Assembly: GCF_014161445.1 (NCBI RefSeq)
Contig: NZ_JABBXA010000005.1
Span: 62,001-126,000 of the forward strand
DNA: 64,000 nucleotides
Reading direction: 5' to 3'
DNA from: Microbispora sp. H13382
Lineage (GTDB): Bacteria; Actinomycetota; Actinomycetes; Streptosporangiales; Streptosporangiaceae
In this document: piece after piece, positions 1-64,000 of the stretch
Position numbering within the stretch: position 1 is the first letter of the stretch
How the letters are laid out: the number at the start of each line of letters is the position of its first letter
Program-made: the position numbers and the translations under genes
Notes under the pieces: model-generated
What the model was told of the DNA's origin: nothing
Database searches by the model: none
What the model saw: only the letters and a program-made list of their open reading frames with translations

Positions 1-463
1 CCCCCCACAGGTGGACACGCACGCCGTACGCCTGCGCGGCCTCCACGGCGGGCACCATGTCCTCGTCCCCGGCGATCAGCACGGTGTCGCTCACGGCGTG
101 GTGACGGGCCAGAGCCTCAAGGTCGCTGCGGATCTGCGCGTCCACGCCCTTCTGCTGGCCACGGGCGTTCAGGTTGCCCAGCCTGACCTTGACCCAGGGC
201 AGCTGGGCGATCACACGCTGGTCCACGGTGGGCACGCGGTCACGGGCGGCGTCGTACCAGTAGACACGCAGCAACTCGCCCTGGATGCGGTCGACCGCGT
301 GCTTCTGCAGCGCCTGGATCAGCTCGTCCGCGGCGACGCGGTACTCCTTACGCTCCTTGGCGCCTAAGAGAACTTCACCGGCGGCCGCGTAAAGGTAACC
401 GACGTCCACGAGAACGGCATACTTGGCGGAAATGCCATGTGCGCTGAAGTCCGGGATGGCCAT
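1..463 (-). CDS. NYN-domain (LabA/PIN-like) protein, 3' end outside window
   Basis: The gene reads leftward off the window edge, so only the first 154 residues are visible. A GGAGGA ribosome site lies just upstream of the ATG at 463. The translation has the acidic signature of NYN domains (PIN-like nucleases, proposed to act on RNA): an early VLVDVGYLY strand, a central GVDAQIRSDL helix and an IAGDEDMVPAV segment, which together supply the metal-binding aspartates. The family is known; the substrate here is not. One leucine is encoded by TTA, a rare codon in such GC-rich DNA. The C-terminus and any accessory domain cannot be judged. Confidence 0.85.
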   Translation of the reverse strand, partial: MAIPDFSAHGISAKYAVLVDVGYLYAAAGEVLLGAKERKEYRVAADELIQALQKHAVDRIQGELLRVYWYDAARDRVPTVDQRVIAQLPWVKVRLGNLNARGQQKGVDAQIRSDLEALARHHAVSDTVLIAGDEDMVPAVEAAQAYGVRVHLWG

Positions 464-498
464 GGTGTCCTCCTGGACTCGTCACTAGATGATCGGCT

Positions 499-527
499 GA
501 CTATATTCCCCCGCTTTCTAGATAGTC
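499..527. promoter_or_regulatory. Dyad GACTAT/ATAGTC upstream of the NYN gene
   Basis: GACTAT at 499-504 is the exact inverse of ATAGTC at 522-527, separated by 17 bases in AT-richer DNA just before the NYN gene. This could be an operator or part of a promoter. No regulator is assigned. Confidence 0.25.
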
Positions 528-606
528 CCAACTCTTGAGCCAGTTGACACCCTGTTCCGTCGATGTAATCGGACCGTGGTCGTCGCGGATGGCAGGGTAG
601 GCGGCG

Positions 607-840
607 TCAGCCGCCGGGGAAGAAGGCCCGGCGCCAGGCTCCCGGTCCGTGCGGGAGCCCCGGGCGCAGCCGATGTGCCGGGTTGCTCCAGTTTCCCGTG
701 GCCGGCGGCGGCGTGGGCCGGGCGCCGCGTGCCGCCGCCCCTGCCGCCGCCTGGGCCGCCAGCGCGGCGACGAGGGCGGCGGTCTCCTCGGGGGTGGCGT
801 CCCCCCGCACGATGCTGAGATACGGCTCGCTGCTGCTCAC
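607..840 (-). CDS. accE: Acyl-CoA carboxylase epsilon subunit (AccE/PccE-like)
   Basis: This 77-residue protein starts at a GTG that overlaps the TGA of the beta subunit by four bases, so the two are probably translationally coupled. It begins [18 protein letters not shown], continues with an Ala-rich helix, and ends with [10 protein letters not shown] and a [12 protein letters not shown] tail. That is the layout of the small epsilon subunits of actinomycete acyl-CoA carboxylases: a short strand with VRG, a helix, then a W-S-x-P-A-x-R-L-R segment. In the family epsilon stabilises or stimulates the alpha-beta complex. It is easily missed because the reading frame stays open far upstream through the beta-subunit gene. 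Confidence 0.85.
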
Positions 841-2426
841 AGCGGGATGTTCCCATGCTTCTTCGGGGGCAGCGCGGCCCGCTTGGAGCGGAGGGCGCGC
901 AGCGCGCGGACGATCTGGACCCGGGTGTCCGAGGGCCGGATGACCGCGTCGACGTAGCCGCGCTCGGCCGCGAGATACGGATTGGCCAGCGTGTCCTCGT
1001 ACTCGCTGACGAAACGGGCCCGCGCGGCGTCCGGGTCGTCGGCGGCGGTCAGCTCGCGCCGGTAGAGGATGTTGACCGCGCCCTGCGCCCCCATCACGGC
1101 GATCTGGGCGGTGGGCCACGCCAGGTTGACGTCCGCGCCGAGGTGCTTGGACCCCATGACGTCGTACGCGCCGCCGTACGCCTTGCGCGTGATGACGGTG
1201 ACCAGCGGCACGGTCGCCTCGGCGTAGGCGTACAGCAGCTTGGCGCCGCGCCGGATGATGCCGTTCCACTCCTGGTCGGTGCCGGGGAGGAAGCCCGGCA
1301 CGTCGACGAAGGTCAGCACCGGGATGTTGAAGGCGTCGCAGGTGCGCACGAACCGGGCGGCCTTCTCGGAGGCGGCGATGTCGAGCGTGCCGGCGAAGCT
1401 CATCGGCTGGTTGGCGACGACGCCCACGGAACGCCCCTCGACCCGGCCGAAGCCCACGAGGATGTTCGGCGCGAAGCCCGCGTGGATCTCCAGGAACTCG
1501 CCGTCGTCGAGGACGTGCTCGATGACCGTGTGCATGTCGTACGGCTGGTTGGCCGAGTCGGGGATCAGCGTGTCGAGCTCGCGGTCCTCGTCGGTCGTCT
1601 CCAGGTCCGCCTCGAGGTCGAAGGCCGGCGGGTCGTCCATGTTGTTGGACGGCAGGTACGACAGCAGCGCCCTGGCGAAGTCGAGGCAGTCCTGCTCGTC
1701 GGACGCCTCGTAGTGGGCGACGCCGCTCTTCGAGTTGTGCGTGTGCGCGCCGCCCAGCTCCTCGAACGTCACCTCCTCGCCGGTCACGGTCTTGATGACG
1801 TCGGGCCCGGTGATGAACATGTGCGACTTCTCCTGCACCATCAGGACGAAGTCGGTCAGCGCGGGAGAGTACACGGCGCCGCCCGCGCACGGGCCCATGA
1901 TCAGCGAAATCTGCGGCACCACGCCGGAGGCGTGCACGTTGCGCTTGAAGATCTCGGCGTACAGGCCGAGGGAGACCACGCCCTCCTGGATGCGCGCCCC
2001 GCCCGAGTCGTTGATGCCGATCACCGGGCAGCCGGTCTTGAGCGCGTGGTCCATGACCTTCACGATCTTCTCGCCGAAGACCTCGCCCAGCGAGCCGCCG
2101 AACACGGTGAAGTCCTGCGCGAACACCGCGACCGGCCGGCCGTCGACCGTGCCGTACCCGGTCACGACCCCGTCCCCGTACGGGCGCTCGCGGTCGAGGC
2201 CGAAGGCGGTCGCCCGGTGCCTGGCCAGCTCGTCGAACTCGACGAAGGAGCCCTCGTCGAGGAAGGCCGCCAGCCGCTCGCGGGCCGTCATCTTGCCCTT
2301 GGCGTGCTGCTTCTCCACCGCCCGCTGGGACCCGGCGTGGGCCGCCTCCTTCCGGCGGCGCTCCAGGTCGGCGATCTTGCCGGCGGTGGTGTGGATGTCG
2401 ATCTCGGGGACGCGTTCGGCGCTCAT
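837..2426 (-). CDS. pccB: Acyl-CoA (propionyl/acetyl-CoA) carboxylase beta subunit
   Basis: This 529-residue carboxyltransferase subunit transfers the carboxyl group from biotin to acyl-CoA to give methylmalonyl- or malonyl-CoA. Both halves of the crotonase-like carboxyltransferase fold are present. The N-half has [13 protein letters not shown] and [13 protein letters not shown] (acyl-CoA oxyanion hole), and the C-half has [12 protein letters not shown] and [16 protein letters not shown]. Length and the [10 protein letters not shown] tail are typical of actinomycete PccB/AccD proteins. The epsilon subunit is coupled downstream. The biotinylated alpha subunit is not in the window. Acyl chain specificity cannot be fixed by eye, so the symbol is provisional. 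Confidence 0.95.
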
Positions 2427-2638
2427 CGCCCGCTCACCGTTCCTCGTATGCTCAGCGGCCCTCGGGTCCCGAACGCCGCTCCGGGTCGCGTCGAATCCAT
2501 GGCGGAAAGGGTAACCAGCCGGGGGCCGCCCGGTCGCGCCGGGTCGCGCTCACCGGGATGCTCCTTGCGACAGGTGAGGAACGGGCTTCACGTCCCGATC
2601 GTTCGGATCTACGACGGCTTCAGACAAGTGGGGGCTCC

Positions 2639-3406
2639 ATGGCGGACGCCGTACGCACGCAGGGGTTGTACAAGCGCTTCGGGCAGCAGGTGGCGGTCGG
2701 CGGGGTCGACCTGGTCGTGCCGAGAGGCAGCTTCGCCGGCCTGGTCGGTCCCAACGGCGCCGGCAAGACGACGACCCTGAGCATGGTCACCGGGCTGCTG
2801 CGCCCGGACGGCGGGCGGATCGAGATCGACGGCCACGACGTGTGGGCCGACCCGGTCAGCGTGAAGGCGCACATCGGGGTGCTGCCCGAGGGCCTGCGGC
2901 TGTTCGAACGGCTGTCCGGCCGTGAGCTGCTCACGTACGGCGGCCAGTTGCGCGGCATCCCCCTGGACGAGGTCGGCAGGCGCGCCGACGAGCTGCTCAA
3001 GGTCATGGACCTGGTCGAGGCGCAGGACAAGCTGGTGGTCGACTACTCCACCGGCATGCGCAAGAAGATCGGCCTCGCGGCGGCGCTGCTGCACAACCCG
3101 CGCGTGCTGTTCCTCGACGAGCCGTTCGAGGGCGTCGACCCCGTCTCCGCCAACACCCTGACCGAGGTGCTGCGCAGATTCACCGCCTCCGGCTCCACCG
3201 TCGTGTTCTCCAGTCACGTGATGGACCTGGTCGAGCGGCTGTGCGACTGGGTGTCGGTGATGAACCGCGGGCTCGTCGTCGCGCAGGGCCCGCTCGACGA
3301 CGTGCGGCGGGGCCGCACGCTCAACGAGGCGTTCCTCGACCTGGTCGGCGTGCGCGGCAACGGGGACGACGGGCTGTCGTGGCTCGGCTCCGGGAGCACC
3401 CCGTGA
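2639..3406 (+). CDS. ABC transporter ATP-binding protein
   Basis: This 255-residue ATPase has Walker A GPNGAGKT (37-44), a modified signature YSTGMRKK (136-143) and Walker B LFLDE (157-161) followed by an H-loop in SSHVMDL. The signature is STGM rather than LSGG, as seen in exporter ATPases of the two-gene ABC-2 type. The ATG at 2639 was chosen because homologues begin there; the frame is open further upstream. Its TGA overlaps the GTG of the permease by four bases, so the pair forms one exporter. The substrate is unknown. Confidence 0.9.
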   Translation: MADAVRTQGLYKRFGQQVAVGGVDLVVPRGSFAGLVGPNGAGKTTTLSMVTGLLRPDGGRIEIDGHDVWADPVSVKAHIGVLPEGLRLFERLSGRELLTYGGQLRGIPLDEVGRRADELLKVMDLVEAQDKLVVDYSTGMRKKIGLAAALLHNPRVLFLDEPFEGVDPVSANTLTEVLRRFTASGSTVVFSSHVMDLVERLCDWVSVMNRGLVVAQGPLDDVRRGRTLNEAFLDLVGVRGNGDDGLSWLGSGSTP

Positions 3407-4980
3407 CGATGACGTGGCTGTTCGTCCGGCTCAAGCTCAGCCTGGTCCGCGGCGGCCTGCGCGGCGACGTGGGCAAGCAGGCCGGCTTCGCCTTCTCGCT
3501 GGCCGCCGCGCTCCTCAGCGCCGTCGCGGGGTTCGGGCTGCTGTCCCTCATCCGGCTCGCGCCGTCCGACGTCGGCCTCGACCTCGTGTCGGCGGCGTTC
3601 GCGATGTTCGCCGTCGGGTGGGTCGTCGTGCCGCTCATGGCCTTCGGGCTGGACGAGACGCTCGACCCGGCCCGGCTCGCCCTGTTCCCGCTCACCACCC
3701 GGCAGCTCGCGACCGGCATGTTCGCGGCGTCGGCCGCCGGGCCGTGGCCGATCGCCTCGCTGGCCGCGCTGTGCGGAGGGGTGGTCGCGCTCGCCCACGG
3801 ACCTGGCGGGGTGCTGATCGGGGTGCCCGCGGTGGTCCTCCAGTTCGCCTTCTGTCTCACGGCCTCCCGCCTGGTGACCACGGCGTTGTCCGGTGTGTTG
3901 CGCACCCGCAGGGGACGTGACCTGCTCGCGGTGGTCGCGATCTTCGGCGTGCTGCTCGTCCAGGTGCCGAACCTGCTGCTGAACCGGGGGTTCTCGGGCG
4001 ACCCCACGCGGATCCTGGCGTCCGCCGGGGACGTCCTGCGGTGGACGCCGCCGGGCCTGGCCGCGCACGCGATCGCCGACGGCGGGCTCGTCGGCGTCGC
4101 CGAGCTGATCGTCGTCGCGATGTCGGTGGTCGTTCTGGGATGGCTGTGGATCGCGGCGCTGCGGTACGCGCTGGTGCGGCCCGACTCCTCCAACCGGGGT
4201 GGCGGCTCCGTCCGCCGTTCCCGGACGGGCCGCTCCCGCACAGGCCGGTTCCTGCCCGGCGGCATGCTCGGCGCCGTCGTCGCCAAGGAGCTGAAGTACG
4301 CGAGGAGGGAACCGCGGGCCCGGGTGAACTGGATCAGCGCGGTGTTCGTGAGCGCGGTCGTCATGTTCTCCCTCCGGGGTCCCGGCGGCTCGACAGGGCC
4401 GTGGACCGCGATCGGCCCCGCCTGCCTGGCGGCCGTGGTGATCGGGCTGCAGGCGGCCAACTCCTTCGGCATCGACGGCAGGTCGCTGTGGATGAACGCG
4501 GTGGCCGTCGCGACCCCGCGCGACCTGCGTACCGACCTGGCCGGGCGGCACCTGGCCATGGCGGTCGTCGCGGTGCCGCTGCTGGCGCTGGCGTCGCTGG
4601 CCGCCGCGCTCGTGGCGGGGAACGCCGCGTGGGCTCTCGTCGCCGCGCTCACCGCCTGGGGCGTGCTCGGCACCGCCATGGGAATCGGCTCGATCACCAG
4701 CGTGACCGCGCCGTACACCTATCCCGACCGGCTGAACGCCTTCACCGGCGCCGCCCCGGGGCAGGGCGGGCAGGCGTTCGCCGCCTCCTTCGCCACGATG
4801 CTCGTCACCGGCGTGCTCGCGCTGCCGATCGTGCTGCCGGTCCTGCTCGGCCTGACCTGGTGGGCCGTGCTCGCCGTGCCGTACGGCGTGGCGGTCGCCT
4901 GGGCGGGACGCCGGATCGCCGCCGGCATCGGATTCGCCCGCCTCCCCGAACTCCTCGCCGCCGTCTCCCGCCCCTCCTGA
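3403..4980 (+). CDS. ABC transporter permease (ABC-2 type)
   Basis: This membrane protein of about 525 residues is coupled to the preceding ATPase through a GTGA overlap. It has roughly ten to twelve hydrophobic segments, grouped in an N-terminal and a C-terminal block. Between them is a polar, Arg/Ser-rich cytoplasmic linker (roughly residues 255-290) and a conserved-looking VVAKELKYARREPRAR segment of the kind seen in large ABC-2 permeases. An ATG at 3409 is an alternative start. Function is export with its partner; cargo is unknown. Confidence 0.85.
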   Translation: MTMTWLFVRLKLSLVRGGLRGDVGKQAGFAFSLAAALLSAVAGFGLLSLIRLAPSDVGLDLVSAAFAMFAVGWVVVPLMAFGLDETLDPARLALFPLTTRQLATGMFAASAAGPWPIASLAALCGGVVALAHGPGGVLIGVPAVVLQFAFCLTASRLVTTALSGVLRTRRGRDLLAVVAIFGVLLVQVPNLLLNRGFSGDPTRILASAGDVLRWTPPGLAAHAIADGGLVGVAELIVVAMSVVVLGWLWIAALRYALVRPDSSNRGGGSVRRSRTGRSRTGRFLPGGMLGAVVAKELKYARREPRARVNWISAVFVSAVVMFSLRGPGGSTGPWTAIGPACLAAVVIGLQAANSFGIDGRSLWMNAVAVATPRDLRTDLAGRHLAMAVVAVPLLALASLAAALVAGNAAWALVAALTAWGVLGTAMGIGSITSVTAPYTYPDRLNAFTGAAPGQGGQAFAASFATMLVTGVLALPIVLPVLLGLTWWAVLAVPYGVAVAWAGRRIAAGIGFARLPELLAAVSRPS

Positions 4981-5010
4981 GAGGTAGCCTCCCGCCCTTC
5001 CTGAGAGGTA
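4965..5010. repeat. Tandem 22-bp duplication across the permease stop codon
   Basis: Bases 4965-4986 recur at 4989-5010 with one mismatch. The first copy contains the TGA stop of the permease, so the second copy is a non-coding duplicate of the end of the gene. Confidence 0.7.
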
Positions 5011-5098
5011 ACGGAGCGGTCCCGAAGTCCTTGCGGCATTGCGGGCGATTCGGCCCGGCCTTATAACCGTTTGGACCGTTCTCAAGGGAAGAGGCGAA

Positions 5099-5572
5099 AT
5101 GCGCGAACGTGGCCTTACGGGCCGTGCGATCTGGGCGCCGCTGGCCGCGGCGGCGCTGAGCGGCCTGGTCATCGGGGCGCTGGCGCGCCTCCTGATGCGG
5201 GGCGTCGTGCTGGCCGTCGGCGGCCTGACCGGCATGTCCCTGGCGGGCACGGTCGCGATCCTCGTCGCGTTCGTCGTGCTGGCCCTGCCGGCGGCGGTGA
5301 CCGCGACCGCACGTCCGGCGATCATGCATGCCGGTCGCTGGGTGACCGCCGTGATCACGGGGCTGATGGCCGCGAGGACGGGGCTCGCCGACGCGAAGAT
5401 CATCGTCCTGGCCGACGACAGCCAGTTGACGCCGATCACCGTGCTGGTCATCGCGTTCGCCGCGATCGTGGTGGCGCACGGCCGGGTCGCCCAGTACCTC
5501 ACCCGCCGTTTCAGAGCGCTCCCCGCGGCCCGGGCGGAGGCGCTCGGGGCCCCGGACGCGCGACCGGCCTGA
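5099..5572 (+). CDS. Small multi-pass membrane protein, unrecognised
   Basis: This 157-residue protein starts at an ATG preceded by a GGGAAGAGG ribosome site. It has about four hydrophobic segments (roughly residues 10-35, 40-62, 80-95 and 110-130) and a polar C-terminal tail. I do not recognise the family. It lies 118 bp downstream of the ABC permease in the same direction, and the preceding duplicated DNA makes operon membership uncertain. It could be a holin-like or DUF-type membrane protein. Confidence 0.65.
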   Translation: MRERGLTGRAIWAPLAAAALSGLVIGALARLLMRGVVLAVGGLTGMSLAGTVAILVAFVVLALPAAVTATARPAIMHAGRWVTAVITGLMAARTGLADAKIIVLADDSQLTPITVLVIAFAAIVVAHGRVAQYLTRRFRALPAARAEALGAPDARPA

Positions 5573-5584
5573 CCTGCGTGGTCC

Positions 5585-5600
5585 AGTGGTCTAGTCCAAT
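5585..5600. promoter_or_regulatory. DasR-like (dre) operator upstream of ppc
   Basis: AGTGGTCTAGTCCAAT matches the DasR responsive element consensus A(C/G)TGGTCTAGACCA(C/G)T at 14 of 16 positions. It sits about 50 bp before the ppc start. DasR is the GntR-family regulator of amino-sugar metabolism in actinomycetes. Binding here is inferred only from the match. Confidence 0.45.
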
Positions 5601-5637
5601 TGGTGAGACCGCCCTCGGGTCACCGAGCGCGATTCGC

Positions 5638-5643
5638 TAGCCT
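5638..5643 (+). promoter_or_regulatory. Probable -10 box of ppc (leaderless mRNA)
   Basis: TAGCCT ends seven bases before the ATG of ppc. There is no Shine-Dalgarno sequence between them, so transcription probably begins at or next to the start codon. Confidence 0.5.
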
Positions 5644-5650
5644 TCGAAGC

Positions 5651-8287
<2,637 letters not shown>

Positions 8288-8306
8288 CGCGGCGAGCCGA
8301 CCGATC

Positions 8307-8329
8307 GGGCGCCCGGACTCCGGGCGCCC
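8307..8329. terminator. Bidirectional hairpin between ppc and fdhD
   Basis: A perfect 10-bp stem (8307-8316 with 8320-8329) has a three-base loop. It lies in the 52-bp gap between the convergent genes. There is no long T-run, as is common for actinomycete terminators. Confidence 0.75.
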
Positions 8330-8339
8330 GACCGGCCTT

Positions 8340-9215
8340 TCAGGGCTGTCCGACGTCGACGCGTTCCGGGCAGGCGTAGATGTTGAAGCGCTCCTCGCGC
8401 AGGAACCCCACCAGCGTGACGCCGAACTCCCGCGCCAGGTCGACGGCGAGCGAGGAGGGCGCGGACACGGCGCACACGACCTGGATGCCGGCGCTCGCCG
8501 CCTTCTGCATGATCTCGTAGCTGACCCGGCCGCTGACCAGCAGGACGTGCCGGTCGAGGGGGGTCCGGCCGCCGAGCAGCGCCCAGCCGACCAGCTTGTC
8601 GACGGCGTTGTGCCGCCCCACGTCCTCACGTACGGCCACGGGCGTGCCGTCGGGGGTGAACAGCCCGGCGGCGTGCAGCCCGCCCGTCCTGCCGAAGACC
8701 CCCTGGGCCGCCCGCAGCCGGTCCGGCAGGCCGTACAGGGTCGTGGCGGACACGCCGACCGGCGGGCGCACGGCCGGCACGGCGCAGCGGTCGCGCAACG
8801 CGTCGAGGCTCGCCGTGCCGCACACGCCGCACGCGCTCGACGTCAGGAAGTTGCGCGCCCGGGCGCCGAGGTCGGGCAGGTGCGGGGCGGTGAGCCGCAC
8901 GGTCACGGTGTTGTAGCGCGCCTCGGGGTCCAGATCCTCGTCCGTGCAGTAGCCGATGGCGGCGATATCGCCGGGACCGGCGACCCCCTCGCCGTGCAGA
9001 AAGCCCGCCGCGAGCTCGAAGTCCGCGCCCGGTGTCCGCATCGTGATCGCCACCGTACGGCTCTCGCCGCCGGCGAGGAGCCGGATCTCCAGCGGCTCCT
9101 CGGTGGCGAGGTCGTCCCGCCGGTCGCGTACGGACGATCCGGACACCCTGCGGACGCGTGAGCGCGTGACGGGCCCCGGTCGAGCCGAGGGCCGCGCCGC
9201 GCCGTCCCGTTCCAT
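8340..9215 (-). CDS. fdhD: Formate dehydrogenase accessory sulfurtransferase FdhD
   Basis: This 291-residue protein of the FdhD family transfers sulfur from a cysteine desulfurase to the molybdenum cofactor of formate dehydrogenase. The diagnostic SSACGVCG motif carries Cys129 and Cys132 of the CxxC pair. VREDVGRHNAVDKL and VSGRVSYEIMQKA are the other family signatures. No formate dehydrogenase gene is visible nearby, so its client must be elsewhere. The first 30 residues are basic and variable, and a later start is possible. Confidence 0.95.
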   Translation of the reverse strand: MERDGAARPSARPGPVTRSRVRRVSGSSVRDRRDDLATEEPLEIRLLAGGESRTVAITMRTPGADFELAAGFLHGEGVAGPGDIAAIGYCTDEDLDPEARYNTVTVRLTAPHLPDLGARARNFLTSSACGVCGTASLDALRDRCAVPAVRPPVGVSATTLYGLPDRLRAAQGVFGRTGGLHAAGLFTPDGTPVAVREDVGRHNAVDKLVGWALLGGRTPLDRHVLLVSGRVSYEIMQKAASAGIQVVCAVSAPSSLAVDLAREFGVTLVGFLREERFNIYACPERVDVGQP

Positions 9216-9276
9216 GTGCCGCCTCCTCCGGGCGTGGCTGCCGTTCTTTCCGGTACGCAGCCTGCCACGCCGCGTC

Positions 9277-10365
9277 TCAGGCGTCGTCCGCCGGGTGGCG
9301 CGCGGGGGAATCGGCGCACAGGCGTGTCACGGCGCGGGCGACGGAGGACACGCCGATGTCGGTCATGCAGGCGGCCCCCGCCGGAGACAGCGGGCATTCG
9401 GCCGTCCACCAGCACGGCTGCTGGGTGATGGCGGTGGGCCGGCGGTGCGGGCAGCCGGGCTGTCCCTGCAGGTCCACGGCGTGCTCCGGGCCCGTGGACG
9501 CGCCGATGCCGTACCTGCGGGCCCAGGTGGGGCCGAAGAGCCCGACGGTGGCCGCTCCGGCGGCGGCGGCCACCCGCAGCGGCCCGGTGTCGCCGCCCAC
9601 GACCACACCGCCGCGCCGCGCCACGGCGGCGAAGCACGCCGCGAGCCCGCGCAGGCCGCACCGCGGCAGCACGGCCACCTGCGGGCCGAACGCCGCCTGC
9701 GTCGCGTCGGCGCGCTTGGGTGGCGCGTCGGGCGTGAGCAGGGGATGGCCGTGCCGGGCCAGCAGCGCGGCGAGTTCGCGCCAGCGCCCGGCGGGCCACC
9801 GCTTCACGGTCATGCCCGCGTCCGTGACCAGCACGACCGGGGGCCGCGCCGTACCTGCCGGGGTGGTGGCCGGAACGCGGCGGGCGAGCACGCTCTCGCC
9901 GTACGCGATCTCGGCCGGCGTCAGGCGAACGACCGGACGGGCGAGGACGTCCTCGGGCCGGAGCAGTCCCTCGGCGAGCAGTATGCGCAGGTAGCGCTCG
10001 CCGACAGGCTCGTCCGGGGGCGGGCGGCGCCACAGGTCGGTGACGCATCGCGCGCCCGATGCGGCGAGGAGATCGGGGATGCCGTCGTAACGGGTGGTGG
10101 TGACCACGAGGTCCGGGCGGCGGGCGGCCAGGGCTTCGGCCACGGCCTCCCGCTCGGCGCCCGCGCCGCCGTGTCGGGGGGTGAGCACCCGCGTGACGGC
10201 GGGGTCGCCGCGCAGGAGGGCGGCGCCGGGCTCATGGGTGAGCACGCGCAGCGACGCGCCCGGGTTGCGCAGGGCCAGGCCGTGCACGGCGGGCAGGAGC
10301 ATGACCAGGTCGCCGATCCCGCCGAGCAGGTCGACGACCAGGATCTCCCGGTACGGCTCACGCAT
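9277..10365 (-). CDS. Glycosyltransferase family 9 (heptosyltransferase-like)
   Basis: This 362-residue protein begins ILVVDLLGGIGDLVMLLP, the usual GT9 N-terminal pattern. In its second Rossmann half it has VVVGGDTGPLRVAAAAGAATVGLFGPT, the nucleotide-sugar site. It ends with a Cys-rich segment (HRRPTAITQQPCW and ECPLSPAGAACM) like that of ADP-heptose transferases. Actinomycetes lack LPS, so the product is probably another surface or secreted glycan. It overlaps the end of the upstream GT4 gene by eight bases and is probably co-transcribed with it. Confidence 0.85.
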   Translation of the reverse strand: MREPYREILVVDLLGGIGDLVMLLPAVHGLALRNPGASLRVLTHEPGAALLRGDPAVTRVLTPRHGGAGAEREAVAEALAARRPDLVVTTTRYDGIPDLLAASGARCVTDLWRRPPPDEPVGERYLRILLAEGLLRPEDVLARPVVRLTPAEIAYGESVLARRVPATTPAGTARPPVVLVTDAGMTVKRWPAGRWRELAALLARHGHPLLTPDAPPKRADATQAAFGPQVAVLPRCGLRGLAACFAAVARRGGVVVGGDTGPLRVAAAAGAATVGLFGPTWARRYGIGASTGPEHAVDLQGQPGCPHRRPTAITQQPCWWTAECPLSPAGAACMTDIGVSSVARAVTRLCADSPARHPADDA

Positions 10366-11563
10366 CCCGGCGGCCGAGCGGCCGGCCAGGGCCGGCCAGG
10401 GTCTCGTACAGCGCCCGGTGGGCGGAGGCGACCCGCGACCAGGAGTGGCGGGCGGCGAGCCGCCGGGCGGCCGCGCCCAGGCGCCGCCGCGCCTGCGGGT
10501 CGCCGAGCAGCGGCCCGACGGCGTACGCGATGGCGGCGGGGTCGCGGCGGGCCCCGATCACGGCGACGGTCTCCCCGAGCGGGAGGACGGGGTCGGGCTC
10601 GTCCGGCACGGTGACCGCGGTCGGCAGCCCGTGGGCCAGCATGGTGAGCAGCGCGCCGCTCTTGGTCGTCACCCCGGCGGTGAAGGGCAGGACGCCCACG
10701 TCCGACGCGTGCAGGAGCTCCGACACCCGGGCGGCGGGCAGGTGCCCGGTGAACGTCACCGCGTCCGCGACGCCGTGACGCGCGGCCAGCGCCTCGAGCT
10801 CCACCCGGAAGGCCCGGGCCTCGGCCTCCGGCAGCGCCTGGGAGGTGAAGCCACCCACGACCAGCAGGCGCAGGCGGGGGCTGGCCGCGCGCAGCGCGGG
10901 CAGCGCCTCGACGAGCTGCCGCACGCCCTTCACGGGGTGCACGAACCCGAAGAAGGCGAGCAGCGGGTCGTCGCGGCCCATGCCGAGCGTGCCTCGCACG
11001 CGCACGCGCGCCTGCCGTCCGCCGCCGTGATCCACGACGTTCGGCGCCAGGGGCACCTCCACGGCGGCCGTCCCGGCGCGCCTTCGGACCTGCAGGGCGT
11101 GGGAGGCGTTGGTCACGACCACGAGGGCGCTCGCGGGCACCAGACGCCCGGTCTCCCGGTCCCACAGCCGGGCGCGTTCCAGCGGCCGCCAGACGGGGCC
11201 GGGCACCCAGCCGGGGGCCGCCCACCAGCCGTACTCGTGCAGGGTGGTCACCAGCGGCGCGCCGGGCGGCAGCAGGGGCGGCAGCAGTCCGGGCAGCCCC
11301 GAGAACCGGTAGGCGGACGGGGCGAACTGCACATGGACCACGTCGGGGCGCAGCCGCCGCACCCTCCGGGCGGCGTCGAGCGTGGCGGGCAGCCAGTGCC
11401 AGGGGGAGCGGGACCCCGGCGACCCCACGGGCACCCCCACCGCCTCGACCCCGGCCTCGCCGAGCGCGCCGACGAGCCGTTCGACGTAGTCGCCGACGCC
11501 GTCGCGGTCGGCGGGCCCGGGGCCGTGGACCATGGCGACGCGGATCCGGCCCCTCTCCGTCAT
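10358..11563 (-). CDS. Glycosyltransferase family 4
   Basis: This 401-residue GT-B enzyme has an N-terminal GDGVGDYVERL glycine loop, a central DDPLLAFFGFVHPVKGVRQL segment starting the C-domain, and SELLHASDVGVLPFTAGVTTKSGALLTMLAHG, which contains the E/G-rich donor-sugar helix in variant form. The ATG at 11563 has an AGGAAGGGGG sequence upstream. It is coupled to the downstream GT9 gene and lies divergently from another GT9 gene, so the three form a small glycan locus. The sugar is unknown. Confidence 0.85.
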   Translation of the reverse strand: MTERGRIRVAMVHGPGPADRDGVGDYVERLVGALGEAGVEAVGVPVGSPGSRSPWHWLPATLDAARRVRRLRPDVVHVQFAPSAYRFSGLPGLLPPLLPPGAPLVTTLHEYGWWAAPGWVPGPVWRPLERARLWDRETGRLVPASALVVVTNASHALQVRRRAGTAAVEVPLAPNVVDHGGGRQARVRVRGTLGMGRDDPLLAFFGFVHPVKGVRQLVEALPALRAASPRLRLLVVGGFTSQALPEAEARAFRVELEALAARHGVADAVTFTGHLPAARVSELLHASDVGVLPFTAGVTTKSGALLTMLAHGLPTAVTVPDEPDPVLPLGETVAVIGARRDPAAIAYAVGPLLGDPQARRRLGAAARRLAARHSWSRVASAHRALYETLAGPGRPLGRRDA

Positions 11564-11799
11564 GGCCGCCCCCTTCCTCGGCTCGCGGCGATCGGCCCGC
11601 GCCTGTCGCGGCGATGTCGTGTCCGTGCGTCCACGACCCCGCCGTTCCGTCCGGTTCCACTGAAGAGGGCGCCTCCCACCCCGCATGAGTGCGCCTTCGC
11701 GGCCGGCCGCGGCGCCTCGGAAGGTGCCCGAGGGACTTTCGTGGCAAACCATGCATTTGTGGGGCTTTATGCGCCTTTTTAGGGGGGTACGCGCAGGAA

Positions 11800-13026
11800 A
11801 TGGAGCATCCCGCGGCGCTCGCAGGCCCGCCGGTCCCGTGGCGGGAGCTCGCTCGCGTGCTCGTGATCCGCCCCGACAACCTCGGCGACGTCGTGATGGC
11901 GGGCCCGGCGCTGCGGGCGCTTCGGCGGGCCGCTCCCCGGGCCCGGCTGGACCTGCTGGCCGCCCCCGCCGGCGCCGCCGCGGCCGCGCTGCTCCCCGAG
12001 GTCGACGGCGTGCTCACGGCCTCGGTCTCCTGGCAGAAGACCGGCGGGCAGGACGTTCCGGTCACCGACGACCTGGACCTCGTCGAGCGGATCGGGTGGG
12101 GCGGCTACGAGGCGGCGGTGATCCTGACCTCGTTCTCCCAGGCTCCCCGGCCGGCCGCGTATCTCTGCCGGCTCGCCGGGGTGCCCGTACGGGTCGGCAT
12201 GTCCAAGGAGTTCGGCGGGGCGGGGCTGACCCACTGGGTGCCGTCACCGCCGGACGAGACCCACCAGGTGGATCGCGCGCTGCACCTGCTCGAACGGACG
12301 GGTGTCCCCCCGGTCGAGGGCAGGCTGCGCGTGCGCGTGCCGGCGGAGGCGGCCCGTACGGCCCGCCGCCTGCTCGGCGCCGCCGCGGGCGGCCGGTCGG
12401 CCCGGGACGGTCACGGGGACGGTCACGGGGACGGCCGCGGTCATGGGGACGGCCGCGGTCATGGGGACGGCCGCGGTCATGGGGACGGCCGGGGGAGGCG
12501 GCCGTGCGCGCTGATCCTCCCCGGGGCCTCCTGCTCCGCGCGGCGGTACCCGGCCGACCGGTTCGCCCGGGTGGCCGGGCTGCTCACCGCCGCGGGGCTG
12601 CGGGTCGTCGTGGCGGGCACGGCCAGGGAGAGGCCGCTCGTCGAGCTCACCGGCGCCGGCGTGCCCGGCGCGCTCCTGCTGCCGGGCCGGCTCGACGTGC
12701 CGGTCCTGGCGGCGCTCATCGACGCCGTCGACGTGGTCGTGTGCAACAACAGCGGCGGGGCGCATCTGGCCAGCGCGCTCGGCACGCCCGTGGTCGTGCT
12801 GTTCGCCGGCACCGAGCAGGTGGAGCAGTACCGGCCGCGGTTCGGCCCGGCCTCGATCCTCACGGTGCCCACGGCGTGCTCGCCCTGCCGCCAGTTCGCC
12901 TGTCCCTTCGCCCTCGACTGCCTCGACATCCCTCCCGAGCAGGTCGCCGCCGAGGCGCTGCGCCTGGCCGACGAGCGTGGCGGACCCTGGTGGCGGGCCC
13001 CGGCGGGCATGCGGGACGCCCAATGA
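11800..13026 (+). CDS. Glycosyltransferase family 9 with a Gly-rich tandem-repeat linker
   Basis: This 408-residue GT9 enzyme starts with VLVIRPDNLGDVVMAGPALRAL, and its donor site reads VVCNNSGGAHLASALGTPVVVLF. It ends with the Cys cluster ACSPCRQFACPFALDCLD seen in many GT9 proteins. Between the two Rossmann domains, at about residues 202-232, is an inserted run of Gly/Asp/His/Arg encoded by an in-frame minisatellite. The insert falls in the interdomain linker, where it need not destroy activity. It is transcribed divergently from the GT4-GT9 pair. Confidence 0.88.
   Translation: MEHPAALAGPPVPWRELARVLVIRPDNLGDVVMAGPALRALRRAAPRARLDLLAAPAGAAAAALLPEVDGVLTASVSWQKTGGQDVPVTDDLDLVERIGWGGYEAAVILTSFSQAPRPAAYLCRLAGVPVRVGMSKEFGGAGLTHWVPSPPDETHQVDRALHLLERTGVPPVEGRLRVRVPAEAARTARRLLGAAAGGRSARDGHGDGHGDGRGHGDGRGHGDGRGHGDGRGRRPCALILPGASCSARRYPADRFARVAGLLTAAGLRVVVAGTARERPLVELTGAGVPGALLLPGRLDVPVLAALIDAVDVVVCNNSGGAHLASALGTPVVVLFAGTEQVEQYRPRFGPASILTVPTACSPCRQFACPFALDCLDIPPEQVAAEALRLADERGGPWWRAPAGMRDAQ
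12405..12494. repeat. In-frame minisatellite (18-bp and 12-bp units)
   Basis: TCACGGGGACGG occurs as short 12-bp units. It then grades into four 18-bp units of the type TCATGGGGACGGCCGCGG, at 12423, 12441, 12459 and 12477, the last one degenerate. All units are multiples of three, so copy number can change without a frameshift. Confidence 0.85.
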
Positions 13027-13132
13027 GCCGGCGGGCGGAAACGGGCGCCGTGCGGACCCCGGCTCGCCGCCCGGCTCCGGCGCGTGCGCGCGGTGGACGG
13101 ACGGCGCGCGGCGGAGCAGGCCCGGGGGCCGA

Positions 13133-13138
13133 TAGCCT
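13133..13138 (+). promoter_or_regulatory. Probable -10 box of birA (leaderless mRNA)
   Basis: TAGCCT ends six bases before the GTG start at 13145 with no ribosome site between them. Confidence 0.45.
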
Positions 13139-13144
13139 GATCGG

Positions 13145-13990
13145 GTGCCCAACTCGCCGTACGCCGATCTCGACCGTCCTCCGCTGTCGGAGACCGCGCT
13201 GACCAGGGCGCTGGTGCGCCCCGGCTCGCTGTGGTCGTCCGTACGCGTCGTCGAGCGGACCGGCTCCACCAACGCCGACCTGGCCAGGACCGTGCGCGAG
13301 AGCCCGGCCGAGGGCGCCGTGCTGGTCGCGGAGGCGCAGGAGGCCGGCCGGGGCAGGCTCGGGCGGCCGTGGACCGCGCCGACGCGCTCGGGGCTGACGT
13401 TCTCGATGCTGCTGCGGCCGGAGGTGCCGCTCGCCCGGCAGGGCTGGCTGGCGCTGCTGGTCGGCCTCGCCGCCGCCTCGGCCGTACGGCGGATCGCGGA
13501 GGTCGACGTGCGGCTCAAGTGGCCCAACGACCTGATGGTGGGGGAGCGCAAGCTCGCCGGCATCCTGGCCGAGCGGGTCGACCGCGCGGTGGTCGTCGGC
13601 ATGGGGCTCAACGTCTCGCTGCGGCGGGAGGAACTGCCCGTGGACCGGGCCACGTCCCTCGCGATCGAGGACGCCGCCTGCACCGACCGTGACCCGCTGC
13701 TGCGCGCGATCCTGCGGGAGGTCGAGTCGCACTACCGCGACTGGGTGGCCGCCGACGGCGACCCGGACGCCTCGGGCCTGCGTGCCGCCTACCTCGCCTG
13801 GTCGTCCACCGTGGGGCGGGAGGTCAGGGTCGAGCTGCCCGGCGACCGGGTGCTGACCGGCCTCGCGACCGGCGTCGACGCGTCCGGTCATCTGCTCGTA
13901 CGCGGTCAGGACGGAGACCACGCGCTCAGTGCGGGCGACGTCGTCCACGTCCGCCGTGACACGTCCGGGGAGAACGGCGCCGCGGGCTGA
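13145..13990 (+). CDS. birA: Biotin--[acetyl-CoA-carboxylase] ligase
   Basis: This 281-residue enzyme activates biotin with ATP and attaches it to the biotin carboxyl carrier domain, including that of acyl-CoA carboxylases. It has RTGSTNADL, the ligase signature EAGRGRLGRPW that binds biotinyl-AMP, and KWPNDLMVGERKLAGIL. A C-terminal SH3-like domain follows. There is no N-terminal DNA-binding domain, so it is a group I ligase and not a repressor. It starts at a GTG placed right after a TAGCCT -10 box. The carboxylase beta/epsilon genes are 11 kb away. Confidence 0.95.
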   Translation: MPNSPYADLDRPPLSETALTRALVRPGSLWSSVRVVERTGSTNADLARTVRESPAEGAVLVAEAQEAGRGRLGRPWTAPTRSGLTFSMLLRPEVPLARQGWLALLVGLAAASAVRRIAEVDVRLKWPNDLMVGERKLAGILAERVDRAVVVGMGLNVSLRREELPVDRATSLAIEDAACTDRDPLLRAILREVESHYRDWVAADGDPDASGLRAAYLAWSSTVGREVRVELPGDRVLTGLATGVDASGHLLVRGQDGDHALSAGDVVHVRRDTSGENGAAG

Positions 13991-13999
13991 CCTAAGGTC

Positions 14000-14152
14000 G
14001 TGCCTGACAAATCATGGCCCTGCTGCGCGTGGCCCAGGCGGCGCCTCGCCGCGTTGTCGTCGTCGGCCGGAGGCTCCGCTCCGGCCTCCTCCTCCGCCTT
14101 GCAATGCATCCACCTGGATCCACGCTCGCGACGGGCAGCATTTGTCAGACAC
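14000..14152. mobile_element. MITE-like element, 153 bp with terminal inverted repeats
   Basis: The sequence begins GTGCCTGACAAAT (14000-14012) and ends ATTTGTCAGACAC (14140-14152). These are inverse copies with one mismatch in 13, and weaker matching continues inward. Inside is a further hairpin around CGGAGGCTCCGCTCCGG (about 14067-14083). It has no coding capacity. It fills most of the 207-bp gap between birA and the PH-domain gene. Target duplications are not clear. Confidence 0.5.
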
Positions 14153-14197
14153 TCCCAACGCATGCAATCCACCGGCGATCGTGTCACGATTTGCGCC

Positions 14198-14710
14198 ATG
14201 GGTCTCCCTGATCAATACCTGGCCGACGGCGAGCGGATCGTTCTATCGTTCCATCCGCACTGGAAGCGGCTGATCCTGCCGTTCCTCGCCCTCCTCGTCG
14301 TGCTCGCCGCCGCCGTCGCGGCCTTCGTCTTCATCCCCGGCGACTACGAGTACGCGGGGTACGCCCGCGGCACGGTGGCCGTGGTCGCCTTCGTGGCGCT
14401 GGTCCTTTGGACGCTCATTCCCTACCTGCGCTGGGTGACGACCTCCTACACGCTGACCTCCCACCGCTTCGCGATCAGCACGGGGGTGCTGAACAAGTCG
14501 GAGGACGACATCCCGCTGGCCAAGGTCAGCAGCGTGAGCTCCGACCAGCGGCTCATTGAGCGCATTCTCGGCTGCGGCACGCTCCGGGTCGAGTCGGCGT
14601 CGGAGAAGGGCGACATCGACTACCGGGACATCCCCCAGATCCAGCGCGTACGGCACGAGCTGTTCCGGCTGGTGGAGGACGCCGCAGACGGGAACATCGA
14701 CGGGGACTGA
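14198..14710 (+). CDS. PH-domain (bPH2, YdbT-like) membrane protein
   Basis: This 170-residue protein has a short N-terminal GLPDQYLADGERIVLSFHPH segment, two hydrophobic helices (about 25-45 and 55-75), and then a bacterial PH-like domain. The motif TSYTLTSHRFAISTGVLNK and the later DIPLAKVSSVSSDQRLIERI are the hallmarks of this family. The bPH2 membrane proteins are of unclear function, possibly in membrane or envelope maintenance. The ATG at 14198 fits the family start; the frame is open upstream through the MITE-like element. Confidence 0.88.
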   Translation: MGLPDQYLADGERIVLSFHPHWKRLILPFLALLVVLAAAVAAFVFIPGDYEYAGYARGTVAVVAFVALVLWTLIPYLRWVTTSYTLTSHRFAISTGVLNKSEDDIPLAKVSSVSSDQRLIERILGCGTLRVESASEKGDIDYRDIPQIQRVRHELFRLVEDAADGNIDGD

Positions 14711-14787
14711 GCGCGGCGCGGCCCACGGGCCGCCCGGCGAAGCGAGCCCGGACGAGACGGACAAGGCAGGACACGGGGGAGGGGGAC

Positions 14788-15789
14788 GTGGACACAGGGG
14801 GGCGCCCCGGCGCCGACGACATGCGGCGGTTGTTCCTGGGGCCGCCGCCGGCCTACACGCGACGGCAGGTGGCCGAGGCGGCCGGCATCCCGCAGGACCT
14901 GGCGGCGCGGATCTGGCGGGCCCTCGGCTTCGCCACGTTCGCCGACGAGGCCGTCGCGTTCACCGAGGCCGACCTGGCGGCCCTGCACCGCATCCGCGAC
15001 CTGCTCGACGCGGAGATGCTCGACGAGCGGACCGTGATCCGCATGGCCCGGGCCCTCGGCCGTACGACCGCGCGCCTCGCCCAGTGGCAGGCCGAGATCA
15101 TGGTCGACGCGCTGATCGAGCCCGGCGCGAGGGCGGGGGAGGACGCGCTGCGGCAGGTGATGGACACGGTCAGCCGCCTGCTGCCGGACTTCGAGCAGAC
15201 GCTGGTGCACGTCTGGCGCTCCCAGCTCGCCGCGACCGCGAGCCGGCTGGTCTCCCTGGCCGAGCCCGGCGAGGACGTCCCGCCGACCCGTCCGAGGCTC
15301 GCCGTCGGGTTCGCCGACCTCGTCGCCTTCACCCGCGTGTCGCGCGAGCTGGACGAGCTGGCACTGGCCGACCTGGTCGAGGGGTTCGAGTCGCGGGCCT
15401 CCGACGTGATCGCGGCGCACGACGGGCGGCTGGTCAAGACGCTCGGCGACGAGGTGCTCTTCACCGCCGCCGACCCGCGGACCGCGGCCCGCATCGCGCT
15501 CGACCTGCTCGACGAGCTCAAACGGGACGCCGAGGGGCCGGACGTGCGGGTCGGGCTGGCGTACGGGCCGGTGCTGCCGGCCATGGGTGACGTGTTCGGC
15601 ACGACGGTCAACCTGGCGGCGCGGCTGACGGCCATCGCGCGGCCGGGAACGATCCTGGCCGACAGTGAGCTGGCCGCGGGCCTCGCCGGGGCATCCGGCG
15701 TCGACCTGGTCAAACTCCGCCGCCGTCCCGCGCGCGGGCTCGGCGTGGTGGAGCCGTATGTTCTGAGGAGATCCAGCCGAGAGAGTTGA
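14788..15789 (+). CDS. Class III adenylate/guanylate cyclase with N-terminal regulatory domain
   Basis: This 333-residue soluble cyclase makes cAMP or cGMP. The C-terminal catalytic domain (about 170-325) keeps the metal-binding Asp177 and Asp221, the purine-specifying Lys217, and the transition-state pair Asn275/Arg279 in TVNLAARL, so it should be active. Residues 20-160 resemble the autoinhibitory, pH-sensing region of mycobacterial Rv1264. They start with an HTH-like stretch ([20 protein letters not shown]). The GTG start is preceded by a GGGGGAGGGGG purine run. It stands just upstream of the mycothiol dehydrogenase gene, with a 10-bp gap. Confidence 0.9.
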
Positions 15790-15799
15790 GGTGCAGGAC

Positions 15800-16885
15800 A
15801 TGCCGTACGAAGTCCAGGGCGTGGTGGCGCGCGGCAAGGGAGAGGCGGTGACGCTGGAGACGGTCGTCGTGCCGGACCCGGGGCCCGGCGAGGCGGTCGT
15901 CAACGTGCAGGCCTGCGGCGTCTGCCACACCGACCTCCACTACCGGGAGGGCGGCATCAACGACGACTTCCCGTTCCTGCTCGGCCACGAGGCCGCGGGT
16001 GTCGTCGAGGCGGTCGGCGAGGGCGTGACCGAGGTCGAGCCCGGCGACTACGTGATCCTGAACTGGCGGGCGGTGTGCGGGCAGTGCCGCGCCTGCCTGC
16101 GTGGCCGGCCGTGGTACTGCTTCAGCACCCACAATGCCGCGCAGAAGATGACACTGGCCGACGGCACCGCGCTCAGCCCGGCGCTCGGCATCGGGGCCTT
16201 CCTGGAGAAGACCCTCGTGGCGGCCGGGCAGTGCACGAAGGTCAACCCGGCGGCCAAGCCGGCCGTCGCCGGCCTGCTCGGCTGCGGCGTGATGGCCGGA
16301 CTCGGGGCCGCGATCAACACCGGCGGCGTCACACGGGGCGACACGGTCGCGGTGATCGGCTGCGGCGGCGTCGGCAACGCGGCCATCGCGGGTGCGCGTC
16401 TCGCCGGAGCCCGGACGATCGTCGCGGTCGACGTGGACGACCGCAAGCTCGACTGGGCCCGCGGCTTCGGCGCCACGCACACCGTCAACTCGCGGGACAC
16501 CGACGCGGTGGAGGCGATCCGCGACCTGACCGGCGGGTTCGGCGCGGACGTCGTGATCGAGGCGGTGGGCCGTCCCGAGACGTACAAGCAGGCCTTCTAC
16601 GCCCGCGACCTCGCCGGGACGGTCGTGCTGGTCGGCGTGCCGACCCCGGAGATGCAGCTCGAACTGCCGCTGCTCGACGTCTTCGGCCGCGGCGGAGCGC
16701 TCAAGTCGTCCTGGTACGGCGACTGCCTGCCCAGCCGGGACTTCCCCATGCTGATCGACCTCTACCTGCAGGGACGGCTCGACCTCGACGGGTTCGTCAC
16801 CGAGACCATCGGCCTCGACCAGGTCGAGGAGGCCTTCGGCAAGATGCACCGCGGGGAGGTGCTGCGGTCGGTCGTGGTGCTCTGA
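15800..16885 (+). CDS. mscR: S-(hydroxymethyl)mycothiol dehydrogenase
   Basis: This 361-residue zinc-dependent medium-chain dehydrogenase oxidises the formaldehyde adduct of mycothiol and can also reduce S-nitrosomycothiol. Catalytic zinc ligands are Cys39 (ACGVCHTD) and His63/Glu64 (GHEAAG). Structural zinc cysteines are at 93, 96, 99 and 107. The NAD site is [15 protein letters not shown]. The segment [19 protein letters not shown] is typical of the mycothiol-dependent subgroup. I chose the ATG at 15800 with GAGG upstream; a GTG nine bases earlier is possible. A strong terminator follows. Confidence 0.9.
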
Positions 16886-16897
16886 CGCTCCCGCGAC

Positions 16898-16933
16898 GGG
16901 CGGCGCTTCCATTGCGGAGTGCCGCCCTTTTCT
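16898..16933 (+). terminator. Rho-independent terminator after the dehydrogenase gene
   Basis: GGGCGGC (16898-16904) pairs with GCCGCCC (16921-16927) and is followed directly by TTTTCT. Confidence 0.8.
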
Positions 16934-16947
16934 GTGCCTTGGATCAC

Positions 16948-16990
16948 ATAGGCAAGCCTTACCAAAGTGGGTTATCTTAGGTATGCCTAA
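16948..16990. promoter_or_regulatory. Tandem iron boxes (IdeR/DmdR-type) before bfd-bfr
   Basis: Box 1 is ATAGGCAAGCCTTA (16948-16961) and box 2 is TTAGGTATGCCTAA (16977-16990). Both resemble the IdeR half-site pattern TTAGG-N4-CCTAA and lie 29 bp apart, centre to centre. In mycobacteria, tandem boxes upstream of bfrA mediate activation by iron-loaded IdeR. The same arrangement is inferred here. Confidence 0.6.
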
Positions 16991-17019
16991 CCTTCCTGAA
17001 GATCTCTGAGAGGCGACCC

Positions 17020-17199
17020 ATGTACGTCTGCATCTGCCGCGCCGTCACCGAGAGCGAGGTGCACGACTGCATCGCCGACGGGGCGAGGACGGCTCGCCAG
17101 GTGCGGGATGCCACGGGGGCAGGGGGGGACTGCGCGTCTTGTGTCCGGAAGATCTGTGCGATCCTGAAACGGTCAGAGGACCTGGTAACCAGCGCATAG
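17020..17199 (+). CDS. bfd: Bacterioferritin-associated ferredoxin
   Basis: This small 59-residue [2Fe-2S] protein begins MYVCICRAV. Its cluster ligands are Cys4, Cys6, Cys38 and Cys41 (C-x-C ... C-x2-C), as in Bfd. Bfd delivers electrons to bacterioferritin haem to reduce and release stored iron. The bacterioferritin gene starts 13 bp downstream, so the two are one operon under the iron boxes. A GAGAGGCGACCC ribosome site precedes the ATG. Confidence 0.92.
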   Translation: MYVCICRAVTESEVHDCIADGARTARQVRDATGAGGDCASCVRKICAILKRSEDLVTSA

Positions 17200-17212
17200 A
17201 TCGAGGAAGCTT

Positions 17213-17695
17213 ATGCAGGGCGACAAAGAGATCATCGCGCTGCTCAACGAGCAGCTCACCTCCGAGCTGACCGCCATCAACCAGTACTTCCTGCACGCGA
17301 AGCTGCAGGAGAACTGGGGATATACGAAGCTCGCCGCCCTCACGCGGGCGGAGTCCATCGACGAGATGCGGCACGCGGAGGAACTCACCGACCGGATTCT
17401 GTTCCTGGAGGGTCTGCCGAACTACCAGAAGCTCAACACCCTGCACATCGGCCAGACCGTCAGGGAGCAGCTGGAAGCGGACCTTGAGCTGGAGCTGGGC
17501 GTGGTCAAGCGGCTGCGGCCGGGGATCGCCCTCATGCGGGAGCGGGGAGACATCACCTCGGCGACGCTCTTCGAGCACATCCTGGCCGACGAGGAGCACC
17601 ACATCGACTATCTGGAGACCGAGCTCGGCCTTCTGGAGAGCCTGGGCGAACAGCTGTACCTGCAGCGGTACGCGGAGCCGCCGTCGTCCTCCTGA
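17213..17695 (+). CDS. bfr: Bacterioferritin
   Basis: This 160-residue ferritin-fold protein forms a 24-mer iron store. The dinuclear ferroxidase ligands are visible: Glu18, Glu51 and His54 in SIDEMRHAEE, plus DEEHHIDYLE later. Met52 is the expected axial ligand of the intersubunit haem, so this is a true bacterioferritin and not a haem-free ferritin. It follows bfd in the same operon. A terminator lies 40 bp downstream. Confidence 0.97.
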   Translation: MQGDKEIIALLNEQLTSELTAINQYFLHAKLQENWGYTKLAALTRAESIDEMRHAEELTDRILFLEGLPNYQKLNTLHIGQTVREQLEADLELELGVVKRLRPGIALMRERGDITSATLFEHILADEEHHIDYLETELGLLESLGEQLYLQRYAEPPSSS

Positions 17696-17736
17696 ACCAC
17701 CGTCGTTCCCGGGGCTTCACGGGAATTCAGATGGAC

Positions 17737-17770
17737 AACGCCCGTCGTCATCGTTTCGGCGGGCGTTTTT
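17737..17770 (+). terminator. Rho-independent terminator after bfr
   Basis: AACGCCCG (17737-17744) pairs with CGGGCGTT (17760-17767), running into a five-T tract. Confidence 0.8.
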
Positions 17771-17878
17771 CGTACCCTCATCCGATTTCCTGCGACGATG
17801 TTCTAAATGGTCGAGAATGGGGTAGAAGATCGCGTCGCTTGCGTGCTGACTATCCCGGATTTATCAGTGTTTGCCCAG

Positions 17879-17955
17879 GTCAATTGATGGGTCAACGACA
17901 AGTCAAAAGGCGCGCTGTAGCCGGGAAACGATCGCACAAGGTCCTACGATCGCAC
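17879..17955 (+). promoter_or_regulatory. Direct repeats and -10 box before the response regulator
   Basis: GTCAA occurs at 17879, 17891 and 17902, spaced about one helical turn as OmpR-type regulators often bind. CGATCGCAC is repeated at 17929-17937 and 17947-17955. TACGAT at 17945-17950 ends six bases before the ATG, suggesting a leaderless transcript. Autoregulation is inferred. Confidence 0.35.
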
Positions 17956-17956
17956 C

Positions 17957-18625
17957 ATGACCTGCGTACTTCTCGCCGAGGATGACACCTCGATATCCGA
18001 GCCGCTGGCGCGTGCCCTGCGCCGGGAGGGCTATCAGGTGGAGGTGAGCCCGGATGGCCCGCAGGCCCTGGAGAGGGCCTTGTCGGGGGGCGTCGACCTG
18101 ATTGTTCTCGACCTCGGCCTTCCAGAGATGGATGGGCTGGAGGTCGCGCGCCGCATTCGCGCGGAGGGGCACGGGACTCCGGTCCTGATCCTCACCGCGC
18201 GCGTCGACGAAGTCGACACCGTCGTCGGCCTCGATGCCGGGGCCGACGACTACGTGACCAAGCCGTTCCGCCTGGCGGAGTTGCTCGCCCGCGTGCGGGC
18301 CCTGCTCCGGCGCGGAACATCGGAGACCCCGGTGGTGCAAGGCGTCCGCATCGACGCCGACTCGCGCCGGGCCTGGATGGGAGACAAGGAACTGCACCTG
18401 ACCACCAAGGAGTTCGATTTGCTGCGCGTGCTCGTACGGGACGCCGGCAAGGTCGTCACCCGCGAGCAGATCATGCGCGAGGTGTGGGACACGAACTGGT
18501 GGGGGTCGACGAAGACACTCGACATGCACATCTCGTGGCTGCGCCGCAAGCTCGGCGACGACGCGGCCAAGCCGCGGTACATAACGACAGTCCGAGGGGT
18601 CGGCTTCCGTTTCGAGCGCGAGTAG
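17957..18625 (+). CDS. OmpR-family response regulator
   Basis: This 222-residue regulator has an N-terminal receiver domain with the acidic pair Glu8/Asp9, phospho-acceptor Asp52 (LIVLDLGLP), Thr80 and Lys102 (YVTKPF). A winged-helix DNA-binding domain follows (about 125-222), ending in ISWLRRKLGD and YITTVRGVGFRFE. The partner kinase gene follows 35 bp downstream. The stimulus is not evident. Confidence 0.95.
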   Translation: MTCVLLAEDDTSISEPLARALRREGYQVEVSPDGPQALERALSGGVDLIVLDLGLPEMDGLEVARRIRAEGHGTPVLILTARVDEVDTVVGLDAGADDYVTKPFRLAELLARVRALLRRGTSETPVVQGVRIDADSRRAWMGDKELHLTTKEFDLLRVLVRDAGKVVTREQIMREVWDTNWWGSTKTLDMHISWLRRKLGDDAAKPRYITTVRGVGFRFERE

Positions 18626-18660
18626 CCGCCGTGGGGCGGTTGCGGGGGAGGGGCTAGCAC

Positions 18661-19929
18661 GTGCGCCGGCGCCTGCTTTCCTCCATGCTGCTCGTCGCGG
18701 TCATCGCGGTACTGCTGTTAGGCGTGCCCCTGGGCGTGGTCGTCGTGCGCTTGATCAACGACGAGGTCGCCCAGGAGCTCAGGACGGACGCGAACCGGCT
18801 GCTGCTCGGAGTGGAGTACTCCGTCAGCCAGCGGCAGGAGATCAGTCCCGACCAGCTCGCGCGGAACTACCCGGACCGGTACCTCCAGGTGTTCGTCCGC
18901 GGGAACCCGCCGATCGTCGTGGGTGCGCCTCCTCCGGCGGGCCGCGACCTGACCGAGGAGGCGCGTTCCGAGAACGGATACGTACGCGTCAGCCGTGACG
19001 CGGCCCAGATCCAACAGGACACCCAGGCGCGGCTGGTGCTCATCATGGCGCTCGCCGTCGTGGCCCTCGGGGCCGCGATCGGGCTGGCCACCGTCACCTC
19101 GCGTCGCCTGAGCCTGCCGCTCCAAGATCTCACCAGGATCGCGGAGCGGCTGGGCTCGGGCGACGCCAGGCCGAGCAGGCACCGCTACGGCATCCCGGAG
19201 CTGGATCTCGTGGCCGAGGTGCTGGACCGGAGCGCGCTGCGGATCTCCGACCTGCTCGCGCGGGAGCGCGAGTTCGCGACCGACGCCTCCCATCAGCTGC
19301 GTACGCCGCTGACCGGGCTGAGCATGCGCCTGGAGGAGATCGTCGCGGCGGCCGACCAGCCCGAGGTGGTCCGCGAGGAGGGCGAGGCGGCGGTGGTGCA
19401 GGTCGAGCGGCTGACCGCGGTGATCGACGAGCTGCTGGCCGCCGCCCGCAGGCAGCGGCACGCCCAGGCGGAGCCGATCGACGTGGACGACGTGGTGGGG
19501 CAGCAGATCGTCGAGTGGGAGCCCGCGTTCCGCCGGGCCCACAGGTCGCTGGTGCTCGCGGGCGACCGCGGCCTGCGCGCCCTCGGCACGACCGGCGGGC
19601 TCAGCCAGGTGCTGTCCACCCTGCTGGAGAACTCCCTGAAGCACGGCGACGGCGTGCTGACGATCAACACATCGAGTACGGGCAGGTCTGTGGTGATCGA
19701 GGTGGCCGACGAGGGCCCGGGCATCCCGGAGGCCCTCGGCCACCGGGTGTTCGAGCGGAGCGTGAGCGGAGGAGGCGGCACGGGCCTGGGGCTCACCCTC
19801 GCCCGCGCGCTGGTCGCGGCCGACGGCGGGCGGCTGGAGCTCGTCAAGCGCCGCCCGGCGACCTTCGCCATCTTCTTACGGCACACCCGCGACAACGACC
19901 GTCACCGGGTGGTGAGCGGCCCCGCGTGA
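18661..19929 (+). CDS. Sensor histidine kinase (two TTA codons)
   Basis: This 422-residue membrane kinase has transmembrane segments at about 8-30 and 124-146 around a small extracytoplasmic sensor region. A HAMP-like linker follows, then the H-box FATDASHQLRTPLTGL with phospho-accepting His211. The ATPase domain has N-box LENSLKHG, G1 EVADEGPGIPE and GGGGTGLGLTLARAL. It pairs with the upstream OmpR-type regulator. Leucine codons TTA at 18718-18720 and 19876-19878 are notable in this GC context and could make translation depend on the bldA-type leucyl-tRNA. The start is GTG. Confidence 0.93.
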   Translation: MRRRLLSSMLLVAVIAVLLLGVPLGVVVVRLINDEVAQELRTDANRLLLGVEYSVSQRQEISPDQLARNYPDRYLQVFVRGNPPIVVGAPPPAGRDLTEEARSENGYVRVSRDAAQIQQDTQARLVLIMALAVVALGAAIGLATVTSRRLSLPLQDLTRIAERLGSGDARPSRHRYGIPELDLVAEVLDRSALRISDLLAREREFATDASHQLRTPLTGLSMRLEEIVAAADQPEVVREEGEAAVVQVERLTAVIDELLAAARRQRHAQAEPIDVDDVVGQQIVEWEPAFRRAHRSLVLAGDRGLRALGTTGGLSQVLSTLLENSLKHGDGVLTINTSSTGRSVVIEVADEGPGIPEALGHRVFERSVSGGGGTGLGLTLARALVAADGGRLELVKRRPATFAIFLRHTRDNDRHRVVSGPA

Positions 19930-19936
19930 CGGGGTT

Positions 19937-20464
19937 TCAGCGGGTGGCGAGGGGGTCGACCTGGGCCTTCACCTCGGGGTGGGGCCGTGCGCCGGCCCCC
20001 TCCACGATTTCCTCGGCCAGTTGAGGGGCCGCCAGGAACACCCACTTCTTGTAGGACCAGAAGCGGAACAACGTGCCCAACCCGATGCCGACGAACTGGG
20101 CGATGTTGTAGCTCAGCGCGTCGTGCAGGCCCAGCGAGTACGTCACGAAGCCGATGGTGAGCAGCGGGGGCAGCAGCCCGATGCCGTTCAGCACGAAGAA
20201 CAGCACGTACTCGCGCGCCAGGCCGCTCTGCTCCCGATGACGGTAGGTCCAGAAGCGGTTGCCCATGTACGCGAACGAGGCGGCGACGATCGTGGCGAAG
20301 ACCTTCGAAGACAGCGGACCCAGGCCGACGCCGAACCGCAGCAGGTTGGTGCCGCCGAAGTCGATGACGAACGCGATCGCGCCCACCAGGCCGAACTTGA
20401 TCAACTCGTGGATGAGCGCGGCGAACCGCTCGTAGGCGCTTCGAAGAAACTGCACGTCCCGCAC
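19937..20464 (-). CDS. GtrA-family membrane protein
   Basis: This 175-residue protein has four hydrophobic helices of the GtrA fold. The motifs LIKFGLVGAIAFVIDFGGTNLL, SFAYMGNRFWTYR and FRFWSYKKWVF are characteristic. GtrA proteins are thought to flip polyprenyl-linked sugars across the membrane in glycan modification. It converges on the kinase gene with only seven bases between stops. A glycosyltransferase partner is not adjacent. Confidence 0.9.
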   Translation of the reverse strand: MRDVQFLRSAYERFAALIHELIKFGLVGAIAFVIDFGGTNLLRFGVGLGPLSSKVFATIVAASFAYMGNRFWTYRHREQSGLAREYVLFFVLNGIGLLPPLLTIGFVTYSLGLHDALSYNIAQFVGIGLGTLFRFWSYKKWVFLAAPQLAEEIVEGAGARPHPEVKAQVDPLATR

Positions 20465-20697
20465 GGTCCTTCCTGTTCGGCGGCCACGGTCGGCGGCGAG
20501 GTCTTCTCAGGCTACCGGTAGGAGGCACAAATCGGGGTCTTGCCGCAACCTTGGCCCGCTTCGTCCCAGGTCACCAAAGAACATTTCAAGAAAAATCCTG
20601 CTATCTGGGATGACCGGGCGGTCTTCGCACTACGCTCTCGCCCAATCAGGATCACTTCGCTCGGGGCGCGCGCGGTCTGGAGGGGTGGCCTTTCATC

Positions 20698-21696
20698 GTG
20701 TTGCGGAAAATCACGACCCTCGGTCTCGGCCTCGTCCTGCTCGCGGGGTGTGGGACCGAGGGCGTGCGCGAGACCCCGGCCGGCCCCGGTGACACGTCCC
20801 CGGCGACCGTCGAGATCACCATGGCCGAGGCGCAGGCGGCCTTCGACGGCCTCGGCGATCTCGCCGGCGCCTGGCGGGACCAGGACTGCGCCAAGATCGA
20901 GCACCTGACGACCGGCGTGGAGAGCACCATCGGCGGCCGCGTCTGCGCGGCCGCGCGCGTGGGCCTCGCCGCGCCCGGTCTGCCCGCCTACCGGGATCCG
21001 GAGTTCCTGCTGCCCGCCCGGCAGGACGGCGAGGACGGCGCCTGGTTCGCCGTGCTCGCCAAAAAGCCCAAACCTGTCTACCTGATCTTCGTCCGGGCGG
21101 ACGGCCGATGGCGGCTCGACGCCGGACCGATCCCGGTCGTGGGGAAGGCTCCCCAGGTGAAGGGCAGCGTGGAGGGCGGCGTGGAGGGCGAGGTGACCGA
21201 CGCCTCGGCCGACCCGGACGCGGCCGTCGGCGCGCGGCTCGCGCCCACCCGGCACGTGGCGTTCCTGACCGATCCCGCGGGGGTGAACGGAAAGGGGGTC
21301 GGCGGGGTGCGCTTCGCCTCCGGCGACCCCATGCGCGGCCTTCTCACGGAACTGGTCGGCGCCCCCGGCAGGGTCCGCCCCGATCACCTGTCCACGGACG
21401 TGCGCATCGAGGGACCGGCCCGCGCGCTCGCGCTGCCCGGCGGCGGGTCGCTGGTGTTCCACGCGCTGCGCGTCGTCTTCGCCCAGAAGCCCGGCTCCGG
21501 CCGTTCCTCCCTGGCGCACCCCCGCTATCGCGCCGCGGACGTACGCGCCTTCACGGGTGGCACGCCCAAGTCCGTCGCCGGCAGTGAGATTCTGGTGCTG
21601 GCCACCAGGGTGGCGAAGGACAACACCATGACGACGGTGGGCCTGCGGCGGGTCCTCGCCGACGTCACCGAGAACTCCGACCAGGGCTCCGGCTGA
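20698..21696 (+). CDS. Putative secreted lipoprotein, unrecognised
   Basis: This 332-residue protein has a short signal peptide with the lipobox LLAGC, so Cys18 would be lipidated and the protein anchored on the outer face of the membrane. The remainder is a soluble, Gly/Ala/Asp-rich domain with no motif I recognise. A segment around residues 160-185 is Gly/Glu/Asp-rich. The GTG start has GGAGGGGTGG upstream. It stands just before purK but ends in the purK promoter region and is probably unrelated in function. Confidence 0.75.
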   Translation: MLRKITTLGLGLVLLAGCGTEGVRETPAGPGDTSPATVEITMAEAQAAFDGLGDLAGAWRDQDCAKIEHLTTGVESTIGGRVCAAARVGLAAPGLPAYRDPEFLLPARQDGEDGAWFAVLAKKPKPVYLIFVRADGRWRLDAGPIPVVGKAPQVKGSVEGGVEGEVTDASADPDAAVGARLAPTRHVAFLTDPAGVNGKGVGGVRFASGDPMRGLLTELVGAPGRVRPDHLSTDVRIEGPARALALPGGGSLVFHALRVVFAQKPGSGRSSLAHPRYRAADVRAFTGGTPKSVAGSEILVLATRVAKDNTMTTVGLRRVLADVTENSDQGSG

Positions 21697-21724
21697 CAGG
21701 TCCTCCTCGCGCAATAGGTAGGCT
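21693..21724 (+). promoter_or_regulatory. Probable purK promoter
   Basis: CTGACA (21693-21698) and TAGGTA (21715-21720), with a 16-base spacer, form a plausible -35/-10 pair. TAGGCT (21719-21724) overlaps as an alternative -10. The GTG of purK follows within 8-12 bases, so the mRNA has little or no leader. Confidence 0.45.
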
Positions 21725-21732
21725 GACGTGTC

Positions 21733-22899
21733 GTGAACAGCCCGAACGTTCCCCCTTCGAAGCCCGTGACCGCGCCCGTGGTGGGCATGGTCGGCGCGGG
21801 CCAGCTCGCGAGGATGACGCAGCAGGCGGCGATCGCGCTCGGCGTCGACCTGCGCGTGCTCGCGAACACCCGTGACGAGAGCGCCGCCAAGGTGATCGTG
21901 GACACCCGGCTCGGCGACTACCGCGACCTGGCCGACCTCCGGGAGTTCGCCAAGGGGTGCGACGCCGTCACCTTCGACCACGAGCACGTGCCGACCGAGC
22001 ACATCCGGGCCCTGGCCGCCGACGGGCTCGCCGTGCACCCCGGGGCCGACGCCCTGGTCCACGCGCAGGACAAGGCGGTCATGCGGGAGCGGCTCACCGC
22101 GATCGGCGCGCCCTGCCCGGCCTGGGCCCGGGTGGGCGACGTGGCCGGCGTCGAGGCGTTCGCCGGGGAGCACGGCTGGCCGGTGGTGCTGAAGGCCGTG
22201 CGCGGCGGCTACGACGGGCGGGGCGTGTGGGTCTGCGCCTCGCCCGAGGAGGCGCGCGAGGCGCTCGCCACCGGTGTCGAGATGCTGGCCGAGGCGTTCG
22301 TCCCGTTCGAGCGGGAGGTCGCCGTGCTGGTCGCCCGGTCCCCGCACGGTCAGGGCGTCAGCTATCCCGTGGTTGAGACGGTCCAGGAGGACGGCATCTG
22401 CGTCGAGGTCATCGCACCCGCGCCGGACATGAGCGAGGAGGAGGCGGCCGACGCCCAGCGCGTCGCGCTCACGATCGCCCGCGATCTCGGCGTGACCGGG
22501 CTGCTCGCGGTCGAGATGTTCGTCACGAAGTCCGGGCTCGTGGTCAACGAGCTGGCCATGCGCCCGCACAACAGCGGCCACTGGACGATCGAGGGCGCCC
22601 GCACCTCGCAGTTCGAGCAGCACCTGCGGGCCGTGCTCGACCTGCCGCTCGGGTCGCCGTCGATGACCGCGCCGGTCGTCGTCATGGCCAACCTGCTCGG
22701 CGGAGCCGACCCCGACGTGTACTCCCGGTACGAGCACGTGATGGCCAACGACCCGGGCATCAAAATCCACTTCTACGGCAAGGACGTCCGGCCCGGCCGC
22801 AAGATCGGGCACGTCACCGCCCTCGGGACCGACCTGGACGAGGTGCGGGCCCGCGCTCACCACGCCGTCACCTGCCTGAAAGGACCCGCAGATGCCTGA
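21733..22899 (+). CDS. purK: N5-carboxyaminoimidazole ribonucleotide synthase
   Basis: This 388-residue ATP-grasp enzyme converts AIR, bicarbonate and ATP to N5-CAIR in purine synthesis. [18 protein letters not shown] begins the N-domain. [18 protein letters not shown] is the ATP-grasp glycine loop, and [30 protein letters not shown] holds the metal ligands and the substrate site. It overlaps purE by eight bases, so N5-CAIR is made and consumed by coupled genes. Confidence 0.97.
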
Positions 22900-23395
22900 C
22901 GTCGGGATCGTCATGGGGAGTGACTCGGACTGGCCGGTGATGCGTCAGGCCGCCGAGGCGGTCGCGGAGTTCGGCGTGTCCTTCGAGGCCGACGTGGTGT
23001 CGGCGCACCGCATGCCCGCGGAGATGATCGAGTACGGCTCCCGCGCCGCCGGTCGCGGGCTGAAGGTGATCATCGCGGGTGCGGGCGGCGCCGCGCACCT
23101 GCCGGGCATGCTGGCCTCGGTCACCCCGCTGCCCGTGATCGGAGTCCCGGTGCCGCTCAAATATCTGGACGGCATGGACTCGCTGCTGTCGATCGTCCAG
23201 ATGCCGGCCGGGGTGCCCGTGGCGACCGTCGCCGTAGGCGGAGCCCGCAACGCGGGACTGCTCGCCGTACGGATCCTGGCGGCGTCGGACGAGGGGCTGC
23301 GGCGGCGGATGGAGGAGTTCCAGGCAGCCCTCCGGGACCAGGCGCACGCCAAGGGCGAGCGCCTGCGCGCCGAGGCGGCCCAGCTCGGTCAGTAG
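22892..23395 (+). CDS. purE: 5-(carboxyamino)imidazole ribonucleotide mutase
   Basis: This 167-residue class I PurE moves the carboxylate of N5-CAIR to give [16 protein letters not shown] is the phosphate-binding loop, and SAHRMP carries the catalytic His39. [11 protein letters not shown] and [25 protein letters not shown] complete the octamer-forming family signature. It is translationally coupled to purK. Confidence 0.97.
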
Positions 23396-23469
23396 ACCGG
23401 GCCCCGGCGCGGTCGGCGACCCGTCGCGAGGTGACCTGCGGGAACGGCTCCTGACGGAACGTGGGGGGA

Positions 23470-24783
23470 TCAGGGGCGGCCGAGGGCGTGGTAGTCCCAG
23501 CCGGCGTCCCGCCAGGTCTCCGAGTCGAGCGCGTTGCGGCCGTCGATGACGACGCGCGCCGCGACGGCCGCTCCCAGCTCCTCGGGGTCGAGGGCGACGA
23601 ACTCCGGCCACTCGGTGAGCAGCAGCACGACTTCGGCCCCACGGGCGGCCTCCATGGCCGATTCGGTGTACCCGAGGTGGGGATGGGCCGCCCGCGCGTT
23701 GGACAGGGCGACCGGGTCGTAGACCGTGACCTGCCCGCCCTGCTCGGCGATCTTCACGGCCACGTCGAGCGCCGGGGAGTCGCGGATGTCGTCGGAGTTG
23801 GGTTTGAACGCCGCTCCCAGCACCGCGACCCTGCGGCCGTCGAACGCCCCGCCCAGGACGTCGCGGGTGAGGTCGACCGTCCGGCTGCGGCGCCGCATGT
23901 TGATCTCGTCGACCTCGCGGAGGAAGGCGAGCGCCTGCGCGGCGCCCAGCTCGTCGGCCCTGGCCGTGAACGCCCTGATGTCCTTCGGCAGGCAGCCGCC
24001 GCCGAAGCCGAGGCCGGGGTTGAGGTATCTGCCACCGATCCGCTCGTCGTACGACAGCGCCTGCGCCAGCTGCGTGACGTCGCCGCCGGCGGCCTCGCAA
24101 ACCTCGGCCATGGCGTTGATGAACGAGATCTTCGTGGCCAGGAACGCATTGGCGGCCGACTTCACCAGCTCGGCCGTGGGGAAGTCGGTCACCACGATCG
24201 GGACCTCGCCCAGGGGCGCGTAGACGTCCCGCAGCACTTTCTCGGCCCGCTCGGAGGCGACCCCGAGGACGATCCGGTCGGGGCGGAGCGTGTCCTGCAC
24301 CGCGAAGCCCTCACGCAGGAACTCGGGGTTCCAGGCCAGCTCGACCTGCATGCCGGCGGGAGAGAGCCGTACGAGCTTGTCCGCGAGGCGCTCGGCGGTG
24401 CCGACCGGCACCGTGGACTTGCCCACGACCAGGCACTCGCGGTCGAGGTAGGGGGCCAGCGACTCGACGACCGCGTCGAGGTAGGAGACGTCGGCGGCGT
24501 ACCCGCCCTTCTTCTGGGGAGTGCCCACGCAGATGAAGTGGACGTCGCCGAACCGCGCCGCCTCCTCGTACGAGGTGGTGAAGCGCAGCCTGCCCGAGTC
24601 GAGGTTGCGGCGGAGGAGCTCCTCAAGGCCGGGTTCGTGGATCGGCAGCTCACCGCGCTGCAGCCGTTCGACCTTGCTCTGGTCCACATCCAGACCGAGC
24701 ACTTCGAAGCCCAGTTCGGCCATGCACGCCGCGTGCGTAGCACCCAGGTATCCGGTCCCCAGCACAGTGAGGCGGTACGGCAC
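23470..24783 (-). CDS. ugd: UDP-glucose/GDP-mannose dehydrogenase family (UDP-glucose 6-dehydrogenase)
   Basis: This 437-residue NAD enzyme oxidises UDP-glucose to UDP-glucuronate, a precursor for glycans. It has the GTGYLG dinucleotide motif at the N-terminus, Glu156 in NPEFLREG, Lys208 in ELVKSAANAFLATK, and catalytic Cys264 in GFGGGCLPKD. The start is GTG at 24783 with GGGGAG six bases upstream; an out-of-frame ATG just before it is not used. The frame is open far beyond this, but that extension has no family similarity. It lies divergently from the acyl-CoA dehydrogenase gene. Confidence 0.93.
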   Translation of the reverse strand: MPYRLTVLGTGYLGATHAACMAELGFEVLGLDVDQSKVERLQRGELPIHEPGLEELLRRNLDSGRLRFTTSYEEAARFGDVHFICVGTPQKKGGYAADVSYLDAVVESLAPYLDRECLVVGKSTVPVGTAERLADKLVRLSPAGMQVELAWNPEFLREGFAVQDTLRPDRIVLGVASERAEKVLRDVYAPLGEVPIVVTDFPTAELVKSAANAFLATKISFINAMAEVCEAAGGDVTQLAQALSYDERIGGRYLNPGLGFGGGCLPKDIRAFTARADELGAAQALAFLREVDEINMRRRSRTVDLTRDVLGGAFDGRRVAVLGAAFKPNSDDIRDSPALDVAVKIAEQGGQVTVYDPVALSNARAAHPHLGYTESAMEAARGAEVVLLLTEWPEFVALDPEELGAAVAARVVIDGRNALDSETWRDAGWDYHALGRP

Positions 24784-24996
24784 GGCATGCTCCCCTCTTA
24801 CCGACTCTTTGTGATCTGGCATGGTACCGGCCCACTCAACTGCCCTGTGAGCCACCTGGGCAAACCGGCGCCTTGGCCCCACGGTACGGCTCTCGGCCCG
24901 GCCGGTCGACGCCAGGCGGCCCGGTTCTCCCTCCCAGTCAGGGAGTTCTGTCAAGGAGGCTGCCGTACTGACTGGTAACTTTCTAGTCGGACGTCC

Positions 24997-25002
24997 TAGT
25001 AT
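24997..25002 (+). promoter_or_regulatory. Probable -10 box of the acyl-CoA dehydrogenase gene (leaderless)
   Basis: TAGTAT ends six bases before the ATG at 25009. GGACGTCC (24989-24996), a perfect 8-bp palindrome, abuts it and could be an operator. Confidence 0.45.
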
Positions 25003-25008
25003 CGCGCT

Positions 25009-26172
25009 ATGAGCTTCCCTCTCTACGCGCCCGCTGAGGAGCACGACATGCTCCGTGAGACGGTCCGGGCCCTCGCCGACGAGAAGATCGCCCCGCGTGC
25101 CGCGGCGGCGGACGAGAACGAGGAGTTCCCCTGGGAGGTCTACAAGGACCTCGTCGCGGCCGACCTGCAGGCCGTCCACATCCCCGAGGCGTACGGCGGG
25201 GCGGGTGCGGACGCGCTCGCGACCGTGATCGTGATCGAGGAGGTCGCCCGCGCGTGCGCCTCGTCCTCGCTGATCCCGGCCGTCAACAAGCTGGGCACCG
25301 TGCCGCTGCTGCTGTCGGCGTCCGAGGAGCTCAAGCAGCGCTACCTGACGCCGGTCGCGCGCGGGGAGGCGATGTTCTCCTATGCCCTGAGCGAGCCGGA
25401 GGCGGGCTCGGACGCCGCCTCGATGAAGACCAGGGCCGAGCGTGACGGCGACCACTACGTGCTCAACGGCACCAAGATGTGGATCACCAACGCGGGCGTG
25501 TCGGAGTACTACACGGTCATGGCCGTGACCGACCCCTCGGCCGGCGCCCGGGGCATCTCCGCGTTCGTGGTGGAGAAGGACGACGAGGGCGTGTCGTTCG
25601 GGCCGAAGGAGAAGAAGCTGGGCATCAAGGGCTCGCCCACCCGCCAGGTCATCCTGCAGGACGTCCGCATCCCGGCCTCGCGGATGGTCGGCGAGCCGGG
25701 CACCGGGTTCAAGACCGCGCTGGCCACGCTCGACCACACCCGCGTCACGATCGCCGCGCAGGCGCTCGGCATCGCCCAGGGCGCACTCGACTACGCCATC
25801 GGGTACGTCAAGGAGCGCAAGCAGTTCGGCAAGCCGATCGCCGACTTCCAGGGCCTGCAGTTCATGCTCGCCGACATGGCGATGAAGCTGGAGGCGGCCC
25901 GGCAGCTCACCTACGCCGCCGCGGCCAAGTCGGAGCTGGCCATGAACGGCACCCCGGTCAAGGACCTGACGTTCTTCTCCAGCGCCGCCAAGTGCGCCGC
26001 CTCCGACGCCGCCATGGAGATCACCGTCGACGCCGTCCAGCTCCTCGGCGGGTACGGCTACACGCGCGAGTTCCCGGTCGAGCGCATGATGCGCGACGCC
26101 AAGATCACCCAGATCTACGAGGGCACCAACCAGATCCAGCGCATGGTCATGGCCCGCCAGCTCCTCAAGTAG
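25009..26172 (+). CDS. Acyl-CoA dehydrogenase
   Basis: This 387-residue FAD enzyme of the FadE25/short-chain group oxidises acyl-CoA to enoyl-CoA. FAD and substrate motifs are SYALSEPEAGSDAASMKT and MWITNAGVSEYY. The catalytic base is Glu371 in the C-terminal QIYEGTNQIQR. The context (carboxylase genes elsewhere in the window) fits fatty or branched-chain acid catabolism, but chain length cannot be read by eye. A large hairpin terminator follows directly. Confidence 0.95.
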   Translation: MSFPLYAPAEEHDMLRETVRALADEKIAPRAAAADENEEFPWEVYKDLVAADLQAVHIPEAYGGAGADALATVIVIEEVARACASSSLIPAVNKLGTVPLLLSASEELKQRYLTPVARGEAMFSYALSEPEAGSDAASMKTRAERDGDHYVLNGTKMWITNAGVSEYYTVMAVTDPSAGARGISAFVVEKDDEGVSFGPKEKKLGIKGSPTRQVILQDVRIPASRMVGEPGTGFKTALATLDHTRVTIAAQALGIAQGALDYAIGYVKERKQFGKPIADFQGLQFMLADMAMKLEAARQLTYAAAAKSELAMNGTPVKDLTFFSSAAKCAASDAAMEITVDAVQLLGGYGYTREFPVERMMRDAKITQIYEGTNQIQRMVMARQLLK

Positions 26173-26222
26173 CCGCTGAGCAGCGAAAACCCCGCCTCCC
26201 GTACATGGGAGGCGGGGTTCGC
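26173..26222. terminator. Long hairpin terminator after the acyl-CoA dehydrogenase gene
   Basis: A perfect 13-bp stem (26188-26200 with 26207-26219) is extended by the outer pair CAGCGAA/TTCGCTG. Bases 26173-26200 are almost identical to 27892-27919 in the terminator beyond the next gene. Confidence 0.85.
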
Positions 26223-26403
26223 TGTATCTGGAGTCAATTGCGCGCTGGCCTCGGCTACCGCCTGAACGCCGTGTGGACGGCTGAAGTCCCACTCTTCGGA
26301 CATCGGACATTCGGCACAGTATTGACGGTGGTCAAAATACTGCATAGCTTCGGGGGGTTCCGCGTTCACAGGACACTCTCCTTCCCGGGAACGGAGCTCT
26401 TTC

Positions 26404-27801
26404 GTGCCTCGACGCATCCTTCGCATCCCCGTCGCCGTGGTCGGCTCTCTCGCCCTCGCTGCGGCCACCCTGACCGGAACCGCCGGGGCCGCGACGGACA
26501 CTCGGACCGGCACCACCGCTGCGGCCGCCACCACCCCCTCGCACCTGTCCGGCACCCTCGCCGACGGCGCCACCTGGATCGCCGACGTGCCCGCCGACTG
26601 GAACGGCACGCTCCTGCTGTTCAGCCACGGCTATGGTCCGGCCGTCGCGCAGAACGCACCTTCCGACGAGGCCCGTACGGCCCTTCTCTCGGAGGGTTAC
26701 GCGCTCGCCGGTTCCTCGTTCGACCCGCAGGGCTCGTGGTGGGCGCTGAACAGCGCCGAACGCGACCAGTTCGCCACCCTCGACGCCTTCGCCCGTACGG
26801 TCGGCCGGCCGTCCCGCACCCTGTCGGTCGGGCTGTCCATGGGCGGCCTGGTCAACGCCCAGATCGCCCGCGACGGAGCCGGCCGCGTCGACGGGGCCCT
26901 CGGGCTGTGCAGCCTCGTCGCGGGGGGCGTCGACCTGGACGACTACCAGTACGACGCCGAGTACACGATCGCCTCGCTGCTGATGCCCGGCCAGGACGTG
27001 CGGCTCACCGGGTTCGCCGACGCCGCGGACGCCGCCGCGACGGCGCAGCGGCTGACCGACGCCGTGATCGCCGCGCAGGCCACCCCGCAGGGACGGGCCA
27101 GGATCGCGCTCGCCGCCGCCTATCTCAACCAGAGCGACTGGGCACCCGGCCAGGACCCGCCGGCGGCCAACGATCCCGAGGGGCAGGAGGCCCAGCAGTT
27201 CGCCTGGCTCTCCCAAGGGGTGCTCGGGTTCATCGAGCACGGCCGCTGGTCCATCGAGCAGTCCGCCGGGGGCAACACGTCCTGGAACGCCGGGCTCGAC
27301 TACGCGGCACTGCTGCGCGACTCCGAGCACGCCGGCCAGGTGCGGGCGCTGTATCGCAAGGCCGGCCTCGACCTGCGCGCCGACCTGGCCACCCTGACCC
27401 GTGGTGCCAACCTGCGCGCCGACCCGGGGGCGCGGCGCAGGCTGCAGGCGTCCTCCACCGCCGGTCAGAGCCTTGCGGTGCCGCTGCTCAACCTGCACAC
27501 CATCGCCGACGAACTCGTCCCGGTGCAGCAGGAGGCGGCGTTCGCCGAACGGGTCCGGGCGGCCGGCGACGACCGGCTGCTCCGGCAGGCGTACGTCGCG
27601 CGCCAGGGTCACTGCGCCTTCACCACCGCGGAGATCGTCGCGGGTGTGCGGGCGATCGACAGGCGGGTCACGACCGGCCGCTGGGGCGACGTCGCCGAAC
27701 CCGCTGCCCTGCAGCGCTCCGCTCTGTCGCTGAACCTCGGCGGGGCCGCCTTCGTCCGCTATCGGCCCGGCCGCCTCGTCGTCGGCCGGCACTCCTCCTG
27801 A
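26404..27801 (+). CDS. Secreted alpha/beta-hydrolase
   Basis: This 465-residue protein has a basic N-terminus, a hydrophobic core (8-29) and an Ala-rich cleavage zone near residue 29, so it is likely exported. The catalytic triad is visible: Ser145 in GLSMGG, and probably Asp369 in LHTIADELVPV and His403 in ARQGHCAFT. HG at 75-76 is the oxyanion strand. The substrate is unknown; family members are annotated as hydrolases or peptidases. The gene is flanked on both sides by near-identical terminator hairpins, which isolates it as a single cistron. The start is GTG. Confidence 0.8.
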   Translation: MPRRILRIPVAVVGSLALAAATLTGTAGAATDTRTGTTAAAATTPSHLSGTLADGATWIADVPADWNGTLLLFSHGYGPAVAQNAPSDEARTALLSEGYALAGSSFDPQGSWWALNSAERDQFATLDAFARTVGRPSRTLSVGLSMGGLVNAQIARDGAGRVDGALGLCSLVAGGVDLDDYQYDAEYTIASLLMPGQDVRLTGFADAADAAATAQRLTDAVIAAQATPQGRARIALAAAYLNQSDWAPGQDPPAANDPEGQEAQQFAWLSQGVLGFIEHGRWSIEQSAGGNTSWNAGLDYAALLRDSEHAGQVRALYRKAGLDLRADLATLTRGANLRADPGARRRLQASSTAGQSLAVPLLNLHTIADELVPVQQEAAFAERVRAAGDDRLLRQAYVARQGHCAFTTAEIVAGVRAIDRRVTTGRWGDVAEPAALQRSALSLNLGGAAFVRYRPGRLVVGRHSS

Positions 27802-27891
27802 TCGGCTCGCAGATGCCGGCAAGCCCGGCGAAAACCAGGTGATCCCATTCCGTACCCGAGCGGGTCTCCGGCCCGCCGACTCCTCGACTAA

Positions 27892-27945
27892 CCGCTGAGC
27901 AGCGAGAACCCCGCCTCCCATGATGGGCAGGCGGGGTTCTCTGCT
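27892..27945. terminator. Hairpin terminator after the secreted hydrolase gene
   Basis: AGAACCCCGCCT (27905-27916) pairs with AGGCGGGGTTCT (27929-27940), and AGCAG/TCTGCT extends the stem outward. The left arm repeats the terminator at 26173-26200 with one mismatch in 28. Confidence 0.85.
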
Positions 27946-28077
27946 TCTCGGTGGTGATCACTGTTGCGCCGGTGCTCGGCGGGCAGGAGGCCGGGGGCAT
28001 TTTGATCTCCCGCCGAACGGGCCGAACCAGAAGAATCTGGGGCAAATGTGATCCCAATGTCATAAAGATCCGCCATC

Positions 28078-29184
28078 GTGGGAGGAGTGCGAACGTGGCT
28101 CGGTGATCAGGTGAGGAAACGGCTGGGCACGTTCAATCTGATCGGGCCCTCCATCGCGCAGTGCGCCGTGGGCGCCGCGCTGGCCTGGCTCGTCGCCGTG
28201 CATCTGCTCGGCCACGCGCACCCTCTCTTCGCGCCCATCTCTGTGATGATCTGCGTGGGCATAGGGCTCGGCCAGCGGCTGCGCAGGCTGGCCGAGCTGG
28301 TGGTCGGCGTCAGCCTGGGTGTGGGCGTCGGCGACCTGCTGGTGTCCTGGATCGGCTCGGGTCCCTGGCAGCTGGCGCTCGTGATTGCGCTGGCGATGAC
28401 CGTCGCGTGGCTGTTGAACAGCAGCGAGCTGTTCGTGTCGCAGGTCGGATCGTCCGCGGTGCTGGTCGCCATGCTGGTGCCGGGCGCGGACGTCGGCGGG
28501 CTGGACCGGATGGCCGACGCGCTCACCGGCGGCATCGTCGGCATCGTCGCGGTCGCCCTGCTTCCCGCCAGCCCCCTCACCATCGCGGGCAAACATCTGT
28601 CCGGCGTGCTGGACGCCTTCTCCACAGTGCTGGAACAGGCGGCGGAGGCGATCGAGAAGGGCGATGCGGACCTGGCCGCAGAGGCACTGGAGTGCGGACG
28701 CAGGACCCAGACCGCGGTTGAGGAGTTCGCGGCGGCGCTGGAGAACAGCAAGGAGATCATCAGGATCTCGCCGCTGCGCTGGCATCACCGGGCCAGGCTG
28801 GCCGGATATCAGACCGCCGCCGTGCCGGTGGACCTGGCGCTGCGCAACGCGCGGGTGCTGGTCCGCCGCACGCTCGCGGCGATGGGGGAGCCCAGCCCGC
28901 CGCCGGTCGCGCTGGCCGAGGTGCTGCGCGAAGTCTCGGAGGCGGCGCTGCTGCTCCAGCTCGAACTGGGGGCCGGGCGCGAACCGATGCTGGCCAGGCA
29001 GGCGTTGCTCGCCGTCGCCGCACGGGAGCGGCCCAAGAACCTGGGCTTCTCGGCGAACGTCATCATCGCGCAGCTGCGCTCCATCGCCGTCGACCTGCTT
29101 GAGGCGACCGGGATGGATCACGACGAGGCCTCGGCCGCGCTGCTCCCGCTGAACGAGCTGAGCGACGAGAGCACGCGGGGCTGA
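28078..29184 (+). CDS. FUSC-family membrane protein (aromatic-acid exporter-like)
   Basis: This 368-residue protein has a hydrophobic N-half with about five to six helices (about 20-165), including the FUSC-like FAPISVMICVGIGLGQRLRRL, then a long soluble helical C-half (about 175-368). This layout resembles one half of the FUSC/YccS-AaeB family, whose members are linked to efflux of aromatic acids or membrane stress. The start is GTG, and a longer N-terminus is not evident. It converges with the degenerate transpeptidase gene. Confidence 0.8.
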   Translation: MGGVRTWLGDQVRKRLGTFNLIGPSIAQCAVGAALAWLVAVHLLGHAHPLFAPISVMICVGIGLGQRLRRLAELVVGVSLGVGVGDLLVSWIGSGPWQLALVIALAMTVAWLLNSSELFVSQVGSSAVLVAMLVPGADVGGLDRMADALTGGIVGIVAVALLPASPLTIAGKHLSGVLDAFSTVLEQAAEAIEKGDADLAAEALECGRRTQTAVEEFAAALENSKEIIRISPLRWHHRARLAGYQTAAVPVDLALRNARVLVRRTLAAMGEPSPPPVALAEVLREVSEAALLLQLELGAGREPMLARQALLAVAARERPKNLGFSANVIIAQLRSIAVDLLEATGMDHDEASAALLPLNELSDESTRG

Positions 29185-29301
29185 GGCGCCCCGCACGCCC
29201 GGAGGCGGGAGGCCGGAGTGGACTCCTCGGCCGTGATTCGGGGAATTCGCCGGCCGAAACGTCGGTGGCGGTGAGAATTTCGCGCGGTGTCCGGACCGCG
29301 G

Positions 29302-30639
29302 TCAGTTCGGGCAGGCGTCGTGGCAGCCGCCGAAGCGCCCGGTGTCCGGCGGGGTGAAGTGGGTCTCCCGTGTCCCCCGCACCGCCTCGGTCATCGCCTT
29401 CTTCCAGACGAGGCCGGGGATCGACGTCCCTCCCACACGGGCGTAGTGACGGCCGCCGATGGTGACGTCGGTCATCGGGTGCCAGAGGGCGCCGCGAACG
29501 TCGCCGAGGCTCACGGCCGAGGCCAGGTCAGGGGTGTAACCGGCGTACCAGGCGGTCCGGTGGGCGTCGCCCTCGCCGGGCATGCCCGCCGCGTCGCGGC
29601 CGATGCCCTTGAGCGTGCTGCTCGCCAGGACGTCCGACAGCACTCCGGTGACCGCGTCGGCGACCGCCGGGTCCAGGACCTGCACGCAGCGCGGCGGGAA
29701 GGTGCGCGGGGCGCCCGAGCCGTCCCGGATCTCGGTGATCAGCCTCGGCTCGCAGAAGCGGCCGCGGGCGGCGAGGCTCGCGTAGGAGTTGGCCACGGAG
29801 ACGGGATCGGCCTCGGTGGGGCCGAGCGTGAAAGACTCGAACTCGGGGAGCGGGCCCCCATCGGCGCTCCTGAGCCCGAGCCGCAGGGCCGTCTTGACGG
29901 TCTCACACAGGCCGACCTGCTCCTGCAAGCGGACGTAGAAGGTGTTCACCGCGTCCCGGGTGCCGGATCGCAGGGTGACGAACCGGTCCCCGCCCTTCTT
30001 CCGGTTGTGAAAGGAGACACGCGGATCGCCGACGGCGTTGCCCGCACAGTTCTTGAACGTCGCGAGGCCCCGGGCGCGGTACTCGTCCCCGACGAAGAAG
30101 CCGTCGTCGTATCGCAGACCGGCGGCGAACGCGGCGGCCAGGGTATAGGGCATCGCCGTCGTGCCCTGCTGGAAGCCCGGCCCGTCGGCCGGATCGCGGC
30201 TTGTGGCCATGGCTCTGACGGCGCCTTCACCCGGCGCGATCATGACCTGGGTGGCGATCTGTGCGTCCTCGCGGTGAACGTAGGCGTCCATGGCCCCCTG
30301 CGCGGCCCGCTGGAGCCGCAGGTCGATCGTCGTCTGGATCGTCAGGCCGTCACGGGTGAGCAGTCGCGGATCCTCGGCGAGAAGCCGCTGTCCGACGTAC
30401 CGGCAGAGGTAGGGATAGGCGCTCTCCGCGCAGTCGCCGGGCAACTCCTCGATGACGGCGCCCTCGGCGTCCAGCAGCACGCTTTTGCGGGCCACGGGGG
30501 AAGCGGGGGCCGTGGCGGTGGAAGCCGAGGCCACATGCTCCTCGCTCGCCATGTCGCCCGCCGAATTCCGCAGCAGCAGGAGAGCCGCGATCGTCGCACC
30601 CACCCCGGCGACGCCAAGGAACACCAGTAATGCCTTCAT
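29302..30639 (-). CDS. Degenerate penicillin-binding transpeptidase homologue (likely pseudoenzyme)
   Basis: This 445-residue protein has one N-terminal transmembrane helix (about 3-24) and a transpeptidase-like domain recognisable by TIDLRLQRAAQGAMDAY, DAVNTFYVRL and TAWYAGYTPDLASAV. All three catalytic motifs are lost. SxxK is replaced by Thr160-Thr-Ala-Met163, SxN by Ala230-Val-Asn232, and KTG(T/S) by MPGEG near residues 353-357. There is no glycosyltransferase domain. The frame is intact and a ribosome site (AAGGGC) precedes the ATG, so it is probably expressed as a non-catalytic protein. It lies divergently next to the disulfide-peptide operon. A binding, decoy or immunity role is speculation. 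Confidence 0.8.
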   Translation of the reverse strand: MKALLVFLGVAGVGATIAALLLLRNSAGDMASEEHVASASTATAPASPVARKSVLLDAEGAVIEELPGDCAESAYPYLCRYVGQRLLAEDPRLLTRDGLTIQTTIDLRLQRAAQGAMDAYVHREDAQIATQVMIAPGEGAVRAMATSRDPADGPGFQQGTTAMPYTLAAAFAAGLRYDDGFFVGDEYRARGLATFKNCAGNAVGDPRVSFHNRKKGGDRFVTLRSGTRDAVNTFYVRLQEQVGLCETVKTALRLGLRSADGGPLPEFESFTLGPTEADPVSVANSYASLAARGRFCEPRLITEIRDGSGAPRTFPPRCVQVLDPAVADAVTGVLSDVLASSTLKGIGRDAAGMPGEGDAHRTAWYAGYTPDLASAVSLGDVRGALWHPMTDVTIGGRHYARVGGTSIPGLVWKKAMTEAVRGTRETHFTPPDTGRFGGCHDACPN

Positions 30640-31099
30640 CGTTGCCCTTCGATCGCCAAAGGCCCAGTTTCCGTCATTCTCCGGTCACCGCACCGGCTCA
30701 AAACGTCCCTTCCATGATGCGGTTCTCGCGCCACGCGACCAACTCCGTGCGGGCACCCGGCGGGCGTTTCCTCTGCGGATACGCAGACGGCCGGGTATGA
30801 GAGGCGCCGTCGAAATCGCGCGCCGATATCAAGAGTGTCGTTTATCGGTTTTCGGCCCTGCGACAAACCATTCACCGGCCACCGGAAGAGTTCGCCGCCT
30901 CGCCGGGCGCGGCTCGTCGGCAGCCGGGGCTGTGGCGGGAACGCGTCCTCGGCCGGCCGCGCACGCGTGGGGGCCGATGGTCCGGCCGGGGCGTTCGTCC
31001 CCGATACATCGCGGTGTGTAGCCGTCGTGTACCCCACGTCCTGCGGCCGTTCCTAGCGTGGAGGGCGACCCGCCCGACCGACCGGGGATGAGGACGCCC
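30640..31099. other. 460-bp divergent intergenic region with a putative -10 at 31054-31059
   Basis: This separates the degenerate transpeptidase gene from the MauE-TlpA-ABC-S26-peptide operon. It should hold both promoters. TAGCGT at 31054-31059 is a plausible -10 for the operon. A short open frame exists on the minus strand (30636-31037), but it has no ribosome site or family similarity. No RNA gene or clear operator was seen. Confidence 0.5.
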
Positions 31100-31672
31100 G
31101 TGGCCTATCTCTTCGCCTTCTGCCGGCTGCTCACGGGGATCGTCTTCCTCATGTCCGTTGTGAGCAAGTTGCGTGGGCGGACGGCGTACGAGGAGTTCAC
31201 GGCGGCCACTCGCGCCCTCACACGCCTGCCGGCCCGGCGGGTCAGGCCTGTCGCGGCGCTCGTCGCCGCCGCCGAGGCCGCCGTCGCGCCGCTGCTGGCC
31301 TGGGGGCCCACCGTGCTCGCCGGCTTCTGCGTCGCACTGGGGCTGCTCGCGGCCTTCACCGTGGCCATCGTCGCCGCGCTGCGGCGCGGCCGGCGGGTTC
31401 CCTGCCGCTGCTTCGGCGCCTCCGCCGTTCCGGTCGGCCCCGGTCATCTCGCGCGCAACGCCGTGCTCGTCGTCGCGGCCGCGGCCGGAGCGGTCCTGGC
31501 CGCGACCGAGGCGGTCGTGGCCCGGAGCGGAGCGGTCGTGACCGGGAGCGGAGCCGTCCTCGCGGACCTCGATCCGGCCGGGCTCGCCGCGGTCGCGCTC
31601 GCGGCCGGAGCCATGGCAGCCCTGCTGTCGGCGACCGGCGAGATCGCCGATCTGTTCACCAGTACACCCTGA
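31100..31672 (+). CDS. MauE/DoxX-type redox membrane protein
   Basis: This protein of about 190 residues has four to five hydrophobic helices and opens AYLFAFCRLLTGIVFLMSV, the usual MauE beginning. A PCRCFG motif (Cys102, Cys104) lies between helices, where MauE relatives keep a C-x-C. MauE-like proteins pair with thioredoxin-like partners and are thought to pass electrons between quinones and thiols, as DsbB/VKOR do. I chose the GTG at 31100, with AGGA five bases upstream; an ATG at 31088 is possible, and the GTG at 31058 overlaps the likely -10. It is the first gene of the peptide operon, 15 bp from the TlpA gene. Confidence 0.8.
   Translation: MAYLFAFCRLLTGIVFLMSVVSKLRGRTAYEEFTAATRALTRLPARRVRPVAALVAAAEAAVAPLLAWGPTVLAGFCVALGLLAAFTVAIVAALRRGRRVPCRCFGASAVPVGPGHLARNAVLVVAAAAGAVLAATEAVVARSGAVVTGSGAVLADLDPAGLAAVALAAGAMAALLSATGEIADLFTSTP
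31511..31552. repeat. Two 21-bp direct repeats inside the MauE-like gene
   Basis: The unit at 31511-31531 recurs at 31532-31552 with two mismatches. It encodes two copies of a seven-residue AVVxxSG element in a loop between helices. Confidence 0.7.
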
Positions 31673-31687
31673 CGGAGGTAGTCCCTC

Positions 31688-32230
31688 ATGCCGTTCCTGA
31701 CAGCGCTCGTGCTGGGCGTCGGCGTCCTGTGCCTGATCGACCTGGTGCTGACGGTCGGGGTGATCCGGCGGTTGCGGGAGCACCAGGCGATGCTGTCGGC
31801 GCGACCGGTGGCGTCCCCGCCGATCGTGCTCCCGCCCGGTGCGACGATCGGCGGCTTCTCCGCTGTGAGCACCGACGGCGTCCACGTCTCCGACGGAACG
31901 CTGACCGAGCCGGTCCTCGTCGGCGTCTTCTCGCCCGACTGCTCCGCCTGCCACGACCGCCTGCCGCAGTTCGCCGAGCGCGCGCGGACCTACCCCGGAG
32001 GACGCGGCAACGTGTTCGCCGTGCTCGTGGGTACGGAGGAGGAGGTGGCGGACCAGCGGCGGACGCTGGAGCCGGTCGCCCTGGTGCTGATCGAGGAGTA
32101 CGGCACCGGCCTGACGGGGGCGTTGCAAGTGAAGGGCTTCCCGTCCCTCGCCCTGGTCGACGAGCACGGGAGGGTCGTCGCCAGCGGGACCACTCTCGAG
32201 GACCTCGGCAAGATTCCCGCGCACGCGTGA
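31688..32230 (+). CDS. TlpA-like membrane-anchored thioredoxin
   Basis: This 180-residue protein has an N-terminal membrane anchor (about 3-26) followed by an extracytoplasmic thioredoxin fold. The active site is Cys85-Ser-Ala-Cys88 in FSPDCSACHD, and GFPSLALV supplies the cis-proline. With the preceding MauE-like protein it would form an oxidising (or reducing) thiol relay at the outer face of the membrane. GGAGG precedes the ATG. Its TGA overlaps the GTG of the ABC transporter gene, so it is coupled to export. Disulfide formation in the peptide encoded downstream is the obvious role, by inference. Confidence 0.85.
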   Translation: MPFLTALVLGVGVLCLIDLVLTVGVIRRLREHQAMLSARPVASPPIVLPPGATIGGFSAVSTDGVHVSDGTLTEPVLVGVFSPDCSACHDRLPQFAERARTYPGGRGNVFAVLVGTEEEVADQRRTLEPVALVLIEEYGTGLTGALQVKGFPSLALVDEHGRVVASGTTLEDLGKIPAHA

Positions 32231-34116
32231 CGGCACAGTTGCGGGGTCATGCCGGAGCGCGGGCGGTGGTCACCGCCCTCGGCATGGCCTGGCGGGCGAG
32301 CAGGGGGCTGACCACCGCCTTCGCCGCCCTCAGCATGCTCATGGCCGCCCTGCCGGTCACGATCGCCTGGTGCACCAAGCTGGTGCTCGACGAGATCGCC
32401 GGGGGCCGGCCCGAGGTCGGCGTGACCACGGCTCTGGGCGCCGCGATCGCCGGGTGCGGGGTGCTGACGGCGCTCGGACCGCAGGTCGTCCAGTACGTCA
32501 GGGACGAGAGCGGGCGCAGGGTCGGTCTCGTCGCCCAGGACCGCCTCTTCCGGGCCACCGAGCGGTTCGTCGGCCTCGCCAGGTTCGAGGACCCCGCGTT
32601 CCTCGACCGGATCCGGATGGCGCAACAGTACGGCGGGGCGACCCCGGGCATGGTGGTCTCCGCCGCGCTGGGCGGCGCCAGGACGGTGATGACCGGTGCC
32701 GGGTTCCTCGTCTCCCTTGTGACGATAAATCCGTGGATGGCCGTCCTCGTGGTCGGCGCGGCGGCGCCGTCTCTGGCCGCGGAGCTCTGGCTGTCCCGGC
32801 GGCGTGCCGCGATGCTGTGGGGCATCGGCCCGGTCGAGCGCCGCGAGTTCTTCTTCGGTGAGCTGCTCGTCAACGTCCGGGCGGCCAAGGAGCTGAGGCT
32901 CTTCGGCATCGGAGCGCACCTGCGCGGGCTGATGAACGCCCAGCGGCGGGCCGCGAACGCCGAGCGGAGCCGTACCGACCGGCGCGAGCTCGGCGCCCAG
33001 GCAGTGACCGGGACCACGGCGGCGCTGGCGGCCGGGAGCGGCCTGCTGTGGGTTCTCGTCTCCGCCGCGAACGGCACGGGCGGGGTCGGCGACGTGGCGC
33101 TGTTCGTCGCGGCCGTCGCCGGAGTCCAGGCGGCGGTGAGCGGGCTCGTCGTCGAACTCGTCACCGCGCACCAGCAGGTGCTGCTGTTCGGCCACTACCT
33201 CGCCGTCCTGGACGCCGAGCCGGACCTGCCGGTCCCGGCCCGGCCCCGGCGGGCCGGCCCGCTGCGCCGGGGGATCGAGCTGCAGGACGTGTGGTTCCGC
33301 TACTCGCCCGGCCACCCCTGGGCCCTGCGCGGCGTGAGCCTGACCATCCCGTACGGCACGGCGGTGGCGCTCGTCGGGAGAAACGGCGCGGGCAAGAGCA
33401 CCGTGGTCAAGCTCCTGTGCCGGATGTACGACCCCGGACGCGGCTCGATTCTCTGGGACGGGGTCGATCTCCGGGAGATGGACCCGGCTGAGCTTCGCGC
33501 CCGGATCGGGGCGGTGTTCCAGGACTACATGGAGTACGACATGACCGCGGCCGAGAACATCGGCCTCGGCGATCTCGCCGCGCTGGACGACCGGGGGAGG
33601 ATCGAGGCGGCCGCGCGGCGGGCGGGCGCGCACGGCGCCGTGAGCGGCCTGCCCCGGGGGTACGACACCATGCTGTCGCGGGTCTTCGCCGATCCCCCCA
33701 AAGACGGCGGCGCGGAAGACGACGGCGCCGTGACGGGCGTCCACCTGTCGGGCGGGCAGTGGCAGCGGCTCGCCCTCGCCCGCGCCTACCTCCGGGGTGA
33801 GCGGGACCTGCTGATCCTGGACGAGCCCAGCTCGGGACTCGACGCCGAGGCGGAGCACGAGATCCACCAGGGCCTGCGGGAGCACCGCCGCGGGCGCACG
33901 AGCGTGCTGGTCAGCCATCGGCTCGGCGCCGTGCGCGACGCGGACCACATCGTGGTCCTCGACGGCGGACAGGTCGCCGAGCAGGGCACGCACGCCGGGC
34001 TGCTGACGCGTGGCGGGATCTACGCCCACCTGTTCACCCTGCAGGCGGAGGGATACCGGCAGCGGGAGGACCGGGACGCGGGCGCCGCGCACGACCGGCT
34101 CTCGGGGGCACGATGA
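32227..34116 (+). CDS. ABC exporter (fused membrane and ATPase domains) for a peptide
   Basis: This 629-residue half-transporter has membrane helices in residues 30-330 and a nucleotide-binding domain after about 350. It has Walker A GRNGAGKS (384-391), Q-loop VFQDYMEYD, signature LSGGQWQRLALA, Walker B DLLILDEPSSGLD and H-loop VSHRLG, so the ATPase should be active. There is no N-terminal C39 peptidase domain, which many RiPP exporters carry. A separate S26 peptidase gene overlaps its stop (ATGA), replacing that function. The GTG start overlaps the TlpA stop. A short acidic insert (KDGGAEDDGAV) precedes the signature. Confidence 0.9.
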   Translation: MTAQLRGHAGARAVVTALGMAWRASRGLTTAFAALSMLMAALPVTIAWCTKLVLDEIAGGRPEVGVTTALGAAIAGCGVLTALGPQVVQYVRDESGRRVGLVAQDRLFRATERFVGLARFEDPAFLDRIRMAQQYGGATPGMVVSAALGGARTVMTGAGFLVSLVTINPWMAVLVVGAAAPSLAAELWLSRRRAAMLWGIGPVERREFFFGELLVNVRAAKELRLFGIGAHLRGLMNAQRRAANAERSRTDRRELGAQAVTGTTAALAAGSGLLWVLVSAANGTGGVGDVALFVAAVAGVQAAVSGLVVELVTAHQQVLLFGHYLAVLDAEPDLPVPARPRRAGPLRRGIELQDVWFRYSPGHPWALRGVSLTIPYGTAVALVGRNGAGKSTVVKLLCRMYDPGRGSILWDGVDLREMDPAELRARIGAVFQDYMEYDMTAAENIGLGDLAALDDRGRIEAAARRAGAHGAVSGLPRGYDTMLSRVFADPPKDGGAEDDGAVTGVHLSGGQWQRLALARAYLRGERDLLILDEPSSGLDAEAEHEIHQGLREHRRGRTSVLVSHRLGAVRDADHIVVLDGGQVAEQGTHAGLLTRGGIYAHLFTLQAEGYRQREDRDAGAAHDRLSGAR

Positions 34117-34568
34117 CGCCGGTCCTGCTCGTCCTGCTCGCGACGGCGCTCCCGGCCGCCGCCGTGACGGCGGTCCGGCGGACCCTCCGTGTCGTGGAGG
34201 TGCACGGGGAGAGCATGAAGCCCGGCCTGCGGCCCGGCGACCGGGTCCTCGTACGGAGGCTGCGTCCCGGCGTCCCCGGCGGGCTCGGCCGGCGCGTACG
34301 GCGCGGGGACATCGTCGTCATCGCCCGCGTGGGCCCCGGGGAGGGTTTCACGCTCGACGGCGGCACGAACCTGGTGATCAAGCGGGCCGCGGCCGTGGCC
34401 GGGGACCCGATGCCTCCGGATTTCGAGACGTTGGGAGTGGCCCGCGTGCCGCCGGGGCGGCTGCTCGTCCTCGGGGACAACCCGTCGCGGAGCACCGACT
34501 CCCGTCAGTGGGGCCTGCTTCCCGAAAGCAGGATCACGGGCGTCGTTCTCCGGCGGCTGAACGCGTGA
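34113..34568 (+). CDS. S26-family signal peptidase (small, dedicated)
   Basis: This 151-residue protein has one N-terminal membrane segment (3-20) and the type I signal peptidase catalytic dyad: Ser34 in HGESMKPGL and Lys90 in NLVIKRAAAVAGD. GDNPSRSTDSRQWG (121-134) is box E of the family. It is shorter than housekeeping LepB. Its start overlaps the exporter stop by four bases, and it directly precedes the cysteine-rich peptide gene, whose leader ends Ala-Glu-Ala, a signal-peptidase-like AxA site. I infer that it trims the exported precursor. Confidence 0.9.
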   Translation: MTPVLLVLLATALPAAAVTAVRRTLRVVEVHGESMKPGLRPGDRVLVRRLRPGVPGGLGRRVRRGDIVVIARVGPGEGFTLDGGTNLVIKRAAAVAGDPMPPDFETLGVARVPPGRLLVLGDNPSRSTDSRQWGLLPESRITGVVLRRLNA

Positions 34569-34663
34569 ACCAGGTGAACGCGATACAGGAGCTCGTGTAT
34601 CGGAATGGTATGTCCGTCATCGAATCCGCTCCTAATGTCGACGAATGTAAAGGAGTCCCGCAT

Positions 34664-34670
34664 AGGAGGA
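34664..34670 (+). promoter_or_regulatory. Strong ribosome site that fixes the peptide start
   Basis: AGGAGGA lies five bases before the ATG at 34676. The frame is open upstream to a GTG at 34565 that overlaps the S26 stop. However, the intervening codons (AAT, GGT, GCT, CCT, TGT, AAA, GGA) lack the GC-rich third positions of real genes here, so the ATG is preferred. Confidence 0.75.
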
Positions 34671-34675
34671 ACCAA

Positions 34676-34852
34676 ATGACGCGGACGATTCAGCGGCTGG
34701 CGGACCGGATGGTCGCCCGGCTGGTCCCGGCCACCCGCGCTGAGGCGATCAACTGCTGGTACGAGGGCTCGACCTGCGTCCGCCGCTACTGCTGCAGCGG
34801 GTCGGAGATTCCCGGCGGCCGCTACTGCACCGGGTACGAGTACCTCTGCTAG
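34676..34852 (+). CDS. Precursor of a six-cysteine, knottin-like secreted peptide
   Basis: This 58-residue precursor has an N-terminal basic, amphipathic leader of 24 residues (TIQRLADRMVARLVPATR) ending in Ala22-Glu-Ala24. The core (25-58) has cysteines at 27, 34, 39, 40, 51 and 58. The spacing C-x6-C-x4-CC-x10-C-x6-C follows the C-C-CC-C-C order of inhibitor cystine knots. The core is also rich in aromatics (five Tyr, one Trp) and ends at a Cys. The leader is too polar for Sec, which fits export by the operon's ABC transporter and cleavage at AEA by the S26 peptidase. Disulfides would come from the TlpA/MauE pair. Activity is unknown. Confidence 0.85.
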   Translation: MTRTIQRLADRMVARLVPATRAEAINCWYEGSTCVRRYCCSGSEIPGGRYCTGYEYLC

Positions 34853-34860
34853 ACGAGCAC

Positions 34861-34920
34861 GGCGGAGCGCCCCATCGCACAGCGCCCCATCACACTGGGG
34901 GCGCTCCGCCCTCGCATTTT
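34861..34920. terminator. Strong terminator after the peptide gene, with alternative stems
   Basis: A perfect 13-bp stem pairs 34861-34873 with 34898-34910 and is followed by ATTTTCTCTTT. The left arm is partly duplicated (GCGCCCCATC twice), so a shorter competing hairpin can form from about 34881. It lies between the peptide gene and the convergent regulator gene. Confidence 0.85.
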
Positions 34921-34925
34921 CTCTT

Positions 34926-36725
34926 TCACCGGATTCCTCGTTTTTCCGAGGCCGAGGCGATTTCCCTGGCGTACAGGCGGGTGAGATCGTTCATCCGGTA
35001 GTGGTCGGGGGCCACCGGTTTCATCAGGCGGAGATCGGCCAGCCTGCCGAGCGCCGCCCACGCCGTACGCCGGTCGCACCCGAGGAGCTCTGCCGCGATC
35101 GCCGACCGGCAGTCGGCCACGCCTCGCTCGCCGAGCCGGTGGAACAGGGCGAGCGCGCAGCCGTCCGCCGTCCCCTCGCACTGCCGCAGGGCCTGGTAGT
35201 CGAGGTCGAGGGCGCCCCGCACGGAAAGGTCACCGCAGGTCAGCAGGTCGAGCCGGTGCTCCTCGTCGGCCAGCATGTCGGCGAACGCCGCCAGCGTCCA
35301 CTCCCGCCGCACGGCCAGTCGCTTGCCCGCGATCCGCAGCGCGAGCGGCAGGTTGTCGCAAAGCCGGGCCACTCTCCGCACCTGCTCGGGGTCGACCCGG
35401 TCCCGGCCGCAGAGCCCGGACAGCAGCTCGTACGCCGCGTCGTCGGTGAGGGGAGCGAGCGGCAGGTGGACGACATCGTCGAGCGCCGCGAGCACCGCCC
35501 TGCTGGTGACCACGAACTGGCAGCCGGGACAGGCGCCGATCAAGGGACGCAGCTGCCCTTCGCCGGTCGCGTTGTCGACGAGGACCAGCACACGCTTGGC
35601 CTCCGTGGCGGTCCTGAACTGCAGCACCGCGTCGTCGAGGTCCGGGGCGATCCGGTCGCCCGGCAGCCCCAGCAGGCTCAGCAGCCGCGCCAGCGTCTCG
35701 TACGCGCCGGGCCTGGGAAGGGACCGCAGGTCGACATGGAGCACACCACCGGGAAAATCCGGCGCCGCCGCCCGGACGGCACGCAGGGCCAGGGCCGACT
35801 TCCCCACTCCCGCAGGACCGTGTACGCCGACGGGCCGCGGGGGAGAGGCGGCGATCGCGGCCACGAGCTCTTCCAGCTCCGGGTCCCGGCCCACGAGACA
35901 TCCCGGACCCGCGGCCGGCGCCGCCTTGGGCGCGGGCGACGGGTGGGACCGATCGCGGGCGGGAGTAACGGGGATCGCCAAGAGCGCGGCGTCCCGGTTG
36001 AGTATGCTCCGGTGCAGCCCGGCCAGCTCCGGCCCGGGCTCGACGCCCAGCTCCTCCGCCAGGAACGTGCGCGCCCGCCCATAGGCGGACAACGCCGCCG
36101 CCGAGTCTCCGCTGCGGTACAACGCGAGCATGAGGGTGCCCCACAGCCGCTCCCTGGTGGGGTGGGCGGCCACCATCTCACGGAGCTCCGGCACCGCGTC
36201 GGCGTGCTCGCCCAGCCTGAGGCGGGCCTCGGCCCGCGCCTCCAGGGCCAGGCAGCGCTGCTCGGCGAGCGCGTCCAGGCGCGGGCCGAGCGCCGCCGTC
36301 CTGGGCACGTCCTCGGCCGGTGCGCCCCGCCAGCACGTGAGGGCCGCCGACAGGTGCCGCAGCGCCGCCTCCGGCCGCCCGGCGGACAGCGCCTGCCTGC
36401 CCTGGCGCAGGGCGTCGGCGAACTCGGTCACGTCGAGCTCGCCGGCCCGCACGGCGAGGACGTAGCCCGGCGGCCGGGCCGTCAGCCGGTCGCCGTCTCC
36501 CAGCGCGGATCGCAGCCGGTTGACGTAGGTGCGGACGTTGGCGACGGCGGAGCGGGGCGGCTCCTCGTCCCACATGGCCATGACCAGCCGGTCGATCGAC
36601 ACGACCCGGTCGGGTTCGAGCAGCAGCGCGGTCAGCAGGGCGCGCTGCTTGGGCGAGCCGAGCGGGACCGGCCTGCCGTTCCTCCTGACCTCGATCGGGC
36701 CCAGCAACCGGAACCGGAGGCTCAT
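34926..36725 (-). CDS. SARP/AfsR-type transcriptional regulator (BTAD + NB-ARC)
   Basis: This 599-residue regulator has an OmpR-like winged helix (about 5-93; RFRLLGPIEVRRNGRPVPLG is the classic SARP start), a bacterial transcriptional activation domain (about 97-245) and an NB-ARC ATPase from about 275 with P-loop GPAGVGKS (303-310), VLVLVDNA Walker B and LPLALRIAGKRLA. The C-terminus has a winged-helix-like segment. SARPs activate biosynthetic clusters. It converges on the peptide operon and is its most likely pathway regulator, by inference. The ATG at 36725 has GGAGGGCGGG upstream; residues beyond it in the frame are not family-like. Confidence 0.9.
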   Translation of the reverse strand: MSLRFRLLGPIEVRRNGRPVPLGSPKQRALLTALLLEPDRVVSIDRLVMAMWDEEPPRSAVANVRTYVNRLRSALGDGDRLTARPPGYVLAVRAGELDVTEFADALRQGRQALSAGRPEAALRHLSAALTCWRGAPAEDVPRTAALGPRLDALAEQRCLALEARAEARLRLGEHADAVPELREMVAAHPTRERLWGTLMLALYRSGDSAAALSAYGRARTFLAEELGVEPGPELAGLHRSILNRDAALLAIPVTPARDRSHPSPAPKAAPAAGPGCLVGRDPELEELVAAIAASPPRPVGVHGPAGVGKSALALRAVRAAAPDFPGGVLHVDLRSLPRPGAYETLARLLSLLGLPGDRIAPDLDDAVLQFRTATEAKRVLVLVDNATGEGQLRPLIGACPGCQFVVTSRAVLAALDDVVHLPLAPLTDDAAYELLSGLCGRDRVDPEQVRRVARLCDNLPLALRIAGKRLAVRREWTLAAFADMLADEEHRLDLLTCGDLSVRGALDLDYQALRQCEGTADGCALALFHRLGERGVADCRSAIAAELLGCDRRTAWAALGRLADLRLMKPVAPDHYRMNDLTRLYAREIASASEKRGIR

Positions 36726-36873
36726 CCCGCCCTCCGCAGGCCCGAGGGGGCGGACGGCGGTTCCCAGCCGGATGATCGATGCACGAAAGGACCTCCGTAG
36801 GCGTCTCGGGAGGAGCGTCTGAGGAAAGCACAACGAAGATCGCCGCCCGCATGGGCTCCCACAAGGTGCGGGA

Positions 36874-36896
36874 GCGTCCGGAACAGTCCCGGACGC
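36874..36896. promoter_or_regulatory. Operator-like dyad between the SARP and TetR genes
   Basis: GCGTCCGG (36874-36881) is the exact inverse of CCGGACGC (36889-36896) with a seven-base centre. It lies in the 252-bp divergent region and is of the size TetR proteins bind. Assignment to the adjacent TetR gene is inference. Confidence 0.45.
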
Positions 36897-36977
36897 CGCA
36901 GGAAGTAAGGCGGGTTCCCGTTCTCACGAAGGCCGTGCGCGTGATTAGCGGAGGGCCGTGCGGGAACCGACTACCGC

Positions 36978-37631
36978 ATGACGGGTACGGGCGACGGGGG
37001 CCTGTCCGACCTCATCATCCGGGTGGCGACCCGCCTGTTCGCCGGGCTGGGCTACGACGGTACGGACATGCGGCAGATCGCCGACGCCGCGGGCGTCGAC
37101 GTGACCATGATCAGGCGGCAGTTCGGCGACAAGCGGACGCTCTATCTCGCGGTCATGGATCGCATGAACCGCTATCACAACGCCGTCCTGGAGAAGGGCG
37201 TCAAGGACCTCGTCAGCGCACCGCCAGAACGCAGGATCGCCGCCTTGCACGCGCTCCTCGACCGATACATCGACTTCTGCTGCCGGCAGCCGGAGTATCC
37301 GGCGCTCTACACCTTCAGATGGCTCTCCGACGCCAGCGACGTCCCCGAGCTGGAGTCGATGTACGCCGCGCCGGCGGCGCAGTTCGTGAGCGACAGCGTC
37401 GCTCCCCTGGTGACCGCCCCGGACGTGGACGTGGACTACATGATCAGCTCGGTCATCTGGTGCGTCCACAGCTTCGTGCAGAGCGGCGTGTACGACCGGT
37501 CGGGCCGGCGTTACGGCCACGACCATCCCGGAGCGCTGTGGCACTTCCGCAGGCACCTGCACCAGATGGTCCATCGCACCCTCCGCCTGCCGGGAGAGCC
37601 CCCGCCGGTCGAGCGTCCGTCTCACGGGTGA
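36978..37631 (+). CDS. TetR/AcrR-family transcriptional regulator
   Basis: This 217-residue protein has an N-terminal TetR helix-turn-helix (about 10-56): DLIIRVATRLFAGLGYDGT followed by MRQIADAAGVDVTMIRRQFGDKRTLY. The helical ligand-binding region begins around 60. No strong ribosome site precedes the ATG, so the start is uncertain. The ligand is unknown. It lies divergently from the SARP gene and could regulate it or itself through the dyad at 36874-36896. Confidence 0.88.
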   Translation: MTGTGDGGLSDLIIRVATRLFAGLGYDGTDMRQIADAAGVDVTMIRRQFGDKRTLYLAVMDRMNRYHNAVLEKGVKDLVSAPPERRIAALHALLDRYIDFCCRQPEYPALYTFRWLSDASDVPELESMYAAPAAQFVSDSVAPLVTAPDVDVDYMISSVIWCVHSFVQSGVYDRSGRRYGHDHPGALWHFRRHLHQMVHRTLRLPGEPPPVERPSHG

Positions 37632-37722
37632 AGCCCCGCCCGCGCGCCGGACATCGACCCGGGACGGGCGTGGTAGTAATGAGACCCGCGGAGGAGGCCG
37701 TACAGACAGAGTTGGTGCAACC

Positions 37723-38100
37723 ATGACCGAGCGGTACCTCGGCGTTCTCGGCATCGGCGAGGCGCTGGGCGTGAGCCGGCACGCGGTGCACAAGTGGCGC
37801 TCGCGCTACCCCGCCGACTCGGCGCACCCGTTCCCCGAGCCCGATGTCGAGGTCGACGGGACTCCCGGCTGGCGCCCCGACCGGCTGACGGAGATCACGG
37901 AGTGGCGCAACGGCCTGCCGGGCCGCGGTACCGGTGGCGGGCGCCCCACCGCCGCGCGCCAGGAATATCTCAGGGAAGCGGCGGCGCGAGGCATGGACCG
38001 GGACGAGGCGCTGCGCGCGCTCGCCACGCTCGCCGAAGAGTTTCCCGAGATGACCGAGCCGGAGATCTGCGCATGGCTCATCGGGCACTGGCGGCGCTGA
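37723..38100 (+). CDS. Small helix-turn-helix protein, unrecognised
   Basis: This 125-residue protein opens YLGVLGIGEALGVSRHAVHKWRSRYP, an excisionase/MerR-like helix-turn-helix followed by a P-E-P-D-V wing. GWRPDRLTEITEWRNGLPGRG follows, and the C-terminal half is helical and acidic. The layout resembles small actinomycete DNA-binding proteins found with many unrelated genes. It follows the TetR gene by 91 bp and may be co-transcribed. Its function is not known. Confidence 0.65.
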   Translation: MTERYLGVLGIGEALGVSRHAVHKWRSRYPADSAHPFPEPDVEVDGTPGWRPDRLTEITEWRNGLPGRGTGGGRPTAARQEYLREAAARGMDRDEALRALATLAEEFPEMTEPEICAWLIGHWRR

Positions 38101-38141
38101 CACGTCCCCGCGCACCAGGTCGGCCGGGGCGTCGGGCTTCC

Positions 38142-38176
38142 CACAGAAGTACGGTTCCGTGAACTACACTTCTGTG
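38142..38176. promoter_or_regulatory. Inverted repeat before the DUF234-type ATPase gene
   Basis: CACAGAAGT (38142-38150) and ACTTCTGTG (38168-38176) are perfect inverse copies. The centre holds ACGGTTCCGT, itself an inverted repeat. The second arm abuts the AAGGAGG ribosome site of the ATPase gene, so repressor binding or a hairpin could block translation or transcription. Confidence 0.45.
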
Positions 38177-38188
38177 AAGGAGGTGCCC

Positions 38189-39655
38189 GTGATTCCCAAG
38201 CCCGAGCGGATGTTCGACCGAGTGCGGGAGTGGCAGGGGCTCGCCTCCTTCGCGTCGGCGGGTGCGATGAGCGGGGCCACGCTCGGAATCGTCAGCGGAC
38301 GCCGTAGGCAGGGAAAAAGCTTCCTCCTGCAGGCTCTGGCGGAGGAGACCGGTGGCATGTACTTCGCCGCCACGGAGGCCACGGAGGCGGAGTCGCTCCG
38401 GCTCTTCGCGGACGCGCTCGTACGGCATACGCGGGAGGTGCCGGAGCGTCCATTCCGCGATTGGAACGACGCGATCGCGGAGCTGTTCCACACGTTCCGA
38501 AGCCGGCCGACCCTGGTGGTCGTGGACGAGTTTCCCTTCCTGTCCAGAGTCACGCCGAGCCTCCCCTCCATCGTCCAGCGTGAACTCGGCCCGGGCGGCA
38601 GCGGGCGGGACAGCTCCGCCCGACTGATCCTCTGTGGCTCCGCGATGGCGGTCATGGGCGGGCTGCTCGCGGGGCAGGCACCGCTGCGGGGGCGGGCCGG
38701 GCTCGAACTGGTCGTCCGACCCTTCGGCTACCGCGACGCCGCGCGGTTCTGGGGGCTGACGGACCCGCGCCTGGCCGTGCTCGTGCACTCGATCGTCGGG
38801 GGCACTCCCGCGTACCGGTATGAGTTCACACAAGGTGACACGCCCGCCGGCCTGGCGGATTTCGATTCCTGGGTGGTCAGGAGCGTTCTCAACCCGCAGA
38901 AGCCTCTCTTCCGTGAGGCCCGGTATCTCCTCGCGGAGGAATCGGATATTCGCGATCCGGCGCTGTACCACTCGGTGCTGGCCGCCATCGCCAGTGGAAA
39001 CACCACGAACGGTGGCATCGCGAGTTACATAGGCCGCAGGTCGGATCAGATCACCCATCCGCTCAACGTCCTCGAGGACTGCGCGCTGATCGCCCGTGAG
39101 CCGGACGTCTTCCGCCAGGGCCGTTCCCGCTACCGCATCGTCGAGCCCCTGATCACCTTCTACGAGGGTGTGATGCGGCGGCGCTGGCCGGAGCTGGAGG
39201 CGTACCGCGGCGAGACGGTGTGGGGGTCGGTGCGTGAGACCTTCCTGGCCCAAATCGTGGGCCCGCATTTCGAGGCTCTGTGCCGCGACTACGCCATGGG
39301 CGTCGGCGAAGAAGTGTTCGGGGGTTTCCCCGCCACAGTGGGCGCGGGCACGGTGAACGACCCGGAGAACCGCACCCAGATAGAGATCGATGTGGCGGTC
39401 TTCTCTCCCCCTGATGGAGACCGGGCGGGCAGGCTGTTGTCCCTGGGGGAGGCGAAGTGGGGGGAGACGATGAGCCACCACCACGTGGGGCGGCTCACCC
39501 GGGCCCGCGACCTCCTCGCCGCCAAGGGCTACGACACCCGCGACACGGTCCTGGCCTGCTACGGCGGTTCCGGCTTCACAGCCGACTTGCGGGCCTCGGC
39601 CGCCTCGGACGACCGCCTCCGTCTCATCGGCCTCGACGAGATCTACGGCAGCTGA
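38189..39655 (+). CDS. AAA ATPase with C-terminal DUF234-like nuclease-fold domain
   Basis: This 488-residue protein opens with an AAA domain: GIVSGRRRQGKSFLLQAL is the P-loop and TLVVVDEFPFL the Walker B motif. A winged-helix segment follows (about 265-325, NGGIASYIGRRSDQITHPLNVLEDC). The C-terminal domain has IEIDVAVFS and SLGEAKWG, like the E-x-D ... E-x-K of a PD-(D/E)xK fold. Such proteins are common in archaea and scattered in bacteria, and their role is not settled. The GTG at 38189 is preferred because AAGGAGG lies five bases before it; a GTG at 38159 is upstream. Confidence 0.82.
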   Translation: MIPKPERMFDRVREWQGLASFASAGAMSGATLGIVSGRRRQGKSFLLQALAEETGGMYFAATEATEAESLRLFADALVRHTREVPERPFRDWNDAIAELFHTFRSRPTLVVVDEFPFLSRVTPSLPSIVQRELGPGGSGRDSSARLILCGSAMAVMGGLLAGQAPLRGRAGLELVVRPFGYRDAARFWGLTDPRLAVLVHSIVGGTPAYRYEFTQGDTPAGLADFDSWVVRSVLNPQKPLFREARYLLAEESDIRDPALYHSVLAAIASGNTTNGGIASYIGRRSDQITHPLNVLEDCALIAREPDVFRQGRSRYRIVEPLITFYEGVMRRRWPELEAYRGETVWGSVRETFLAQIVGPHFEALCRDYAMGVGEEVFGGFPATVGAGTVNDPENRTQIEIDVAVFSPPDGDRAGRLLSLGEAKWGETMSHHHVGRLTRARDLLAAKGYDTRDTVLACYGGSGFTADLRASAASDDRLRLIGLDEIYGS

Positions 39656-39695
39656 AGCCCGGTCGCTCAGGCCGGCCTCGGCTTCGGCCGCATCC

Positions 39696-39709
39696 CCGCC
39701 GTACGGCGG
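39696..39709. terminator. Short palindrome between convergent genes
   Basis: CCGCCGTACGGCGG is a perfect 14-bp palindrome in the 100-bp gap between the ATPase gene and the LCP gene. It may form a terminator hairpin, but has almost no loop and no T-tract. Confidence 0.3.
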
Positions 39710-39755
39710 TTCCGCACGCCCCACGCCAGGCGGGACGTCCGGTCGCCCCGGGCGG

Positions 39756-41258
39756 TCACTTCTTGCAGATGTTCTGCGTGGCGGTGCGGGCGGTGGGGGT
39801 CGCCTGCGGCGTGGGCGCCGCAGGCGTCGCGGAGCCCTCCGGCGCGGCCACGGTCACCTTCTTCACGTCGTGGTTCCGCTGGCCCACGACGACCTCGATG
39901 CCGGTCACGTCCGGTTGCTCGCGCAACTCCGCGCCCGGGATGGCGGCGGCCACCGTACGCGCCGAGTCCTCGCGGCCGGGCGGGTAGCGGATGACGGTGG
40001 TGGCGAAGTCGCGCCGGGCCGTGTTGCCGGGCGTCGAGGGCACCATGAAGCCCGCTTCGACGAGGCGGGCCTTCGTGGTCGCGCCGAGGCCGGTGACGGA
40101 CGTCCCGTTGAGCACCTTGACCGAGATCCGGGCGGGCGGGATCGTGAGCGCCGTCGGCGAGGTCGTGGGGGTCGCCGAGGCCGCGGGGCTGCCCGAAGGA
40201 GACACCGAGGCCTTCGCCGACGGCTTGACGAGGGCCTGGTCGGCGTCGATCCGCCGGAACAGTTCGCGGGCGGCGGCCTTGTCCCACAGCACCGCCGACT
40301 CGCCCGTCGGCGCCTGGTAGTTCACGTCGGCCAGCGGCACGGTCGCGAACGACACGTCGTCGGTCGAGACGGCCTTGAACTGGTCGACCATGCCGAGCAG
40401 GTTCTTCTGCAGGTCCGGGTCCACCTTGATCGTCCTGAAGGTGGAGTCGAGGAACCCCTTGAGCCTGATCGGATTGGCCAGCGTGCCGCCGCTGAGCGCC
40501 TTGTTGAGCAGCGCGGAGATGACCTGCTGCTGCCGGTCGATGCGGTCGAGGTCGGAGCGCGCGGTGGCCCTCGTGCGGGCGTAGGCGAGCGCGTTGACGC
40601 CGTCCAGCGTGTACGTCCCCGGCTGCAGGTTCAGCTTGGTCTTCGGGTCGTCGATGGTCACCGGCGTGCAGACGGTCACCCCGCCCAGCGACTCCACCAC
40701 GCCGATGAACCCGAGCACGTTGACCTCGATGTAGTGGTTGATGCGCAGCCCCGTCGCCTGCTCCACCGTCTTGACCGCCAGCTTGGCGCCGCCGAACTGG
40801 TACGCCGCGTTGATCTTGTGCTCGCCCTTGCCGGGAACCGTCGTCCAGGTGTCCCGCGGCAGGCTGACGACGGTGACCTTGCTGTGGTCCTCCGACAGGT
40901 GGATCACCATCATCGTGTCGGTGCGCTCGCCGACGTCGCGGCCGAGATGGAGCTGGTTCTGCTGGCGCCTGCTCAGGTTGTCGCGCCGGTCCACGCCCAC
41001 GAGCAGGATGTTCATCGCGCCCCGGGACCCGGCGTCGCTCGTGCCCGCTTCCACCGACTCGATCTGGTTGAACGCGTAGTTCTGCGCCAGCCACGTGACG
41101 CCGGAACCGATCAGCACTGCTCCGGACAGCGAGCCCGAAATGACCAGGGATCGGAGGTTCGACCTCCGCTGGCGGGCGCGTTGCGCCGTCAGCCTCACCC
41201 CGCCGTACCCGTCGCCCCCTACGCGGACGCCGGAGTCCTCCCCATCGTCGCCGGGCAT
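39756..41258 (-). CDS. LCP (LytR-CpsA-Psr) glycopolymer ligase with LytR_C domain
   Basis: This 500-residue protein has a basic cytoplasmic tail, one transmembrane helix (about 36-57), an LCP domain (about 85-290) and a C-terminal LytR_C domain (about 365-455) after a Ser/Pro/Thr linker. LCP motifs are NILLVGVDRRDN, RTDTMMVIHLS, VVSLPRDTWTTVPG, KINAAYQFGG and ALAYARTRA. These carry the Arg/Asp residues that bind the pyrophosphate of a polyprenyl-linked polymer. LCP enzymes attach teichoic acids or other polymers to peptidoglycan. The polymer genes are just beyond it. GGAGGA precedes the ATG. Confidence 0.93.
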   Translation of the reverse strand: MPGDDGEDSGVRVGGDGYGGVRLTAQRARQRRSNLRSLVISGSLSGAVLIGSGVTWLAQNYAFNQIESVEAGTSDAGSRGAMNILLVGVDRRDNLSRRQQNQLHLGRDVGERTDTMMVIHLSEDHSKVTVVSLPRDTWTTVPGKGEHKINAAYQFGGAKLAVKTVEQATGLRINHYIEVNVLGFIGVVESLGGVTVCTPVTIDDPKTKLNLQPGTYTLDGVNALAYARTRATARSDLDRIDRQQQVISALLNKALSGGTLANPIRLKGFLDSTFRTIKVDPDLQKNLLGMVDQFKAVSTDDVSFATVPLADVNYQAPTGESAVLWDKAAARELFRRIDADQALVKPSAKASVSPSGSPAASATPTTSPTALTIPPARISVKVLNGTSVTGLGATTKARLVEAGFMVPSTPGNTARRDFATTVIRYPPGREDSARTVAAAIPGAELREQPDVTGIEVVVGQRNHDVKKVTVAAPEGSATPAAPTPQATPTARTATQNICKK

Positions 41259-41296
41259 TCCCGTCCTCCGGTTGCCTTCTCCACCCCTCCGTACAG

Positions 41297-41302
41297 TAGC
41301 GT
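41297..41302 (+). promoter_or_regulatory. Probable -10 box of the GT2 gene
   Basis: TAGCGT lies ten bases before the ATG at 41313, in the 54-bp divergent gap after the LCP start. No ribosome site is visible, so the transcript is probably leaderless or nearly so. Confidence 0.4.
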
Positions 41303-41312
41303 GAGCGCCGCC

Positions 41313-42371
41313 ATGAAGCCCTTTCCCGACTCGCGACAGTCGAGCCAGAATCCCGCGCGGAACTGGCCACCGATCTCGGTGATCATGCCGGTACTGAACG
41401 AGGAGCGGCACCTGCGCGACGCCGTGCGGCAGGTTCTCGAACAGGACTACGAGGGCCCGCTCGAGGTCGTCATCAGCGTGGGTCCCTCCCACGACCGCAC
41501 GCAGGAGGTGGCCGACGCGATCGCGGCCGCGGACCCCCGCGTCGTCGTCGTGCCGAACCCCACCGGCCGCACCCCCAACGCGTTGAACGCCGCCATCGCC
41601 GCGTCCCGCAACCCCGTCGTCGCGCGGGTCGACGGGCACGCCATCCTGCCCCGCGACTACCTCCGTACGGCCGTGGAGACGCTGGAGCAGACCGGGGCCG
41701 ACAACGTCGGCGGCATCATGGCCGCCGAGGGGATCACGCCGTTCGAGCACGCGGTGGCCTGCGCCATGACCTCGAAGATCGGCGTGGGCAACGCGCGGTT
41801 CCACACGGGCGGGGAGGCCGGCCCGGCCGACACCGTCTATCTGGGCGTCTTCCGCCGCAGCGCCCTCGACCGGGTGGGCGGCTACGACGAGCACTTCCTG
41901 CGCGCGCAGGACTGGGAGATGAACCACCGCATCCGGGAGACCGGCGGGCTGGTGTGGTTCCAGCCGAGGATGCGCGTCACCTACCGTCCCCGGCCCAACG
42001 TGCGCGCCCTGGCCAAGCAGTACTTCCACTACGGCCGCTGGCGGCGGGTCGTCTCCCGCACCCACCAGGGCACGATCAACCTGCGCTACCTCGCCCCGCC
42101 CGCCGCGGTGGCGGCGATGGCGCTGGGACTGGTGGTCTCGCCGTTCTTCTGGCCCGGCCTGCTGATCCCCGGCGGCTACCTCGCGGCGATCCTCGCGGGC
42201 TCGGTCCTCACCGGCCGCGGACTGTCCGGCGCCGCGCTCTTACGCCTGCCGCTGGTGTACGCCACCATGCACGTCTCGTGGGGGACGGGCTTCCTGACCA
42301 GCCCCCCGAAGCTCAGCAAGCCACGTCCCAAGCCCGAACGGGCGAGTCTAGAGGACCTCTTCGAAGACTGA
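41313..42371 (+). CDS. Glycosyltransferase family 2 (membrane-associated)
   Basis: This 352-residue GT-A enzyme has ISVIMPVLNEERHL at the nucleotide site, VARVDGHAILPRDYL (a D-x-H variant of the metal-binding DxD), and LRAQDWEMNHRI, with the usual ED position occupied by QD. Two hydrophobic segments lie near the C-terminus (about 265-285 and 295-315). It resembles ExoA-like succinoglycan glycosyltransferases. A TTA codon occurs at 42240-42242. It overlaps the end of the Uma2-like gene by 24 bases, tail to tail. Confidence 0.88.
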   Translation: MKPFPDSRQSSQNPARNWPPISVIMPVLNEERHLRDAVRQVLEQDYEGPLEVVISVGPSHDRTQEVADAIAAADPRVVVVPNPTGRTPNALNAAIAASRNPVVARVDGHAILPRDYLRTAVETLEQTGADNVGGIMAAEGITPFEHAVACAMTSKIGVGNARFHTGGEAGPADTVYLGVFRRSALDRVGGYDEHFLRAQDWEMNHRIRETGGLVWFQPRMRVTYRPRPNVRALAKQYFHYGRWRRVVSRTHQGTINLRYLAPPAAVAAMALGLVVSPFFWPGLLIPGGYLAAILAGSVLTGRGLSGAALLRLPLVYATMHVSWGTGFLTSPPKLSKPRPKPERASLEDLFED

Positions 42372-42962
42372 GGTGTCCAGCGTGAAGCCGATCGGGTGGG
42401 GGACGTGGATCTCCCGCCCGAACGGCACCGTCGAGGTCACCTGGTACTGACCCTCCTTGGGGTCGCTGTAGACCGTGACCGAGGCCGGCTTCGTCAGCGG
42501 GTCCACGAGGAGAAACACCGGGACCCCGCCTCCGGCGTAGATCGCCGGCTTCTTGACGCGGTCGTCCTCCCGGCTGCCCTTCGACACCACCTCGGCGACC
42601 AGCATCAGCCCCGAGGACAGCAGCTCACGTTCCCCCCAGCGCGGGCAGTCCCTGGGGGCGAGGACGAAGTCCGGCTCGACCGGGTCCCGGCTGCCGTCGA
42701 TGCACACGTCCACGTTGCCCGCCCAGGCGCGCCAGTCGCGCTCGTCCATGAGGGGAATGAACGCGCGGAACAGGCGCATGGCGGCTTGGCCGTGTTCGGG
42801 GGTGCCCACGGGGCTCACTATCAGTCTCCCGTCGATGATCTCGGTCCGCAGACCCGGAAGTGGGGGCAGCGAATCGAACAGCTCACGGGGAGTGCCGGGC
42901 AGCGGCCGCTCGGGTACGGGTGCCAGAGCGGGACCGTGGGGTTTGCGTGAGATCGCGACCAT
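42348..42962 (-). CDS. Uma2-family (PD-(D/E)XK) endonuclease-like protein
   Basis: This 204-residue protein of the DUF820/Uma2 family has the nuclease-fold residues EPDFVLAPRD (Asp), LMLVAEVVSKGS (Glu) and DRVKKPAIYAGGGVPVFLLVDP (Lys and the GV-x-LVDP strand). Uma2 proteins are abundant in multicellular bacteria, and their biological role is unclear. The ATG at 42962 has AAGGGA upstream. It is probably a single gene inserted in the glycan region. Confidence 0.88.
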   Translation of the reverse strand: MVAISRKPHGPALAPVPERPLPGTPRELFDSLPPLPGLRTEIIDGRLIVSPVGTPEHGQAAMRLFRAFIPLMDERDWRAWAGNVDVCIDGSRDPVEPDFVLAPRDCPRWGERELLSSGLMLVAEVVSKGSREDDRVKKPAIYAGGGVPVFLLVDPLTKPASVTVYSDPKEGQYQVTSTVPFGREIHVPHPIGFTLDTSVFEEVL

Positions 42963-43015
42963 GGGCGTATCCCTTCGTGTCCGCGTCGATACGCTGAGTT
43001 GACGCGGCCAGTATT

Positions 43016-44866
43016 TCAGTCGCGGGCGGCAGGGGCGAGGGCTTCGAGGCCGAGGGAGCGGGCGCGCGCCTCGGCCCGGGCGGCGGCACGCCGTACGGCC
43101 TCCTCGAAGCGGGCCAGCGGGTCCGGATGGTCGGCGCCGAGCAGGTAGGCGCGCAGGGCCCGCCGGGCGGCGGCCATGTCGTCGCCTCCCGGGGCGTCGA
43201 GACGGCGCAGGATGTCCGGCAGCTCGGCCAGGTCGGCCCCGAGCAGGTACGCCGCCCCCGCGGCCGGGTAGCGCTCGCGGAACCGGTCCTCCGGCAGGCC
43301 CGCCACGTTGGCCACGACGTACGGCTTGCCGCTGGCCACGAAGTCCGACACCACGCTGGAGATGTCCGAGATCAGCACGTCCGCCTCGTTGAAGCACTCG
43401 TACAGCGACAGCTCGCGGCCGGTCACGACGAGGTGCGGCATGCCGGTGCTCTCGTGCAGCAGAGTCATGATCTTCCGGTGCGCCGCGCGGGCGGCCGGCG
43501 AGCGGTGGCCGGTCAGCGGGTGCGGCTTGTAGATCACCCGCACCGGCCGGTCCAGCAGGGCGCGCACGATCGCGGGGCCCATGGCGACCAGCGAGCTGTG
43601 GAACAGGTCGTCGCTCCAGCCCTCCCAGGTGGGCGCGTACAGGACGGTCCGGTACGGCGCCGCCCCCTCGGCGTACGGACTGGTCCGCCGCACCCCGGCG
43701 AGCTGGGGGCGGCCGACCTCCTCGACGGCCTCGTCCCGCACGCCCACCTGGGCACGCAGGTAGCGGTCCCGCCCGGCGGGCCCGGCCACCCAGACCTCGT
43801 CGTACACCTTCGTGTACGGGTTGAAGGACGCCTCCTTGTCGCTGTCGCCGTGGCCGATGAACACGCTCCGCACGCCCGCCACCCTGAGCATGTGGATGTT
43901 GTTGCCGACGTTGGCGGGGAACAGCGCGACCCGCACGCCGTCGAGCGCGCGGAAGTTCATGAGGTCGACGGAGGCGGGGACGCACACCACCGGCAGCGTC
44001 GTCGGCCCGAGGGCCGTGACCAGCGCCCGCTCGCGCAGCACCACCAGCGTCCTCGGCGTGATGCGCTCCAGCGTCCCGAGCCACATCGTGGCCTGGTAGG
44101 CCGCCGTGACCGGCCCGGAGAAGTACATGACGACCTCGGGCCGGTAGGCGGCGACCCAGTCGTCCACGACCGCGAGGACCCGGCGCCGGTCGCCCAGGTG
44201 CCTGGCCCGCCGCGCGTGCGTCAGCAGCGCGGCCACCGCGACGACCTCCAGCGCCAGGGCCGCGGCGGCGCCCGCCGCGCCCGTCCAGCCCAGGCCCGCC
44301 GACGCCCCGGCCGCGGCCGGCACGACCGCGAGCGCGTCCAGGTAGAGCAGCCTGGCGCCCCGCCAGGTGAGCAGCGCGCGGGACGGCGCGGGCGAAACCC
44401 GCAGCGCGGGCAGGTCGATGTTGCGGGTCACGACCGGCATCTGGTTGTGCCGGCGGTCGACGTGCTCGGCGAGCCACGTCTGCACCGCCCGCAGACCGTG
44501 GAACAGGAACAGCCCGGCCGCGAACGCCGCGAACCACCACGGCCGCCCCGGGGCCAGCCGCGCCAGCAGCACGACGACGGCCGTCTCACGCGACAGGAAG
44601 CGGACCGTGGCCCCGAGATGGGCCCGGCTCAGCGTCCCCGCCGCCCGGCCGGGCAGCGCGATCTCCGCGGCGTACGACAGCGGCACGAGCACCGCGAAGG
44701 TCGCGGGCAGCGGCCACACGGCGGCCGCGAGCATGGCCGGGTACGACGCGAGCGTGATCGCGGTGAACGCGCTCCTGCGCCCACCGGCCATGCCTCTCAG
44801 CGCCGGCCGCCGGACCAGCCTGACCAGTGCGTTCGGGGCCCTGCGCCCCCTGATGATTCCCCCCAT
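43016..44866 (-). CDS. CDP-glycerol glycerophosphotransferase (TagF/TarF-like) with membrane N-terminus
   Basis: This 616-residue protein has an N-terminal part (about 25-230) with several hydrophobic helices and a C-terminal GT-B catalytic domain (about 235-600). Signature residues are FIGHGDSDKEASFNPYTKVYDEVW, LYAPTWEGWSDDLFHSS and IYKPHPLTGHR, matching the two active-site histidine regions of TagF. ADVLISDISSVVSDFVASGKP is the CDP-glycerol site. TagF/TarF enzymes polymerise glycerol-phosphate in teichoic acid. It lies 34 bp downstream of the cytidylyltransferase/reductase gene, so they form one operon. Confidence 0.9.
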   Translation of the reverse strand: MGGIIRGRRAPNALVRLVRRPALRGMAGGRRSAFTAITLASYPAMLAAAVWPLPATFAVLVPLSYAAEIALPGRAAGTLSRAHLGATVRFLSRETAVVVLLARLAPGRPWWFAAFAAGLFLFHGLRAVQTWLAEHVDRRHNQMPVVTRNIDLPALRVSPAPSRALLTWRGARLLYLDALAVVPAAAGASAGLGWTGAAGAAAALALEVVAVAALLTHARRARHLGDRRRVLAVVDDWVAAYRPEVVMYFSGPVTAAYQATMWLGTLERITPRTLVVLRERALVTALGPTTLPVVCVPASVDLMNFRALDGVRVALFPANVGNNIHMLRVAGVRSVFIGHGDSDKEASFNPYTKVYDEVWVAGPAGRDRYLRAQVGVRDEAVEEVGRPQLAGVRRTSPYAEGAAPYRTVLYAPTWEGWSDDLFHSSLVAMGPAIVRALLDRPVRVIYKPHPLTGHRSPAARAAHRKIMTLLHESTGMPHLVVTGRELSLYECFNEADVLISDISSVVSDFVASGKPYVVANVAGLPEDRFRERYPAAGAAYLLGADLAELPDILRRLDAPGGDDMAAARRALRAYLLGADHPDPLARFEEAVRRAAARAEARARSLGLEALAPAARD

Positions 44867-44900
44867 GGGCGAGCGCTCGTCCCTCCGTAGATGGTTGCGG

Positions 44901-46307
44901 TCATCGGCTGAGCCGTACGTCCACGACCTGTCCCGTGAGGCGGGACAGCAGCACGTCGAGGCTGGTGCGGGCGACGGCGGCGGGGGAGAGAAGCGTTCCG
45001 GCGGGTTCGTCGCCGAACGCGCGCAGCCGCATGGGGGTGGCGGTGCGCTCGGGGTTGACGCAGTTGACGCGGACACCCTGGCAGGCCCACTCGTCGGCGA
45101 GCGCCTGGGTGAGGTTGACGACGGCGGCCTTCGTGGAGGAGTAGAGGCTGTAGTCGGCCCGGCCCCGGGTGTAGGACGAGGAGGTGTAGAGCAGCAGGTG
45201 GCCGCGGGTCTCCATCAGGTATTTCACGGACGCGCGGGCGATGTTGACCGGTCCGAGGTAGTTCACCCCGATGGTCTCCTCGATCGTGTGCTGCCCGGAC
45301 TCGCCGAGCTTGCCCATGTGCAGCACGCCCGCCGTGTTGACGACGTAGTCGATCCGGCCGGTCTGGGCGTAGACCCGGGCGAGCGCGTCCTCCACGGCGG
45401 CGACGTCCTCGACGCGCACGCCGTTCTGGCTGCGGGAGAACGAGTGGACGCTCGCGCCGTAGTCCCTGGCCAGCGCGACGATGTCCGCCCCGATGCCGTA
45501 GCTGCCGCCGAAGACCACGAGCGTGCGGCCCGCGAGCCCGGCCCGGTAGGCCTCCTCGTCCAGGGCGGGCGCCGTGTTCTCGGCGAGCTGGAAGAGCTTG
45601 TCGGCGATGAAGACGTCGACCGGATGGGTGACCTTCATGTTGTGCTCGCTGCCGGGCACGATGTAGATCGGCACATCGGGCAGGTACCGCAGCACGACGC
45701 CGCAGTCGTCCGTCGTGGGCAACGAGGGGAACTCGGGGTCGGCCAGGGCGCGCTCGTACGCCGCCCGGATCACCGACAGCCGGAAGCACTGCGGGGTCTG
45801 CCCGCGGCGCAGGCGCGAGCGGTCGGGGATGTCGCGGATGATGTCGCCGCGCGGGCCGGGCGCGGCCACCACGATCGTGTCGGAGGACGGGATCGCCACC
45901 TCGACCGCCTCGTAGCGTTCGAGGGCGGCCACGCACTCGCTGATGATGCGCGGCTCGATCAGCGGCCGCACCGCGTCGTGCAGCAGCACGTCGCACTCCT
46001 GCTCGCCCAGCGCGTGCAGTGCCCGCCAGGTCGTCTCGGTGCGGCTCGCGCCTCCTTCGAGCACCCTGCCGACCTTGGTGTAGCCGTTCCTCCTGACGAG
46101 CTCCTCGGCCTCGGCGACGAAGCCGGGGGCCATCAGGACGACGACCTCGTCGATCTCCGGATGGCCGTCGAACACGTCGAGGGTGTGCTCCAGGATCGTC
46201 TTCCCGGCGATCTTCAGAAGCTGTTTCGGGGTGTTGAGGCCCACGCGCTGGCCGACGCCGCCGGCCAGCACCACCCCCACCCTGCGCAGACGCGATTCGG
46301 CGATCAT
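44901..46307 (-). CDS. Fused ribitol-phosphate cytidylyltransferase / SDR reductase (TarI-TarJ-like)
   Basis: This 468-residue bifunctional protein has an N-terminal IspD/TarI-type domain (1-235): VGVVLAGGVGQRVGLNTPKQ is the CTP-binding loop, and LLHDAVRPLI and THPVDVFIADKL follow. The C-terminal domain is a short-chain dehydrogenase (about 240-468) with VVFGGSYGIGADIV and the SYTRGRADYSLYSSTKAAV active site. The order is like Bcs1 of Haemophilus, which makes CDP-ribitol from ribulose-5-phosphate. CDP-ribitol is the predicted product. It is followed by the glycerophosphotransferase gene. GGGGAGGAC precedes the ATG. Confidence 0.88.
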   Translation of the reverse strand: MIAESRLRRVGVVLAGGVGQRVGLNTPKQLLKIAGKTILEHTLDVFDGHPEIDEVVVLMAPGFVAEAEELVRRNGYTKVGRVLEGGASRTETTWRALHALGEQECDVLLHDAVRPLIEPRIISECVAALERYEAVEVAIPSSDTIVVAAPGPRGDIIRDIPDRSRLRRGQTPQCFRLSVIRAAYERALADPEFPSLPTTDDCGVVLRYLPDVPIYIVPGSEHNMKVTHPVDVFIADKLFQLAENTAPALDEEAYRAGLAGRTLVVFGGSYGIGADIVALARDYGASVHSFSRSQNGVRVEDVAAVEDALARVYAQTGRIDYVVNTAGVLHMGKLGESGQHTIEETIGVNYLGPVNIARASVKYLMETRGHLLLYTSSSYTRGRADYSLYSSTKAAVVNLTQALADEWACQGVRVNCVNPERTATPMRLRAFGDEPAGTLLSPAAVARTSLDVLLSRLTGQVVDVRLSR

Positions 46308-46367
46308 GATGTCCTCCCCGGAGGAGACCATACCCGTGCCGGAAGCCGGAGAAGGTGATTGCCACCT

Positions 46368-46377
46368 AGTGATCACT
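46368..46377. promoter_or_regulatory. Palindrome AGTGATCACT in a divergent promoter region
   Basis: This perfect 10-bp palindrome sits at the middle of the 121-bp gap between the divergent CDP-ribitol and CDP-alcohol phosphotransferase genes. It is a candidate shared operator. Confidence 0.3.
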
Positions 46378-46428
46378 CGGTTACTTTGCGAGGTGAGCAC
46401 GTGCGGTCAACGTGAAACGGGTTTCCAT

Positions 46429-47985
46429 ATGGGGGCGGATCCGAGCAAGCCCGGTACGTCACGGGACACAGAGACGGTGGCGGTCGTCCTCGCGACCTCG
46501 CCGGCCGCCGGGCTGCCCTGGTCCGACGGCGCCCGGTCCGAGGGCAGCCTCCTGGAGCGGCTCACCGCCCAGCTCCTCACGCTCCCGGTCCGCGAGGTGC
46601 TGGTCGTGGTGCGGAGCCAGGACGCCCAGGCAGGAGGCTGGGAGAAGGGCGCGGAGAGCGGCCCGCGGCACCAGATCTGCGTCAGCGACGGGCTCGCCGA
46701 GGACCTGCGGATCGTGGCCAAGACAGCCCGCGCCTCGACCTCCCCGGTCGCCGTGCTGGCGGCCGACGTGGTCGCGCACACCGAGGCGCTGTCGCTGCTG
46801 CTCGGCCATCCCGCGCGCCCGACCGGCGCGATCGTCGCCAGCGGCGACCCGGCCCCGCTGCGTCCGCCCGTACGGACCGAGTGGGGCCGCGTCGTGTCGG
46901 CGGGCACGTCCTTCCACGAGGTCGAGTGGGCCAACGGCACCTTCCGCGGCGTCCTGCAGGTGGGGGAGTCCCACCTCGCCGGACTGGCCGACATCGCCGA
47001 GGACCTGGCCGACCTGGCCCAGCGCCGCCATCTCGGGCGGGTCGGCGACGGCGAGGTGCCCGAGCTGCTGCTCACCGGCCTGGTACGGGCCGGCGTCCAG
47101 GTGCACGCGGTCGCCCTGGGCACCCTGCACTGCGGGAGAGCCGGCACCCGCCCGGCCGCCGAGCGCGCGGTGCGCGAACTCGCCGACGTCGACGAGGCGC
47201 AGGCCAGGCTCGGCGCCGCCGTGAAGAGCGGCGACGGCTTCTTCACCACCCACTGCGTCAGCTCGTGGTCGCGGCACCTCATCCGCCCGGCCGCCCGCCT
47301 CGGCCTGACCCCGAACACGGTCACCGGCATCTCGGTCGGGTTCGCCGCCATCGCCGCGATCTGGTTCTCCGACGGCAACCGGGCGGGGCTCGTGGTCGGC
47401 GCCGTCGCGCTCTACCTGTCGTTCGTGCTCGACTGCCTGGACGGCCAGCTCGCCCGGTACACGCGCCGGTTCTCCCCCCTCGGGGGCTGGCTCGACGCGA
47501 TCTGCGACCGGCTCAAGGAATACCTGGTGTACGTGGGGCTGGCGGCCGGATACGCCACCCTGCCGGACAAGGCGTGGGAGATCTGGGCCCTGGCCGTGGC
47601 CGCGATGGTCCTGCAGACGATCCGCCACATGGTCGACTTCTCCTACGCGGGAGCGGTGGCCGACCGGGCCAGGGCGGCGGGCCGGCGGGCGGCCGCTCCG
47701 CGGTCGATGGCCGTGCCGTGGGACGAGGCGCCCGCGGCGGCGGCCGCCAAGGGCACCGGATCGGTGCTGGCGCTGTCGCGGCGGCTCGACGCGCTGAGCG
47801 GCGCGAAGCGCGTGGCCTACTGGGCCAAGAAGATGATCGTGCTGCCGATCGGAGAGCGGATGGCGCTGATCTCGGTCACGGCCGCGCTGTTCGACGCGCG
47901 GGTGACGTTCCTCGCGCTGCTGGGCTGGGGCACGGTGGCGCTGGCCTACACGGCCGCCGGGCGGATGGCGAGGTCCTTCGCATGA
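46429..47985 (+). CDS. CDP-alcohol phosphotransferase with N-terminal nucleotidyltransferase-like domain
   Basis: This 518-residue protein has an N-terminal Rossmann-like region (about 15-240) that resembles a degraded nucleotidyltransferase without a clear catalytic loop. The membrane domain (about 280-518) has the CDP-alcohol signature, complete: DCLDGQLARYTRRFSPLGG then WLDAICD, with Asp335, Asp338, Asp356 and Asp360. It should transfer a phospho-alcohol from a CDP-alcohol to an acceptor alcohol in lipid or polymer synthesis. The ATG at 46429 was chosen; a GTG at 46393 is possible. It is followed by the DUF5941 gene through a 14-codon bridge. Confidence 0.85.
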   Translation: MGADPSKPGTSRDTETVAVVLATSPAAGLPWSDGARSEGSLLERLTAQLLTLPVREVLVVVRSQDAQAGGWEKGAESGPRHQICVSDGLAEDLRIVAKTARASTSPVAVLAADVVAHTEALSLLLGHPARPTGAIVASGDPAPLRPPVRTEWGRVVSAGTSFHEVEWANGTFRGVLQVGESHLAGLADIAEDLADLAQRRHLGRVGDGEVPELLLTGLVRAGVQVHAVALGTLHCGRAGTRPAAERAVRELADVDEAQARLGAAVKSGDGFFTTHCVSSWSRHLIRPAARLGLTPNTVTGISVGFAAIAAIWFSDGNRAGLVVGAVALYLSFVLDCLDGQLARYTRRFSPLGGWLDAICDRLKEYLVYVGLAAGYATLPDKAWEIWALAVAAMVLQTIRHMVDFSYAGAVADRARAAGRRAAAPRSMAVPWDEAPAAAAAKGTGSVLALSRRLDALSGAKRVAYWAKKMIVLPIGERMALISVTAALFDARVTFLALLGWGTVALAYTAAGRMARSFA

Positions 47986-48026
47986 GCGAGCGTAGGCTCC
48001 GGGCCGAAGGCGAGGAGGTGGCATGA
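47982..48026 (+). CDS. Possible 14-codon coupling cistron
   Basis: An ATG overlaps the stop of the phosphotransferase gene (ATGA at 47982-47985). The frame runs 14 codons (MSERRLRAEGEEVA) and ends in a TGA that overlaps the ATG of the next gene. It contains the GAGGAGGTGG ribosome site of that gene. It may serve only to carry ribosomes across. Whether the peptide is made is unknown. Confidence 0.3.
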   Translation: MSERRLRAEGEEVA

Positions 48027-48688
48027 GCCGTCGCCCGCACGAGACCGACCGGAAGAGCCGCGGCGCGATCGCCGTGCACATGATCCCGGTGCCGCGCAGC
48101 GTCGTGGTGGCCTACCGGGACGACGGCCCGCTGTCGAAGGCGATGGGGCTGCTCGTCGCCGGGCAGCTCCCGCCGCTGCCGCCCGCGATCGCGGGGGCCT
48201 TCGTGACCGCCGTGCTGCTGGTGCTGGGCATCGCCGGTGCCGACGACTTCGCGGTCTTCGCCCCGGCGGTGGCCCTGCTGCTGGCCGGGGCGGGCAGCGC
48301 CCACCGGCACGACGGCCGGCTCGACTGGCTGGCGCCTCCGATCCTGCGGCTGACCGAATACGGCTTCATCGCCTCGGCCGGGTTCGCCCGTTCCGTTCCG
48401 CCCGTGCTCGTCGTCGCGCTGCTCGGCGCGATGGCCTTCCACCACTACGACACCGTCTACCGGGTGCGCCAGCACGTGTATCCGCCGCCGTGGCTGGCGA
48501 CGGCCGGGCTGGGCTGGGACGGCCGGATGCTCGTCGTCGCCCTCGGCGGCCTGCTCGACGTGATGACCGCCGTTTTCGTGCTGCTCGCGCTCTATCTCTG
48601 GGGTCTGTTCGGCTGGGAGAGCCTGACATGCTGGCTCGCCGCCCCCCGGACGCCGGACGAGGCCGTGGAACCGGCACCCGCTGATTAA
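48023..48688 (+). CDS. DUF5941-like membrane protein
   Basis: This 221-residue protein starts after a GGAGGTGG ribosome site. It has about four to five hydrophobic segments (about 55-75, 78-95, 120-140, 175-200). I place it provisionally in DUF5941, which I recall being found beside CDP-alcohol phosphotransferases, as here. IPVPRSVVVAYRDDGPLSKAMG and MAFHHYDTVYRVRQHVYPPP are distinctive conserved-looking stretches. It presumably works with the upstream phosphotransferase. The biochemical role is unknown. Confidence 0.65.
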   Translation: MSRRPHETDRKSRGAIAVHMIPVPRSVVVAYRDDGPLSKAMGLLVAGQLPPLPPAIAGAFVTAVLLVLGIAGADDFAVFAPAVALLLAGAGSAHRHDGRLDWLAPPILRLTEYGFIASAGFARSVPPVLVVALLGAMAFHHYDTVYRVRQHVYPPPWLATAGLGWDGRMLVVALGGLLDVMTAVFVLLALYLWGLFGWESLTCWLAAPRTPDEAVEPAPAD

Positions 48689-48757
48689 CGTCAGACCAAC
48701 GGTGGATTACCCAAGCGGGGTGCCGAGCCAACTAACCTTTGGGGTTACTGTCTGACG
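48689..48757. promoter_or_regulatory. Long inverted repeat before the nucleotidyltransferase gene
   Basis: CGTCAGAC (48689-48696) and GTCTGACG (48750-48757) are perfect inverse copies. Inside, ATTACCC and GGGGTTAC give a weaker second pair. The region is AT-richer and fills the 93-bp gap. It could be a terminator for the upstream gene or a regulatory hairpin. Confidence 0.35.
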
Positions 48758-48781
48758 CTCGACCTCAAGGAGTGCGGGAAA

Positions 48782-49513
48782 TTGCTCGGAATGGTGCTGG
48801 CCGCCGGAGCCGGACGTCGCCTGCGGCCGTACACCGACACGCTGCCGAAGGCGCTGGTGCCGGTCGACGGTGAGACGACGATCCTCGACATCGCCCTGCG
48901 TAACCTGGCGGCCGTGGACCTCCGCGAGGTCGTGGTCATCGTGGGCTACCAGGCCCAGGCCGTCCGGGAACGGCAGGCCGACCTGGAGCGGCGCCACGGG
49001 GTGAAGCTGACGCTTGTCCACAACGACAAGGCCGAGGAGTGGAACAACGCCTACTCGCTGTGGTGCGCCCGCGACTACTTCTCGCAGGGCGCGCTGCTGG
49101 TGAACGGCGACACCGTCCACCCCGTGTCGGTGGAGCGGACCCTGCTGGCCGCCGAGAACACCTCCGACATCCTGCTCGCCGTCGACGACGTGAAGTCGCT
49201 GGCGGACGAGGAGATGAAGGTCACGCTGGAGGACGGCCGGCTGAAGCGGATCACCAAGCTGATGGACCCCGCCGAGGCGTACGGCGAGTACATCGGCGCC
49301 ACGCTGATCCGGCCGGCCGCGGCCGAGCGGCTGGCCGACGCGCTGAAGGCCACCTTCGAGCGCGACCCGCAGCTCTACTACGAGGACGGCTACCAGGAGA
49401 TGGTCGAGCGCGGCGAGAAGATCGCCGTCGCGCCGATCGGCAAGGTCGAGTGGGTCGAGGTGGACAACCACGACGACCTCGCGAAGGCCCGTGAGATCGC
49501 GTGCCGTTACTGA
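48782..49513 (+). CDS. Sugar/alcohol-phosphate nucleotidyltransferase (LicC-like)
   Basis: This 243-residue protein opens MLGMVLAAGAGRRLRPYT with LPKALVPVDG, the nucleotide-binding loop of this family. EWNNAYSLWCARDYF and LLVNGDTV resemble choline-phosphate cytidylyltransferase LicC, so a CDP-alcohol product is likely. The start appears to be TTG at 48782, with AAGGAG upstream. The next genes encode a glycerol-1-phosphate dehydrogenase-like enzyme and a CDP-alcohol phosphotransferase, so the phospho-alcohol may be glycerol-1-phosphate. The symbol is left open. Confidence 0.82.
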   Translation: MLGMVLAAGAGRRLRPYTDTLPKALVPVDGETTILDIALRNLAAVDLREVVVIVGYQAQAVRERQADLERRHGVKLTLVHNDKAEEWNNAYSLWCARDYFSQGALLVNGDTVHPVSVERTLLAAENTSDILLAVDDVKSLADEEMKVTLEDGRLKRITKLMDPAEAYGEYIGATLIRPAAAERLADALKATFERDPQLYYEDGYQEMVERGEKIAVAPIGKVEWVEVDNHDDLAKAREIACRY

Positions 49514-49539
49514 TTTCCGCGGTCTTCTGAGGAGTTCGC

Positions 49540-50598
49540 ATGCCGATTCTGGCAAGGATGCTCCCCGCGCCTCTCACGATGGAGGTGCGGCGGGGCGCGA
49601 TCGCGCAGCTCGGCACCCTGCTCGCCGACAGCAGGGTGGCCACCTCCGGCCGGGTCGCGGTCGCGGTCGGCGTCGGGCAGGGCGACCGCATCGCGGAGGT
49701 CATCGCGCCGTCGCTGGGTGAGGCCAAGGTGCTCCGGGTGGCGGACGGCACCGTGGACGCGGCCGTGTCCCTCGGCGCGGACCTGCGCAAGGGCAACTAC
49801 GAGGCGGTGGTCGGCGTCGGCGGCGGCAGGACGATCGACGCGACCAAGTACGCCGCGTCGCTCGCCGGCATCCCCATGGTCGCCGTGGCCACCAACCTCT
49901 CGCACGACGGCATCTGCTCGCCGGTGGCCTCCCTCGTGTACGAGGGCGGCAAGGGCTCGTTCGGCGTGCCCATGCCGCTCGCGATCATGGTGGACCTCGA
50001 GTTCGTCCACGACGCCCCGCCCGCACTCGTACGGTCCGGGATCGGCGACGTGCTCAGCAACCTGTCGGCCATCGACGACTGGCAGCTCGGCGGCACCGAG
50101 CGGGGCGAGCCCATAGACGGGCTGGCCATCTCCATGTCGCGCACGGCCGCCGAGGCCGTGCTCGGCCGGCAGGACACGATCGAGTCGGACGCGTTCCTGA
50201 CCGTGCTCGCCGAGGCGCTGATCCTGTCGGGGATGTCGATGGTCATCGCGGGGTCAAGCCGTCCGGCGAGTGGTGGCGACCATGAGATCCTTCATGCCGT
50301 GGATCAGCTTTTCCCCGGCACTTCCAATCACGGTGAGCTGGCGGGCATCGGCGCGGCGTTCTGCTTCTTCCTCCGCGAGGACGCGCACCGGCTCGACCAG
50401 GTGACCGGCTGCCTCAGGCGGCACGGCCTGCCCGTCGTACCCGGCGACGTCGGCCTCACGACCGACCAGTTCGCGGCCGCGGTGATGCTGGCCCCCAGCA
50501 CCCGGCCCGGCCGCTACACCATCCTTGAGCACCTCCGGCTGTCGGAGCACGAGGTCCGGGGGAGAGTTGAGGACTATGTCCGCGCCGTCGGTCGCTGA
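49540..50598 (+). CDS. Glycerol-1-phosphate dehydrogenase-like (AraM/EgsA family)
   Basis: This 352-residue member of the iron/zinc-containing alcohol dehydrogenase superfamily has the NAD loop VVGVGGGRTIDATKYAA and metal-site residues in NLSHDGICSPVAS, SGGDHEILHAVDQLF and NHGELAGIG. These correspond to the Asp/His/His ligands of sn-glycerol-1-phosphate dehydrogenase. That enzyme reduces DHAP to G1P and is best known from archaea and Bacillus AraM. It starts 26 bp after the nucleotidyltransferase gene and overlaps the next CDP-alcohol phosphotransferase gene by 23 bases, so the three act together. GAGGAG precedes the ATG. Confidence 0.85.
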   Translation: MPILARMLPAPLTMEVRRGAIAQLGTLLADSRVATSGRVAVAVGVGQGDRIAEVIAPSLGEAKVLRVADGTVDAAVSLGADLRKGNYEAVVGVGGGRTIDATKYAASLAGIPMVAVATNLSHDGICSPVASLVYEGGKGSFGVPMPLAIMVDLEFVHDAPPALVRSGIGDVLSNLSAIDDWQLGGTERGEPIDGLAISMSRTAAEAVLGRQDTIESDAFLTVLAEALILSGMSMVIAGSSRPASGGDHEILHAVDQLFPGTSNHGELAGIGAAFCFFLREDAHRLDQVTGCLRRHGLPVVPGDVGLTTDQFAAAVMLAPSTRPGRYTILEHLRLSEHEVRGRVEDYVRAVGR

Positions 50599-51334
50599 GC
50601 TCCGCGCGGTCGCCCAGCCGCAGACCACCATGGACCGCCGCAGCGGCGAGCACTGGGCAGGCCTGCTGTACATGCGGCGCCTGTCCATCTACGCCACCTG
50701 GCTGCTGGCCAAGACCCCCATCTCGCCGAACCAGGTCACCGGCCTGATGATCGTGTGCGGGGTGGCGGCGGGCGCCGTGCTGGCCCTCCCCGGCTTCTGG
50801 GCGGCGCTGGGCGCGGCCCTGCTCATCCAGGTCTACCTGCTGCTCGACTGCTCCGACGGGGAGCTGGCCCGGTGGACCGGCCGCACCTCGATCACCGGGG
50901 TCTACCTCGACCGGGTCGGGCACTACTTCGCCGAGGCGGCGCTGCTGATCGGGCTGGGCTTCCGTGCCTCCGAGACGCTGCCCGACTGGTACACGGTCAT
51001 GGGCGTGGCGGCGGCGCTCGGCGCGATCCTGATCAAGTCGGAGACCGACCTGGTCGATGTCGCCCGCGCCCGGTCGGGCCTGGTGGCGACCAGCGAGGCG
51101 GCGGCGCAGCAGTTCACCTCGCCCCGGCTCGCGCTGGCCCGCAGGTTCGCCGCGGCGCTGCGGTTCCACCGGGTGATCCAGGCCGTCGAGCTGTCGCTGA
51201 TCGTCGTGGTCGCGGCGGTGCTCGACAACTGGTTCTCCGCCACGCGGATCCTCGTGGTCGCCTGCGTCGTCATCGCGGGAGTCCAGCTCCTGCTGCACCT
51301 GGTCAGCATCCTCGCGTCCCGGCGGCTCTCATGA
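50576..51334 (+). CDS. CDP-alcohol phosphotransferase with a His in place of the last catalytic Asp
   Basis: This 252-residue polytopic protein has the family signature Asp91-CS-Asp94-GELAR, Gly108 and Asp112. The fourth aspartate, proposed as the catalytic base in this family, is replaced by His116 (LDRVGHYF). All other motif positions and spacings are kept. It overlaps the glycerol-1-phosphate dehydrogenase gene. It is likely to use a CDP-alcohol made by the LicC-like enzyme two genes upstream, by inference. The ATG at 50576 was chosen. Confidence 0.87.
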   Translation: MSAPSVAELRAVAQPQTTMDRRSGEHWAGLLYMRRLSIYATWLLAKTPISPNQVTGLMIVCGVAAGAVLALPGFWAALGAALLIQVYLLLDCSDGELARWTGRTSITGVYLDRVGHYFAEAALLIGLGFRASETLPDWYTVMGVAAALGAILIKSETDLVDVARARSGLVATSEAAAQQFTSPRLALARRFAAALRFHRVIQAVELSLIVVVAAVLDNWFSATRILVVACVVIAGVQLLLHLVSILASRRLS

Positions 51335-51514
51335 GCGTGTCGTTTCCCGCATGGCATGCCGATCAGCCGTACATTCGCGGTTGGGTAGGGGTTTGTTGGC
51401 AGTTCCGATACCCTTGTCCCACGGTAAACCAGGCAGATCCCGGATTGCCCGGCCATACAGACTCGGTGATCATGAAGTCGTGTGTAGTGCGCCCCATGTC
51501 GAGGCAGTGACGCG

Positions 51515-52396
51515 GTGAAAATCTCCTGTGTCATCCTCACCATGGGCAACAGGATCGCCGAGCTCGACCGGGCGGTGGAGTCCGCGCTCACCCAGACCGA
51601 CGGCGACATCGAGGTGGTCATCGTCGGTAACGGCGCGGACGTGCCGCGGCTGACCGCCCAGCCGCTCGCCGGCACCGCCGCCACGATCAAGACCGTGCGG
51701 CTGGAGCGCAACGCGGGCATCCCCGAGGGCCGCAACCGCGGCGTGCAGGAGTGCTCCGGCGACATCGTCCTGTTCCTCGACGACGACGGCTGGTACGCCA
51801 ACGCCAAGGTCGCCGCGCACGTCCGGGAGCGGTTCACGCACGAGCCCGACCTCGCGGTGATCAGCTTCCGGGTGATGGACCCCGAGGGCGGTTCGGTGCA
51901 GCGGCGGCACGTGCCCCGGCTGCGGGCCGGCGACCCCGAGCGGTCCTCCCCGGTGACGACCTTCCTCGGCGGCGCCTGTGCCATTCGCAAGTCGGCGTTC
52001 CTGCAGGTGGGCGGGTTGCCGGAGAAGTTCTTCTACGCCCACGAGGAGACCGACCTCGCCTGGCGGCTGCTGGGCGAGGGTTACCGGATCGAGTACGACG
52101 CCGAGACGGTGATGTACCACCCGCTGGTGCTGCCGTCCCGGCACACGGACTTCTACCGGCTGAACGCCCGCAACCGGGTGTGGCTGGCCCGGCGCAACCT
52201 GCCGTGGCCGCTCGCGCTGCTCTACCTGCTCAACTGGGTCGTGCTCACGCTCGTACGCGAGCGCTCGATGCCCGCGATCAAGGCGTGGTTCCGCGGCTTC
52301 TTCGAAGGGCTGCGCGAGCCGGCCGGCGAGCGCCGTCCCATGGCTTGGCGCACCGCCTGGCGCATGCTCCGCCTCGGCCGTCCGCCCATCGTCTAG
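51515..52396 (+). CDS. Glycosyltransferase family 2
   Basis: This 293-residue GT-A enzyme begins ISCVILTMGNRIAELDRAV, with the metal-binding DxD in VLFLDDDGWY (about residues 88-97) and the acceptor-site HEETDLAWRLLGEGYRI. FLGGACAIRKSAFLQVGG is the usual GT2 motif before it. It follows the CDP-alcohol phosphotransferase gene by 180 bp and probably belongs to the same polymer pathway. The start is GTG. The sugar is unknown. Confidence 0.9.
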   Translation: MKISCVILTMGNRIAELDRAVESALTQTDGDIEVVIVGNGADVPRLTAQPLAGTAATIKTVRLERNAGIPEGRNRGVQECSGDIVLFLDDDGWYANAKVAAHVRERFTHEPDLAVISFRVMDPEGGSVQRRHVPRLRAGDPERSSPVTTFLGGACAIRKSAFLQVGGLPEKFFYAHEETDLAWRLLGEGYRIEYDAETVMYHPLVLPSRHTDFYRLNARNRVWLARRNLPWPLALLYLLNWVVLTLVRERSMPAIKAWFRGFFEGLREPAGERRPMAWRTAWRMLRLGRPPIV

Positions 52397-52544
52397 GTGC
52401 ACTGACCACGGACGTCGGTGTCGGCGTCCGGCGGCGCGCCCTGGCCGGGGCCGCGTGAGGTGGCAGGCTGTCGATGCCCTGCGGAAAACATAGTCAGCCC
52501 CAAACTGTAAGATTTCGGGCGTTTGCTGCCTGATCTTCAGGGGT

Positions 52545-53480
52545 GTGGGATTGCCCGTTTTCCATCGCGAACGGCTCCGCGTCTTCGTCGACTCACAGGT
52601 CTTCCAACGTGCGGTCATCGCCGTCATCGCGCTGAACGGGATCGCGCTCGGGCTGGAGACGTCACCCGAGCTGGCCGACGGCCACGCCACGACCTTCCTC
52701 GTGATCGACCGGGTCATCCTCGCCGTTTTCGTCGTCGAGATCATCCTGCGGATCGTCGTCCACGGCAAGGCGTTCTTCCGTGACCCGTGGAGCTGGTTCG
52801 ACCTGATCATCGTCGGCATGGCCCTCGTGCCGGCCTCGGAGTCGGTGTCGATCCTGAGGCTCTTCCGGTTCCTGCGCGTACTGCGGCTGATCTCCGTGGT
52901 GCCGGGCATGCGCCGGGTCGTTTCGGCGCTGTTCGCCGCGCTTCCGGGGCTGGCCTCGGCCGTGGTCCTCCTGCTGCTGTCGCTCTACACGGCGTCCGTG
53001 ATCGGCGAACAGCTCTTCCGCGAGGCGGCCCCGCAGTACTTCGGGGATCTCGGGCGATCGCTGTTCACCATGTTCACGGTGCTCACGGTCGAGAACTGGC
53101 CGCAGGTGGCCGAGGACGTGATGGCGAAGGAGCCGCTGGCGTGGATCTTCTTCGCCACGTTCATCGTGATCACGGCGTTCTTCGTGCTCAACCTGCTCAT
53201 CGGTGTGATCGTTTCCGCGATGGAGGCCGAGGTCAACGCCCAGCGGTGGAAGGAGGACCAGGAGCTGGAACTGGAGCAGCACATCGTGGTCATGAACGAG
53301 ATCAGGGCGCTGAGCGAGAAGGTCGACCGGCTGGCGGCCGCCCTGCCGGTGTCCGCGGACGCCCGTCCCGGGCAGGCCGGTGCCTCCTCGGGGAGGGACC
53401 GCTGCACCTGCGGCCATGATCAGTTACGCGGGGGCGAGGTACCACAGGCCGAGGCGGACGACCGGCGCCAGGGCGGGTGA
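52545..53480 (+). CDS. Bacterial voltage-gated sodium channel (BacNav-type)
   Basis: This 311-residue channel has six transmembrane helices (about 20-38, 52-72, 82-97, 102-118, 134-155 and 198-226). The S4 sensor has arginines every third residue (105, 108, 111, 114). The pore has TVLTVENW, where Glu183 corresponds to the selectivity-filter Glu of NaChBac (TLESW). A charged coiled-coil tail (about 230-268) supports tetramer assembly. It is one of the few non-envelope genes in the glycan island. The start is one of two overlapping GTGs. A disordered tail with an RCTCGH motif follows the coil. Confidence 0.93.
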   Translation: MGLPVFHRERLRVFVDSQVFQRAVIAVIALNGIALGLETSPELADGHATTFLVIDRVILAVFVVEIILRIVVHGKAFFRDPWSWFDLIIVGMALVPASESVSILRLFRFLRVLRLISVVPGMRRVVSALFAALPGLASAVVLLLLSLYTASVIGEQLFREAAPQYFGDLGRSLFTMFTVLTVENWPQVAEDVMAKEPLAWIFFATFIVITAFFVLNLLIGVIVSAMEAEVNAQRWKEDQELELEQHIVVMNEIRALSEKVDRLAAALPVSADARPGQAGASSGRDRCTCGHDQLRGGEVPQAEADDRRQGG

Positions 53481-53499
53481 GGGCGCCGGGAGCACGGCG

Positions 53500-54249
53500 T
53501 CACGCGCGTCCCGGCTCCTCGAAGGCCATCGACACGCGCTCGGCGGTGGCCGTCATCAGGGCCCGCCGGGGCAGGCCGAGCTCGCTCAGCTCCTTGGCGA
53601 TCGGGTGGTTGCCGAGGCGGATGAGCGCGCCGCCCGGCCGCCAGCGGACGCCCCGGGCACGGGCCGTCCAGGGGATGCGGCGGGTGACTCCGTCCAGGTG
53701 GGCGTAGGCGTCCGGCACGGGAAGGGTCTCGCCGAGCAGCGGCACGGGCGTCGCCGGAACACCGGGCCTGAGCAGCAGGTCGACGACCATCCGCCCGTCC
53801 TTGCGCAGCAGGCACCGCTTGTACGGCGAGCCGAGCCGCAGGTCGACGTCGGCGAGTTCCTTGGGGAAGCCCCAGATGGTCCTTCCGGCCTCCAGCGTGA
53901 AACCCTGGTCGACCGGGAGCCAGTGGACGAAGGCGCCCGTGCCCGCCCCGCGCAGGTCCTTCAGCCCGGCCAGCGGCCCGCGCCTCGGCGGGGGGCCCGC
54001 GTCGGCCGGCCGTACGAGGAAGGTCACCCCGAACTCGTTGTAGGAGCCCAGGTCGGAGTCGTGATAGCGGACGAACACCAGCGAGCACAGGGCCTTGCCC
54101 GGCAGGACCTCGGTGACGTCCATCCCGGAGTACGCGAGGACCGCGCGGGCGGCGTCGGCCCGCACCAGGTAGGCGGCGAGGCACACCGAGGCGTCGCGTA
54201 CCTCCACCGGCGTCTCGACCCCGCGCCCCTGGACGACATGGCTTGCCAT
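53500..54249 (-). CDS. Acetoacetate decarboxylase-family protein
   Basis: This 249-residue protein has the acetoacetate decarboxylase-like beta-barrel fold. In TIWGFPKELADVDL the Lys corresponds to the Schiff-base lysine, and VRYHDSDLGSYNEFGVTFLV is the conserved strand region. Many members of this superfamily are not true acetoacetate decarboxylases. It lies in the opposite direction to its neighbours and shares an 8-kb region with no ketone-metabolism genes, so the substrate is open. Confidence 0.8.
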   Translation of the reverse strand: MASHVVQGRGVETPVEVRDASVCLAAYLVRADAARAVLAYSGMDVTEVLPGKALCSLVFVRYHDSDLGSYNEFGVTFLVRPADAGPPPRRGPLAGLKDLRGAGTGAFVHWLPVDQGFTLEAGRTIWGFPKELADVDLRLGSPYKRCLLRKDGRMVVDLLLRPGVPATPVPLLGETLPVPDAYAHLDGVTRRIPWTARARGVRWRPGGALIRLGNHPIAKELSELGLPRRALMTATAERVSMAFEEPGRA

Positions 54250-54424
54250 GGTTCCAGTACAGCAAGCCCGGCGGCCCGGCGACAGTCGTACGGCGGCAAG
54301 GTTGTCCCAGACCTGGTTTCCGGCGGATGTCGAAATGCGGATGTCGAAATCAGGCGCGGCCGTTCGTGTAGAGGGTGAACGGGGCCCGCGTCCGGCGGGC
54401 CCCGCGGAGGAGGTGTACGAGACG

Positions 54425-54793
54425 GTGAGGCACTACCTGCTCAGCATCCAGCAGCCCGACGGTGGGACGCCCCCGCCGGAGGTCCTGGAGCCGATCATGC
54501 GGGACCTCGCGGCCCTCAACGGGGAACTGCGGGCCGCGGGCGCGTGGGTCTTCTCCGGAGGGCTGCACGATCCGGCCACGGCCACCGTCGTGCGGGCGCG
54601 CGACGGCGAGGAGCTCGTCACCGACGGGCCGTACACGGAGGGCAAGGAGCACGTCGGCGGGCTGACGATCATCAGGGCGCCCGATCTCGACGCGGCGCTG
54701 GAGTGGGGCCGCAAGCTCGCCCGCGCCACCACGCTCCCGGTGGAGGTGCGCCCGTTCGCCGGGGTCGTGGAAGGCGATGACGACCTCGCGTAG
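54425..54793 (+). CDS. YCII-related (DGPF-type) protein
   Basis: This protein of about 122 residues starts [10 protein letters not shown] as family members do. It carries the signature [17 protein letters not shown], the DGPF-like loop. The GTG at 54425 was chosen because of this alignment and the GGAGGAGG sequence upstream. It overlaps the ECF sigma gene by 17 bases. Such pairs are the typical genetic unit of ECF42 sigma factors, in which the DGPF/YCII protein is the conserved companion. Confidence 0.85.
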
Positions 54794-56033
54794 TGCGGCG
54801 TCCCCGGACGTCGAGCGGGTGTTCCGCGAGGAGTACGGCCGCGCCGTCGCGGTCCTGGTCCGCCACTTCGGCGACATCGACGTCGCCGAGGAGGCGGTCC
54901 AGGACGCGTTCGCGGAGGCGGTGCGGCGCTGGCCCCGCGAGGGGATGCCGCCCAGCCCGGCCGGCTGGATCATCACCACCGCCCGCAACCGGATGATCGA
55001 CCGCCACCGGCGGGAGTCCCTGCGTGCGGACCGGCACGCGCGGGCGGTCCAGCTGCACGCCGCCGAGGACGAACCGGACGAGGAGGGGCCGGATGAGGAG
55101 GGGCCGGTGCACGACGACCGGCTCCGCCTGATCTTCACCTGCTGCCATCCGGCGCTCGCCCCCGCCGCCCGGGTCGCGCTGACGCTGCGCCTGCTGGGCG
55201 GCCTCACCACGGGCGAGATCGCACGGGCGTTCCTGGTCCCGGAGCCGACCATGGCCCAGCGGCTGGTCCGGGCCAAGGCCAAGATCCGCGACGCCGGCAT
55301 CCCGTACCGCGTCCCACACGAGGCCGACCTGCCGGAGCGGCTCAGGGCCGTGCTCGCCGTCGTCTACCTGGTCTTCAACGAGGGGTACACGGCGAGCGCG
55401 GGCGACCGGCTGGTCCGCGAGGACCTGTGCGCGGAGGCCGTCCGGCTCGGCCGCCTGCTGGCCGCGCTGATGCGCGGCGAGCCGGAGGTCATGGGGCTGC
55501 TCGCGCTCATGCTGCTCCTCCACGCGCGGCGTGACGCCCGCACCACCCCGGCCGGCGACCTCGTGCCGCTGCCCGATCAGGACCGCGGCCGGTGGGACCG
55601 CCTCCTCGCCGCCGAGGGCCAGGACATCGTGCGGGCATGCCTGCGGCGCGGCCGGCCGGGGCCGTACCAGATCCAGGCGGCGATCAACGCCGTCCACGCC
55701 GACGCGCCGACGGCGGCCGCCACGGACTGGCGGCAGATCCTGAGCCTGTACGACCACCTGCTCGCCCTCGCCCCGAGCCCGGTGGCCGCGCTGAACCGCG
55801 CGGTCGTGGTCGCCGAGGTCGACGGGCCCGACGCCGCGCTCGCCCTCGTGGACGCTCTCGACCTGAACGGCTACCACCTGTTCCACGCCGTCCGGGCCGA
55901 CCTGCTGCGGCGGCTCGGCCGGGCCGAGGAGGCCGCGCGGGCGTACGAGGCGGCGATCGCCCGCACCCGCAACGCCTCCGAGCGGGCCTTCCTGGACCGC
56001 CGCCTGCGTCAGGTCCGGGAGCGGTTGAGGTAG
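54777..56033 (+). CDS. ECF sigma factor, ECF42 type with TPR-like C-terminus
   Basis: This 418-residue protein has sigma region 2 (about 8-75, [30 protein letters not shown]), region 4 (about 115-180, [38 protein letters not shown]) and a long helical C-terminal extension (about 200-418) with TPR-like repeats. That extension, plus the coupled YCII gene, defines the ECF42 group. No anti-sigma gene is present; the C-terminal domain is thought to regulate these factors. Its end overlaps the convergent response-regulator gene by 25 bases. Confidence 0.92.
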
Positions 56034-56656
56034 AGCAGGACGGCCAGCACGCGGCGGTGGTCCTCCTCCGAGCCGTGCAGGCCGAGCTTGGCGAGGATCG
56101 AGCTGACGTGGGTCTCCACCGTCCGGTCGGTCAGGTAGAGCCGCCGGGCTATGCCGACGTTCGTACGGCCCTCGGCCATCAGCGCGAGCACCTCGCGTTC
56201 ACGGGCGCTGAGCGACGCGAGGGGGTCGGCGGCCCGGCGTACGCCGATGAGGCGCGAGACGACCTCGGGGTCGAGGGCGGAGCCGCCGGCCGCCACCCGG
56301 CGCAGCGTGTCGAGGAAGTCGTCCACGTCGAAGACCCGGTCCTTGAGCAGGTAGCCGAACCCGCCGCGGGACACCAGGTCGACCGAGTGCCGGGTCTCGA
56401 CGTGCTGGGAGAGCAGGACGATGCCGAGGCCGGGATGGGCGTCGCGGATCCGCCGGGCCGCCCGCGCGCCGTCGTCGGTGTGGTCGGGCGGCATCCGGAT
56501 GTCGGCGATGACCAGGTCGGGATCGGCGGCGTCGACGGCGGCGACCAGCCCGGGGGCGTCCTGGGCCTTGGCCACGACCTCGTACCCGGCGTCGGCGAGC
56601 AGCCGGGCCAGCCCCTCCCTGAACAGGGCGGAGTCCTCTCCGATCACGACGCGCAC
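56009..56656 (-). CDS. NarL/LuxR-family response regulator
   Basis: This 215-residue regulator has a receiver domain with phospho-acceptor Asp52 (VIADIRMPP) and YLLKDR, then a LuxR-type helix-turn-helix (about 148-205) with [22 protein letters not shown] and [13 protein letters not shown]. It starts at a GTG 13 bases inside the kinase gene, so it is translated from the same mRNA. The target genes are unknown; the small membrane protein and DUF-type membrane protein genes across the divergent promoter are candidates. Confidence 0.93.
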
Positions 56657-58632
56657 GGCAGCACCGCCTCCACCGTCGTCCCGCCGCCCTCCGGGCTGGA
56701 CAGCCGCAGCGCACCGCCCGCCGCGCGGACGCGGTCGGCGAGTCCCGCCAGCCCCGCGCCGGGCCGCATCTCGGCGCCGCCCCGCCCGTCGTCGCTGATC
56801 CGCACGGTGACCCGGTCGCCGGCCCGGCTGACGCGCACGCCGATGGCGGCGGGGCCGGCGTGCTTGACGGCGTTCGTCATCGCCTCGCTCGCCACGTAGT
56901 AGGCGGTCGTCGCCACGTCGTCGGGCAGGTCGTCGGCGGAAACGTCGAGCGCCACGGGCACCGGCACCTTGCCCGCCAGCGTGACCAGTGCGGTGCCGAG
57001 ACCGTCGTCGAGGCTGCTCGGCCGCAGGCCGTGGGCGATCTGCCGCAGCTCGGTGACCGCGGCGGCCAACTCGGCCACCCACTCGTCGAGCAGGGCTCCG
57101 ACCTCGGCGGTGCCGTCGCCGAGGTGGCGCTGGGCGAGCCGGATCGCCATGCCGAGGGACACCAGGCGCTGCTGGGCCCCGTCGTGCAGGTCGCGTTCGA
57201 GCCGCCGCCGCTCCTCGTAACCGGCGTGCAGCAGCCGGGTCCGGCTGGCCTCGGCCTCCTCGAGCGCCCGGCTCACCTCGATCCGCAGCCGGACCACCTC
57301 GATGAGCAGGGCGCTTACGCCGGCCGCCTCGCGCAGCAGCTCACGGCTCCCGGTCCGGCCGCGCACGATCGCGCCGATCTCGTGACCCCCGAGCCGTACG
57401 GGTGTCACGGGGGAGTCGCCGGGATCGACGGGGGCGCCGGCCGCGTCGACCAGCCCTGTGGCACCCGGGATCCGGTAGCCGACGCGCAGCGCCGGGTCGC
57501 GCAGCGCCTCGCGCAGCGCCGCCTCCAGCTCCTCCGGCCGGGCCTGCCCGGCGTGCATGCGGTCGCGCAGCCGCGCGACGGCGGTCAGCACGGCCTGCCG
57601 GGCCGGGTAGAGCCGCCGGTCCACCCGGCGCTGGAGCCGGACGCGCAGCGGAGACAGCGCGGCGGCGCAGACGGCGGTGGCGGCCGCCGCCGCGACGGGT
57701 GAGCCGCGTCCGGCGCCGAAGCCGACGAGGAACGAGGCGGCCATGTAGAAGCCCAGCAGGGCCGCGGTCACCAGGCCGTAGGTGACCGCGGCGCTGATCG
57801 CCCGGTCGACGTCGTACAGGTCGTGGCGCAGCACCGCGATCGCGGTCGCCACCGGGATCGCCACGGCCGTCGCCGCGAGGCCGAACACCACCAGGTCGGG
57901 GCCGCCGAGGAACAGATAACCGGCCCAGCACAGCAGCAGCGTGAGCGGCAGGAATCCGGCGCCGAGGGCGAACCACTTGACTTGTGCCCGGCTCACCTCG
58001 TCGGCCGCCCGGCGGTAGCGGACGACCATCGCCGCCGCCGACGCGATCAGCAGCCCGAGGAAGACCGGCAGCAGCGCCACTCCCACGATCTCCAGCATCG
58101 GCACGTACGCCCGCGGAGGCCGCAGCAGGTGGGGCGTACTCTCGAACGGCGGCGGATACGTGTCGGGGACGCACGCCGCGATCAGCATGAACAGCACGGG
58201 CACGACCAGCAGCCCGGCGACGGCCCAGCGCCAGCGCCGCCCCGGCAGCCTGCCGTCGGGGAAGACGAGCATGAGCAGCGCCGAAGGCACGTACAGGAAC
58301 ATCCAGTCGCCCTGCGACAGCGCCGCGTAGACCTCGGTGAACAGCCCCCGCCGCACGGCCAGGCTCGCGTACGAATCGCCGACCGCGAGGTAGACGGTCG
58401 TCGCGCCGGCCAGCACCAGCAGCAGGCCCACCACGCCGCGCGGACGCCGGGTGGCGACCAGCACGCCGAGCACGACGGAGGGCAGGGCGAGCGCGATGCC
58501 GATCACGAGCGCCATGCCGTCCGGCGCCACCGTCCCGTCGCCCGCGACGGCCGGTACCACCGGGGCGACCATCAGCGCGAACACCAGCATCGCGGCGGCG
58601 TACGTGAGCAAACGGGGGAGTGCCACGAGCAC
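56644..58632 (-). CDS. NarL-type sensor histidine kinase (HisKA_3)
   Basis: This protein of about 662 residues has eight or more hydrophobic helices in its N-terminal third, a GAF-like middle part, then the HisKA_3 motif [20 protein letters not shown] and an ATPase domain with [21 protein letters not shown] and [13 protein letters not shown]. The start is one of two GTGs (58632 or 58626); no ribosome site is clear. It is translationally coupled to its regulator. Membrane topology suggests sensing of a lipid or membrane state. Confidence 0.87.
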
Positions 58633-58769
58633 ACCGTAGGCCGCGCGGCGGCCGGGGTGAATACGTGCCAGCACGGAGATCGGACCAGAGCCGGCCCGGA
58701 TCCGCCGGTGGGGCCGGCGCGCCCACACTGCGAGACATCGGCATCCGGTCCCGCAGCTCAGGAGGCACA

Positions 58770-59120
58770 GTGAAACGCTCCGTTCCCCTCGTCATCGGCC
58801 TGGTCCTGGCCGGCCTGTTCGGTCTCAGCGACGTGATCTCGGTGCCCTTGGGCGACGGTGAGCACCCGCCGTTCGCGGTGGCTCTCGCCGGCGGCGTGCT
58901 CGGTCTGATCACCGTGGTCGGCGTCGTGCTCGCCTGGCGCGGCAGCCGCGCCGGGGTGGTGGCCGTGATCGTCACCCGGCTGCTGTCGGCGCTCAGCGCC
59001 GTGCCGGCGTTCTTCGCCGAAGGGGTCCCGGCGCCGGCGGTCGCGGTGGCCGCGACCGGGATCGTGCTCACCCTCGTCTGCGTGGCGCTCCTCGCCCCGG
59101 CGCTGCGCTCCCGCGCATGA
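58770..59120 (+). CDS. Small hydrophobic membrane protein
   Basis: This 116-residue protein starts at a GTG with an AGGAGGC ribosome site. It has four hydrophobic segments (about 5-20, 33-52, 57-75 and 86-110) and few polar residues. It lies divergently from the kinase gene, a frequent arrangement for the regulated target of such systems. I do not recognise the family. Its stop overlaps a possible ATG of the next gene. Confidence 0.72.
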   Translation: MKRSVPLVIGLVLAGLFGLSDVISVPLGDGEHPPFAVALAGGVLGLITVVGVVLAWRGSRAGVVAVIVTRLLSALSAVPAFFAEGVPAPAVAVAATGIVLTLVCVALLAPALRSRA

Positions 59121-59149
59121 CCCCCCACCTGCTCGACCGAGGAGAACCC

Positions 59150-59812
59150 GTGGAAACGGCTCCGTCGCACACTCGTCATCTGCCGCTCGCCCTGGCGCTG
59201 TTCACCGCGCCGTGGGGCTTCGTCGTCGCCAACGGCGCCTACGCCTGGGCCACCCGCGCCGGAGGTGACGACAGCACCGGGGCGAACACACTCGCCCTCG
59301 TGGCGGCCCACCCCGGCCTGTATCGCCTCAGCACCGTCGCCGCCATGCTGGGCAGCCTGCTCATGGTCCCGGCCGCCCTCGGCGCGAGGCGCCTCATCGG
59401 CGACCGGAGCCGCAGGCTCGGGGCCCTCGGCGCGACCCTCGTGGCGGGCGGGTATATCTGCTACTTCGCGGTCGCCTTCGCGGGGATCACCGGCATCGTC
59501 ATGGCGGAACGCGGGGGCGGTGTCGCCGATTACGCGGCGGTCATCGACGGCGCCCAGAGCGAGCCGACGGGCATCTGGGTGTTCCTGCTCTTCGCGCTCG
59601 GCAACCTCGTCGGCACGCTGCTGCTCGGGCTGGCCCTGCTCCGCGCCCGTGTGGTGCCGCTGTGGGCCGCCGCCGGGGTCATCGCGTGGCCGCCGCTGCA
59701 CGTGATCGGGCTCGTGGCCGGCACCGAGTGGTTCGAGGTCGCGGGCGCGATCGCCCAGGCCGCCGGCCTTGCCGTCACGGGTGCGCGCCTGCGGTCCGCG
59801 TCCCGGCCCTGA
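59150..59812 (+). CDS. Multi-pass membrane protein (DUF4386-like)
   Basis: This protein of about 220 residues has six hydrophobic segments. It resembles DUF4386-type proteins in length and in the order of helices. The GTG at 59150 is preferred because GAGGAGA lies five bases before it. An ATG at 59117, which overlaps the stop of the previous gene, is the alternative and would add 11 residues. It is co-directional and adjacent to the small membrane protein gene, probably in one operon. Confidence 0.72.
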   Translation: METAPSHTRHLPLALALFTAPWGFVVANGAYAWATRAGGDDSTGANTLALVAAHPGLYRLSTVAAMLGSLLMVPAALGARRLIGDRSRRLGALGATLVAGGYICYFAVAFAGITGIVMAERGGGVADYAAVIDGAQSEPTGIWVFLLFALGNLVGTLLLGLALLRARVVPLWAAAGVIAWPPLHVIGLVAGTEWFEVAGAIAQAAGLAVTGARLRSASRP

Positions 59813-59818
59813 GCAGGG

Positions 59819-60955
59819 TCAGGCCGGGACCGTACGGCCGGGGTTCAGGGCCGGCACCGTGTTCGCGGCCTGGGCCCACTGCTCCAGCAGGGCGACGAAC
59901 TCGCCGGCCACGGCGGGCCAGTGATGGTGGTTCAGCGCCTCGACGTAGCCCCTGGCGCCCATCGCGGCCCGCCGTTCGGCGTCCTCGCGCAGGCGGAGCA
60001 CGGACTGCACGACCGCGCCGGCCACCGCGCCGACGTCGCCGAACGGGACGATCGTCCCGCAGTCGACCCGCCCGACCAGGGACGCCGCCCTCGGCAGCGG
60101 GGTCGTGACGACGGGGATGCCGCGGGCCATGTACTCGACGACCTTCGTGGGCGTCGAGTCGCGGTAGTTCGGCACGTCGTGCAGCAGGGACAGCCCGGCA
60201 AGGGCGCCCTCGGCCATCCGCAGCGCGTGGTTGTTGGGGACGTACCCGAACCAGTCGAGCAGCCCCGCGCGCTGCGCGTCGCGCAGCATGGGGCGCACCG
60301 CCGCGTCGGCCGGTCCGATCAGGTCCAGGCGGATGCCGTACGGCCGGAGCCGCCGGGCGACCTCCACCATCTCGGCCGCGCCGCGCGCCAGGGAGATGTG
60401 CCCCACGTAGACGACCCGGGAGTCCCCCGGCGGCGCGGGCGGCGTCGGGGGCACGTACGTGTGGTTGGGCACCACGGGGTGGGGGCCGGGGAAGCGCTCA
60501 CGGTAGGACTCCTCGGCGAGGATCAGGTGGAGACGCCGCTCGGCACGGCCCTCGACCGCGCGGATCAGGGGCGGCAGGACGCTCCGCAACGGCCCCGGCA
60601 GGTACGCCTTCGCCCGCAGCGCGCCGATCGTGTCCTCGTGGACGTCCCAGACCGTGGGCGGCCGTCTGCGCGGCAGCGCGAGCAGCAGCTCGATGTCGTG
60701 CACGAGCAGCAGGTCGGCGTCCCGCACGGCCCTGCGCAGGGCGGAGGCGGCGGCCCGCAGCGCCTTACCGCGGTGCAGGCCGACCGCCCTCGGCACGTCG
60801 ACGGCCCGGATGCCCGGCCGCGGCGTCACGTTGCAGTGCGTGAAGGGCGCGACGAAGGTCACCTCGTGCCCGGCGTCGAGCAACGCCCGGATCTGCCGGT
60901 GGGTGATCCGCGCGTCCTCCGGGTGATGGACTGTCGTGCCGACGCATACCCTCAT
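59819..60955 (-). CDS. Glycosyltransferase family 4
   Basis: This 378-residue GT-B enzyme has VHDIELLLALPRRRPPTVWDVHED in the N-domain and DSRVVYVGHISLARGAAEMVEVARRL at the start of the C-domain. In TPTKVVEYMARGIPVVTTPL, EYMARG is the donor-site helix. It resembles actinomycete cell-wall sugar transferases. It follows the acyltransferase gene by 67 bp in the same direction, so it may add a sugar that is then acylated. No convincing ribosome site precedes the ATG. Confidence 0.88.
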   Translation of the reverse strand: MRVCVGTTVHHPEDARITHRQIRALLDAGHEVTFVAPFTHCNVTPRPGIRAVDVPRAVGLHRGKALRAAASALRRAVRDADLLLVHDIELLLALPRRRPPTVWDVHEDTIGALRAKAYLPGPLRSVLPPLIRAVEGRAERRLHLILAEESYRERFPGPHPVVPNHTYVPPTPPAPPGDSRVVYVGHISLARGAAEMVEVARRLRPYGIRLDLIGPADAAVRPMLRDAQRAGLLDWFGYVPNNHALRMAEGALAGLSLLHDVPNYRDSTPTKVVEYMARGIPVVTTPLPRAASLVGRVDCGTIVPFGDVGAVAGAVVQSVLRLREDAERRAAMGARGYVEALNHHHWPAVAGEFVALLEQWAQAANTVPALNPGRTVPA

Positions 60956-61022
60956 AGGGGGAGGCTGACCGTGCCGTCCGAAATGACCGGATGCCCCGGG
61001 TGAATGCCTCCCGAAATAAGGC

Positions 61023-63290
61023 TTAACTTCCGGTGCTCACCGGCTTCGGCGCCTGTCCGCTCGGCCGCCGGTACAGCCACGTCAGCCGGGGTTCGAGCAG
61101 CCACTTGAACGCCGTACGGGTCACCGGCAGGCAGAGCACGATGGCCAGGGCGAAGCCCGAGGCCGCGATAGCCGCTACCCCGAGCGGGCCGTACAGCCAG
61201 GGGAAGCTGACCCAGCCCATCTCCTTGGCGATCATCACCGGCACGCCGTGCAGCAGGTAGCAGTAGAGCGTGCGGGTGCCGAGGTCGGTGAACCACGTCT
61301 GGCGCCGGGGGATGAGCGACATCACGGCCGCCGACATGGCCAGCGCGGCCACCAGCAGGCCGGTGCGCAGCAGCATGCCCTTCCACCAGGCCAGGTGGAG
61401 GTCCTTGTAGCTGTCCTTGTAGTAGATCGGGCCGAGCTTCACGGAGTAGTTCTTCACCAGGAAGACCGCCACACCCGCGGCGCCCAGCAGCACGACCACC
61501 GACAGCATCATCACCCAGCGCTGCTTGAGGAAGTCGAAGACCTCCGGCTTGAGCACGAGGCCGAGGACGAAGAACGGCAGCAGGCCGAAGAACCGGTCCA
61601 TGCTGAAGTCGCCGGACAGTTGGGAGAACCCGGCGAAGAGGTAGACGGCCACCGAGATGGCGAACGGATATTTCATTCGCTTCCACACGGGTGTGGAGAG
61701 CCGCCAGAACAGCAGTGCGAGCAGATACCAGTTCAACCACGCCGGATCCATGATGGTGAGGCTGAACTTGTGCCCGAAGGCGGTGCGCAGGAGGGCGTAC
61801 CCCACCTCGACGATCACGTACGGCACCAGGAACGTGTCGACCAGCTTGTTGGTCTTCGCGTTGGAGTTCCAGAAGTTCCTGGACAGGTAACCGCTGATGA
61901 TGACGAACAGCGGCATGTGGAAGACGTAGATGAACAGGTACGTCGCCCGCGCGGAGTCGGCCGCGAGCGTCGGGACCAGCGCGTGCCCGATGGGCACCAG
62001 GGCGATGCCGACGAACTTCACGTTGTCCAGGTAGGGGTCGCGGGGCTTCTTGGCCCGGGGCGCGGCCTCCTGCTCGGGCTCGTCCACCCGGCGGTCATCC
62101 TGGCCCCCACCGCGGGCGAATGCGTCGTCCGGACGGAGGGGCACCTCGGCCCAGGCGGGCAGCGGGGCGCGCAGCGGCCTGCCGAGCGGGCCGGTCTGGC
62201 GGGGGTCGCCGGCGCCGTCCTGGGAAGAGCGCCGCCAGGGGTCCCACTGGGCGGGGTCGGCCTCCTGGCCGGGCCACGCGGGAGCGGGCGCCTCCGGCGC
62301 GGACGCGGGGCCGAAGGCCGCGTTCGAAGCGGCCCCGGGGAAGGCGTCCGGGAAGTCCCGCACGCCGCGCCGGCCGTGGGTGGTCTCGGGGAACGGCGGT
62401 GCGGCGCCGAAGGGGTCGTCCGGCGGGAAGGCCGGGCCCACGCCGGACGGGGGAGTGTCGAGGAAGGGGTTGGCCGTCCTGTCCGCGGCGGCGGCCGGCT
62501 GCTGCGGGAGTCCCGGGGGTTCGGGGAAGCTCGGTGGAGGCTCGGGGAAGCCCGGAGGCTCGGGGAACGGCGGCGCGGCGCCGAAGGCCGGCGCCGGGAA
62601 GGCCGGGGAGTCGCCGAAGGGCGGCGTCGGGGCGTCGGAGCCGCCCCGCAGGCCCGAGGCGTCCCGCTGGCCGAAGCCGGGCTGGGGGCCGGCGCCGGGG
62701 AAGGCGTCCGACAGGTTGCGGGGACCGTGTTCGGGGAACGCCTGCGGCCAGGCGGGGCCGTCGGCGGCGGCCGCCGCGCGCGGGGCGCCCGGACGCTCCT
62801 GGCCCCCGCCCGCGGAGAAGTAGTCGAAGCCCTCAGGCTGCGGGGCTGACGCGGGCGGCATGCCCAGGCGGGAGGCGCCCGGCTTGCGCGGCTTCCGTAC
62901 GGGCAGGGGCTGCTTCTCGTACGGCTTGTCGTAGGGGGCGGAGCCTGCCGCGCTCCCCAAGGCGCTGCCTGCCGTGCTTCCCGGGGCGCTTTCGTCGCTT
63001 CCGTGGCGTCCGTGTGCGGGCGCGGCCGTGCTCTCGTCGCCGGGGGCCGGGAGACCGCTCTCGTGGCGCCCGTGCTCGGGCCGCTCGCTCGCCGGGCCGC
63101 CTGACCCGCCCGCGCCCTGCTCCGCCCCCGGATCGCCCGCGGGCTTCGGCTCCCGCCGCGGCAGGCCGCCTTCTGGAGCGGGCCAGTCTCCGGTGATCCG
63201 GCCTATCACTCCGGTGGGAGCCTCTTCGGCATCGGGGTCGTTGCCTTGCGGGGATCCGGGAACCGGGGGGTGATGGCGGGTGTCACTCAC
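61023..63290 (-). CDS. Acyltransferase-3-type membrane protein with a long disordered N-terminus
   Basis: This 755-residue protein has a proline/glycine-rich, low-complexity N-terminal half (about 1-405) and a membrane acyltransferase domain (about 410-755). The domain opens RDPYLDNVKFVGIALVPIGHALV (with the family His) and has about ten hydrophobic helices. LLHGVPVMIAKEMG is the second conserved region. Family members O-acetylate or O-acylate sugars of cell-surface polymers. A disordered cytoplasmic tail this long is unusual. The start is GTG at 63290; the ribosome site is weak. Confidence 0.87.
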   Translation of the reverse strand: MSDTRHHPPVPGSPQGNDPDAEEAPTGVIGRITGDWPAPEGGLPRREPKPAGDPGAEQGAGGSGGPASERPEHGRHESGLPAPGDESTAAPAHGRHGSDESAPGSTAGSALGSAAGSAPYDKPYEKQPLPVRKPRKPGASRLGMPPASAPQPEGFDYFSAGGGQERPGAPRAAAAADGPAWPQAFPEHGPRNLSDAFPGAGPQPGFGQRDASGLRGGSDAPTPPFGDSPAFPAPAFGAAPPFPEPPGFPEPPPSFPEPPGLPQQPAAAADRTANPFLDTPPSGVGPAFPPDDPFGAAPPFPETTHGRRGVRDFPDAFPGAASNAAFGPASAPEAPAPAWPGQEADPAQWDPWRRSSQDGAGDPRQTGPLGRPLRAPLPAWAEVPLRPDDAFARGGGQDDRRVDEPEQEAAPRAKKPRDPYLDNVKFVGIALVPIGHALVPTLAADSARATYLFIYVFHMPLFVIISGYLSRNFWNSNAKTNKLVDTFLVPYVIVEVGYALLRTAFGHKFSLTIMDPAWLNWYLLALLFWRLSTPVWKRMKYPFAISVAVYLFAGFSQLSGDFSMDRFFGLLPFFVLGLVLKPEVFDFLKQRWVMMLSVVVLLGAAGVAVFLVKNYSVKLGPIYYKDSYKDLHLAWWKGMLLRTGLLVAALAMSAAVMSLIPRRQTWFTDLGTRTLYCYLLHGVPVMIAKEMGWVSFPWLYGPLGVAAIAASGFALAIVLCLPVTRTAFKWLLEPRLTWLYRRPSGQAPKPVSTGS

Positions 63291-63598
63291 GGGAGAAACG
63301 CTCAGCTATCTGTTGGAGGCTCGGGGGAACGGCCACGCCTCGGGTGCGTCGCCGCGTCCATTCGGACACTAGCGAAGGCGCCCCGGCGCATCAGCCCGAA
63401 CGGGCGAACAGGGCGCGTTGGCCAGGTGTTCACCCTAACGTTCTTGAAGACTGATGTCGCCTCTGGGGCTGAACGTAACGGGTGTGACACTGTCCTGTTC
63501 CTCTGTCAGACCACCGGTGACAGAACGGCCGGGGCGCCTCCGTCCACGTGGACGGCCTGGCAGCCCCGGCCGGGGTGTGGGACAGGGTGTGACGCGTG
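63291..63598. other. 308-bp gap between LCP and acyltransferase genes
   Basis: This region is read leftward from the LCP gene into the acyltransferase gene. It contains the 7-bp stem TCTGTCA/TGACAGA (63502-63524) and the larger stem-loop at 63528-63571, then AT-richer DNA (63420-63480) that may hold the acyltransferase promoter. No gene was recognised. Confidence 0.55.
63528..63571. terminator. Large stem-loop after the LCP gene
   Basis: GGCCGGGGC (63528-63536) pairs with GCCCCGGCC (63563-63571). Within the loop CCGTCCACGTGGACGG (63540-63555) is a perfect palindrome. There is no T-tract. It is a probable terminator for the LCP gene. Confidence 0.45.
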
Positions 63599-64000
63599 TC
63601 AGCTCGCGCAGATGTTGGTCTCGGCGGTCACCGCGTTGTCACCGACCGGCAGGGGGACGCGCACGCCCTTCCAGTCGGCGCCGACGACGAGCTGGATGAT
63701 CGGCCCGCGCACCTTGCCCGTGGGCGCGTCCGGCGGAGGCGAGGACGGGGTGAACGGCGTGACCGGGCCGCTCGCCGCCTTGCCGGTCTCCGGGCTGATG
63801 GGGTTGACCAGCTTGCCGACCAGGATCTTCGAGTAGTTCCAGCCCTGACCGGTGTAGCGGACCATGGTCTTCGGCTGGTCGGTGCCGTCGGGCTTCCTCG
63901 CGTCGCCGATGCCGACGACGTTGAAGCCGAGCCCGGCGAGCTCCTCGGCCACCTCCTTGGCGCGGCCGGAGACGTTGGTGCCGTTGAACACCTGCACCTT
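63599..64000 (-). CDS. LCP-family protein, C-terminal part (LytR_C domain), 5' end outside window
   Basis: The visible 133 residues are a LytR_C domain: VQVFNGTNVSGRAKEVAEELAGLGFNVVG, then MVRYTGQGWNYSKILVG and PIIQLVVGADWKGVRVP. This is homologous to the C-terminus of the LCP gene at 39756-41258. Both end in a Cys-containing tail (NIC). The catalytic LCP domain must lie beyond the right edge. With the other LCP gene it brackets the glycan island. Confidence 0.85.
   Translation of the reverse strand, partial: KVQVFNGTNVSGRAKEVAEELAGLGFNVVGIGDARKPDGTDQPKTMVRYTGQGWNYSKILVGKLVNPISPETGKAASGPVTPFTPSSPPPDAPTGKVRGPIIQLVVGADWKGVRVPLPVGDNAVTAETNICAS

Follow-up and report, generated by a model that had tools for sequence, protein, structure and literature searches.

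The five-gene cassette of the soil actinobacterium Microbispora sp. H13382 is confirmed and belongs to a large family that recurs in many related bacteria. We lean towards the reading, drawn from sequence, that it encodes a leader-guided, cysteine-rich peptide together with four proteins that would make a secreted, disulfide-locked product, with oxidation and trimming taking place inside the cell before export. The window analysed here is the whole stretch of 64,000 nucleotides (contig NZ_JABBXA010000005.1, positions 62,001 to 126,000), and the relevant features within it are as follows.

31058..31672, + strand, MauE-like membrane protein (PF07291, 94.1 bits, cut-off 27; C-R-C codons at 31403-31411)
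31688..32230, + strand, TlpA-like thioredoxin, single membrane anchor at the N terminus (C-S-A-C at 31940-31951; weak AhpC-TSA/Redoxin matches)
32227..34116, + strand, ABC exporter, permease fused to ATPase, without a C39 peptidase domain (PF00005)
34113..34568, + strand, S26 signal-peptidase-type protease (TIGR02227, 74.4 bits, cut-off 47)
34664..34669, + strand, precursor ribosome-binding site AGGAGG, read directly, six bases before the ATG
34676..34852, + strand, precursor ORF of 58 aa (24-aa leader plus 34-aa core)
34676..34747, + strand, leader of 24 aa with P at -7 and an A-x-A end (conserved leader set)
34748..34852, + strand, core of 34 aa with six Cys, spacing C6C4CC10C6C, plus stop (sequence; AlphaFold2)
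34854..34914, no strand, strong hairpin in the gap where the precursor and SARP genes converge (-36.6 kcal/mol, z -4.82)
34926..36833, - strand, AfsR/SARP-type regulator, BTAD plus NB-ARC-like (PF03704, 153.7 bits)

The forward-strand ORFs run in the order MauE, TlpA-like, ABC, S26 and precursor, and the sequence reads GTGA where the TlpA and ABC ORFs overlap and ATGA where the ABC and S26 ORFs do, as a preliminary description of this DNA had proposed. Its identification of MauE and S26 was borne out by the PF07291 and TIGR02227 matches listed above. The MauE ORF offers three in-frame starts (31058, 31088 and 31100), and the S26 catalytic codons lie at 34212-34214 (Ser) and 34380-34382 (Lys). 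The protein named TlpA-like for its C-S-A-C motif does contain that motif and matches AhpC-TSA (18.6 bits) and Redoxin (17.4 bits) in Pfam, both below the cut-offs. An exporter devoid of C39 had also been proposed, in agreement with an ABC_tran PF00005 match of 99.7 bits and no C39 peptidase match in a Pfam/NCBIfam scan; the top NCBIfam match of this protein is MsbA_rel, under its cut-off. The hairpin downstream of the precursor is probably a terminator, and the AfsR/SARP-type gene beyond it is likely to be a regulator of the cassette, since such a gene occurs in 73 of 108 system regions vs 1 of 20 control regions.

No Pfam or NCBIfam family matched the 58-aa precursor. However, matches to it were present in 13 of the 14 other Microbispora genomes examined, and pN/pS across 12 orthologous copies, including that of the window, was 0.10 for the leader as against 0.62 for the core, which together indicate that the ORF did not arise by chance; the six-Cys precursor with a 34-residue core is as proposed and recurs in the genus. 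The calculated monoisotopic mass of this core is 3884.56 with three disulfides and 3890.61 when reduced. AGGAGG also stands upstream of most of the precursor orthologues printed.

The gene set recurs well beyond this genus. Sixty regions were taken from precursor-profile matches (40 outside the genus, being the stronger matches, nine within it, four of another family and seven weaker); many weaker matches were left out, as was G247, which has a contig edge and an internal stop. Among 86 precursor-first regions, all four partners occur in 62 and two or more in 81 (MauE in 66, TlpA in 78, ABC in 80 and S26 in 77), while in 20 random regions of system-holding genomes MauE, TlpA and S26 were never found and such an ABC protein was found twice. 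MauE was absent by the profile used from 20 of the 86, and five regions (L039, L100, L119, L147 and L150) hold no partner or ABC only. The preliminary description had named consistent pairing of the partners with an unrelated substrate as evidence against its proposal, and the counts of 62/86 vs 0/20 (for MauE, TlpA and S26) show the partners with the precursor instead. It had likewise named homologous loci lacking a Cys-rich ORF; a Cys-rich precursor was present at 37 of 40 places located by the exporter alone, 32 of them via the leader profile and one with a core that has no leader in its frame. L191 and L196 hold most of the machinery, and no precursor was found in them. The exporter search scored at most four exporters per genome and therefore undercounts genomes with more.

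Gene order is shuffled while the set is kept, with 20 orders or orientations in 61 complete regions. The machinery co-varies (TlpA-ABC rho 0.81). The leader correlates most closely with S26 (0.39) and scarcely follows the core (0.08, a leader-core value with noisy core alignments behind it). The redox and protease active sites are near-invariant across aligned homologues: the MauE CxC cysteines are present in 86/86, those of the TlpA CxxC in 102/102 and 98/102, and the S26 Ser and Lys in 93/93 and 94/94, respectively.

We also examined the two parts of the precursor. Leader matches were kept if they started by profile position 8, reached position 20 and scored >6, which retained 103 of 379 raw matches and favoured complete leader ends. 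All 88 distinct leaders in this filtered set have P-7, A-3 and A-1, and most have D-15 (85/88) and R-14 (82/88). The start/end rule dropped 275 raw matches, of which 18 scored >6 and five look like real precursors (two in L115 and one each in L119, L125 and L146). A-x-A is present in three of these five and missing from two (one each in L115 and L125), so the 88/88 count holds for the filtered set only. A sixth precursor outside the filter (score 4.2) has A-x-A and six Cys, two exporter-first leaders (L190 and L192) end in V-x-A, and L174, L202 and L203, three regions of another family without an S26, have 8-Cys precursors in which no A-x-A precedes the core. Nearly all leaders therefore end in A-x-A, with exceptions. 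The longest apolar run in the 88 filtered leaders is 6 (median 3); they do not look like Sec signals and lack a Sec-type hydrophobic stretch.

The cysteine number is even in all 101 distinct cores (4 Cys in 13, 6 in 65, 8 in 20 and 10 in 3), in all 67 core representatives (<75% similar) and in each of 20 additional cores that the exporter-first search supplied, of which five (L174, L186 and L201-L203) were chosen by eye and from which L204, identical to L184, was omitted. Six cores outside the leader filter have six Cys each, counted by eye from the printed letters. Core cysteines were part of the profile used to choose the regions counted; Cys richness is therefore partly selected, and parity is not. 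An even number in every counted core is the hallmark of mutually paired cysteines. Core sequence and spacing are hypervariable, with 53 Cys spacing patterns among the 67 representatives. AlphaFold2 gave a confident three-strand model for the window core alone (mean pLDDT 91.8), and a comparison of this model with the PDB returned no significant match.

The order of events depends on which way the membrane proteins face. By the positive-inside rule, the basis of charge-derived topology, we compared K/R content on either side of each anchor. In all 74 anchored TlpA proteins, the 12 residues that follow the anchor are richer in K/R than the stretch before it (mean 2.53 vs 0.01), and the same holds for 64 of the 68 S26 proteins with an assignable start (2.81 vs 0.41), a count that replaces an initial 19/19 taken from only 19 of 77 proteins. 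The exceptions are L112, L120, L133 and L141, three with more K/R before the anchor and one with equal numbers; at least one K/R precedes the anchor in 17 of the 68, and nine of the 77 have no start within reach. Both housekeeping signal peptidases encoded in the genome have the opposite charge pattern to the cassette S26. In MauE, the 14 residues before CxC contain a mean of 2.99 K/R (67 proteins). These charges predict that TlpA, S26 and the MauE CxC loop face the cytoplasm, which suggests that oxidation and trimming may precede export, whereas the preliminary description had implied export followed by oxidation and cleavage outside.

We infer from sequence that the cassette proteins would form the disulfides, cleave the precursor and export the product, and that recruitment, oxidation and cleavage would occur on the cytoplasmic face. 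The leader, lacking a Sec-type stretch, would bring the precursor to the membrane machinery; electrons would pass from the core thiols to TlpA, then to MauE and onward, probably to quinone; S26 would free the core by cutting after A-x-A; and the ABC protein would export the disulfide-locked peptide. Two points against this order are that disulfides made in the cytoplasm would need to withstand its reducing conditions and that canonical signal peptidases have their activity outside. The classical order, in which the precursor leaves through the ABC protein while still reduced and meets TlpA, MauE and S26 on the outside of the membrane, would accord with oxidation being easier outside the cytoplasm. 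Signal peptidases with housekeeping roles function outside, as do most TlpA/ResA proteins; signal peptidase I usually cuts at A-x-A, and four of the 68 S26 proteins lack the inward charge pattern. We nonetheless judge that order rather unlikely, because the K/R excess after the anchor in 74/74 TlpA and 64/68 S26 proteins is the reverse of that in the two housekeeping enzymes and because a K/R-rich stretch precedes the MauE CxC.

The remaining alternatives concern what the small protein is. It could be a thiol or metal-binding protein that uses Cys as ligands and is not exported, with the cassette managing thiols or metal, and the high Cys content (16.5% of core residues) as well as a TlpA/MauE pair that could serve other thiol chemistry are consistent with that idea. 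It is improbable, given that 53 spacing patterns among 67 hypervariable representatives are unlike metal-site motifs, that every counted core has an even Cys number, and that a leader, an S26 protease and an exporter belong to the same set. Still less probable is a lanthipeptide-like, thioether-bridged product made by a synthetase acting in trans, to which the Ser/Thr in the cores and a LanKC-like gene near two of 108 regions might point: thioethers to Ser/Thr do not require an even Cys number, and the thiol oxidation genes would be purposeless. Consistent with the earlier claim that no RiPP modification enzyme is present, no lanthionine synthetase was detected among 13 window proteins scanned (Pfam/NCBIfam), and no shared tailoring enzyme recurs among the 25 commonest gene families viewed in the 108 regions, a survey with crude gene calling in which six representatives were scanned. 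Finally, MauE and MauD mature methylamine dehydrogenase, according to the account accompanying the decRiPPter families (PMC7794033), which would favour such a role for MauE and TlpA beside an incidental peptide ORF. This is exceedingly improbable, as the gene set recurs together with a conserved peptide. The small subunit of that enzyme (PF02975) was unmatched in the strain's own genome, which refutes the role there as far as the family model reaches; among 396 genomes of the phylum none had a match over the cut-off and one had a match below it, and no such dehydrogenase was thereby available to provide a MauE topology reference.

Returning to the leader-guided, disulfide-locked product, both the SARP regulator and the rapid change of the cores suggest that it is a specialised metabolite secreted by the cell. 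Its most likely role, a guess made from context, is that of a weapon against other microbes. We tentatively propose an undescribed RiPP class in which disulfide locking would be the sole modification, performed by an inverted TlpA-MauE relay and an inverted signal peptidase on the cytoplasmic face, with one conserved leader delivering an open-ended range of folds, with 4 to 10 cysteines each, to an ABC exporter, as a bacterial counterpart of venom-peptide diversification. The cassette would then be a widespread, largely undescribed way to disulfide-locked peptides. If so, actinobacteria would be a large, so far untapped source of stable disulfide-rich peptides that have a maturation line of their own, and one leader motif would serve both as a search key in genome mining and as a tag with which to produce chosen disulfide peptides in bacteria. 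Bacteria would also be able to form stable disulfides on the membrane's reducing side via a quinone-linked relay, and signal-peptidase folds could turn inward for peptide maturation.

The cassette shares features with several known systems. Knottins and O-type conotoxins have the C-C-CC-C-C order and a constant leader with a fast-changing core; the window core has the same Cys order (spacing 6-4-0-10-6), with no significant fold or sequence match found. Knottins are further defined by a knotted I-IV, II-V, III-VI pairing and fold, for which the window core offers the confident three-strand model without a significant PDB match. Pediocin and sublancin likewise combine a short Cys peptide, a thioredoxin-like helper and an ABC exporter, but there the exporter's own C39 peptidase cleaves a double-glycine leader, whereas the cassette has no C39, an A-x-A leader, a separate S26 and MauE. 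Class II bacteriocins are therefore a poor fit, as C39 is unmatched and the window leader ends in A-E-A rather than double glycine. The window S26 has two features of signal peptidase I, namely TIGR02227 over its cut-off and the catalytic Ser and Lys. For a third feature, an outside catalytic domain on an N-in anchor, the charge pattern of 64 of 68 S26 proteins points in the other direction. The nickel superoxide dismutase maturation protease, which trims a cytosolic protein, is also of the S26 family but has a different substrate, and the window S26 scores 45.8 bits against its model (TIGR02754), below the curated cut-off of 63.25.

Linear polyphosphorylated peptides (LPP) are ribosomal peptides reported to have a signal-peptidase-type leader protease (the SpI-type LppS) and an MsbA-like exporter (PMC13381572), features that the cassette shares. 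That account describes assays, by in vitro translation and by co-expression, in which LppS, an S26-type protease, trims a RiPP precursor (PMC13381572), a precedent for the S26 step proposed here. In the same account, LPP differ in their RRE, HprK-like kinase, NTP transferase and phosphorylated peptide, are mostly from Bacillota and have a core set without the redox pair (PMC13381572); no RRE, HprK-like kinase or NTP transferase was matched in the five cassette proteins (Pfam/NCBIfam).

The claim that no described class has this combination needs qualifying. decRiPPter (2020), with a filter that required a peptidase, a transporter and a regulator, reported three candidate RiPP families from Streptomyces that contain mauE and whose precursors have at least 8 Cys; that account leaves them uncharacterised (PMC7794033). 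As described there, and compared by description only, these families are from Streptomyces only and come without a leader, protease type, parity, topology or mechanism (PMC7794033). The window core, with 6 Cys, falls short of 8, and its relatives range from 4 to 10. The likeness lies in a MauE (and in one family also a MauD) beside a predicted Cys-rich precursor (PMC7794033): the cassette has a mauE homologue (PF07291, 94.1 bits), and an 8-Cys precursor of its family (L143) has relatives in Streptomyces, Embleya and Yinghuangia.

Five consecutive genes on the + strand make up the cassette, and both their order and the overlaps between TlpA and ABC (GTGA) and between ABC and S26 (ATGA), as given in the preliminary description, are borne out by open reading frames and family matches:

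31058-34852, + strand: the five genes, in the following order
+ strand: MauE
+ strand: TlpA-like thioredoxin with C-S-A-C
+ strand: ABC exporter without a C39 domain
+ strand: S26 peptidase
+ strand: precursor of 58 residues, last of the five genes
34926-36833, convergent with the precursor: SARP/AfsR-type regulator

A hairpin (z -4.82) lies between the precursor and regulator genes. The scanned neighbours encode an acyl-CoA dehydrogenase, an alpha/beta hydrolase (weak match), a FUSC-type membrane protein, a penicillin-binding-protein-like protein, TetR, a small HTH-like protein and an AAA protein, with no RiPP tailoring enzyme among them. The penicillin-binding-protein-like ORF (29302-30639, - strand), whose transpeptidase match scores 20.9 against a Pfam cut-off of 22.1 bits, is kept next to the cassette in nine regions. 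A second AAGGAGT-like stretch in the spacer 5' of the precursor (34569-34675), present in many orthologues, is a possible regulatory element. S26 and precursor adjoin in most orthologues, unlike in L026, a region of one Microbispora genome in which they stand about 4.5 kb apart, with response-regulator and kinase genes in between (9282-13814).

To assess co-occurrence, as had been proposed for S26 and a short Cys-rich ORF near MauE, TlpA and ABC genes, we compared 86 regions found by their precursor (the window, 25 from the first genome set and 60 from family and class profile searches) with 20 control regions at round coordinates in genomes known to hold the system. All four partners were present in 62 of the 86 regions, three in 14, two in 5, one in 1 and none in 4, whereas MauE, TlpA and S26 were found in 0/20 controls and a passing ABC in two. 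The genes of 61 complete regions fall into 20 arrangements of order and orientation. Four regions hold the precursor only (L039, L100, L119, L150) and a fifth, L147, adds a general ABC; MauE, TlpA and S26 remained absent from all five after flanks were added. Since part or all of the set sits in other regions of the same genomes, their partners are possibly supplied in trans. By the full profile, L119 carries an array of four different precursors (8386-9232), with no MauE, TlpA or S26 in the regions compared, and another region, L115, carries seven (8076-13792).

Searching instead with the exporter, we found 40 places in 19 of 296 genomes of the class, and the leader profile detected a precursor at 32 of them. 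One further precursor (L201) was recognised by eye, at three places (L174, L202, L203) the precursor has eight cysteines and a divergent leader, and S26 is missing from the surroundings, and L186 has a core whose leader is not in the same frame; no precursor was found at the remaining 3/40 (L191, L196 and the 38%-identical exporter in L185). The cores ending at L174:7163 (+), L202:10949 (-) and L203:10983 (-) come from another actinobacterial family, and an FtsX-type permease gene adjoins the L174 cluster. Among 108 regions, a SARP/AfsR-like gene occurs in 73 (vs 1/20 controls), and of the other families general ABC ATPases are the most frequent (24), followed by response regulators (18) and histidine kinases (13). 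LanKC-like genes lie near two of the 108, at L035:1557-4544 (RamC_N match) and L128:2369-5086 (by similarity to the L035 gene).

The window is placed in Microbispora, the genus named in all of the nearest named matches to its precursor. The precursor is present in 14 of 15 Microbispora genomes examined, the window's own included, and in 16/60 genomes of the first set searched. Within the family, a 17-precursor profile matched 89 of 250 genomes (23/68 genera); in a class-wide sample it matched 19 of 394, four of them outside the family and all of one genus; protein-database relatives of the precursor from that genus (L143) are named Streptomyces, Embleya and Yinghuangia. In the window's genome we count at least five such clusters: the cassette itself, L134 and L184 with all partners, L135 with no MauE within the region and L186 with no S26 within its region. 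The latter four are on other contigs, and their cores are unlike that of the window.

Leaders are conserved. Under a filter that favours complete leader ends, all 88 distinct leaders have Ala at -1 and -3 and Pro at -7, with D-15 in 85 and R-14 in 82. Outside the filter, A-x-A is missing from two of six real-looking precursors; among exporter-first leaders, L190 and L192 end in V-x-A, and the divergent leaders of L174, L202 and L203 lack A-x-A. This motif is the expected site of a signal-peptidase-type enzyme, and the S26 catalytic Ser (93/93) and Lys (94/94) are invariant in aligned proteins. In the 61 complete regions, covariation of the leader is highest with S26 (rho 0.39) and falls through TlpA (0.33), ABC (0.28) and MauE (0.20) to almost none with the core (0.08). 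Over 12 orthologous copies, pN/pS is 0.10 for the leader and 0.62 for the core. At 19-24 aligned residues the leader is short, and its longest apolar run never exceeds six residues (median three), so that it does not resemble a Sec signal.

The 101 distinct cores span 22 to 75 residues, and 67 representatives show 53 cysteine spacing patterns. Every core has an even number of cysteines (four in 13, six in 65, eight in 20, ten in three), as do 20/20 further exporter-first cores and six more from outside the filter. Unpaired or Ser/Thr-linked cysteines would leave about half of the cores odd; this parity is the strongest single argument that core cysteines pair with each other. AlphaFold2 predicts three strands for the 34-residue window core (mean pLDDT 91.8), which found no significant match among solved structures. 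In the putative redox pair, MauE retains C-x-C in 86/86 aligned proteins and TlpA its cysteines in 102/102 and 98/102.

Under the positive-inside rule, Lys and Arg mark the cytoplasmic side of a membrane anchor. All 74 TlpA proteins whose anchor can be recognised carry more Lys/Arg within 12 residues after it (mean 2.53) than before (0.01), MauE averages 2.99 in the 14 residues preceding C-x-C (67 proteins), and 64 of 68 S26 proteins with an assignable start have more after the anchor (2.81 vs 0.41), which suggests that the active sites of all three face the cytoplasm, consistent with a leader unlike a Sec signal. In contrast, the genome's two housekeeping signal peptidases are Lys-rich before the anchor, with at most one Lys after. 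The classical order, in which TlpA, MauE and S26 act outside the membrane, is a serious rival, if the less likely of the two. One S26 protein has equal counts and three are reversed; this count, which leaves out nine of 77 proteins with no start within reach, replaces a stricter 19/19 and is slightly weaker, too little to shift the odds between inner and outer order. For cytoplasmic trimming by S26, a partial precedent is LppS, the SpI-type protease of linear polyphosphorylated peptides, which trims a RiPP precursor in the in vitro translation and co-expression assays described in PMC13381572.

The cassette's MauE and TlpA resemble the MauE/MauD pair of methylamine dehydrogenase maturation, whose MauE is speculated to aid disulfide formation in passages of PMC7794033. 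The dehydrogenase was not found in the window's genome, and among 396 genomes of the phylum none had a match above the cut-off of its family model. The same passages present three mauE-containing families in Streptomyces, each predicted precursor with at least eight cysteines, as decRiPPter candidates without characterisation, and by the account in PMC13381572, SpI-like peptidases were undescribed in RiPP pathways before LppS. Linear polyphosphorylated peptide pathways differ by an RRE and kinase that the cassette lacks, and disulfide bacteriocin pathways, which work in a similar way, by C39/double-glycine features. Compared with the open-licence literature, the cassette belongs among leader-guided ribosomal peptides, and it could realistically form its own class.
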